Assembly: GCA_021790195.1 (NCBI GenBank)
Contig: JAJYIF010000029.1
Coordinates: 1 to 38,813, forward strand
Source: Nitrospirota bacterium
GTDB taxonomy: Bacteria; Nitrospirota; Thermodesulfovibrionia; Thermodesulfovibrionales; UBA9159
Direction of reading: 5' to 3'
DNA length: 38,813 nt
Position numbers and translations under genes: made by a program. The notes beneath the pieces were generated by a model. That model was not told where the DNA came from and ran no database searches. It saw nothing but the letters and a program-made list of their open reading frames with translations. Below, in pieces: positions 1 to 38,813 of this stretch. Numbering within the stretch: position 1 is the stretch's first letter; each line of letters opens with the position of its first letter.

Positions 1-3000
1 CTGCTATCAGCGTCCACGCATTCAACGAAATCAGTCCTTTGCTTGAAATGCAACTTCCAACCCCGTTGCTTCCACAGCCCCGATCGAACCATGCCACGGT
101 CCCATTGTTGCTTATCCTGAAACGATAACCGCTGTTGTCGCCTTTTGATACAATATTGCCGCTTGCAGCAGGTGCGCTCGATATATACACCCATGCTGTG
201 ATTGTAATTGATGCGGGGTTAAGACTCGCACTGTTGTTGACGGTCACGTAGTTCGCGCCGTTGAAGCTCCCCGCCCTCTCGAATTTGCCCCACTCCACAG
301 TATTGGCCCCGCCATATGCCGTGCCGTTGTTGCCGTTCGGCGATTTATCTTTCACTTCTCCCGACGTACCGTTCCACGATGTCTCATCCATCGGCATGAT
401 GAGGGCGTGAGCAATGTTTACATATTTGCCCCACGTTGTAGTCCCTGTCTGCAGGTAGCGATCGGCGATGCTCTTCTTGTCCCAGGCATATTGTCTGGGC
501 ACCTTGCAGTCCGAGATCCAGGTCGGCTGGGACCACACGCCGTTGACCCATTGACCGCCCGCATTCTGACAATGGGTCTGGTCGTCATATCCGGCTATAG
601 TGCAGTACTGCGCGCTTTCGCAGGACGCCTGATCATTGTATCCCGCTTTGCTGCAGTAATAGGGGTTGTTCGGGTTCAGGCAGCCCGTAAGCCACTGGCC
701 ACCGGCAGTTGTGCAGGAGGTCTGGTCGCTGTACCCGGATATGCTGCACGCATCGTATTGGGTCAGATAATAGCTGCCGGTATTCGGGTTCACCGGAATG
801 CTGCAATATGAAAAGGGCTTCGTATCCTTGTTCTGACTGCTGTGACAGCCGAGGCAATGGGGGGTCACCTTCTCGACCTCGTCCCTCTCCGTGCCCCAGA
901 CCCCCGAAACCCAGCCGTAATATGCCGCGTTGCAATCAGTCTGTGTCGCATAGGAAGAATTGCTGCAGGCGTACGAGGCCGTACAGGTGTTCTGATCTGC
1001 GATCCCGGGTATGGTGCAGGTGTAATTATCGCTTCCAACAAAGAGCGCATTGAAGGTCATAGCTGTAAGCTGCGTCCACTGACAACCGTTCGCTGTATCG
1101 GCGGCACAGGACTGCTCGTCCTGATGACTGTTGGAGCAATAGTTATTCTGGCCTCCGCTGCAGTAACCTCCGTTGGCAAGCGTTGCAGCCGAGGGAGGCG
1201 TCCATTGACAATTAGTGTCGGCCGTGCAGGCGGGCTGGTTATTAAATGACGAACAATTAGGATCGGAGCCGCTGCAGGCGCCTCCGTTCACATAATTGAT
1301 GGGCCTCGTGCCGGGGCCCCAGACAACGAGGTCGGCGACAGAGCCCGGGGTGCTCACGTGAGTCTTGTAGTTGTAGCCCAGGTGGTAATTCGAATCTATA
1401 AGCCCCAGGGGCGTGGCCTCCCAGTGGCATATGTAGCAGGTCCTGTTGGTCACGGTGATTCCCTGGACATGGTGCGAGTTCCCCTGCATCTGTCCCATTA
1501 TGTCTATCCTCTTGCCGATCCCTATGTGACACTTTGTGCAGTCCCTCGGCAGGCTGAAGCCAGTATGCCTCGGCACAGGCTTGTTCATATGACAGGTATT
1601 GCATGCAAGACCCGATGCATGACTGTCGTTGAATCTGTGCTGATGGCATGAGGTGCAGACCTTTCCGTTGTTATGGCCGTCCCCGCCCGTGTTCGTCCAG
1701 TGCTTTGCCTCGACCAGGACTTTGCCGGTGCCGTCGGTGAGGGACTGGTGGCAGACATTGCAGATGCCGTCATACGTGCCGGTCGCGGGGTCAGGGGTAC
1801 TCACGGCATAATAACCCCAGGGACTCTTGGGATTATACGTCTTGGTCTTAAACACAACGGCGGCCCTCGTAAGAGGTTTACCGTAAACGCCGTCGGTTGA
1901 GGTGGCAACCCCGCCGTCCGAGGCCCCTGAGGGTCTGCTGTGAATCATATAAATATTCTGGTCGCCGTGAGGGTCGTGGCAGTCCCAGCAGAATTTACCG
2001 CCCCTCGTAGTCCCCGCCCGATAACCGCTGCCGTCCGTTGTTGCCGTCCATTTGCCGCCGCTCGCTTCGCAGGAAGACTTGTTTATGTAATTGGCATCCG
2101 AGCACGTGCCGAGAGTCCAGCCGCCGCTGTCTATGAAATAGTTATAATGCTTGTAGCCGAAATGGAATGAAGAGGCCTTTGCTTTATGGGCCGTCTTGAA
2201 ATAACAGGTCCCGGCATTCTGAGATATGCAATCCGCGTCCTTTGTACAGCTTATGGGAGTATTGTTGGGCTGAAGGGAACATATACTCCCCTGGCCTCCG
2301 TCGTAACCCAGACTGTATCTGTTCGGGTCGCTCGCCGGGGCCTGGTGGCAGCTCGTGCACTGCCCTCCGCTGTCGTCGTCATGGCACTTCAGACAGACCC
2401 CCATCCATACATATTGGTTTTCAACGTCCGCCTTCTGGTCCGAAGTCCAGAGACCCGATCCCGTATTATGCCGTTTGTAATCCGAATACGGCGTGTTGGC
2501 ATCCGGCTGATAGACAGGGTTCATGAAGTGGCACGAGGCAGTCGTGCACGATGTGAGTCCGTCCGTAAACGACGTGTGGTCAACGCACGGGGAGGTAGCC
2601 GCGCTACCATCGGCCCAGGTAGTCTTACAGTATTTCTGACCCGGTCCTATATTCGACAGTTGGGGAGCAAGGGACTCCACTTCGCAGGTCCCTCCCGGAG
2701 GACATTGCGAGTTAGTGGAGCAGGCCGTGCCCGAGGAGTTGTCGCATGTCGGCGTCACATTGTGACAGCTGAGACATTCGGAGTCGAGTCCCTCCATATG
2801 GCAATACACGCACTCTTTCTCAAACCTGCTTCTGAACTGAGGATGTTTCTTAAGCCTGAAAGGATTAGTGGGGTCCGTATGAAGGACTGTATTGTCATGA
2901 CAGTACCAGCAGGGGTTGGGCGCGCTCTCAAAATTTGCTGCCGGGTTCTGTGACACAGGATAAGGGTTGGCATAAACGTCGTTGTTTATCGCGGACCTCC

Positions 3001-6000
3001 CATGCCCCGTTGAGGTCCACTCGCTCAGGTTTATTGTGGGTCTCTTGCTGGGATCGCCGGTAAAGTTGCCGTAATAATCCGTGTCATGATCGCTCCCGTG
3101 GCACCCCTTGCAAAAGGCATAACTGTCGCTCAGCGTGCCGCCCCACGCGGGATTCATCGGGCCGGAGCTGGGCGAAGTGTGGCAAGGGTTCGTGCAGGAC
3201 TTTGGGCGCTTGCTGGGGTCCTGTATGCCCGTGCCGTTTCGGCCGTTATAATACAGATATCCCTGCTGATTGGGGTCGGCGAGAGAGGGATCGAAATAGA
3301 TATCCGGCACCTTGTTGACGTGGTAGGCGGGATTCACGTGGGCGGCCTCGCCCATGCTTCCGGAAAGGTTTTCCCCGGCTGAATGGCAGTTGGTGCAGAC
3401 GCCGTTCGATACGGTCTTATAATGGCATGTGCTGCAGACAAAATTGCTCTGTATATGGCGTGGATGAGAGTTCTCGCTGCCTGAGCCCGGCCCCCCGTTG
3501 GGGAACATGGGCGCGGCGGCCATCCATTCATCCCCTGCCGGCCAATCGACCTTGCCGCCCAGCGAACCGCATAGAGTGCCGCCTGTTGGATCACCGGGGC
3601 CGCCGGTCAATCCCTGGCAGAAAACGCCGCTCCACGTGCCTCCGTTCGACTCGCATACGCTCTGCGTAATGCTGCTGCAAAGTGTCGGTAAGACCTGGCC
3701 GTTCGATTGGACTGTTCCCCCGTCGTGGCAACCACCGGTTGAGCAGCTGCCCTGAGGGTGTCCGTGGCAGGAGTTGCACTTCATGCTTCCTCCGTTCCAG
3801 GGAGCGGGCGTCACAATTGTTTGATTAATGTTCTCCCTTCCGTCGCTGTGACAATAGATATTTGAGCAGACCTTTGTCGAAGGGTCATATGACGGGTCCG
3901 CCAGTCCTTGAATGCCCCAGTTTTTGATCCCCTGCGCTACTGCCTGGGTCGTGTGCACGCGGATATCTTTTGAGCCGTTGACGTGTTTCGTCTTATCCAC
4001 AATATTGCCGTTCACATCCGCAGTGTCTGCATGACAGTATATGCACGGGTATTTCCTTATCCACTCTGGGTTCACAAGGCGATAATGGCCGTTGGAGTTC
4101 ATGGTCAAAAGAGGTGTGAGGTCCGTCTGGCTGTTGTCACAGACCTGGACCCACCTTCCGCTCAGTCCTCCGCTCTGGGTGCTTTCACATAAGGTCTGGG
4201 TAAGTCCGCCTCCTCTGCAGACACCGCCTGTCCAGGTGAAGGACGAGCTTGTGCAGGAGTTGCTCGTCGAATCCCAGGTCCCTCCGCCCTGAACGCAACA
4301 GAGACTCTGAGTGGTGGCGCAATAGATGTCCCAGTTGCCGCTTATAGCTGCACAATTGGCCTGTGTATTGTCGTCTGTCTGAGCAACGGGCAATAACGGG
4401 TTGGAGGACCGTCCCTTGTGGCAGGAGTAGCATTTCATTATGCCCGTGCAAGACTGGTTCGTCGAATCCCAGTTCCCGCCGTTCGCCTGGCAATCGGCTT
4501 GGGTGCCCGCGCCCCCCCACATAGGTGTCTTGAACTCATTCGGCACATTCCTGAGCGGGTCTGCATTAGGGGCCGGATTGGCATTGCTGTGACAATAAAG
4601 ATTGGTGCATACTCCATAATTGTTTCTCGGGAAGCCTTGAGGCATGGTTTCAGAGCCGCTCGAGAGGCCGTTATAGGTCGCGCCCACAACCCTGTTGTCG
4701 GTCTGGTCAAACGCCCAGTCCGCCGCGTTGTTGACATGTTTTGTCCTGTCGATAATGACGTTTGTCTTGTCCACTGTTGCGCTATGGCAGGTTACGCAGG
4801 CTAAAGAGGAAATCTTCGTCGATATGTTACCGGCGTGCATAGGATGACTTCCCCTTTGAGGAGGATTTGCAGACGTGACCCCGTGACATGCTCCGCAGGC
4901 GGCTGTTGTAGGATTGTTAGGATCGTCATTCCACCTCGGCGTTATGCTTGTTCCTCCGTTCATGTCGCCATTGACGTTCATCGTCGCGCCGTGGCAGTAG
5001 ATATTCGTACACTCGAATTCTGTCGTGCCCTGAGTTGTTCCGTTGGTGAAGTTATAACTATAATTGTTGATCAGAGGCTGCCCGGTATATGTAGTACCAT
5101 TTCCGGAATACGCACCATTGAATAAATTAAAACCGAGCTCTATCTTGTAATCCTGCTGCGATTTATCGGTCATCCCGCCTGTATGGCAAACATAGCACGA
5201 GAAGTTGTAATTGCCGCCTCCTGTAGCGTGCTTGATATGCGTGACCCCGTATTGGGATCCGGTGGCCTTTGGGTCGAATACAAGCCCGCTCTCACCTGAG
5301 GTGTTTAATTGCGGCGGATTGCCGTGACACCCGTTGCAGTTCGGCTTGAAAGCCCCTTTATGGTCGTGACAGATAGCACAATTTTCACCGTTGTGATGTC
5401 CGGAGTCCGAACCCTGATTATATTTGTGGTAATTGGTCTGACTATGGCAGACCTCGCAGACATTGGTAGAGGTCGTGGGGTCCAGGCGCGAATCGTCTCC
5501 CATCATGCCCGGCGTGATCCCCGGGGTCCCCGACTTGATCCTGAAGTCAACGTTAAACCATGTGCCTCCCGCGGCCAGACAGGCTGCCTGGGTCGCAGGT
5601 CCGGGAACGCTGCATCCTATGTCGGCGCTCGCCGGAAAGTCATTGATCGGGGAGTTGGGCGCTGCAATAATATCTTTGATCAGATAAATGTTCTTCGTAT
5701 CATGGGCCGTGTGGCAGGTGGTGCAGAGAAAGGCGCCGTATTGACCGCCGGAAACTCCCCAGCCGTTAGGCGCCCATTTGTCCGGTGTCCACGTCCCGCC
5801 GTTATTTGTACATTCACGCTTGCTGGCGCCGGACGCGCCTGCGCAGGCGCCGAGGAAGTCCGAGCTGTGCGTCTTGATCGCATTATCCCAGATCGACTGG
5901 GCATACCCTGCATCTCCTGGAGCCGGCGTGTTCTGGTCGGTCCTGTGGCAGCCTTGACATGTCTCTTCCGGAGGGCGTTTCAGAAGATCGCCGTTTCCGC

Positions 6001-6103
6001 TGCCGATGTTGCCCCAGACCGGTGTTCCTGAAATATGCGCGGATAATAAAACTGCGGCCACAAATACGACCGCTGTTGACAAGGCATACCGTCTTATTGA
6101 CAT
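1..6103 (-). CDS. Giant multiheme cytochrome c with LamG-type domain (3' end outside window)
   Basis: The frame is open from an ATG at 6103 to the left edge, giving 2034 complete codons with no stop, so the C-terminus is missing. The protein starts with a Sec-type signal (MSIRRYALSTAVVFVAAVLL) and then the first heme site, CQGCH. I count 32 heme-binding motifs in frame: 26 CxxCH, 5 CxxxxCH (for example CTNIYCH, CTNLYCH, CSNIYCH) and one CxxxCH (CTNPCH). The mix of CxxxxCH and CxxCH is typical of Geobacter-type large cytochromes. Between heme clusters lie short non-heme Cys repeats of the form C-x10-C-x3-GG-x-W. From about residue 1895 the sequence (MDETSWNGTSGEVKD, then a beta-rich stretch) looks like a concanavalin/LamG jelly-roll domain. 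The likely role is periplasmic or cell-surface electron transfer, perhaps with polysaccharide or surface binding; that is inference from the family. The Shine-Dalgarno is weak. Confidence 0.93.
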   Translation of the reverse strand, partial: MSIRRYALSTAVVFVAAVLLSAHISGTPVWGNIGSGNGDLLKRPPEETCQGCHRTDQNTPAPGDAGYAQSIWDNAIKTHSSDFLGACAGASGASKRECTNNGGTWTPDKWAPNGWGVSGGQYGAFLCTTCHTAHDTKNIYLIKDIIAAPNSPINDFPASADIGCSVPGPATQAACLAAGGTWFNVDFRIKSGTPGITPGMMGDDSRLDPTTSTNVCEVCHSQTNYHKYNQGSDSGHHNGENCAICHDHKGAFKPNCNGCHGNPPQLNTSGESGLVFDPKATGSQYGVTHIKHATGGGNYNFSCYVCHTGGMTDKSQQDYKIELGFNLFNGAYSGNGTTYTGQPLINNYSYNFTNGTTQGTTEFECTNIYCHGATMNVNGDMNGGTSITPRWNDDPNNPTTAACGACHGVTSANPPQRGSHPMHAGNISTKISSLACVTCHSATVDKTNVIIDRTKHVNNAADWAFDQTDNRVVGATYNGLSSGSETMPQGFPRNNYGVCTNLYCHSNANPAPNADPLRNVPNEFKTPMWGGAGTQADCQANGGNWDSTNQSCTGIMKCYSCHKGRSSNPLLPVAQTDDNTQANCAAISGNWDIYCATTQSLCCVQGGGTWDSTSNSCTSSSFTWTGGVCRGGGLTQTLCESTQSGGLSGRWVQVCDNSQTDLTPLLTMNSNGHYRLVNPEWIRKYPCIYCHADTADVNGNIVDKTKHVNGSKDIRVHTTQAVAQGIKNWGIQGLADPSYDPSTKVCSNIYCHSDGRENINQTIVTPAPWNGGSMKCNSCHGHPQGSCSTGGCHDGGTVQSNGQVLPTLCSSITQSVCESNGGTWSGVFCQGLTGGPGDPTGGTLCGSLGGKVDWPAGDEWMAAAPMFPNGGPGSGSENSHPRHIQSNFVCSTCHYKTVSNGVCTNCHSAGENLSGSMGEAAHVNPAYHVNKVPDIYFDPSLADPNQQGYLYYNGRNGTGIQDPSKRPKSCTNPCHTSPSSGPMNPAWGGTLSDSYAFCKGCHGSDHDTDYYGNFTGDPSKRPTINLSEWTSTGHGRSAINNDVYANPYPVSQNPAANFESAPNPCWYCHDNTVLHTDPTNPFRLKKHPQFRSRFEKECVYCHMEGLDSECLSCHNVTPTCDNSSGTACSTNSQCPPGGTCEVESLAPQLSNIGPGQKYCKTTWADGSAATSPCVDHTSFTDGLTSCTTASCHFMNPVYQPDANTPYSDYKRHNTGSGLWTSDQKADVENQYVWMGVCLKCHDDDSGGQCTSCHQAPASDPNRYSLGYDGGQGSICSLQPNNTPISCTKDADCISQNAGTCYFKTAHKAKASSFHFGYKHYNYFIDSGGWTLGTCSDANYINKSSCEASGGKWTATTDGSGYRAGTTRGGKFCWDCHDPHGDQNIYMIHSRPSGASDGGVATSTDGVYGKPLTRAAVVFKTKTYNPKSPWGYYAVSTPDPATGTYDGICNVCHQSLTDGTGKVLVEAKHWTNTGGDGHNNGKVCTSCHQHRFNDSHASGLACNTCHMNKPVPRHTGFSLPRDCTKCHIGIGKRIDIMGQMQGNSHHVQGITVTNRTCYICHWEATPLGLIDSNYHLGYNYKTHVSTPGSVADLVVWGPGTRPINYVNGGACSGSDPNCSSFNNQPACTADTNCQWTPPSAATLANGGYCSGGQNNYCSNSHQDEQSCAADTANGCQWTQLTAMTFNALFVGSDNYTCTIPGIADQNTCTASYACSNSSYATQTDCNAAYYGWVSGVWGTERDEVEKVTPHCLGCHSSQNKDTKPFSYCSIPVNPNTGSYYLTQYDACSISGYSDQTSCTTAGGQWLTGCLNPNNPYYCSKAGYNDQASCESAQYCTIAGYDDQTHCQNAGGQWVNGVWSQPTWISDCKVPRQYAWDKKSIADRYLQTGTTTWGKYVNIAHALIMPMDETSWNGTSGEVKDKSPNGNNGTAYGGANTVEWGKFERAGSFNGANYVTVNNSASLNPASITITAWVYISSAPAASGNIVSKGDNSGYRFRISNNGTVAWFDRGCGSNGVGSCISSKGLISLNAWTLIA

Positions 6104-6358
6104 AAACAGTCCCAACCGCCGGAATAATAAAGCCATCCTGTCACGAGGACCTTCCGGAGATCTTCCCCATCATCCGCAATCCGGGTGTTAAGCCTATCTA
6201 TCGGGAAGCAATAAACCATTCTATTGTATCTTTCTGGATCGCCTTTCTCATTAATTTGCGAGGCATGGTCGGTCCAAGCACAGATTCGATTTTCCTGCGC
6301 CTTTACCTACCCGGCCCGGCATCAGACCTAAGCTACTGTTACTGGTCCGATAGGAAAG

Positions 6359-6637
6359 CTATGAAAGGAAGACGGGGGGTCCGCGAAAACAGATCAGATG
6401 GACTGGAATTGTATCAAGAAAACTTACCGCCTCGAAACCAAGACTCATTCTGACGAATTCCGGCACTACAAGCGCTGGAGCTTCTGCTTTGTCTCCGGAG
6501 GAGAGATCATCGGCGAACTTGCAGAAGGCGCATTCAGAATAAGTCTTGAAGGCGGCATGATGATGAAGAGCAGTGGCAAGAATGGCGCTGAGAAGAAGCG
6601 CAACTAACAGCGCGGAAACGTTCCTCAATAATGCCAC
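6359..6637 (-). CDS. Small membrane or exported protein with HHH and CxxC motifs, unknown function
   Basis: This 92-aa ORF starts at GTG 6637, chosen because GGAGGG lies about 7 bases upstream. Longer in-frame starts lack a ribosome-binding site. A hydrophobic N-terminal segment (about residues 5-24) is followed immediately by three histidines and then a Cys pair in the stretch TYSECAFCKF. The C-terminal part is non-polar. The layout (one membrane segment, a His cluster, Cys-x2-Cys) recalls small metal-associated proteins such as the DUF2946 group, but I cannot assign a family. It is on the same strand as the giant cytochrome and 255 bases upstream of it, so co-expression is possible. No terminator is obvious between them. 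Confidence 0.6.
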   Translation of the reverse strand: MALLRNVSALLVALLLSAILATALHHHAAFKTYSECAFCKFADDLSSGDKAEAPALVVPEFVRMSLGFEAVSFLDTIPVHLICFRGPPVFLS

Positions 6638-7129
6638 GGTGGCTTTCCCTCCAAAAAAAACGCTCACTGTTGGGCAACGATGCGGCATCCGCATCTCTCT
6701 TCATCTTTGCCGTTCGATCTAATCTCTCAAATAGCAATTATTATGCCGGATAATAATTCTATCCTTTGGTTTACTAAATATGTAAATTCGCAAGTGTCGT
6801 AAGAAAATCATAATCCGGCATGTTCAAAACGAAAAAGGTGCAGCACCGTGTAAATCGTTGTATAAGAGCCAACGCCGCAGAGTTATCTCGAAGAAAAGAG
6901 AGCGCTAATTTTCGCCGAATTTCAGTGTCAAAACTTTATGTGGACATGACGATCTTTCGAAATTGATAGTCACAGACGGGGTATAAGAAAGCATTTTGCC
7001 GGCTCACTCCAAGAAGCTCCTGTGCGAAATAACTACAAGGCCATAGGTGGTTATTCGTCAAATAACGCAAAAAGTCAACACATATTAAGTTTTGTTCAGA
7101 TAAGGACTATTACGATGATGCGGGGGATT
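6638..7129. other. 492-base intergenic region with several palindromes
   Basis: I see no convincing gene here. The stretch separates fdhE from the 92-aa gene and holds three perfect inverted repeats: 6679-6695 (GATGCGG and its complement around CAT), 6736-6758 (AATTATTAT and its complement around GCCGG) and 6837-6847 (GGTGC/GCACC). A related sequence ATAATCCGGCAT at 6810-6821 is an inverted near-copy (11 of 12) of 6743-6754. It is AT-rich relative to its surroundings and probably carries the promoter and operators of the minus-strand gene at 6637. I could not pick a confident -35/-10 pair. Confidence 0.5.
6736..6758. promoter_or_regulatory. 23-bp palindrome, candidate operator
   Basis: Perfect 9-bp arms AATTATTAT and ATAATAATT flank GCCGG. 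It lies about 100 bases upstream of the GTG at 6637. Half of it recurs in inverted orientation at 6810-6821 (11 of 12 bases), which favours protein binding over a terminator. The regulator is unknown. Confidence 0.4.
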
Positions 7130-8056
7130 TTAGAGTGGTCTCCCGAAGTGAAGGAGCAGGTTTGGACCTCCGCGCATCTTGCCCTCTTTCTCCATCAGCA
7201 TATCCAGTGCAAGGGTTGCAAGGTCATCAGCCAATGCTTCCATCCCGGAGTCTTTTCCCAGGTACAACAGCTTCAGGTAGAAGCCGCAGTCGCTGCAACT
7301 CTCCATCTTGACTGCGCCGCTAGAGCCTTCCAGGATATGGTAGTCGATCCCCTGTGTAGATTCGCAGGTGCTGCATTTGATCCGCACCATATGCCACTCT
7401 GAGGCGCAGAGAGAGCAGGAAAGGTAACGCAGCCCTTGCTCTGCACCTCCGCTCCGCACAATGCCTGCCATCGGATATGAACCGCACACGGGGCACAAAC
7501 CGCCCTGTTCCGGTCTGCCGAAAGCATCTTCCCGCAAAGATGACGCCATCTGCACCCAGTAGACCTGCAGCGCAGCGGCGACAAACGGCAGTTCCTGAGG
7601 AGAAATTTCGGCAGGATTTCCCGCCAATATCCTATCTGCCGTCTCCTCCAATACGGCCTCAGCTGCCTGCATCAGGCCGGCTACCGTCTCGCTTGCCGCC
7701 CGGGGAAGAGCCGACTCTCTCATCTTCTGAAGAATTATTTTCAGCCCATTCCTCCAGATAGGGCCCCGCTTCATGGATCCGGCATCAAGGAGCGGTTTGC
7801 CCTGCTCGCGGCAGCGGGCCTGTTCATCGGCATCGGGCAGTGACACCTCGGGGAATTGGTCCAGGACCTCTTGCTGCGCATCCGCAAGCAGAGCCAGAAA
7901 GGCCAGGTAATCCCCCATTGCATGATCCCTCGACAGGAACCGGAGACGCTCGGCCCGGCGTGCAAACAGATCCCTTCCGGGCAGGAAGAGATGATAGATC
8001 GCGCTGACCGGCGCTTCAATCTGGCCGGTTTCGAGAATACGGACTTCGGCGCTCAT
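7130..8056 (-). CDS. fdhE: Formate dehydrogenase accessory protein FdhE
   Basis: A 308-aa cytoplasmic protein of the FdhE family, needed for activity of respiratory formate dehydrogenases. In E. coli it binds iron through cysteine pairs and interacts with the catalytic subunit. The C-terminal half shows four CxxC knuckles in order: CPVCG, CSLC, CSTC and CSDCG, the expected rubredoxin-like pattern. Length matches the family (about 300). The start ATG overlaps the stop of the cytochrome b subunit gene (ATGA at 8053-8056) and is preceded by GGAGGAGG, so translation is coupled. It is the last gene of the fdoGHI-fdhE operon, the same order as in enterobacteria. No clear terminator is visible downstream. 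Confidence 0.95.
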   Translation of the reverse strand: MSAEVRILETGQIEAPVSAIYHLFLPGRDLFARRAERLRFLSRDHAMGDYLAFLALLADAQQEVLDQFPEVSLPDADEQARCREQGKPLLDAGSMKRGPIWRNGLKIILQKMRESALPRAASETVAGLMQAAEAVLEETADRILAGNPAEISPQELPFVAAALQVYWVQMASSLREDAFGRPEQGGLCPVCGSYPMAGIVRSGGAEQGLRYLSCSLCASEWHMVRIKCSTCESTQGIDYHILEGSSGAVKMESCSDCGFYLKLLYLGKDSGMEALADDLATLALDMLMEKEGKMRGGPNLLLHFGRPL

Positions 8057-8685
8057 TTACCTCCTCCGGTTATCTCTCTGAACCATGCGGGATGATGCTG
8101 TTTCGCCCAGGCGCGTCTGACCCTGCCATACAGCATCGCTTCTATGCTCTCCTTCGTCCAGATGGCCGCGTAGATATGGAAGAGGAGCAGGCCGATCATG
8201 ATCGCCCCGAACGCCGCGTGCACCACGGCGGAGAAGCGTATCAACCAGAGCGGGAACAGAGGCGAAAAATATGCGCGCCAGATGACGATGCCTGAGAGAA
8301 GCAGAAGCGCCATGCTGATCGTCATCAGCCAGAAGAGGAGCTTCTGCCCGCCGTTGAACTTGCCTGCCTCCGGCATGTTCCGGTCGTCGCCGCCAGCCAT
8401 TTCCCGGACATGGCTCAGCCATTCCCGGTCCGAGGGAGTCATGACATTGAATTGCCGGAAATGAGCATACATGACGGCGAAAGAAATTAACATTGCCACA
8501 CCGAGGAAGGGGTGTATGATGCGCGTCCAGACGCCGCCGGCAAACAGCATGGTCAGCGGGTAGTAGAGCGGCTCAAAAAAGCTCAGCCCGGACAGCGCTG
8601 CCAAGAAGAAGAGTATCGCCGTCAGCCAGTGGTTGGCCCGCTCGGACGGCGTATACCGCAGCAGTTTTTTCGGGTCATTTTTCAT
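8053..8685 (-). CDS. fdoI: Formate dehydrogenase gamma subunit, cytochrome b556
   Basis: A 210-aa integral membrane diheme cytochrome b that passes electrons from the periplasmic formate dehydrogenase to quinone. The N-terminus has the family signature ERANHW, followed by four hydrophobic segments. The histidines in HPFLGVAM and in the last two helices fit heme ligation, and the C-terminal [16 protein letters not shown] matches FdnI/FdoI. The ATG at 8685 was chosen over one 36 bases upstream because AAGGAG sits 7 bases before it and alignment with FdnI begins there. It overlaps the end of the beta subunit gene by 11 bases and the fdhE start by 4. fdoI versus fdnI cannot be decided from sequence alone; fdhE linkage favours fdo. 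Confidence 0.93.
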
Positions 8686-9556
8686 CTTTAAACTCCTTCT
8701 CGATCTCTTCAGAGACTTCATTGGGTCCCTTGGTTACATAATGCATAACGGCGCCCAGAATGCCAGCTCCAAATGCCATTGTGACCAGCGGTTTGGCAAC
8801 GCCCTTCCACAGGGAGACCAGCGGGCTGATGTCCGGGTCTTTGACCAGGCCGTGATACAACTCCGGCTTATCGGCATGCTGCAGAACATACATAACGTGT
8901 GTGCCGCCTACACCCGGAGCATCGTAAATACCTGCTTTTGCAAACCCACGGCTCTTGAGGTCCGAGATACGGCCCTCTGCATGGTGGTACATGTCTTCCT
9001 TTGTGCCGAAGACGATGGCTCCGGTGGGGCAGGTTTTTGCACAGGCAGGCTCCAGGCCTACTGCCACGCGGTCGGAGCAAAGGGTGCACTTGTAGACCTT
9101 GCTGTCCTTCTTCGAAAGGCGCGGGATATTGAAAGGGCAACCGGCGATGCAGTAGCCGCAGCCGATGCAGCTCTCCTCGTGGAAATCCACGATGCCGTTG
9201 CTGTATTGCACAATGGCGCCCGGCGCAGGGCAGGCCTTCAGGCAGCCCGGATCCGAGCAGTGCATGCAGCCGTCCTTGCGGATCAGCCATTCCAGTCCCC
9301 GGTCGGTCTCCACCTCACTGTATCGCATCACTGTCCAGGAGGCTGCGGTCAGATCCATAGGGTTGTCGAGAACACCGTGGTTGGCGCCGATCACGTCCCG
9401 CGTATCGTTCCACTCCATGCATGCTGCCTGGCAGGCCTTGCAGCCGATGCATTTGGAGACATCGATCAACTTCACCACTTCCTGAGTCTTGCGCCGGTCC
9501 GGAGGTTGCGTGCTGGTAGCGGAACGGCGGGTTATGTCAAGGGATTGTAGTGCCAT
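8675..9556 (-). CDS. fdoH: Formate dehydrogenase beta subunit, four [4Fe-4S] clusters
   Basis: A 293-aa ferredoxin-like electron-transfer subunit that links the catalytic subunit to the membrane cytochrome b. Four cysteine groups are visible: [11 protein letters not shown] near residue 36, [24 protein letters not shown], and CTLCSDR with CAKTC. A hydrophobic segment near the C-terminus (from about residue 255) is the expected membrane anchor. Length equals E. coli FdnH/FdoH (about 294-300). AGGAGG lies 6 bases before the ATG. It starts 10 bases after the alpha subunit stop and runs into fdoI by 11 bases, so the three structural genes form one translationally linked unit. Confidence 0.96.
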
Positions 9557-9566
9557 GGCTCACCTC

Positions 9567-12500
9567 CTATGCCTTCTCTATGTTGACGAGGAACGACTTG
9601 AACTCCGGTGTCTGGGTGTTCGCATCGCCCACGAAAGGGGTAAGGGTGTTGGCTAAGTAGCCGTTCTTGGCGAGTCCCTTAAAGCCCCAGTGGATCGGGA
9701 TGCCCACGTGATTGACGGTCTTTCCGTTGACCTGAAGGGGCTTCAAGCGCTTAGTCACCACAGCCTTCGCTTTTATGAAGCCGCGGTTGGACCACACCTT
9801 GACCCAATCGCCATCTTTGATGCCCTTTTCCTTAGCCAGCTCCACGCCTATTTCCACGAACTGCTCCGGCTGGAGGATAGACGCGATGCGGGTATGTTTG
9901 GTCCAGAAGTGGAAATGTTCGGTGACACGGTATGTGGTGGCGGCGTAAGGGAAATCCTTGCTTGTGCCAAAGGCCGCCCTGTCATCTTTGAAGACCCGCG
10001 CAGCAGGGTTGTTGACCACCTTTGGGTGCAGAGGATTGGTATCGATAGGTGTCTCGAAAGGCTCATAGTGCTCGGGAAAGGGTCCTTCCGCCATCTTGTC
10101 CAGTGCGAACAGACGCCCCACTCCTTCCGGCTGCATTATGAAGGGACTCATGGGGTTTCCTGGAGGGACATCCGGCTTGAAGTCCGGCACGTCCACCCCG
10201 GTCCATTTCGCGCCGTCCCACCAGATCAGTCTGCGCTTGGGGTCCCAGGGCTTCCCGGAGGGGTCGCAGGAGGCGCGGTTGTAAAGGATGCGCCGGTTGG
10301 CCGGCCAAGAGAAGGCCCAGTTGAGTGTGTTGCCTAGGCCCGACGGGTCGTAATTGTCGCGCCTCGCCATCATATTGCCCTTCTCCGTCCACGAGCCGGA
10401 AAAAATCCAGCAACCGCAGCTTGTGGAGCCGTCGTCCTGAAGCTGGGCAAAGCCGTCCAGCTGCAGGCCCTTTTTCAGAATGACCTTGCTCTTGTCCTTG
10501 GGATCGGTCAGGTCCGCCAGGGCCTTGCCGTTATATTCTTTAGCGAGTTCCTCGGGCGACGGCGCATGGGGAATGTCGTAGTTCCAGGTGAGGTTCAGTA
10601 TAGAATCGGGGAAAGCCCCGCCCTCTTTCTGATACAGCTCCCGAAGCTTCAGGTAGATGCCGGCAATGATATCCGCGTCGGGCTTGGCGTCTCCAGGAGG
10701 GGGAGCGCCCCTGTAGTGCCACTGGAGCCATCGCCCGCTGTTTGTGAGAGACCCGTTCTCCTCGGCGAAACATGTGGAGGGAAGGCGGATCACCTCGGTC
10801 TGGATTTCTGAGGTCTTCACGTCATTGTATTCGCCGTGGTTTTCCCAGAAGCACGACGTTTCTGTAGCCAGGGGATCGATCACGACCATATATTTAAGTT
10901 TAGAAAAAGCGGCGATCAGCTTTGCCTTGTTCGGTATCGAACCCAGGGGGTTGAAGCCCTGACAGAAGTATCCGTTCATCTTGCCCTGGTGCATCAGTTC
11001 GAACACCTGGAGCACATCATATACCTTGTCCAGCTTGGGCAGCCAATTAAAGCACCATTTGTTCTCCTTGGTGGCGGCCTTGCCGAACCAGGCCTTCATC
11101 AGACTGACGTGGAACTTGGCGTAGTTCTGCCAATAATCCAGCTGCCCGGGGCGCAGCGGCTTGAACGCACGCGCGCTGATGTAAGCGTTGTAGTCAGTTT
11201 CCTTGTCTCCCGGCAGGGTGAGGTAGCCGGGCAGGAGGTTCGACAGTAGCCCCAGATCGGTCAGGCCCTGAATATTCGAGTGGCCACGGAGCGCGTTCAC
11301 CCCCCCGCCCGCCATGCCCACATTGCCGAGCAGGAGCTGAACCATGGCCGCGGTGCGGATCATCTGCGATCCCACGGTGTGCTGGGTCCAGCCGAGCGCG
11401 TACATGAAGGTGAGCGTCCGGTCAGGCACAGAGGTGGTTGCGATGATCTCGCAAACCTTGAGAAACGTATCTTTTGGCGTGCCGCAGATGTTGCTCACTG
11501 CGTCAGGCGTGTAACGTGAATAGTGTTTCTTCAGCAGCTGGAACACCGAGCGCGGGTGTGTCAGGGTAGGGTCCACCTTTGCATAGCCGTCTGGCCCGAT
11601 TTCATAGGCCCAGGTGGATTTGTCGTACATGTGCTTTGCTGCCTCGTAGCCCGAGAACAGGCCGTCCTCGAACTCATACCCTTCTTTTACGATGAAAGGG
11701 GCGTTGGTGTATGCCTTGACGTATTCATGCTGGATCTTGTCATTGGAGAGCAGATAGTTGATCACCCCGCCCAAAAAGGCGATGTCAGTGCCGGTGCGGA
11801 GCGGCGCATAGAGGTCGGCCACCGAAGCGGAACGTGTGAAGCGCGGATCGATCACAATGAATGTAGCTTTATTATGGGCCTTGGCCTCTGTCACCCATTT
11901 GAAGCCGCAGGGATGGGCCTCTGCCGCATTGCCGCCCATGACTATTATGACGTTTGCGTTCTTGATATCGACCCAATGATTGGTCATCGCGCCGCGGCCG
12001 AATGTTGGGGCCAGACTGGCCACCGTGGGGCCGTGTCAGACCCGGGCCTGGTTGTCGAACGCCAGGATTCCAGTGCTGCGGACCACCTTGTGGGTAATAT
12101 ACCCGGATTCGTTACTCGAGGCTGAGGCTGCCAGGAAGCCGGTGGTCAGCCAGCGGTTGACCGTGGCGCCGTCTGAGTTCTTGGTTATAAAGTTCTTGTC
12201 GCGGTCGTCCTTCATAAGCCGGGCCGCTCTGGTAAAGGCCTCGTCCCAGGAAATGCGCTTCCATTCGCTTGCTCCTGGGGCGCGGTATTCCGGATACTTA
12301 AGCCGGTCCGGGCTGTGGATGAAGTCCACAAGGCCGGCGCCTTTAGGACAGAGCGTTCCCCGGTTTACGGGATGGTCCGGGTCGCCTTCAATATGGAATA
12401 TGGACGGCTCCGCGTTTTTCGCCTTGTCCCCCATGCTGTACATGATCAGGCCGCAAGCGACCGAGCAGTACGGACAGGTATTACGGGTCTCGGAACTGCC

Positions 12501-12623
12501 GGTCAGCTTGAACTCGCGCACCTCGGCAAGCGCATTATCAACGGAAAAGCCGAGCGCCACCGCACTGGACGTCGCCAGTCCGCCGGCGCAAACCTTGAAA
12601 AACTGTCTTCGCGTCACGTTCAT
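9567..12623 (-). CDS. fdoG: Formate dehydrogenase alpha subunit, selenocysteine-containing
   Basis: A 1018-aa periplasmic molybdenum or tungsten bis-MGD catalytic subunit oxidising formate to CO2. An in-frame TGA at 12036-12038 must be read as selenocysteine 196. Its context, NQARV-U-HGPTVASL, and its residue number match E. coli FdnG/FdoG. The N-terminus carries a twin-arginine signal (RRQFFK, residues 5-10) and ends near ALA. Cys 50, 53, 57 and 92 form the [4Fe-4S] site. Similarity to FdnG continues to the C-terminal VGDANTQTPEFKSFLVNIEKA region. AAGGAGG lies 8 bases before ATG 12623. Read without recoding, the gene would be miscalled as two ORFs. Expression requires SelA/B/C/D elsewhere in the genome and Tat export. 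Confidence 0.97.
12004..12038 (-). promoter_or_regulatory. Bacterial SECIS-like hairpin following the Sec UGA
   Basis: Directly 3' of the TGA at 12036-12038, the mRNA can fold GGCC-AGUCU-GGCC (12009-12021). The apical loop resembles the GGUCU/AGUCU loop of E. coli fdhF and fdnG SECIS elements, at the usual distance of about 15-20 bases from the UGA. The loop is read as coding sequence too (residues ASLAP). Confidence 0.8.
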
Positions 12624-12791
12624 GTTATACCTCCTTAGTTTGCGCAGACGACAATATCATGCAGACGCCCAGTCCTGTCTTCCACAGATATTCCCTCTCC
12701 CGCCCAGATCACAAACCATGTTCTAGAAATAAATAATAGAATGGATTGTACTGCCTGTCAAGACGTGTTCCAGCCCGGAGAATCCGATTCC

Positions 12792-12820
12792 TTGCCCAGA
12801 GACTTACAGCGCGGTATAAT
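12792..12820 (+). promoter_or_regulatory. Near-consensus sigma-70 promoter for the fmdE-like gene
   Basis: TTGCCC at 12792-12797 and a perfect TATAAT at 12815-12820 are separated by 17 bases. Transcription would begin near 12827, about 40 bases before the chosen ATG at 12867. This also argues against the upstream in-frame ATG at 12819, which falls inside the -10 box. Confidence 0.75.
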
Positions 12821-12866
12821 GAATACCATGAATAAGCGCCCGGCGGAATGTCACAGGGAAGGCAAT

Positions 12867-13475
12867 ATGCGTTGCAGTACTCTTGATTTCGAGCAGCTTC
12901 TTGGTGAGTCGGCGAGAATACACGGCCACCTCTGTCCCGGCCAGGTGCTCGGCGTCCGCATGTCTATTTTAGGGCTCAGCAGGATCGGCATCCTTGATCC
13001 GAAAGGCCGGGACAGAAAGAGCATCATCGTGTTCGTCGAGATGGACCGCTGTGCGACTGACGCTGTGCAGTCGGTCACAGGTTGCAGCCTCGGGCGCAGG
13101 ACCCTGAAGTTCATGGATTACGGCAAGATGGCTGCAACATTCGTGAACCTGAAGACAGGTGAAGCTGTGCGGGTCGTTGCCAGGGATGATTCGCGGGAGA
13201 CAGCCGGGGAATACTTCCCAGAGATCGAAAACAGGCATGCGGCCCAGCTTGAAGCATATAAGGTCATGCAGGACCGCGAGCTTTTCGACGTGATGGACGT
13301 AAGGGTCAGGCTCAAGCCTGAAGACATGCCGGGGAGTCCTCTGCGAAGGATCAGATGCGATTCCTGCGGGGAATACGTTCAGGACCTGCGCGAGGTCGAA
13401 AGGAATGGAAGGTTCCTATGCCGGCCGTGCGCAGGTTCCGGATATTATGTGCCCGTCGTCCGGGATATTTCTTGA
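12867..13475 (+). CDS. FmdE-family (formylmethanofuran dehydrogenase subunit E-like) metal-binding protein
   Basis: A 202-aa soluble protein of the FmdE family. The signature HGHLCPGQVLGVRM begins at residue 19, with a conserved Cys-rich core (RCATDAVQSVTGCSLGRRTLKF). A C-terminal zinc-ribbon-like element follows (CDSCGEYV and CRPC). ATG 12867 was chosen because AGGGAAGG precedes it and it lies about 40 bases from the predicted transcription start. Longer in-frame versions begin upstream of or within the promoter. FmdE proteins bind zinc and occur in organisms without methanogenesis, often beside molybdenum/tungsten enzymes. Divergent placement next to fdoG suggests a role tied to formate dehydrogenase or its cofactor, but the function is not established. 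Confidence 0.88.
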   Translation: MRCSTLDFEQLLGESARIHGHLCPGQVLGVRMSILGLSRIGILDPKGRDRKSIIVFVEMDRCATDAVQSVTGCSLGRRTLKFMDYGKMAATFVNLKTGEAVRVVARDDSRETAGEYFPEIENRHAAQLEAYKVMQDRELFDVMDVRVRLKPEDMPGSPLRRIRCDSCGEYVQDLREVERNGRFLCRPCAGSGYYVPVVRDIS

Positions 13476-13528
13476 CCGTCGTTATGCAATTGCTCCATAG
13501 CGGGCGAGTCCTGAAGACGGAGTTTAGT

Positions 13529-13679
13529 TATTAACTGTCTCATAATAGTCTGTACTTCATAGTCGTCATTCCCGCGAAGGCGGGAATCCAGGTTGAGAAG
13601 CATGGATGCTCGACTAAGGACCTCGGGCATGACGGACGAAAGCCAAAAGTCTGTAAATATTATTTTGAGACTGTTAATA
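13529..13679. mobile_element. MITE-like element with 19-bp terminal inverted repeats and an internal REP-like hairpin
   Basis: TATTAACTGTCTCATAATA at 13529-13547 is matched on the opposite strand at 13661-13679 with 17 of 19 bases. Between them is a REP-type palindrome (13568-13587) and an outer partner GGGCATGACG near 13625 that mirrors CGTCATTCCC at 13564. The 151-bp unit encodes nothing and lies in decayed sequence. The right end supplies the stop codon of the adjacent TPR remnant. No target duplication is clear. Confidence 0.55.
13568..13587. repeat. REP-like palindrome ATTCCCGC-GAAG-GCGGGAAT
   Basis: Perfect 8-bp arms with a 4-base loop. The core (CCCGCGAAGGCGGGAATCC) is of the kind seen as a dispersed intergenic repeat in many bacterial genomes. 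Here it is nested inside the inverted-repeat element at 13529-13679. Confidence 0.7.
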
Positions 13680-13856
13680 TCTGCTCAAGACTTCGACAGC
13701 CCGTCGGACATCCGCAAGGCCGGGATCTATCTTTAATGCGGATCTGAATTCTCCTATAGCATCTTCCTTCAGCCCTTTCCTGAGATAGGATATTCCAAGA
13801 TCCCTGTGCGCCTCTGCGTAATCCGGCCTTAATCTTAATGCAGTCTTGTACTGATA
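13674..13856 (-). pseudogene. Remnant of a TPR-repeat protein
   Basis: A reading frame of about 60 codons between two stops encodes a clear tetratricopeptide pattern: ALRLRPDYAEAHRDLGISY, then LKEDAIGEFRSALKIDP, ending VRRAVEVLSRY and TAA. The register of Ala/Gly/Tyr and the terminal Pro is that of TPR helices. There is no start codon or ribosome-binding site, and an in-frame stop lies just upstream at 13857-13859. This is therefore the C-terminal stub of a longer gene whose front is lost. The stop codon falls inside the terminal repeat of the MITE-like element. Confidence 0.65.
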
Positions 13857-13922
13857 TTAAAACAAAGACTGCACAAGAAAGTTTTTCGCCGGAACTGCCC
13901 TTATTTGTGAATAAGGCAATGG

Positions 13923-13947
13923 AAAAAGGAGGGGCTTGCGCCCCTCC
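13923..13947 (-). terminator. Rho-independent terminator
   Basis: On the minus strand, GGAGGGGC and GCCCCTCC pair around a 4-base loop (13928-13947), followed by five T residues. It lies 20 bases beyond the stop of the beta-barrel remnant and would end the tusA-dsrE transcript. Confidence 0.85.
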
Positions 13948-13966
13948 AGTGGGGGGGGGAGGAAGC

Positions 13967-14479
13967 TCAGAAAGTCACATCGAAGGTAAAGTAGATGTCA
14001 TGCGCCTTGTCGAGCGGCGGAAACATCTGGGCATTCATCGAGTTGTTCAGGTCTGACATGCTCTTCGGCTGGCCGACCCAGTTGTTGCTTCCTGTGTACT
14101 TGAAGTCGTAATACTGGTATCCGAGCCTGAAGTAAGCCTTGCCGTATTTTGAAATAGGCTTGCTCCTGATCTCCTGGATGACATAGGCCTCATACACGTT
14201 GCCGTGGACCCCGAGCTTGCTCGTCCACATGTCGTCCGAGGTCGGATCGAAGGCAAGCCAGTATTTCGAGCCGTAGTTGTATTCCAGGCCTAGCTTTGTT
14301 CCAGTGGAAGGGAAATCATACCGCGCACCGAGATAGATTGCGCCTCCCGTGCGGTCCTTCTTTGCACCGCCGGCATCGTACATCAGTCCGCCGACCGGGA
14401 GCAGGCCGCCCGGAACGCCGGGCGCTCCCGGACCGAAGAGACAGAATAGAGACTGAAAAATGGTTATGGGCCGCCTCAT
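13967..14479 (-). pseudogene. C-terminal remnant of an outer-membrane beta-barrel protein (DUF3373-like)
   Basis: The frame encodes 170 residues, of which the last 130 or so look like barrel strands: GGAIYLGARYDFPS, LGLEYNYGSKYWLAF, AYFRLGYQYYDFKYTGSNNW and the terminal DIYFTFDVTF with a closing Phe. This resembles the end of DUF3373 proteins (usually about 450-500 aa), from memory of the family. The front, including any signal peptide, is missing, and the first 25 residues look like unrelated sequence. The ATG at 14479 sits 3 bases after the dsrE stop with no Shine-Dalgarno. I read it as an N-terminally deleted gene now at the tail of the tusA-dsrE unit. Confidence 0.65.
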
Positions 14480-14484
14480 GTTTC

Positions 14485-14859
14485 TCAGAAAGTCAGTCCT
14501 TGTCGCTCGAGCAGCATCTCTCCAAGAAATGATCCGGGCTTGATCTCCGAATTGGGAATGCGCTCCGCCTTATCGAGTCCGTAATGATTGACGCAGGACG
14601 CGCAAACATAAAACTTCACCCCGAATTCTTCGATGAGGGTTCCCATAAGCTCATGGACCGGCGAGAACTCGTCCTTTTTCTGTTTCGTAAGCGTCTCCGC
14701 AAAACCTTTTTTTGCAAGCTGCACGCCGGCGTCCATGAGAAAGAAGTCGAGTTCCACATCAAACGCCTTCATGTTTGTGGCAAGCTGCATTGCGCCCGCA
14801 ACTACGTCGACCTTGTCATGACATTGGGTGATAATGAACACGAACTTTTTCTTCTCCAT
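14485..14859 (-). CDS. DsrE-family sulfur-relay protein
   Basis: A 124-aa cytoplasmic protein of the DsrE/DsrF/TusD superfamily. It has the alternating beta-alpha pattern (FVFIITQCHD, ELDFFLMDAGVQLAKKG, VKFYVCASCVNHYGL) with cysteines at 13, 86 and 89. The CASC pair sits at the end of the strand where DsrE-like proteins carry their sulfur-accepting Cys. AGGAG lies 9 bases before the ATG. It follows tusA by 117 bases on the same strand, a common pairing in sulfur-trafficking loci. The sigma-54 promoter at 15281-15295 should drive both. The exact partner (persulfide relay to which acceptor) is not shown. Confidence 0.88.
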   Translation of the reverse strand: MEKKKFVFIITQCHDKVDVVAGAMQLATNMKAFDVELDFFLMDAGVQLAKKGFAETLTKQKKDEFSPVHELMGTLIEEFGVKFYVCASCVNHYGLDKAERIPNSEIKPGSFLGEMLLERQGLTF

Positions 14860-14976
14860 GCGAGTATCTCCTGTTGTTTATTGATGACTATGACTCTCTT
14901 GATGAGGTCTTCCTGCATTCCCTCTGTCCGCACGGCCTGCAGGGACATTGCCCCGGAGACCGCCCCTTCTGCGTCG

Positions 14977-15231
14977 CTACTTCCTTCTTGCGACAAAAAG
15001 CCGGTCATGCTCCCCGGCCTCAAGGACCCCAAAATAGTCATGACCTGCCTTTTCGGCCCAAGCAGGGATGTCCTTGCGAGTTCCGGGATCACTTGATTTA
15101 ATCTCCAGGACCTCGCCTATCTTTACCCGTCCGATCCATTTCTTGGCTTCCAGGAGAGGTCCGGGGCACGAGTTCCCCCGGGCGTCAACCACCCTGGCTA
15201 TAGCGAGCTTGGTAAGGTCCTGATTCCTCAT
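14977..15231 (-). CDS. tusA: TusA-family sulfurtransferase
   Basis: An 84-aa TusA/SirA/YedF-like protein that carries persulfide on a conserved cysteine. The signature DARGNSCPGPLLEAKK places Cys22 as the sulfur carrier, followed by the usual basic amphipathic helix and a C-terminal strand. ATG 15231 is preceded by GGAGG with a 9-base gap. Its transcript would start about 40 bases upstream at the sigma-54 promoter. A DsrE-like gene follows, so the pair may form a small sulfur-relay module, as known for TusA-DsrE in sulfur-metabolising bacteria. Confidence 0.92.
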   Translation of the reverse strand: MRNQDLTKLAIARVVDARGNSCPGPLLEAKKWIGRVKIGEVLEIKSSDPGTRKDIPAWAEKAGHDYFGVLEAGEHDRLFVARRK

Positions 15232-15280
15232 AAAGCTCCCTCCTGAAAGATCTTGCCTTGCTGCATTCCACACATATAAC

Positions 15281-15295
15281 GCAATCGGCGTGCCA
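15281..15295 (-). promoter_or_regulatory. Sigma-54 (-24/-12) promoter upstream of tusA
   Basis: The minus strand reads TGGCACGCCGATTGC. This has the invariant GG and GC exactly 10 bases apart and matches the TGGCAC-N5-TTGC consensus. The predicted start is near 15269, leaving about 38 bases of leader with a good ribosome-binding site before tusA. The neighbouring divergent gene encodes a sigma-54 activator. Confidence 0.85.
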
Positions 15296-15415
15296 TTCGG
15301 TCGGGAGCGGACTGAACTGCCAATAAAGTTAATATAATCGCTGATATAAGACCCATTCGAAGCGAGATTCAGGTGCGTTGCCGCCTCAATTTATGTTGCA
15401 ATATAAGTTGACAAA

Positions 15416-15431
15416 TGTTAACATGTAAACA
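15416..15431. promoter_or_regulatory. Candidate upstream activator site TGT-N10-ACA
   Basis: TGTTAACATGTAAACA fits the NifA-type enhancer layout and lies about 121 bp upstream of the sigma-54 element. An overlapping inverted repeat (GTAAAC, 9 bases, GTTTAC at 15425-15445) could be an alternative or second site. It also lies just before the activator gene, so it may mediate autoregulation. Confidence 0.45.
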
Positions 15432-15460
15432 ACTTTTACGTTTACTTAAGGAGGCCTGCG

Positions 15461-16828
15461 ATGGACCAGCGGGAAATGGTGACCTATTGGAAAACGATCG
15501 TCGACACTATGACCGACGGTCTCATAGTCGTTGATGTGGACGGCATGATCGTCGCGGTTAACCCTGCAACAGAAAAGCTCACCGGATTCACAAGAGAAGA
15601 ACTAATCGGCAGCCCGTGCACCATACTCAACTGCGACCATTGCTCCATCCGCTCCTCCGGACCAAATTTCACCTGCGCCCTGTTCGAGACAAGACAGATT
15701 GAACGCCGCAAATGCACTATAAAGAAGAAAGACGGCGAGACAGTGCCCATCATAAAGAACGCCACGGTCCTGGTTGGGAAGAACGGCAGAGTGAGCGGCG
15801 GGGTTGAAACGATCACTGACCGGCGGGCCCTTGTGACGAAGGACAGGAAGATAGAGAGGTTGAGCTCTTTGCTCGATATCAAGGACCGGTCGCACGGGAT
15901 AATCGGCAAATCGAAGATAATGCAAAACGTGCTTGATCTGGTTGCCGACGCCGCCCTTACCGACGCTCCGATCGTCATCTACGGGGAAAGCGGGACCGGC
16001 AAAGAGGTGGTCGCAACGGCCATACATGATCTCGGCAGGAGAAGGCACGCCCCCTTTGTCAAGGTCAGCTGCGCCGCCCTTTCCGAGTCCCTTTTGGAAA
16101 GCGAGCTGTTCGGACATGTCAAGGGCGCTTTTACGGGCGCGGACAGAATGAGAAGGGGTCGCTTTGAACTGGCCCACGGAGGGGACATATTTCTCGACGA
16201 GATAGGGGATATCCCGCTTTCCATGCAGGTGAAGATACTGCGGGTCTTGCAGGAAAAGGAATTCGAGAGAGTGGGGGACAGTACGCCGATAAAAGTCGAC
16301 TGCCGGATCATATCGGCGACACACCGGGACCTCCCTGAAATGATTGAGCGGAACTCCTTCAGAGAGGACCTCTTTTATCGTTTGAACGTAGTCCCGATCT
16401 ATTTGCCCCCTTTAAGAGAGAGGCGCGAAGACCTCCATCAGCTTGTCGATCATTACCTGGAGGTGAACCGCCTTAAAACCAACAAGGACATCGAGGGCAT
16501 CAGCAGCGAAGCCATGGACGCCCTGACATCCTACTCCTGGCCGGGCAATATAAGAGAGCTTATCAACACTATTGAATATGCCTTCGTGGTCTGCCACGAA
16601 GAGTTCATAGAGCTGCGGCACCTTCCCGACACGATCAAGAATATAAAGCAGAAGCGTTCCTCTGCCGCCGCGGGATGGGACGAGCGTGACCGGCTGCTCG
16701 ATGCCTTGAGACAGGCGGGAGGGAAAAAGAATGAGGCTGCGAAACTGCTTGGCATTACGAGGCAGGCCCTCTGGAAGAAAGTCAAGAAATTCGGCATCGG
16801 GGCTAATTACGAGGCTAAAGACAGCTAA
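15461..16828 (+). CDS. Sigma-54-dependent regulator: PAS, AAA+, Fis-type HTH
   Basis: A 455-aa bacterial enhancer-binding protein. A PAS domain (about residues 7-120) is followed by the AAA+ domain: Walker A GESGTGKE 175-182, GAFTGA loop 222-227, Walker B GGDIFLDEIGD 240-250. A C-terminal Fis-like helix-turn-helix ends it (NEAAKLLGITRQALWKKVKK). The PAS domain contains cysteines 53, 58, 61, 72 and 85 (PCTILNCDHC and onward), which could bind a metal or act as a redox or sulfur switch. That is inference. There is no receiver domain, so sensing is probably direct. AAGGAGG lies 8 bases before the ATG. It is divergent from tusA-dsrE, the most likely target. Confidence 0.93.
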   Translation: MDQREMVTYWKTIVDTMTDGLIVVDVDGMIVAVNPATEKLTGFTREELIGSPCTILNCDHCSIRSSGPNFTCALFETRQIERRKCTIKKKDGETVPIIKNATVLVGKNGRVSGGVETITDRRALVTKDRKIERLSSLLDIKDRSHGIIGKSKIMQNVLDLVADAALTDAPIVIYGESGTGKEVVATAIHDLGRRRHAPFVKVSCAALSESLLESELFGHVKGAFTGADRMRRGRFELAHGGDIFLDEIGDIPLSMQVKILRVLQEKEFERVGDSTPIKVDCRIISATHRDLPEMIERNSFREDLFYRLNVVPIYLPPLRERREDLHQLVDHYLEVNRLKTNKDIEGISSEAMDALTSYSWPGNIRELINTIEYAFVVCHEEFIELRHLPDTIKNIKQKRSSAAAGWDERDRLLDALRQAGGKKNEAAKLLGITRQALWKKVKKFGIGANYEAKDS

Positions 16829-16861
16829 GCGAGGTTCGGGCGGGCATGTCGATCTGAGGTA

Positions 16862-16889
16862 TTGACAATCGGCTGCGATGAGATATCCT
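16862..16889 (+). promoter_or_regulatory. Probable sigma-70 promoter for bacterioferritin
   Basis: A perfect TTGACA at 16862-16867 and TATCCT at 16884-16889 are separated by 16 bases, in the gap between the regulator and bfr. The resulting leader would be about 100 bases. Confidence 0.5.
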
Positions 16890-16997
16890 TGAACATAGAG
16901 ACGCTTGGAGGCCGCCGAAAGCGGAGGCGGACCGTGAGAAAAGAACGCTGCGCAAAGTACGCTGTGAGAATATATCAGCTCAAAGGAGGATATTGCG

Positions 16998-17471
16998 ATG
17001 AAGGGAAACCAGAAATTGATTGAGACATTGAATTCGCTTCTTGCCGACGAATTGACGGCGATCAACCAGTACATGGTGCACTCCGAGATGGCCGACAGCT
17101 GGGGTTATGAAAAACTCCACAAGCATTTCGAGAAGCGAGCGATCGATGAGATGAAGCATGCCGAACAGCTGATCGGCCGCATTCTTTTCCTCGAGGGGAC
17201 CCCGATAGTGAGCAACCTGAAGCAGATGCACATCGGCAGTGAGATCCCAAAGCAGCTTGAATACGACCATGAACTGGAATCCGCCGCCATCAAGGCGTAT
17301 AATGCAGCGATCTCGCTGGCCGGCGAGGTTGCCGATTTCGCAACGCGGGAAGTGCTGGAGCATATCCTGAACGATGAGGACAGGCACATAGACGGCATTG
17401 AGGCGATCCGGGACCAGATCTCTCACATGACACTGCAGGTTTTCCTGACGACCCAGGTGGAGGAAAAGTAG
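16998..17471 (+). CDS. bfr: Bacterioferritin
   Basis: A 157-aa, 24-mer-forming heme ferritin that oxidises and stores iron. All ferroxidase ligands are present at the E. coli numbering: Glu18, Glu51, His54, Glu94, Glu127 and His130. Met52, the heme ligand between subunits, is also there. Length is normal (158 in E. coli). AAAGGAGG lies 8 bases before ATG 16998. It stands alone on the plus strand between the sigma-54 regulator and the convergent cutA. Iron storage fits an organism with a heavy heme and Fe-S demand. Confidence 0.96.
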   Translation: MKGNQKLIETLNSLLADELTAINQYMVHSEMADSWGYEKLHKHFEKRAIDEMKHAEQLIGRILFLEGTPIVSNLKQMHIGSEIPKQLEYDHELESAAIKAYNAAISLAGEVADFATREVLEHILNDEDRHIDGIEAIRDQISHMTLQVFLTTQVEEK

Positions 17472-17553
17472 AGACTTTTATTCTGTTCGGCCATAGATGT
17501 GAAGATGTTCTTGTGAAGTTTTGCCGGGCACCCCGGGAATGATATCTCTTAAT

Positions 17554-17868
17554 CTATCCGGTAACTTCCTTCAGCCAACCCAGATAGTCTGCCGACCCTT
17601 CGGCAACCGGGACGGCAATAATCTCGGGGACCGTATAACTGTGGAGCTCTTTTACTCTCTCCAAGAGTGAGTCGAAGAGGCTGCGCCGGGTCTTGGCGAT
17701 CATCAGGACTTCGGCCTCATCCTCGATCTTCCCCTGCCAGGAATAAATGGACCTGATATTTCTTATTATATTCACACAAGCGGCAAGCCGCGCCTCCACT
17801 AAAGCACGTGCCATCTTTGAAGCTTCATCCTCGTTAGAAGCGGTAATAAAGACTATGATGGTCTCCAA
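17554..17868 (-). CDS. cutA: Divalent-cation tolerance protein CutA
   Basis: A 104-aa trimeric CutA1 protein. The family core is evident: IIVFITASNEDEASKMARAL, then ACVNIIRNIRSIYSWQGKIEDEAEVLMIAKT, and SYTVPEIIAVPV before the C-terminal helix with YLGWL. I chose TTG 17868 because GGGAGG is 4 bases upstream and the family normally begins at this strand. A longer in-frame start at 17907 (also TTG) adds 13 residues without a better site. It converges on bfr, with a GC-rich hairpin at 17524-17536 between them. The physiological role of CutA is still unclear; copper or other metal binding is reported. Confidence 0.93.
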   Translation of the reverse strand: METIIVFITASNEDEASKMARALVEARLAACVNIIRNIRSIYSWQGKIEDEAEVLMIAKTRRSLFDSLLERVKELHSYTVPEIIAVPVAEGSADYLGWLKEVTG

Positions 17869-17981
17869 GGAACCTCCCTTCGGCAAGACTCCTCTGACCA
17901 GGGGCAAACCTTCCTTGCCGCTCAGAATAACTCATCGTTTGTAAAGACTTTGGAGCGCATCTGCCCTGCATCTTATGCGCC

Positions 17982-19121
17982 TCAGGGTCTACTTATCTCC
18001 TTCAGCTTTCCGTCCTTCATAAGGACGGTCTTCGCGCCGCTCTTTTCGATCAGGGTAATCGTCGGCCTGAAAAATACAAAATCCTGATGAAACGGGGTCT
18101 GGACTTTCCCGCCGAACGAGCTGTTATCACCTAAGGCAATATGTATCGTTCCGAGGATCTTTTCCGATTCGAGAATATTGTCCGGTCTCTTTGCCTTGTC
18201 ATTTGTCCCGATGCCAAGCTCGGCGATGTTTGCATTTTCCTTACGTTCGTTGAGTCGGCCGCTGAGGATTTCCACGTATGGCTCATCCCCTTCCACATTG
18301 ACGACTAATCCCGACTTTACGGTAAGCCTGACCGGAGACTTCAGTTCCCTCATCGGCGCCCAGTCAAGAACCAGCTCTCCATTTGCGGTGCCCTCAAGTG
18401 GCGCAATATAAACTTCTCCGGCGGGAAGGTTGCCGAAAGAACCCGGCTTCGTGAGAATCCCCGTGTCCGCCAGCGCCTTTCTCCCCGCCTTGGACAGAGA
18501 AATATGTGTGCCGTTCGCAGTTCTTATCTCTATCATGTCCGCCTTAGCGACAGCGGAGGCCACCGAGGTTGTTCTCTTTGCCAGGTCCTTCCAATTAACA
18601 TCCATAGCTCCCTCGAACATGGACGCCTCAAAGAGCGGCATGCTGGCATAGCGCGATTTACATACGCTTGTAAGGAAATCTCTGAACCTTGTATGGCTCG
18701 TAGAGTAATTGGAAAGCGCGATGACCGCATCCACGCAGGAATTCCGATGATTATCTATGACGGCCTCAGCCTTCTTTATCCCATCGTCAGAAATCTTTTT
18801 TGCGAGGAGGCCGGGCAACAGATCAGACTTTATCAGTTCCTTAACAGCCTTTTCTCCGAAAGCAAGGCGCCATAATCCTTCGGGCGGCTCCGTTCCATGA
18901 CTCATAGTCGAGGGATATTCGTGGTAGATTATTTTCTTGGCAAAAGACTTGCCAATTTCGGCGGTGAGCAGGGCAATGTCTCTAAGTCTCTCCCTCCTGC
19001 ACTGGATCTTGGCGTCGATAAGCTCTTTCTCGGATATCAGGTCGGTGAATACAAGGACCGTCTCTTCTCTCTTGACGCCGAGGTTGGTCGTATAAATCGC
19101 GCGAATGGAATCCGACAGCAT
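17982..19121 (-). CDS. M29-family (AmpS/PepS-like) aminopeptidase
   Basis: A 379-aa protein resembling thermophilic metallo-aminopeptidases of family M29. The metal-site motifs appear in order: the Glu-rich GEVYIAPLEGTANGELVLD, NIAELGIGTN, LGTIHIALGDNSSFGG and the terminal HQDF (His-x-Asp). The N-terminal half (about 190 residues) is the less conserved substrate-gating part. The start codon is 3 bases after the stop of a tiny lipoprotein ORF, so translation may be coupled. No operon with the downstream cutA is evident (about 110-base gap). Substrate specificity cannot be read from sequence. Confidence 0.82.
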   Translation of the reverse strand: MLSDSIRAIYTTNLGVKREETVLVFTDLISEKELIDAKIQCRRERLRDIALLTAEIGKSFAKKIIYHEYPSTMSHGTEPPEGLWRLAFGEKAVKELIKSDLLPGLLAKKISDDGIKKAEAVIDNHRNSCVDAVIALSNYSTSHTRFRDFLTSVCKSRYASMPLFEASMFEGAMDVNWKDLAKRTTSVASAVAKADMIEIRTANGTHISLSKAGRKALADTGILTKPGSFGNLPAGEVYIAPLEGTANGELVLDWAPMRELKSPVRLTVKSGLVVNVEGDEPYVEILSGRLNERKENANIAELGIGTNDKAKRPDNILESEKILGTIHIALGDNSSFGGKVQTPFHQDFVFFRPTITLIEKSGAKTVLMKDGKLKEISRP

Positions 19122-19124
19122 AGG

Positions 19125-19265
19125 TCAATAGTACCTTTTTTGAAACAACAATCTCAATAATTCATAAACTTTAAGCTGCTGTTTGATCGGATAATGCGCG
19201 CAGCCGATTATGAAAAAGACAATGAGAAGTGGGAAAAGAACAAAGCATATTCTTCCGTTGAGCAT
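19125..19265 (-). CDS. Very small putative lipoprotein
   Basis: A 46-codon ORF starting at ATG 19265 encodes a signal-like segment (CFVLFPLLIVFFIIGC) with a lipobox I-I-G-C, Cys22 being the predicted lipidated residue. It is followed by a short basic tail ending in KRYY. AGGA lies 8 bases before the start. The stop lies 3 bases before the aminopeptidase ATG, whose ribosome-binding region is inside this ORF. The tight spacing and the complete lipoprotein signal support a real gene, though its shortness leaves room for chance. No family recognised. Confidence 0.45.
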   Translation of the reverse strand: MLNGRICFVLFPLLIVFFIIGCAHYPIKQQLKVYELLRLLFQKRYY

Positions 19266-19292
19266 AATCGCGTCCTGCGTCCGCCTCCTAAA

Positions 19293-22200
19293 TCATATTA
19301 AAGTATCTTTGTGATTACGTAATAGCGCATCAACCGCTCTTTTCAGCTTGCCACCGTTTCGCGTTATGTCATTCACAATTGAGATCGTGTTGGCTCTGAG
19401 TTTGTCATAGTCTTTAATAAATTTGTATACAGCAGCTGCTGCTGCATAAGGCTGCAACGTATCTATTATGACGGTCAAATCAAGTGATCCTGCCCGTATT
19501 TCATAGCATGAAACACGCACGCAGTTTGCTCCAAAGCGATAATCGGCAAAAGCTTGTAGGCGGGATTCTACTTCTTTGGCTATAGCTCGTCGCAGTCCTT
19601 CATCAGTCAATTGACTTTTCGGTATATCAATCTTGGGTAAGATGGCTTTGATCTCGGCAATAAAGTTGGATGCCTGATCCTCTCTATCCCGAAAACGAAC
19701 CAGTTCCGTTTTGACCGTTAGTGAATACGCAGCATCGGCTTGTTCATTCCATAGCGCCACAAGGGTATCCACCCATTCGCTCAGCGCTTTTTTGGTGTCG
19801 GAGATATCGCACAGTGGCTTCACCTGATGCGCCACGCAAGTATTGCGAAAGTCGTTGACGGCTTGTACTGAGCTTAGGAGAGCACGTGAACCCGGAAGTT
19901 GAAACTCTTCTTTTACCGACGAAAAAACGCCGGTCAGAGCGGTTTTGTCATTCAGAGCGTAGTCCAAACAGTTTCGGAGAAGCCCTAAAGGCGATACGCC
20001 GGTCTTATACACCAACGTCTTTTGGAGATTTCGTCCAAGCTCCTCGTAATGCCTCCGCATTCGATGGTCCACCTTATCAAGATAAGGGGCGAACCACTCG
20101 CGCTGCCGGGGTACCGCCTGCGGCAGATAAGAACTTAACTTTTGAATAATCAGCCCCTTTGCAGCCTCGTCCATGACTCCAAGAAGCGCTGAGAATACGG
20201 GCGCGTAGTTCACGCCTTGTTTCCTTTCGAAGAACAGATACAGGGAAACCGCCTCTTCAACTGCCTTACGATACCTCTCCGGCAATCTTGATATTTCATC
20301 CATAGGAATAATCTCGGACACCATGGTCTGTTCGGCCGTCGTATCTATCGTTCCCGCACCAGCGAATAATGGTAGTTCCTCCCGAGGGATTTGCATATTC
20401 AACAACTCCTGAAGAGAAGGGGCGCACACCCTTGTCAACTCTGAAAAGGTGCTGCCCTGGAAGCGCTGAAATACCTCCTCGGCAATGAAGACATACTCCC
20501 ATTTTGAGGTCTTGCTTGATGCAGACTTGCACCAGGCAGCAGCAGCGCGGGCCTTTGCAGGGACATCGCGATCGATCTGTCCCTTGGTCTCGACAAGATA
20601 ATATCCCGAGCCTGTACGTACAAGGAAATCCGGCAGATAAAGCGCAGGCCTCTGTCCGTCGGCCAAATAGTCAATGCGCAACGCCTGAGGGCCTGCATTT
20701 TTGGCAAATGCGATAAGGTCTCCGGATTTATTGAAGAATTCCACGAGGGCTTGCTCAAGCGAGCGATTGCAGGGAACGAGGTTGAAGAGTGTGCGATCGG
20801 ACCTTAGGGCGGGTCTCCTTTCACTGACTGTAACCTGAAAAGGACGCCAGCCCGAGACAGGGATGGGTACCGCCTCTACCGTACGCGCCTGCTGTTTGAT
20901 CGTCTTCTTCCGGATGAGAGGGACAAAGACGGCCCGCACATGCTCGCGCACGTCGCTGTCCGAAAGGCGCGCGACAAGCTTGGGATCAAAGATCGAGTTG
21001 CCCGGTCCAAAAAGGATTTGCTCGAAGAAAACTTGCAGAAGCGGCGCAAGCACTTGATGAGTTCCTTTGACTTTACAAATATATTCCAATTCCTGGACAA
21101 AAAAACTCAACGCCCCGACACCGTCCTGCAACAGGGCCAGGATTACTTTCATCTGCTCAACTACTTCACCTGTAATAAGATGGCGGCCTTCATAAGGAAC
21201 CTCACTCGGCCCCATCTCTCCGATAGGGAGAGGACTATACGGCCTGAAAGCTTCCCTGACTTCGGACTCGCTGATAGGGCCGAGCGTAGCCAGTATCTGC
21301 GCGGCCGCCGTCAACCGGGGGATCAGGATGTCCAACTTGGACCTGTCCTTCTGTGGGTCCGGAAAGATCGAGACCGTTGTTGTAGGCACCCGATCCACGT
21401 CAACTATTTCAAGGGGCAAACCCTCCTGAGCGAGTTCGTCGCGATAAAGCCGCGCAAATGCATCATGCTCCACGACCGCTACAACCTCGTTTGCCTGTCC
21501 CGGCGGTGTCATACGGCGCAGGCCCCTGCCGAGTGTCTGCTCCGGCAGAATCTCCGCCTTTGAGGAGTAAGGCCGGAGAGGCACAATTGTTGTCACATTG
21601 CGCACATCCCAGCCCTCGCGAAGCATGAGCACTGAGACAATGCAATAATACGGACTGCTGCCCGAATCAAGCTCGCGGCTGAGCTTTCTCAGTTCTTTGA
21701 GGTCCTCGTCGCTGATTCCCTTCTCGTCTTCTACAAAAACCTGCTGTTTGGCTGTGCCGCTTCCGATAGTCTTGATCTTTCCCTTAAGTCTGATGTGCAG
21801 GTTCAGCGTGCGCTCATTCAACTCCTTAAAGACTTCGTCACCATTGAGCCGCGAGGCTATCTGATCCGCCGCGGTTGTGTCCTTGCACATCACAAACAAC
21901 AAAGGCTTCTTCCCGCTCTTCTCCCATTCTTCCTTGCTCTTGAGCCAGCGCTTGTATCCGAGAAGAAGGTGTGCCTCGTATTTGAATGCCGCGTTGTCCG
22001 TCGCCTGTTCAACAAGTTTGCCGGCGCGTCCTATTATCGGCGTCTTGATGATTCCGGCGTCCACGGCCTCGCCTAAAGGCGTGTCACAAATTATGTGCTT
22101 GAAGTAATTTCCTTTATTGTCTTTCGGTGTTGCGCTGAAATCGAGTTGGGCTGCCAACCCATCTCCTCCGCGCTTCCGGCAGGTCTCATCGAGAAACTGG

Positions 22201-23150
22201 ACCGCTTCATTCCAGGCCGAATCCGGGTCCCACAAATGATGCGCCTCGTCATTCAGGACCATTAAGCGAGGATGCCCTGTTATGCGTTCGCGCAATTCCG
22301 TGCCGGTGTCCAATGCCTTTGCCTTGGACACTGCCGGCCCCATCCAGTCATAGGTATCGCCGCCGTCTCTCTTACGCTTTTCCTTATCAAAAAGTCTATG
22401 AATGTTCGTCAGATAAAGAACGCCGCCTGTCGTGGCCCCGCCTGCTTCATCCTGGAGAACGACGGACAAATTCCAGTCGCCGCGCCACTCTACGGGTATA
22501 AGTGGGTCTTCGTCGAATATATCCGGCCCGCCGCCCTCTGGTTTGAAATCCTCTTTAAGGCGTTCAAAGACCGTAAGGTTAGGCGCAACAACAACGAAGT
22601 GTCGTGCCATCGGGGAATCGCTTTCGCGCAGCGAATGAAAATAACTCCAGACAATAGCCAGGCTCATCACCTTTGTTTTGCCCGAGCCGGTCGCCATTTT
22701 GAAAGCAAAGCGGCTCCACGCATCTTCTTCTTCGGTGATACCGAGAGCCATCTCTTCCGAATACTGTCCGCCGAACTCAGCAAATACCTGTGACAGTCTG
22801 TCCAGACGGCGGACTTCCTTGAGATAGATCAGGGTCTCAATTGCTTCACGCTGGCAGAAATAATAGCGAAACTCCTTAGAGTCGCCGTTACTGCCGACTG
22901 TATGCTCCCGATCAAACCAGTAGCTCAACAATTGACGTGTTGTATCGCTTGCGCCGAAATGGAAGTTCTCCCGCCACTCTTTCACAGCGGCCCTGAGGTT
23001 TTGAGCGATCATGAGCGGCGAGGGTCTGCGGTTGTTTCTGACTTCGGCGCCCTCTCCGCCCTCTCGTCTGACGCGATGCTTATTCGGCTCCTCCCATGCG
23101 GCAAAGAGAGGTTCTAAAGCTTCGCTTTTGATGGTAAGCTCTTCAGACAT
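19293..23150 (-). CDS. Type III-like restriction enzyme Res subunit with C-terminal HEPN-like extension
   Basis: A 1285-aa SF2 helicase-nuclease. Walker A ATGSGKT is at 153-159, DEAH at 301-304, SAT at 339-341 and motif VI (EQTLGRGLRR) near 537-546. A PD-(D/E)xK nuclease core follows: PDFLV 840-844 and ETK 854-856. Type III Res proteins usually end near 900-1000 aa; here about 300 more residues follow. These include RNTCVAH at 1102-1108, an R-x5-H motif typical of HEPN ribonuclease folds, and a last domain (about 1150-1285) I do not recognise. ATG 23150 was chosen for an AGGA 8 bases upstream and because the preceding 22 codons look non-coding. With mod it should cleave unmodified DNA using ATP. 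Confidence 0.9.
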   Translation of the reverse strand: MSEELTIKSEALEPLFAAWEEPNKHRVRREGGEGAEVRNNRRPSPLMIAQNLRAAVKEWRENFHFGASDTTRQLLSYWFDREHTVGSNGDSKEFRYYFCQREAIETLIYLKEVRRLDRLSQVFAEFGGQYSEEMALGITEEEDAWSRFAFKMATGSGKTKVMSLAIVWSYFHSLRESDSPMARHFVVVAPNLTVFERLKEDFKPEGGGPDIFDEDPLIPVEWRGDWNLSVVLQDEAGGATTGGVLYLTNIHRLFDKEKRKRDGGDTYDWMGPAVSKAKALDTGTELRERITGHPRLMVLNDEAHHLWDPDSAWNEAVQFLDETCRKRGGDGLAAQLDFSATPKDNKGNYFKHIICDTPLGEAVDAGIIKTPIIGRAGKLVEQATDNAAFKYEAHLLLGYKRWLKSKEEWEKSGKKPLLFVMCKDTTAADQIASRLNGDEVFKELNERTLNLHIRLKGKIKTIGSGTAKQQVFVEDEKGISDEDLKELRKLSRELDSGSSPYYCIVSVLMLREGWDVRNVTTIVPLRPYSSKAEILPEQTLGRGLRRMTPPGQANEVVAVVEHDAFARLYRDELAQEGLPLEIVDVDRVPTTTVSIFPDPQKDRSKLDILIPRLTAAAQILATLGPISESEVREAFRPYSPLPIGEMGPSEVPYEGRHLITGEVVEQMKVILALLQDGVGALSFFVQELEYICKVKGTHQVLAPLLQVFFEQILFGPGNSIFDPKLVARLSDSDVREHVRAVFVPLIRKKTIKQQARTVEAVPIPVSGWRPFQVTVSERRPALRSDRTLFNLVPCNRSLEQALVEFFNKSGDLIAFAKNAGPQALRIDYLADGQRPALYLPDFLVRTGSGYYLVETKGQIDRDVPAKARAAAAWCKSASSKTSKWEYVFIAEEVFQRFQGSTFSELTRVCAPSLQELLNMQIPREELPLFAGAGTIDTTAEQTMVSEIIPMDEISRLPERYRKAVEEAVSLYLFFERKQGVNYAPVFSALLGVMDEAAKGLIIQKLSSYLPQAVPRQREWFAPYLDKVDHRMRRHYEELGRNLQKTLVYKTGVSPLGLLRNCLDYALNDKTALTGVFSSVKEEFQLPGSRALLSSVQAVNDFRNTCVAHQVKPLCDISDTKKALSEWVDTLVALWNEQADAAYSLTVKTELVRFRDREDQASNFIAEIKAILPKIDIPKSQLTDEGLRRAIAKEVESRLQAFADYRFGANCVRVSCYEIRAGSLDLTVIIDTLQPYAAAAAVYKFIKDYDKLRANTISIVNDITRNGGKLKRAVDALLRNHKDTLI

Positions 23151-23173
23151 TCGAGTTTTCCTGTTTCTCGCGC

Positions 23174-23188
23174 CATTGCACAGTGCAA
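23174..23188. repeat. Short perfect palindrome upstream of res
   Basis: ATTGCAC and GTGCAAT flank one A, 24 bases upstream of the res start codon. It could be an operator or an attenuating hairpin in the res leader. Confidence 0.35.
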
Positions 23189-23215
23189 TAGGGGATAAAA
23201 ATGCTGACCTCCACA

Positions 23216-23256
23216 TTATTTCCCCCTCTTTGGAAAAGAGGGGAAGGGGAGATTTT
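23216..23256. repeat. Hairpin repeat, left copy flanking the DUF559 gene
   Basis: Contains CCCCTCTTTGGAAAAGAGGGG followed (plus strand) by AAGGGGAGATTTT. Its reverse-complement relative is at 23615-23655. The left copy ends 5 bases beyond the DUF559 stop codon. Confidence 0.8.
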
Positions 23257-23261
23257 ATTAA

Positions 23262-23609
23262 TCATAGACAACTCCAAATCTTCTCCACAACCGCTTCCAT
23301 ATTTGCGAAGATGTCACGGTCGGAAAACCTCAATACTTGTAGACCAAGTCCAACAAGCTCACTGTCTCTTAAGCTATCTTTCTTTTGACCGAGTTCAGTA
23401 TAATGCTGCCCTCCGTCAAGTTCTATGACGAGGCTTGCCTTCGGGCAATAAAAATCAGCGATGAAGCGTCCAATAACCTTTTGCCGGTAGAATTGATAGC
23501 CCTTCATTTGTTTGCGTCTCAGTCTTGACCAGAGCTTATTCTCGGCGTCTGTCATGTCTCTTCTAAGCTGCTGCGATAGAGGCTTCAATCTATTGTCGTA
23601 AGGAAGCAT
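23262..23609 (-). CDS. DUF559 endonuclease-domain protein (Vsr-like PD-(D/E)xK fold)
   Basis: A 115-aa protein of the DUF559 family. The typical front LSQQLRRDMTDAENKLWSRL (a helix before the catalytic core) is followed by the core IADFYCPKASLVIELDGGQH. Asp52, Glu63, Asp65 and His69 are the likely metal and catalytic residues of a very-short-patch-repair-like nuclease. Length is normal for the family. It sits inside the restriction-modification operon, between the Phd-like gene and res. It is enclosed by two inverted copies of a 41-bp hairpin repeat only about 5 bases from its start and stop. Its biochemical role is unknown; the arrangement suggests it travels as a cassette rather than being an R-M subunit. 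Confidence 0.88.
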   Translation of the reverse strand: MLPYDNRLKPLSQQLRRDMTDAENKLWSRLRRKQMKGYQFYRQKVIGRFIADFYCPKASLVIELDGGQHYTELGQKKDSLRDSELVGLGLQVLRFSDRDIFANMEAVVEKIWSCL

Positions 23610-23614
23610 TACCG

Positions 23615-23655
23615 AAAAATCTCCCCTAACCCCTCTTTGTCAAAGAGGGGAATAA
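23615..23655. repeat. Hairpin repeat, right copy flanking the DUF559 gene
   Basis: The plus strand reads AAAATCTCCCCTAA then CCCCTCTTTGTCAAAGAGGGG and AATAAC. It is the inverted, nearly identical counterpart of 23216-23256, beginning 5 bases upstream of the DUF559 start codon. Confidence 0.8.
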
Positions 23656-23768
23656 CACCTTCTGCAAATCGTGTGACGCTCAATCAAGAAGTCCGACGCC
23701 ACTCCTCAAGCGCTTCATCAAATCCCTCACAGTCCTCAGGATCTCCTTTACCATAGAGTTCAGAGACA

Positions 23769-24011
23769 TCATGCACAGCCGAAACGCCCTGGCGTTTTGG
23801 CCAGTTCCTCGGCGGAGAGGTTGTCCCAAAAGCCGCCATACCGCTCATCGGGCAAGGGGACGCCTTCAGGCATCCGGCTCAAGACCTCCTTCATCCTTAG
23901 AAACTCCTCATAAGGCAAAACTACAAACTGGGGTTTGCTTTCCTTTCGCAATATCTTTGGATGAAGAGTCAGCGACGTAATCTTTTTCTTTTTCCGGGCC
24001 GTTTGTCTCAT
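23769..24011 (-). CDS. Small Phd/YefM-like (antitoxin-type) protein, probably frameshifted near its C-terminus
   Basis: The 80-aa ORF begins 4 bases after the mod stop with GGAGG in the end of mod, so it is co-translated with it. The basic N-terminus is followed by LTLHPKILRKESKPQFVVLPYEEFL, similar to antitoxins of the Phd/YefM kind. The ORF ends abruptly after ELAKTPGRFGCA. If one G of the GGG run at about 23788-23790 is dropped, the frame continues as ELAKTPGVSAVHDVSELYG and on to EALEEWRR, with a stop at 23684-23686. That tail is typical of small antitoxin-like proteins. The intact product would be about 108 aa. No toxin gene is adjacent. It may be a decayed antitoxin or an R-M accessory protein. 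Confidence 0.6.
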   Translation of the reverse strand: MRQTARKKKKITSLTLHPKILRKESKPQFVVLPYEEFLRMKEVLSRMPEGVPLPDERYGGFWDNLSAEELAKTPGRFGCA

Positions 24012-24015
24012 CGTC

Positions 24016-26055
24016 TTATACCTCCACTTCCACGGTTACGCTCGTATCACACCCAAACACGTCAACTACTTTCACGCAGATTGTATGTTTACCTGTCTTG
24101 TTATAACCATGAGCGGCATCGCTCACTGTCTTTAGTGTTCGGTCCTTGCGAGTGCGGTAGTCCTGCCACTGATGGTTGAAGGGTTTGCCGGGCTGCCAGT
24201 CGAAATCAACCGCCCAGAAGTCGATGAAGTCGAAGCCGCTTTTGATCGCGCGTTCTCTAAGCGCTTCCAATTCCTTTCCGGGGACTTCGGCCAAAGACGG
24301 CAGGAACTTTGTGAGTTTAACATCGACAACTGTCTTGCCGCCTTCCTTTCTCTTAACAGGCGCGGCTTCCAGCACTGCCATTTCGAGAAACGGCGGAGGG
24401 CTCTTGCGGTTTTTCTCCATGATCTCACGAGGAATGGGGATAAGCTTCATCTTTACGCCAAGCTCGGCCTCAAACGCGATACAGTGTTGCCGCAGCTCCA
24501 TCTCGAATTCCCACGCAAGGCAATAGACCTCTCGCCCGCCCGCCTGAGCGACTGCCTCCGCAACCGCTCGCGCCTCCTCGCGCGTAAAGATAGAATCGAT
24601 TCCGTCAACATGACAGAACGAGCCTGACTTGCGGCCGTGGATGAGCGGCGAGGGAGTATTCGTCAAAACCTCGGCCTTGAAGAATTCGAGCACAACGCGC
24701 CGATGTTCTTCTTCTGCGCCCTTAAGGCGGTCCTTTTGCCACCACTGCCGCTCATAGCGGCCAAGGTTGTAAACGTCGAATGCCCGATAAGGCTTGCCCT
24801 CCTCATGCAGCTTCCGCTGAAGCTCGATCATTCTCTTTCGACTCGTGTGAATCGCGAACCTTCCAAGATCAGCCATGATCCATCGACGGCCAAGACGCTC
24901 CGCAACCGCGCCGGTTGTTCCACTTCCGCAAAAGAAATCCGCGATAAGATCGCCTTCGTTGGATGAGGCTTTGATTATGCGATCGAGAAGTGCTTCGGGC
25001 TTTTGGGTTGCGTACTTCGTATCTTCAACGGCTTGGGAATTTACGCCTCGTATGTCATCCCAAACGGATTGCAGAGCAGGTCCTTTCATCTCGTCCAAAT
25101 ACCGCTTGTAGCGCGGAGTCTTCTTGGATGTAAAGACAATGCGCCCCTCTGTCATCAACCTATCAATGTTCTCTTGCGAATAGCGCCAATGATTGCCTGA
25201 TGGCGGATTAAGTTCAATGTCCCCAAATCTTCGAGATGGACCTGGTCCAGTAGCCGCAAGTGATGTTAGCTGGTACTTCCGTCCGCTTTCATCGACTAAA
25301 TTGTAATGTGATTCAATATATGAATCATTAAGCCCGGTATATTGTTGATTAAACGTAAAACGCTCAGAATTTGTATACAGGAAGAGGGAGTCGTGGATTG
25401 ATCCATAGCGTTTCGGGTCGTTATGGGGCAATGATCTCTTCCAGATGATCTCATTTTGAAAAAAGTCCTTGCCGAAAACCTCATCCATCACCAACTTCAA
25501 GAAGTGTCCGACATGATAGTCGCAGTGGAAATACATACTCCCGATATCACTTAACAGTTCCTTAATCAACATCAGCCGTTCATACATCATATGCAGATAC
25601 GAGTCCGTCCCTTTCCCCCACATATCCCTGTATGCCACCATTTCAAGAGTTGACTGGTCTTTGCCGACAGTCTCTTTTTCGTCACCGATAGGAACATCCA
25701 TTGTGAAGTCGGCGCCTACGTCAAAAGGTGGGTCTATATAAATGAGGTCAATCTTGCCTTTGAATTCCTTGAGCAGGCTTGCCATGACGAGCTTGTTGTC
25801 GCCCCAGATGAGCATGTTGCGAAAGTCATCGACTTTAGCGCGCTTCTTTTCAAAGAGGGCGAGACTGCCCTGGGCCTCTGCCCTCTGGCGCGGCTCGTCC
25901 ACAGTCTCGATGCGCTGCATGGGCATGGAAAGTGCCGCAACGTCCACTTCCCGCCGCTTGCCGAACTCATCGTACTTCCCCTCCCACACAAGCTCCGTCC
26001 GCATCTGCGAAAGCGGGTGTGGATTGCCTGGTCCCCATATGAACTTATCCGACAT
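24016..26055 (-). CDS. mod: Type III-like DNA methyltransferase Mod subunit
   Basis: A 679-aa beta-class N6-adenine or N4-cytosine methyltransferase. The catalytic DPPF is at 108-111, and the SAM-binding [10 protein letters not shown] follows at 373-382; the order IV before I defines the beta class. The region between (about 130-350) should contain the target-recognition domain, so the recognition site cannot be read here. The C-terminal part (about 440-679) ends in a beta-rich segment ([18 protein letters not shown]) not typical of the classic EcoP15I Mod. GGGAG lies 7 bases before ATG 26055. It is first in a run with a Phd-like gene, DUF559 and res. Modification protects host DNA and directs Res. 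Confidence 0.93.
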
Positions 26056-26191
26056 TATGCGCTCCCATGGCGAAATTCCTAAGAGGTAGTTTGCGGTTAT
26101 TCTCCTTTGGTCCCCATGGTCCCCTCATAAAATGCGCTCGACCTCCCTGCCCGTTCGAATATGTGAATTCCCAGACTAAACGCAATGCACT

Positions 26192-26220
26192 ATTTTATAC
26201 ATTACGCGGGAGTTTGACAA
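26192..26220 (-). promoter_or_regulatory. Strong sigma-70-type promoter upstream of mod
   Basis: On the minus strand TTGTCA (26215-26220) and TAAAAT (26192-26197) are 17 bases apart, each 5 of 6 matches to consensus. The leader to mod would be about 130 bases. This indicates mod is transcribed independently of brnTA. Confidence 0.65.
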
Positions 26221-26277
26221 CGCAGGAATTGTCAGCACAGGAAGGTCAAGAGTATTAAAAGCAAAAGAAGCGTATAC

Positions 26278-26535
26278 TCAGCTTGCCTTCCTGAATTTAC
26301 GCAATTCCTTACGCACAGCTTCACCGACAATTTCCTGGATCGGCCGTTTATCCTGTCTGATATAATTACGCAGCGCCCGGTTCATGGAAGTCTGATAGCC
26401 CTCTCCCTCGCGCTCAGCCTCGTCTCTGAACCACTCGAGGATGTCCGTATCGATCCAAATGGTAATCCGGCTCTTGCCCCTGTGAGGAATCACCGGTCCG
26501 CGTTTTCCTTTACTGAAATCATATTCTCTCTCCAT
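26278..26535 (-). CDS. brnA: BrnA-family antitoxin
   Basis: An 85-aa ribbon-helix-helix antitoxin of the BrnA (DUF4415) family. EYDFSKGKRGPVIP at the start is the toxin-contacting part. KSRITIWIDTDILEWFRDEA is the RHH DNA-binding strand-helix. A basic C-terminal tail follows. ATG 26535 lies 1 base after the brnT stop with AAAGG just upstream. An alternative ATG at 26553 adds six residues and overlaps brnT. BrnA neutralises BrnT and, in Brucella, represses the brnTA promoter; the tandem repeats at 26816-26837 are the probable site here. Confidence 0.92.
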   Translation of the reverse strand: MEREYDFSKGKRGPVIPHRGKSRITIWIDTDILEWFRDEAEREGEGYQTSMNRALRNYIRQDKRPIQEIVGEAVRKELRKFRKAS

Positions 26536-26536
26536 A

Positions 26537-26809
26537 TCACCTTTCCTTCTCATAGACCCGCCTTTCTCTGATAGTCGCTTTTCTGGCCGAAATCAACCTT
26601 ATTTCTTCCTTGCCTTCATATGCATAGACAACAACCAATATCCTGCCCAGGATATCCACACCGAGCGTAATAAAACGCTGTTCAGTATGTTGTTTGTCTT
26701 CGATAGTTATGCCCATAGGGTCATCGAGAACCGTCGAGGCATGAGGAAACTCCACCTTATGTTTTCGAATATTGGCTTCGGCCTTATTGATGTCCCAAAC
26801 GACCCTCAC
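26537..26809 (-). CDS. brnT: BrnT-family ribonuclease toxin
   Basis: A 90-aa RelE-fold toxin (DUF497/BrnT). The signature is complete: VWDINKAEANIRKHKVEFPH, DDPMGITIEDKQHTEQRF, then LVVVYAYEG and IRLISARKAT-x-RERRVYE. The start is GTG 26809, fixed by the WDINKA motif. It has no Shine-Dalgarno, and the -10 box of a consensus promoter ends only 6 bases upstream, so the mRNA is probably leaderless. brnT precedes brnA, the usual order. As an addiction module next to a restriction system it may stabilise the island. Confidence 0.94.
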   Translation of the reverse strand: MRVVWDINKAEANIRKHKVEFPHASTVLDDPMGITIEDKQHTEQRFITLGVDILGRILVVVYAYEGKEEIRLISARKATIRERRVYEKER

Positions 26810-26815
26810 CGACTC

Positions 26816-26844
26816 ATTATATGTATATTATATGTATATGTCAA
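26816..26844 (-). promoter_or_regulatory. Consensus promoter with overlapping tandem operator for brnTA
   Basis: The minus strand has TTGACA (26839-26844), 17 bases, TATAAT (26816-26821): both boxes perfect. Two exact 11-bp direct repeats ATTATATGTAT (plus strand, 26816-26826 and 26827-26837) cover the spacer and -10. One helical-turn spacing is what tandem ribbon-helix-helix dimers recognise, so this should be the BrnA or BrnTA autoregulatory site. Confidence 0.8.
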
Positions 26845-26956
26845 TCCCCACTCATAGAACATCCCAGACGCATAGAACAAGCTTTTGGCTTTTCAAATGA
26901 AAGAAGAAACAAACACGGAATGGCGAGTTTGGTAACAAGCCGGGATTTGACCGAGA

Positions 26957-28423
26957 CTATCTGAAGAGTATTTCGAGCTGTTCGAGGTGCTCGCCGGGGA
27001 AGCTGATGGGATAGTCGTTATCGAAGCATGCCCTGCAGAAATCAAAGGAATCCGGCACTATCTTCTTGAGGCCTTCGAGACTCAGGTATGCGAGGGAATC
27101 GGCGGTAATATATTTCCGCGTCTCCTCGATCATGTGGGTGTAGGCGATAAGCTCCTGTCTTGTAGGAGTGTCGATGCCGTAGAAACAGGGGCCGACCGTA
27201 GGCGGCGAGCTTATCCTCACATGCACCTCTTTGGCGCCCCCGAGCTCGCGCAGCATTTTGACGATCTTCTTGCTCGTGGTCCCCCTCACTATCGAGTCAT
27301 CCACTACTACCACCCTTTTCCCATCGAGGAGTTGCTTCACCGGGTTCAGTTTGATCTTCACTCCGAAGTGCCTTATGCTCTGCTTCGGCTCGATGAACGT
27401 CCTTCCCACATAGTGGTTCCTTATGAGACCGAAATCGAAATGGATGCCGCTCTCTTCCGAGAACCCGATCGCGGCGGGCACCCCGGAGTCAGGCACCGGA
27501 ATCACGATGTCCGCATCCACCGGCAGCTCTCTTGCGAGCTGGCGGCCGAACTCCTTTCTCACCCCGTTTACATTGCGGTAACCGAATATGTAGCTGTCAG
27601 GCCGTGAAAAATATATGAACTCGAAAATACAGTGGGCCCTTCTGGAGCTTGCAACGGCCTTCATCGAGCGGAGCCCGTTTTCGTCTATTATCAGCATCTC
27701 GCCGGGCTCGACGTCCCTTACGTATGTGGCGTTTATCAGGTCTAAGGCGCACGTCTCTGACGCAACCACGTATGCGCCGTCCACCTGCCCCAGGCACATG
27801 GGTCTCACCCCAAAGGGGTCCCTCACGGCGATAAGCTCTTTCTCCCTTAATATAAGGAGACTGTAAGCCCCGCTGATCTTGTTCATCGCCTGGATTATCC
27901 TGTCGTACGGGTCGTCGCTCTTTGCATGGGCAATCAGATGGACGATCACTTCGCTGTCCGATGTGGATTGAAATATGGCCCCCTCTTCCTCGAGCTCTCT
28001 CCTCAGCTCCGCAGCGTTTACAAGGTTCCCGTTATGGGCCAGAGCAAGGGAGCCGAGCGCAAAGTTTGCCAGAATAGGCTGAACGTTCTTCAGAACGCTG
28101 CTTCCCGCCGTGGAATAGCGGTTATGCCCTATCGCGGAGTATCCGGGAAGTCTCTTCAGCCTCTTTTCGCTGAAAATGTCCGCGACAAGGCCCATGGATT
28201 TTTCGAGGAAGAGCTGTTTGCCGTCGGACGAACAAATGCCCGCGCCCTCCTGTCCGCGATGCTGAAGAGCGTAAAGACCGAGATAGGTGAGGTTCGACGC
28301 CTCCGGATGGTTGAAGACCCCGAAAACTCCGCATTCCTCATGGATGTCGAAGCCGGCAACAGGACGTGTGAAACGGGAACCGCAAAACTTCCTATCCCTT
28401 CCCATTACTTTCTTGCCCTTCAT
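26957..28423 (-). CDS. purF: Amidophosphoribosyltransferase
   Basis: PurF catalyses the first step of purine synthesis, PRPP plus glutamine to phosphoribosylamine. Visible are the nucleophile Cys in EECGVFGVF after a short propeptide, [34 protein letters not shown], and the PRPP loop [14 protein letters not shown]. The four Cys expected of [4Fe-4S] PurF types include those in DFCRACFDN near the C-terminus. About 488 aa from ATG 28423. A GTG at 28444 overlapping the exonuclease stop, or an ATG at 28405, are alternative starts because no site has a clear Shine-Dalgarno. It is the last gene of the long housekeeping run. Confidence 0.94.
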
Positions 28424-28440
28424 CTCTTTTTTCTCATCCC

Positions 28441-29133
28441 TCACTTTCCGCTTGTCTTTTCGGGAGGGAACTTCACATATTGTTCCCAGAGCGCCAGAAG
28501 GTCCTTCGTCGCCTTCAGGTCGCCCAGACAATATTTGGCGATGTCCAGGCACCTCCCCGACAGATAGAGGTCCCGCACGTCATAGCCTGTTATGCCGTCG
28601 GACTTAGGGCTTTTTATCCCGAACGTCCTGCACCACATGTCCAGGCTGAATCTCCTTCTCGAAGCCCCGTAAAAGGTGAGCTGATCGAGGAGGTCTATAT
28701 GCGAGCCGTTATATCTGTTCGGCATCAGGTCCCTCGTCGGTTTGATCTTATGGACAGCGGACCGGATCATAATGAAAGGGCAATCAAAGGTCCTTCCGTT
28801 AAAAGTGACGACCTGGTCGTATCCTTTGACCATCTCCCAAAATCTCCTTATGACCTCTCTTTCGTCGCCTGAATAGAAACTTATCCCGTTTTCCTCAAAG
28901 GGCAGAAGAGCGTCGTTGGGCGTCTGGAAATATACTGCGCCCTTCATAGTGTCGGGATTCAGCATCCCGATGGCCACGATCTCCCCTGTGAGAGGATAGA
29001 AGGAAAGGCTGTCTTTCACGCCCTGGATGTCTTCTTCGGTCTCGGTCCATTTGAGGAGATAATCCTGCGTCTCCTTTTCCAGGGCCTCGAAATCCCTGCC
29101 GACCGTCTCGATGTCAAATATGATCCGGGACAT
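28441..29133 (-). CDS. Predicted 3'-5' exonuclease, ribonuclease H-like (PolB-associated type)
   Basis: A 230-aa DEDD-type exonuclease domain protein. The first acidic motif is IFDIET (residues 5-10). The middle motif is [13 protein letters not shown], and the last contains [15 protein letters not shown] with the final Asp. This matches stand-alone proteins annotated as PolB elongation-subunit-like or ribonuclease H-like exonucleases. Substrate is unknown; nucleic-acid trimming in repair is likely. It precedes purF on the same strand. A repeat-containing gap of about 97 bases separates it from ctpA. Confidence 0.8.
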
Positions 29134-29140
29134 CTTTTCT

Positions 29141-29221
29141 TAGCGTGTAGCGTTTAGCGCATAGCGTGTAGATTCAAAGTTCGTAAGTTGATCCCTATAC
29201 GCTGCACACTATACGCTACCC
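29141..29221. repeat. Degenerate TAGCG-rich inverted repeat
   Basis: The left arm (about 29149-29172) is built of units such as TAGCGTGTAGCG and TAGCGCATAGCG. The right arm (about 29197-29221) has the reverse complement with differences (about 20 of 25 positions match). The pair could form a long imperfect stem between ctpA and the exonuclease gene and may end transcription or be a dispersed repeat. Confidence 0.55.
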
Positions 29222-29230
29222 GCTTTGTTT

Positions 29231-30544
29231 TTATGATGCCTTGGGCAGGTCCTTAAAAACCCGCCACGTCTTAAGGAGGTCCACCGCCCTCTGAAGCTGG
29301 ACATCGTCTTTTTCATTGACCTCAAGAGGGGCCATCTCCTCCTTCTCGGGCTGCGAGGACTTTTCTTCCACCTTATCGTTCTTGAGATGTCTCTCGAGGT
29401 CCCTTTCTCTTATCACGGCGTGCTCCTTTATGCCGTCCTTAGGCTCGATCTTCGATATTATGTCCGGTGTGATGCCGGTCGACTGGATGGACGTGCCGCT
29501 CGGGGTATAGTACCTCGCCGTCGTCAACCTGAGACCCGATCCGTCGCTCAATGGAATAACGCTCTGGACCGAGCCCTTGCCGAAAGTCTGAACTCCGAGT
29601 ATGACCGCCCTGTGCCAGTCTTTGAGGGCGCCGGCGACTATCTCGGAGGCGCTGGCGCTTCCCTGGTTCACGAGCACGATCATGGTAGGTTTGTCATAGT
29701 ACGGGTTGTTCCCTCCCGTTTTGTATTCGTTCTTATCTCCCACCCTGTCCTTTATGTAAACCACTAGTTTCCCCGGAGGCAGGAACTGACTTGCAACGTC
29801 CACGGCGCTGTTGAGGAGTCCGCCGGGATTGTTCCTGAGGTCGAGGATAAGGGAATCCGTCTTCTCGCTGTTGAGCTTGGCGAGGGCGCTTGCCAAGTCC
29901 GAGGCGGTCTGCTCCTGGAACTGCGTGATCTTCACATACCCTATGCCGTCTCCGAGCGCCTTGGACTTCACGCTCTTGATCTTTATTATGTCCCTCACTA
30001 TGGAGAAGTCCTTTGTGTCCTTCCACCCTTCCCGCAGGATGGTCAACTTCACCGCCGTTCCCTTGGGTCCCCTCATCTTGTTCACCGCGTCCAGGAGCCC
30101 CATGTCTCTGGTGTTCTCGTCGTCGATCTTGAGTATCTTGTCGCCCGCCTTTATTCCGGCATTGTAAGCGGGTGTGTCTTCGATGGGCGCTATGACGGTG
30201 AGGATATTGTCCTTAATGCCTATCTGGATGCCGAGGCCGCCGAACTCCCCCTTTGTGTCGACCTGCATCTCCTTGAACTGGTCGGGGGTCATAAAACCGG
30301 AATGCGGATCCAGGGAGTTAAGCATCCCCCTGATGGCCCCATACACCAGGTCCTTCGTCTTGACGTCTTCCACATAGTTCTTCTTTACGTAAGAGAGGGC
30401 CTCAGTAAAAACCTTTATACTTTCGTAGCCTTCGACTTCCGCGTCTACAAGCCCTACCGACCATCTTCCCACCAGAATGCCCGTGAAGGCGACGGTCATA
30501 ATCAATGTCAGGGTAACAAGCAGTTTTTTCTTCGTTAATGTCAC
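29231..30544 (-). CDS. ctpA: C-terminal processing peptidase, S41 family
   Basis: A 437-aa membrane-anchored periplasmic serine protease. A hydrophobic N-terminal segment (KLLVTLTLIMTVAFTGILV) anchors it. A PDZ domain follows (EFGGLGIQIG to about PKGTAVKLTIL), then the protease core with catalytic Ser298 in GSASASE and Lys323 in FGKGS. GTG 30544 was chosen since GGAGG lies 7 bases before it. The ATG at 30577 would overlap envC and lacks a site. It trails envC by 14 bases. The neighbourhood ftsEX-envC-ctpA points to cell-wall remodelling, where such proteases degrade hydrolases or their partners; the substrate here is inferred. Confidence 0.94.
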   Translation of the reverse strand: MTLTKKKLLVTLTLIMTVAFTGILVGRWSVGLVDAEVEGYESIKVFTEALSYVKKNYVEDVKTKDLVYGAIRGMLNSLDPHSGFMTPDQFKEMQVDTKGEFGGLGIQIGIKDNILTVIAPIEDTPAYNAGIKAGDKILKIDDENTRDMGLLDAVNKMRGPKGTAVKLTILREGWKDTKDFSIVRDIIKIKSVKSKALGDGIGYVKITQFQEQTASDLASALAKLNSEKTDSLILDLRNNPGGLLNSAVDVASQFLPPGKLVVYIKDRVGDKNEYKTGGNNPYYDKPTMIVLVNQGSASASEIVAGALKDWHRAVILGVQTFGKGSVQSVIPLSDGSGLRLTTARYYTPSGTSIQSTGITPDIISKIEPKDGIKEHAVIRERDLERHLKNDKVEEKSSQPEKEEMAPLEVNEKDDVQLQRAVDLLKTWRVFKDLPKAS

Positions 30545-30558
30545 TTCTCTTCCTCCAT

Positions 30559-31731
30559 CTATTTTCTCCTTAACCATTGCATTGGATCGAGAGGCTTTCC
30601 CTTGTATCTTACTTCAAAATAAAGGGAAGGGGCGTTCAGAATACCTGACTCTCCAACCTTGCCGATTACTTCTCTACTTTTTATTATATCTCCAACCTTC
30701 AAAAAAGTCTCCGACAGGTTCCCATAGAGGGTATGGTAGCCCTCCCCGTGATTTATGATAACGAGATTGCCGTAACCCTTGAACCAGTCCGCGTAAACGA
30801 CCTTTCCGGCATATACGGCGCTGACGGTATCCTTGTCCGTCTTGATATAGATCCCATTTCTGAAAACAGGGGTGCCGAACTTGGGGTCCTTCTGGCTCCC
30901 ATACGGAATGACCACCCTTCCGCTCACCGGCCACGCAAGAGATCCCCTGAGAGCGGAGAAGCCCTTGGCCTCGAATGTCTCTTTCTTCTCGAGCCGCTTC
31001 ATCATTTCAAGGAGCCGCTTCGAGGCCTCTTGCAGCTCCCTGAGCATCCTTTCCTGAGTGGTCTTCTCCCTTCGAACCGATGCTAGGAGCCTCTCCTTCT
31101 CATGCTTCGTCTCCGTAAGGGACTCCTCAGCAGGTTTGATCTTATCCATGCTGCTCTTCAATTCGGCGCGCAGGCTTGCAAGCTGCCTCTCCTTGCTGTC
31201 GAGCATTTTGATGTTCTCGCCGTAGTCTTCTATAACCTTGCGGTCGCTCATCGCAATGTCCTCAAGGTACCGCCATCTCCTTTCGAGACTCGCCAGATCG
31301 TCCGTCGCCGTCAGGAGAAACAGCAGATCCCCGGACTGGCCGTATCTCTGCATGACTCTAAGTCTTCTCTTGAGCCACTCCTTTTCCTTGTCCATCTCCC
31401 CTTTTACCTGCGATATTTCACCATCCACCCTCTTCATCTGGGATTCGGTTTCTCTCGCGTGCTGCTGGTGCTTCCTGAGCTCCGTCGCAATGGAATCGAG
31501 ACTCCTGCCGATCTGATCAAGCTCGCCGAGGACCGAGTGCTCGCGCTTCTTGGCCGCATCGAGCTTCTCCCGCCGCTTCTCCATCTCTTTTTGTATCCTG
31601 TGATACTGCTCCCTGGGACTTTCTGCCGCAGCAATATTGGGGAAGATCAGGCAAGTGGACAACAGACCGTAGACAAAGAAGACTATAATATTATAAAAGG
31701 GTCTGTCAATTCCGTATTCCGCATTCTGCAT
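30559..31731 (-). CDS. envC: EnvC-like murein hydrolase activator (degenerate LytM)
   Basis: A 390-aa exported protein: a signal-like segment ending AAA near residue 36, a long coiled-coil (about 40-255, with many heptad Leu/Glu/Lys), then a LytM/M23 domain (about 265-390). The peptidase metal site is not intact: the expected HxxxD is replaced around FRNGIYIKTD and the HxH motif reads HTLYGN. It should therefore activate amidases rather than cleave peptidoglycan, as in E. coli. It follows ftsX by 8 bases, matching the known FtsEX-EnvC partnership. The ATG at 31731 has no clear Shine-Dalgarno, so the exact start is uncertain. Confidence 0.9.
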   Translation of the reverse strand: MQNAEYGIDRPFYNIIVFFVYGLLSTCLIFPNIAAAESPREQYHRIQKEMEKRREKLDAAKKREHSVLGELDQIGRSLDSIATELRKHQQHARETESQMKRVDGEISQVKGEMDKEKEWLKRRLRVMQRYGQSGDLLFLLTATDDLASLERRWRYLEDIAMSDRKVIEDYGENIKMLDSKERQLASLRAELKSSMDKIKPAEESLTETKHEKERLLASVRREKTTQERMLRELQEASKRLLEMMKRLEKKETFEAKGFSALRGSLAWPVSGRVVIPYGSQKDPKFGTPVFRNGIYIKTDKDTVSAVYAGKVVYADWFKGYGNLVIINHGEGYHTLYGNLSETFLKVGDIIKSREVIGKVGESGILNAPSLYFEVRYKGKPLDPMQWLRRK

Positions 31732-31739
31732 TCTGAGAT

Positions 31740-32612
31740 TTATGAAAACCTTATCCTTCCCATGGCGATGACCGAACCGGTGATGCCGAGGCCCAGACCC
31801 ACCACCGGCAGGAGCAGGAAAAACTGGGTAGGGAAAATGACTGACCTTATCAGGGGGATCGCAGCGCTCAATTTCAAGAAAAGGCCGTAATAGAAACCGA
31901 AGACGATCACAGCGCTGAGAAGACCTCCCACCGCTCCGATAATGCCTCCCTCGATGACAAAAGGGGCCCTGATGAAGCCCCTTGTAGCGCCGAGAAGTTT
32001 AAGGGTCTCCACCTCTTCCCTCCTGCGATAAAAAAGGAGCTTCACAGTGCTGTAGCATATGAAGATTATGCCCGAGACCATCACGCCGGTAAGGACAAGA
32101 CCGACCGTCTCTATTCCGGCCTTGATGGAGTGGATGGAAAGCAGGAACTTTTCCCCGTACTGCACGTCGTCGATGCCGCGCATCTTCCTCAGGGAATCCA
32201 CGAATTGCTTGATGGTATTGGGACCGACAGCCTCCTTCTTGAACCTTATCTCGATCGACGCGGGCAGGGGGTTTTCGTTCAACCCTTCAAGTATGTAATC
32301 AGCGTCTTTAAGCGATGCCCTGAGCTCCTTCAGGGCGTCGTCTTTCGATATATATGTGATCTTCTCTATAATCTTCTGCTCTTTGAGAGACGCAATCATT
32401 TCCCTGGCGTCCTGCTCGCTCACCTGATCGTTGAGATAGGCCACTACAAAAAACTTCTCGGGGAGCTTCCTCGCGAATAGTTCTACGTTGTAGATGGATG
32501 AGGAAACCAAGGCTATCATCAGCAATCCCATAGCTATCGTGACCATGGAAAGGAAGTTGATCCATTTTTCATGCCAGAGACTCTGGAATGCGACCCTTAC
32601 GGAATAAGACAT
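31740..32612 (-). CDS. ftsX: Cell-division ABC-like permease FtsX
   Basis: A 290-aa membrane protein with the FtsX layout. A first transmembrane helix (about residues 20-40) is followed by a periplasmic domain (about 45-165, containing the ISKDDALKELR motif) that contacts EnvC. Three further helices follow near 170-195, 220-245 and 265-285. The N-terminal SVRVAFQSLWHEKWINFLSM is typical. It starts 2 bases after ftsE and ends 8 bases before envC, so the three form one unit that couples divisome ATP hydrolysis to peptidoglycan splitting. Confidence 0.95.
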   Translation of the reverse strand: MSYSVRVAFQSLWHEKWINFLSMVTIAMGLLMIALVSSSIYNVELFARKLPEKFFVVAYLNDQVSEQDAREMIASLKEQKIIEKITYISKDDALKELRASLKDADYILEGLNENPLPASIEIRFKKEAVGPNTIKQFVDSLRKMRGIDDVQYGEKFLLSIHSIKAGIETVGLVLTGVMVSGIIFICYSTVKLLFYRRREEVETLKLLGATRGFIRAPFVIEGGIIGAVGGLLSAVIVFGFYYGLFLKLSAAIPLIRSVIFPTQFFLLLPVVGLGLGITGSVIAMGRIRFS

Positions 32613-32614
32613 CT

Positions 32615-33277
32615 TCAGCCCTGCTCCTCTCTTATAAGTGCGGCGTTGTCGAGCCTCAGCACCCTCTTTCCGGTGTCCCTGAAAAGCAGGGGGTTATGCG
32701 TGGCTATCAGCATCGTGACCCCCCTGGCGTTGATATCTTTGAATATCCTGATGATCCCCGCGGCCGTGTCGGGATCGAGGTTCCCTGTCGGCTCGTCGGC
32801 CAGCAATATGGCAGGGTCGCCTACTATGGCCCTCGCGATAACGACCCTCTGCTGCTCGCCCCCTGAAAGCTCGGACGGATAACCGTCGGTCTTGTGCCTG
32901 AGATTCACCATCTTGAGGGCGTCGAGGACTATGGGCTTGATCTCTTTTTCGGAGACCTTTCTCACCCTGAGGGCCAGGGCCACATTGTCGAAAACATTTC
33001 TGTTAGAAAGGAGCCTGAAATCCTGGAAGACAACGCCGATGTTCCTTCTTAGCTTGGGAATGCTGGAGCCGTTTAGCTTGTCGGATTCCCACTGCGAAAC
33101 CATCACCTTTCCGTTGTCTGGGAACTCCGCGGCGTAGATGAGCTTGAGGAAGGTCGTCTTTCCCGCCCCGCTCGGGCCGGTGAGAAAAACCATTTCTCCT
33201 TTTTCTATGGTTAGATTTATGCTCCTGAGTGCGGTAACAGTGTCATAGAACTTTGATACCTCTCGGAATTCTATCAT
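32615..33277 (-). CDS. ftsE: Cell-division ATP-binding protein FtsE
   Basis: A 220-aa ABC ATPase. Walker A GPSGAGKTT is near residue 36, the signature LSGGEQQRVVIARA is present, and Walker B ILLADEPTGNLD and the H-loop ATHN follow. The start at 33277 (MIEFREVSKFYDTVTAL) fits FtsE length (222 in E. coli) and overlaps the transketolase stop as ATGA, so it is translationally coupled. An upstream in-frame extension of 49 codons is only an out-of-frame reading of the transketolase gene. Confidence 0.96.
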   Translation of the reverse strand: MIEFREVSKFYDTVTALRSINLTIEKGEMVFLTGPSGAGKTTFLKLIYAAEFPDNGKVMVSQWESDKLNGSSIPKLRRNIGVVFQDFRLLSNRNVFDNVALALRVRKVSEKEIKPIVLDALKMVNLRHKTDGYPSELSGGEQQRVVIARAIVGDPAILLADEPTGNLDPDTAAGIIRIFKDINARGVTMLIATHNPLLFRDTGKRVLRLDNAALIREEQG

Positions 33278-34251
33278 AGGGAGGTCTTGATCGTGTCCAC
33301 AATGCCTTTTGCAGTCAGTCCGTATGCTTCCAGCAATTCCCCGGGCTTGCCCGACTTCCCGAACTTGTCCTTCACGCCCACCCTCTTTACCTTGACCGGA
33401 TGCTCTTCGGACAACAGCTCGCACACCGCGCTCCCGAGCCCCCCTATTATTGAATGCTCCTCGGCAGTCACGACTAGTCTGGAAGACCGCGCCGCCTTAA
33501 GGACCGCTTCGGCATCGAGAGGTTTGACGGTAGGCATATTGATGACGCCTACATCCAGCCCTTCGGATGCCAGCATTTTCCGGGCCTCCAGGGCGGAAGA
33601 GACCATAATGCCGCAGGCAATTATGTTAGCGTCCTTCCCGAGGTGGAAGAGATAAGCCTTCCCCATATCGAATTTGTAGTCGTCCGGCATAACGGCAGGC
33701 GCCTTCATCCGGCCAAGCCTGACGTACACCGGCCCGTTGTAATCGACAATCGCGATGATCACCTGTTCGGTTTCCATGCCGTCGGCAGGGACTATCACCG
33801 TCATTCCCGGCAAGGCCCTCATTAAGGCGACATCCACTATCGATTGATGGGATGCGCCGTCCTCGCCCACGGTAATGCCGCCGTGCGTTGCGACAAGCTT
33901 CACGTTGAGCCCCGAATAACAGACCGTCTGGCGTATCTGTTCCCAGGCCCTGCCAGTCTCGAATATTGCGAACGTGGATGCGAAAGGGACCTTTCCGGCC
34001 AGGGAAAGTCCCCCGGCAGTCCCGATCATGTCCTGTTCTGAAATCCCCATATTGAAGAACCTTCCGGGAAAGGCCTTTGCAAATTTTGCGGTCTTTGTAG
34101 AACCGGAGAGGTCCGCGTCGAGCACGACCACATCTTCCCGCCTTTTCCCAAGTTCAAAGAGTGCGGCGCCGTAAGCGTCCCTCGTGGCCACGGCCTGCCT
34201 GCCCCCCGGTTCCCGATTTCCGGCTTCCGTCTTCTGTCTTGTATCACCCAT
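33274..34251 (-). CDS. Transketolase, C-terminal subunit
   Basis: A 325-aa protein with the pyrimidine-binding and C-terminal domains of a split transketolase. The FNMGISEQDMIGTAGGLSLAG segment contains the catalytic Glu, THGGITVGEDGASHQ contacts substrate, and the C-terminal domain follows (VVTAEEHSIIGGLGSAVCEL). It follows the N-terminal subunit without a gap. The two polypeptides assemble with thiamine diphosphate to move two-carbon units in the pentose phosphate pathway. The first 20 or so residues are poorly conserved, so an internal start is possible. Confidence 0.94.
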   Translation of the reverse strand: MGDTRQKTEAGNREPGGRQAVATRDAYGAALFELGKRREDVVVLDADLSGSTKTAKFAKAFPGRFFNMGISEQDMIGTAGGLSLAGKVPFASTFAIFETGRAWEQIRQTVCYSGLNVKLVATHGGITVGEDGASHQSIVDVALMRALPGMTVIVPADGMETEQVIIAIVDYNGPVYVRLGRMKAPAVMPDDYKFDMGKAYLFHLGKDANIIACGIMVSSALEARKMLASEGLDVGVINMPTVKPLDAEAVLKAARSSRLVVTAEEHSIIGGLGSAVCELLSEEHPVKVKRVGVKDKFGKSGKPGELLEAYGLTAKGIVDTIKTSL

Positions 34252-35082
34252 CTATTCCAACTCCTTCAGTGCCTTTTCCCGTTCTTCCTTGGAAGGGGCG
34301 ACACCGTGATATTCTGCCTTGCCCTCAAAAAAGGAAACCCCTTTGCCCTTCACAGTCCTTGCGACTATCATAGAGGGCTTTCCTTTTATCCCCTCGGCCT
34401 CGTCCAGAGCAGAGACGATCTGGTCCATATCATGTCCGTCGATATCGATAACGTGCCAACCAAAGGCCTTCCATTTCTCGGTAATGGGCTCAATCTTCAT
34501 GACATCGCAGCAGAAGCCGTCTATCTGGAGCCCGTTGTTGTCCACTATTGCGCAGAGGTTGTCAATGCCGTAGTGAGCGGCGGTCATAGCGGCCTCCCAC
34601 ACCTGCCCTTCCTGCAGCTCTCCGTCTCCCAAAAGACAATATACCCTTTGACCGGTCCCGCTCATCCTCAGACCAAGCGCGATGCCGTTGGCTATGGACA
34701 ACCCCTGTCCCAGGGAGCCTGTCGATATCTCCACACCCTTGAGGGTCTTTGAGCTCGGATGGCCCTGAAGAGGGCTGTCTATCCTTCGGAGTGTTTTCAG
34801 GACATCTTTATCGAAATACCCTGAAAGGGCGAGGACGGCGTAAAGCAGCGGCGCAGCATGTCCCTTGGAGAGGATGAACCGGTCCCTTTCTCTCCAATCC
34901 GGGTCTTCGGGTCTGTGTCTCATCTTATAGAAGAAGAGCGCCGTGACCAGATCGGCAGCCGAGAGCGAGCCGCCGGTGTGGCCCGAGCCGGCCTCCGTCA
35001 GCATCTTTATTATCTCCCTCCGCACCTCTTTTGCCCGCTGACGCAAGGAATCAGTGCTGATGGCCGCGCCCGGCCGGCTCAC
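34252..35082 (-). CDS. Transketolase, N-terminal subunit
   Basis: A 276-aa thiamine-diphosphate-binding half of a split transketolase. Motifs: SGHTGGSLSAADLVTALFF, SKGHAAPLLYAVLA, GSLGQGLSIANG, and the ThDP signature GDGELQEGQVWEAAM with IVDNNGLQ about 30 residues on. The ATG overlaps the preceding gene by 4 bases (35079-35082). Two-gene transketolases are common in archaea and many anaerobes. Confidence 0.95.
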   Translation of the reverse strand: MSRPGAAISTDSLRQRAKEVRREIIKMLTEAGSGHTGGSLSAADLVTALFFYKMRHRPEDPDWRERDRFILSKGHAAPLLYAVLALSGYFDKDVLKTLRRIDSPLQGHPSSKTLKGVEISTGSLGQGLSIANGIALGLRMSGTGQRVYCLLGDGELQEGQVWEAAMTAAHYGIDNLCAIVDNNGLQIDGFCCDVMKIEPITEKWKAFGWHVIDIDGHDMDQIVSALDEAEGIKGKPSMIVARTVKGKGVSFFEGKAEYHGVAPSKEEREKALKELE

Positions 35083-35468
35083 GGTTTCACCTTCTTAGTT
35101 ATATGTTCGAGCAGAATATCATCGAGACTCTTGGTGTCTTTCTTGACTTCGTCGGAATTTCCAGTCATCTTCTGGCCTCCCAAAGTTCTAGCAGTCTTGT
35201 CGTCGTCTTCTCCCTTGACAACATCGCATTTCCCCGTTATCAGCTCCCTTATCATCTCCCTGTGCTGCTGCTTCATGATCTTTCTCAGTTCCGTCTCGAA
35301 ATCGGGTCTCCCGACAATATGAGCATAACCGGTCTTTCTCGATCGGAGGATCGCGCCCTGACAGTATAGAAGAGTTATTATAAAGGGGTTGGCAATGCCG
35401 CTGTCCTCTGTCTGGACATGGTACTGTTTTCCCTTATACGGAACGTTCGTATTGTAACCGATAAGCAT
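35079..35468 (-). CDS. Conserved hypothetical protein heading the transketolase-ftsEX run
   Basis: A 129-aa soluble protein. The front half (MLIGYNTNVPYKGKQYHVQ then TEDSG and ITLLYCQGAILRSRKTGYA) looks like a compact beta-sheet domain. The middle has a KIMKQQHREMIREL helix and the tail is charged and probably disordered. I recall similar short proteins in deltaproteobacteria and Nitrospirota, but no function. It shares a 4-base overlap with the transketolase gene, so it is almost certainly expressed with it. A link to division or to carbon metabolism cannot be judged. Confidence 0.75.
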   Translation of the reverse strand: MLIGYNTNVPYKGKQYHVQTEDSGIANPFIITLLYCQGAILRSRKTGYAHIVGRPDFETELRKIMKQQHREMIRELITGKCDVVKGEDDDKTARTLGGQKMTGNSDEVKKDTKSLDDILLEHITKKVKP

Positions 35469-35792
35469 TATTTCTATGCCTGCCCGGCCTTATGAAGTTG
35501 AACCGCCATCGCACCGCTAATTATTATATACGCGATGAGCCGGGAGATACAAGATAGGCGGGAATAGCAGGAATCGTCCTTCAGCAAACAGCGGTTGTAT
35601 CCTGGATTCAGAATGCAATAGTTCAAAAGAAGAGCCCGGAGTCGGTTATCCTCTTCCTGAATTCCGGCTCCCCGCCCCTAAACTCAACAATGCAAGAAGT
35701 TCAAAAGGTCAAATAGGTCAGTAAAGATACTCCTTAACCTACCCGTACTATTTGAGCTGCTTACCCTTGTTTCCGTCGTCGAACCCGACAGA
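35469..35792. other. 324-base intergenic region, promoter side of the housekeeping run
   Basis: I find no gene here. It holds the likely promoter at 35523-35552, a partly self-complementary GC-rich stretch around 35633-35677 (GAGCCCGGAG and CCGGCTCC) that could terminate the YeeE/YedE transcript, and a short AGGTCAAATAGGTCA duplication near 35707. Confidence 0.5.
35523..35552 (-). promoter_or_regulatory. Candidate promoter for the 35468 gene and downstream run
   Basis: TATAAT on the minus strand at 35523-35528 with TTGTAT at 35547-35552, 18 bases apart. The -10 is perfect and the -35 weak. It lies about 55 bases upstream of the ATG. Confidence 0.45.
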
Positions 35793-36371
35793 TTACGCCA
35801 TCCCTGCGTGCTTTCTTTCGTGTCGTTCCATGAGATAGAACATGCCGCCGGCCATGGCAAATACAAGGACCATAACTATCCAGTGGGGAAGGCCCAGCAC
35901 CTCAGGAAGCAATGCCCCTCCCATCTGCGAAGACATGTAGAAGGCCTCGACATCCTGATAGATAATACCGAAGACGAGAGACCCCGCCACTATGCCGATC
36001 ATAGTGACCAGTGCGTCTATCCTTCCCGAAGCAAAACCCGCCACAGCAGTCCCAGGGCAATAGCCGCTGATCAGGAAACCGAGACCGAACAGTCCTCCTC
36101 CTACAATCTGGGGCCAGAAAAAGGTCGGAACAATCCAGACCCTGCTCATATCCAGTAATCTCAGGTCTGAAAGCAGGTACAATCCCGTGGCGCCGACGAG
36201 TATTGCCGTAAACATCGCCTTCGGGACGGCAAAGTCCGTGAAATAGAAGACCCCCGTCAGCTTATGGGGATCGCCGAGCCCCCCCCGTTCGAGGAAAAGA
36301 CCGAAGAAGAACCCGAGTATTATAGCAAACAGGAGTCCCGTGCTCTGACTGAATACAAAGGGCGCCGTCAT
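35793..36371 (-). CDS. YeeE/YedE-family transporter half, second gene
   Basis: A 192-aa membrane protein with about five hydrophobic segments and the YeeE/YedE signature FLISGYCPGTAVAGFASGR, where Cys105 is the conserved sulfur-handling residue. Family members (TsuA type) import thiosulfate or move other sulfur species, often as a fused or two-gene pair. ATG 36371 was chosen because AGGAGG lies 8 bases before it. The overlapping ATGA with the upstream half shows translational coupling. The tail is short and basic (ERHERKHAG). Substrate is not shown by sequence. Confidence 0.9.
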   Translation of the reverse strand: MTAPFVFSQSTGLLFAIILGFFFGLFLERGGLGDPHKLTGVFYFTDFAVPKAMFTAILVGATGLYLLSDLRLLDMSRVWIVPTFFWPQIVGGGLFGLGFLISGYCPGTAVAGFASGRIDALVTMIGIVAGSLVFGIIYQDVEAFYMSSQMGGALLPEVLGLPHWIVMVLVFAMAGGMFYLMERHERKHAGMA

Positions 36372-36877
36372 GACCATAACCTCCTGGAAAACGCCGCGCC
36401 GAGGTATCCGGCGGCAAACATCGAGATAACGAATATCCATCCCGCAAGCGCCAGCTGGGCGCCGCCGGACAGGGCCACTCCACTCGTGCAACCCCTTGCC
36501 AGCCTGCTCGCGAATCCGATCAGGATGCCTCCTCCGAATGCGGTCAGAAGTCTCGCAGTGTTGCCCATATGTGCGGGCCTGTCGAATCTCAGCTTAAAAT
36601 TCCTGCTCGCAATCGAGGCGGCAAGAGCGCCCAGGAAGAGCCCGCCTATCTCGAAAAGGACCCAGTTGAGCAATGGCGCCTCGACATTGAGATATTGCGC
36701 GAAATACTTCAGTTTGTGCGCATACTCCGGATCGATTTTGCCGAAACCCACACCGCTGAGGAGCGAGAACGCGCTCGACGCTCCGAGTCCCCAGCCCGTG
36801 ATAACGAACGTTGCGAGAAGGGTCAAACCCAGACCCACTCCAGCAATATACGGTGACCAGAAATTGTTCTTTCCCAT
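36368..36877 (-). CDS. YeeE/YedE-family transporter half, first gene
   Basis: A 169-aa membrane protein with four or so hydrophobic helices and the conserved ASRLARGCTSGVALSGGAQL motif, with Cys130 as the key residue. Together with the second gene it supplies the two Cys-containing repeats that form one transporter in TsuA. ATG 36877 was chosen with GGAGG 5 bases upstream; an ATG four codons earlier overlaps that site. Promoter and palindrome lie at 36933-36987. The module fits sulfur-species uptake in the same cell as TusA/DsrE, though the loci are 20 kb apart. Confidence 0.9.
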   Translation of the reverse strand: MGKNNFWSPYIAGVGLGLTLLATFVITGWGLGASSAFSLLSGVGFGKIDPEYAHKLKYFAQYLNVEAPLLNWVLFEIGGLFLGALAASIASRNFKLRFDRPAHMGNTARLLTAFGGGILIGFASRLARGCTSGVALSGGAQLALAGWIFVISMFAAGYLGAAFSRRLWS

Positions 36878-36932
36878 CACACCCTCCATGGTCTAAGGTT
36901 CATAATTCATTCTACCATGCAATTGTTACTTA

Positions 36933-36952
36933 AGTTGCTAAATTGTGCAACT
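36933..36952. promoter_or_regulatory. Inverted repeat, candidate operator of the YeeE/YedE pair
   Basis: AGTTGC and GCAACT flank 8 bases, and the similarity extends outward to TTAAG/CTTAA with small gaps. It sits just downstream of the -10 box, a repressor-like position. ArsR-type sulfur-responsive repressors use sites of this sort; that is only a suggestion. Confidence 0.45.
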
Positions 36953-36957
36953 GCTTA

Positions 36958-36987
36958 ATTATAGCCTTGTACGGTTTTATAAAGCAA
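36958..36987 (-). promoter_or_regulatory. Promoter of the YeeE/YedE pair
   Basis: A perfect TATAAT at 36958-36963 and TTGCTT at 36982-36987 on the minus strand, 18 bases apart. The leader is about 75 bases. Confidence 0.6.
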
Positions 36988-37035
36988 CATATTTATCCTT
37001 GTTGGTTGGGCTTAGGTAGTTTGTGAGAGGGATTG

Positions 37036-37061
37036 AAAAAGGGGGACGAATGTCCCCCTTT
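37036..37061 (-). terminator. Rho-independent terminator of the FadL-family gene
   Basis: On the minus strand AAAGGGGGAC and GTCCCCCTTT pair around a 4-base loop and run into T residues. It lies 13 bases beyond the stop codon. Confidence 0.9.
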
Positions 37062-37073
37062 ATTGGGACCTAA

Positions 37074-38372
37074 TTAGAACCTGAAGGTGAGACCGAACTC
37101 AACGCTGTCTTCACTGAGCGTAGACTGAAGCGTGGTCGGCTGGCCGGCGATATTGGTGCCGCTTTCACTAAGTGTCTCTTTGAAGCCGTGTGTATAGCCG
37201 GCGTTGACGACAAACTTCTTTGAGAATTCATAACCGACTCCCATTGTGACATGCTGTTTCACAATCGCAGGAAACCCGATCATCCTGAATGTCTCGTAAT
37301 AGTAACGGGGAATCTGCACGCCCTGGACATTAACATTATTAGTGGGCGAATAGGCGCCGTCAAAGTTGCCGTGCTGCCTCACCGGGTTGTCGCCGTAGTT
37401 ATATCCTACGCGCAGTGCAAGTTGCTTCACCGGCTTGAACTGGGCACCCAGGGCCAGGACCCACTGGTCCTTCCAGTCAAAGTCTTTATACCCGGTCGCG
37501 TCAGCCCAGTTTATCCACCTTCCATTTGCTTCAAGCAACAAACAGTCTTTAACGGGCTCAACTGCTACGCCGATTCCGACCTGCTGCGGGGACTCGAGTT
37601 TCAGGTTGTCCGCCACACCGTCGCCGTTAAAATCAGCGACATTCTTGAACTTCACCTCCTGGGGAGTAATATACGTCGCTCCGACCGAAATCATATCGGT
37701 GAGTTTGTATATAGCGCCAAGCTGTGCGCCGAGTGCATAATTAAAGGAAGACCCGCTCCCGAGATCAAGGCTGTCATAGTCGATATGTACGGCAAGACCT
37801 ACGGAAAAGCTTTCATTCGGCTGAAAGGCAATTGAGGGCGCAAATTTCATGATCTGCAACTGCGTGTCCGTCCCCGCAGCCAGGGGGAACTGTCCCATCG
37901 GGCCGAAGTTAAAATGCTGCGGATCATTGATAGCTGTATTTCTATAGTCCACGCCGAGACCCGACACACCGTAGGCGGCTATGCCGAATCTCCAGAGGGG
38001 GAACGCGCTGGTGATCGGGACAGACAAGCCGATCGCCGGGATCGCATAGACTTTCTTGTCGCTGTCCGCAGAAATATTGAAGGCCGGCATAGGTCCGAAC
38101 GCCTGGCCGCTGATACTGGCCTTCACCTTAGGCATGAATAATGTGCCCGCAAAGTCAAACCCTGAACCAGGGCAATAAGGACCAAAACACATGGCGGCCG
38201 GGTTCGAGAATACGGCGCTGATGGCATCCTGCGGCGCGGCAATGCCGACACCACCCATGCTCCTCGAAATGGGGCCGATGCTGATCAGATTGTCGCCGTT
38301 AGTTGCCATGGCCGGAGCAGAAAGAAAAACGACCAAACTAAAAAGCAGCAAAAATATCAAACTTCTCCGCAT
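37074..38372 (-). CDS. FadL/OmpP1/TodX-family outer-membrane transport protein
   Basis: A 432-aa outer-membrane beta-barrel for hydrophobic compounds. A signal peptide (cleaved after about AMA, residue 23) is followed by the family's hatch motif SRSMGGVGIAAPQDAISAVF and SNPAAMCF (normally NPA). Many amphipathic strands and a terminal Phe (EFGLTFRF) end it. The length is normal. AAGGAGG lies 6 bases before the ATG, and a terminator follows, so it appears monocistronic or ends a transcript that begins with the partial gene at the right edge. Possible substrates are fatty acids or aromatics; not shown. Confidence 0.93.
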   Translation of the reverse strand: MRRSLIFLLLFSLVVFLSAPAMATNGDNLISIGPISRSMGGVGIAAPQDAISAVFSNPAAMCFGPYCPGSGFDFAGTLFMPKVKASISGQAFGPMPAFNISADSDKKVYAIPAIGLSVPITSAFPLWRFGIAAYGVSGLGVDYRNTAINDPQHFNFGPMGQFPLAAGTDTQLQIMKFAPSIAFQPNESFSVGLAVHIDYDSLDLGSGSSFNYALGAQLGAIYKLTDMISVGATYITPQEVKFKNVADFNGDGVADNLKLESPQQVGIGVAVEPVKDCLLLEANGRWINWADATGYKDFDWKDQWVLALGAQFKPVKQLALRVGYNYGDNPVRQHGNFDGAYSPTNNVNVQGVQIPRYYYETFRMIGFPAIVKQHVTMGVGYEFSKKFVVNAGYTHGFKETLSESGTNIAGQPTTLQSTLSEDSVEFGLTFRF

Positions 38373-38470
38373 ATCTACCTCCTTATTGAATTCTGATTTC
38401 CTTTACCTCTACCCCCGTTAAGACTAAAACTCTCTTATTGTTCTTCTTCACCCCCTTTCAAAAAAGACAA

Positions 38471-38813
38471 TTATTTGAGATCGGCCTTGACCATATCTAC
38501 GATCTCCCCTTGTATCTGACCGGGCATCCTCATGTTCTTCATGAAGGCCCACATGCCTGCGTCCTCGAAATAAAGCTTCATCCTGTACATCTCATCGAGG
38601 ACCGCGACTTTGACCTTGCCCGCGTCTTTGAAAACAACGACCTCTATGGGAAACGCCGAGTTGTGATCGATCCCCGGAAACCTGTAGGAATCGGAGGAGC
38701 GTTTTTCTCCTGCGATACCAAAGGCCCGCCCTTCCATCTTCGGTTCCGTCACTCCAAAAATTATAGCGCCATTCGGCGAAAGGTCAAGAGTGTAAATCAA
38801 TTTCCAGCCTTTT
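38471..38813 (-). CDS. Conserved hypothetical protein, 5' end outside window
   Basis: At least 113 residues, with the frame open to the right edge, so the start is not visible. The in-window TTG at 38800 is unlikely to be the true start, because the coding-like sequence GWKLIYTLDLS crosses it. The most distinctive part is FPIEVVVFKDAGKVKVAVLDEMYRM, followed by MKNMRMPGQIQGEIVDMV. The VVVF-x3-GK-VKVAVLD pattern is reminiscent of DUF302 proteins, but I am not sure. It lies 98 bases upstream of the FadL-family gene on the same strand. Confidence 0.55.
   Translation of the reverse strand, partial: KGWKLIYTLDLSPNGAIIFGVTEPKMEGRAFGIAGEKRSSDSYRFPGIDHNSAFPIEVVVFKDAGKVKVAVLDEMYRMKLYFEDAGMWAFMKNMRMPGQIQGEIVDMVKADLK

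Follow-up and report, generated by a model that had tools for sequence, protein, structure and literature searches.

Among the repeats of bacterial genomes, REPs and REPINs rank with the commonest. In REPtrons a RAYT gene, coding for a Y1 HUH transposase, is flanked by GTAG-tagged REPs, and the REPINs are the non-autonomous dimers (PMC3733652). In addition, CGTC-tagged REPs, including the dRS3 repeat of Neisseria, have been described without a dedicated transposase (PMC3733652), and these orphan families, found in Alphaproteobacteria, Neisseria and others, occur where relatives of the DUF559 nuclease also do. The DUF559 nuclease described here is in turn like I-Bth0305I, a Vsr-like homing endonuclease of the EDxHD family, both in fold and in sequence profile, but differs from it in being encoded by a free-standing gene with REP ends, and neither an intron or intein nor a fixed target gene was seen.

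The locus described here lies in a window of 38,813 nucleotides, the whole stretch of DNA that was analysed, from a Nitrospirota bacterium (GCA_021790195.1, contig JAJYIF010000029.1), and its parts are collected in the table. Both of its ends carry the hairpin CCCCTCTTTnnnAAAGAGGGG, bordered on its inner side by a tail (GGGGAGATTTT / AAAATCTCCCC) and on its outer side by TTATT, and when the two ends are aligned in inverted orientation the match extends over 41–42 columns, interrupted by two small gaps and three mismatches; given that the hairpin by itself is palindromic, it is the tail that gives the pair its inverted relation. The first-pass annotation, made from the letters of the window, had described near-identical inverted repeats just outside the start and the stop of the gene, and so they are, the tails beginning 5 bases past the stop and 6 bases ahead of the ATG. 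The window has 2 exact hairpins, against a mean of 0.02 expected in the dinucleotide-shuffled window even with up to 3 mismatches allowed. The cassette is co-oriented with the surrounding type III R-M operon, having res on one side and a short gene without any family match on the other. The listed Res reading frame starts at 23216, within the cassette end, and its homology to Res begins only at about residue 29, and therefore the true Res start is probably an ATG near 23150. A BrnT/BrnA toxin-antitoxin pair (window 26278-26809) also lies upstream of mod and points the same way.

Table. Parts of the DUF559 cassette in the window (positions of the whole window)
Feature	Position	Strand	Description
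Whole cassette, H'-T'-gene-T-H, tails inward	23216..23655	-	440 bp, between mod and res of a type III R-M operon
DUF559 (PF04480) nuclease gene	23262..23609	-	115 aa, Pfam E=1.4e-34
Hairpin H', 5' (upstream) end of the gene, CCCCTCTTTGTCAAAGAGGGG	23630..23650	.	perfect 9-bp stem
Inward tail T', TTAGGGGAGATTTT on the coding strand	23616..23629	-	from sequence and alignment of the ends
Hairpin H, 3' end of the gene, CCCCTCTTTGGAAAAGAGGGG	23223..23243	.	perfect 9-bp stem
Inward tail T, AAAATCTCCCC on the coding strand	23246..23256	-	from sequence and alignment of the ends
Outer TTATT	23216..23220	.	inverted counterpart AATAA at 23651-23655; the pair delimits the 440-bp extent (end alignment)

The analogy with REP-associated transposases drawn in that annotation is a good one. 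Inverted palindromes flank the gene and gene-less copies occur. Cassette and REPtron both have a single small gene between inverted palindromes, and they also share palindromes specific for each family, abundant gene-less dimers with the tags outward and the presence of several families per genome. They differ in the enzyme, a PD-(D/E)XK/Vsr-like nuclease in the cassette and an HUH tyrosine transposase in the REPtron, and in the tag, a C-rich tail (AAATCTCCCC) in the former and GTAG in the latter. At the ends of the window cassette the foot of the hairpin carries the tail AAAATCTCCCC and no GTAG tag, and the gene between them is DUF559 and not a Y1 HUH tyrosine transposase. Membership in the CGTC superfamily was also considered and discarded, the CGTC tag being missing from the window ends and present only at L067, L068 and L080 among the scanned loci. 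An apparently ordinary RAYT/REPtron exists elsewhere in the same genome (L115, C22:184-546), where a Y1_Tnp gene has CCCCGTGGcttgCCACGGGG on both sides, an unrelated palindrome.

The window DUF559 protein is predicted to adopt a PD-(D/E)XK/Vsr-like fold (AF2 model, pLDDT 88), and the model matches 3hrl and 3r3p in Foldseek, the latter being I-Bth0305I, with probability 1.00 and TM 0.63-0.76, in addition to a profile match of E=8.5e-6. The former, 3hrl, is the solved structure of NGO0050, and the Neisseria gene that is apparently its source has a repeat copy on either side. Residues E23, D52, E63, D65, H69 and D78 fall in invariant or near-invariant columns among 54 relatives, and dN/dS values of 0.12-0.37 across five DUF559 pairs indicate purifying selection. 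The fold match, the conserved residues of catalytic type and these dN/dS values together indicate that the enzyme is kept working. A defence reading of DUF559 was set aside, the PADLOC matches being weak and of the shared-nuclease type (DpdF, mREase).

Sequence comparison shows that in many phyla stand-alone DUF559 genes are set in this same palindrome-nuclease architecture, and the recurrent order is hairpin, gene-facing tail, gene, tail, hairpin. In a first survey of 78 loci with DUF559 relatives, from GTDB genomes of many phyla, an inverted repeat, taken as a match across the two 150-bp flanks with a score of at least 12, was found around 33 of the 75 genes scored but, when the other 505 ORFs at these loci were scored, around only 6 (Fisher p=6e-27). 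The flanking palindromes that the first-pass annotation had proposed looking for around other DUF559 genes thus turned out to be general: a pyrimidine-armed hairpin, a definition that lets in some ordinary terminators too, lies no more than 260 bp away from 122 of 141 stand-alone DUF559 genes compared with 12 of 172 control windows 1.3 kb distant, and on both sides of 58 of 141 compared with 0 of 172, about 64 of the 141 loci having it on a single side. After dereplication at 50% identity the figures were 28/32 vs 6/80 for any hairpin and 14/32 vs 0/80 for both sides. Phage records with a DUF559 relative numbered only 4. In Sinorhizobium a two-palindrome repeat, complete or nearly so, lies on each side of the DUF559 gene, and one of the two, used as a query, was found at more than 20 places of the same replicon; this repeat (L323, L328) looks like the rhizobial intergenic mosaic element RIME1 in having two palindromes about 50 bp apart and tens of copies per replicon. 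No link between RIME1 and DUF559 was found in the open-access literature searched.

We also found that, at the level of sequence, the class of the hairpin tracks the clade of the nuclease rather than the host. The hairpins were divided by stem sequence into five classes, defined by hand once the stems had been seen, and on the DUF559 tree the class labels require 42 changes, compared with a mean of 86.5 for shuffled labels and with none of 200 shuffles as low. For pairs of nucleases from different phyla, the same hairpin class was shared by 178 of 181 at 55% identity or above, by 465 of 594 at 45-55%, by 190 of 1781 at 35-45% and by 21 of 269 (8%) below 35%, exact counts that depend on the choice of classes, since these were hand-made post hoc and the pairs are non-independent; with Acinetobacter and Aggregatibacter left out, 67 of 70 pairs at 55% or above still shared their class. 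Paralogues of one and the same genome have differing hairpin classes in G017, G284, G278, G113, G232, G101 and G026, and in the case of G026 the nucleases with one of the classes form a group at 57-83% identity, those with the other are a pair at 94%, and between group and pair the identity is about 41%.

Palindromes without a gene also exist. Among 296 genomes of the phylum the exact palindrome turned up in 65, with up to 171 copies, and the reversed pattern in none; it is present in 14 of the 16 genomes that have a close DUF559 (E<1e-38) vs 51 of the 280 others (p=1.5e-8), with hairpin-rich genomes devoid of a close DUF559 of the matching clade also existing (for example G002, G045 and G158). 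Counting solitary copies, as had been suggested, gave a result favourable to the first-pass annotation: the window's own genome has one additional exact copy, a single half and not a REPIN-like dimer, and in the related hairpin-rich genomes the copies examined are mostly gene-less REPIN-like dimers. In G113 nearly all the inspected copies are dimers of tail, hairpin, 6 to 9 bp, hairpin and tail, with the tails outward, and 24 dimers spaced by less than 30 bp were found in 440 kb made up of regions picked to include hairpin sites. A dimer of this order would be the product expected from joining the ends of a cassette.

Related genomes have whole cassettes at different chromosomal sites, with the homology stopping at the hairpins. 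G113 and its congener G298 have in common a 448-bp block, 87% identical, whose limits are the outer hairpin edges; the two cassettes are at unrelated sites, that of G298 abutting a tRNA-Ser gene, and the cassette is absent from the G113-orthologous sites of G215, G298 and G299 as well as from the G298-orthologous sites of G113 and G215. The insertion junction is not base-exact in this pair because the cassette-free orthologous sites differ in other ways. In G026 near-identical cassette copies are located at different sites, and in G120 a tandem array holds an intact cassette together with a 175-bp derivative that shares its ends and has lost internal sequence. At a contig end of G120 (L260, 16300-17200) there are tandem short units, each terminating in a CCCCTCTTT hairpin.

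Relatives are found between sufB and sufC in Sphingomonas, within an hpa operon in Deinococcus, beside tRNA-Ser and beside nirK, and with such a diversity of settings the R-M operon does not belong to the system: it is an incidental landing site, and the cassette need not serve the R-M system. The comparison of related mod-res operons, also proposed in the first-pass annotation, was likewise favourable to it: at 62% Res identity these operons have no DUF559 gene and have other genes at the junction. The accessory genes there differ between relatives (L150 in G232, L151 in G176), and therefore the mod-res junction looks like a variable slot. An exact empty/occupied junction with a target duplication was not found for the bare hairpin-ended cassette, nor did a precise empty site emerge from the Res orthologues, from the sequence on either side of the cassettes in G113 and G298, or from the Azospirillum, Sinorhizobium and E. 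coli ycjD comparisons; at the suf and nirK sites, where the comparison was not resolved to the base, there was no precise junction, and in the two E. coli genomes without ycjD that were examined an efflux operon follows sapF instead.

Since the architecture recurs across phyla and the cassettes have changed sites, they look like a hitherto unrecognised class of mobile element of very small size, and we consider it, on balance, probable that the 440-bp unit is such an element, with a Vsr/homing-type DUF559 nuclease between inverted REP-like ends. The candidate mover is likely the cassette's own nuclease. It would recognise its own palindrome plus tail, the form recognised being probably a REP duplex or an extruded hairpin, and would nick or cut there, after which host replication and recombination may copy or move the unit, or its dimers without a gene, perhaps by way of a circular or tandem intermediate of gene plus dimer; in the window genome, the unit would have landed between mod and res. 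We put forward more tentatively, as a possibility that goes well beyond this locus, that DUF559 proteins are the long-missing dedicated enzymes of the large REP/REPIN-like families without RAYT, that is, a second and HUH-independent class of mobiliser: a PD-(D/E)XK nuclease of the homing type would work on the palindromic ends and would carry itself, along with its gene-less dimers, from phylum to phylum. The match of DUF559, clade by clade, to REP-like repeats offers a concrete enzyme to test, and it gives DUF559 proteins, including YcjD of E. coli and NGO0050 with its solved structure, a likely role, besides showing that a nuclease gene standing alone next to R-M genes does not have to be a defence gene. 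In the open-access literature searched, we found no paper linking DUF559 to REPs or other repeats.

The other explanation that deserves most attention, although we regard it as unlikely, is that cassettes and dimers are mobilised in trans by a Y1/RAYT, an IS200/IS605 or an ISL3-like DDE enzyme, with DUF559 as cargo. Terminal inverted repeats (TIRs) with 8-bp target duplications are the signature of a conventional transposase, and the cassettes of L230, L232 and L010 are enclosed by just such inverted repeats (written GGTTCTTC...GTGTGGGT or GGTTCTTC...GTGTGGGTA), with the perfect 8-bp target duplications AAGTTTAG, GTATTTAA and ATAAAATG, whereas none of 304 control windows has a TIR with target duplication; we presume these elements to be ISL3-like, and at least some copies may therefore have travelled as cargo. 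TIR-like sequence is present on one or both sides of 13 of 148 loci vs 2 of 308; apart from L230, L232 and L010, it was noticed at L037, L089, L231, L235, L258 and L291. Nevertheless, in the window cassette an ISL3-like TIR and an 8-bp duplication were looked for and not found, and a search for PF01610 found nothing in G026 and G284, the genomes with the target-duplicated copies. In the case of the Y1 enzymes, none of the 30 Y1_Tnp loci of 16 hairpin-rich genomes is flanked by these hairpins on both sides, and only L222 has one nearby, on which count RAYT/IS200 was rejected as the mover; moreover, G101 has 17 palindromes and no Y1_Tnp match, and the Y1_Tnp gene of the window's own genome (L115) has the different palindrome CCCCGTGG...CCACGGGG, all of which makes Y1 transposases poor candidates. 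Finally, the tight coupling of nuclease to hairpin class is not predicted for a passenger gene.

The first-pass annotation had raised homing as a possibility. Homing in the strict sense, in which the gene is copied into a cognate empty site that was there beforehand, would make the REP dimers the resident targets, with DUF559 cutting near the dimer tail and break repair then placing a copy of the gene next to dimers or between them, and this we hold to be improbable. In its favour is the predicted fold, which is that of a homing endonuclease, and to this it can be added that dimers are abundant as potential targets and that the gene lies between complete, or nearly complete, dimers at several loci, direct in L024, L033 and L078 and inverted in L323. 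What speaks against it is that cassettes of the window type hold only inner dimer halves, that the G113 and G298 copies are at unrelated sites with no resident dimer visible at either, and that, where loci were inspected by eye, the gene adjoins the tail, with no case seen of it splitting the dimer spacer. We disfavour, as highly improbable, the idea of an ordinary accessory or defence nuclease of the host, with the hairpins as terminators or REPs that collect at short intergenic genes, for in spite of the location of the window cassette in an R-M operon and of the conserved position of E. coli ycjD between sapF and fabI (query coverage of at least 80% in 3333 of 5426 genomes), control ORFs and windows of the same loci are without the hairpins, hairpin class goes with the nuclease across phyla, and the contexts of DUF559 are mostly non-defence.

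Two minor observations concern other repeats. Just beyond the window cassette, CACACGATTTGCAGAAG (coding strand, window 23656-23720) is like the inner part of the GGTTCTTC-type TIR in the opposite orientation, a likeness that may be due to chance. In G120, contig C30 (for example at L247, L248, L250 and L256) carries an abundant repeat family of a different kind, CTACTTTTCTTTTTtgcaAAAAAGAAAAGTAG, which is frequently accompanied by a second hairpin, GCTTCTTTCTCT...AGAGAAAGAAG.
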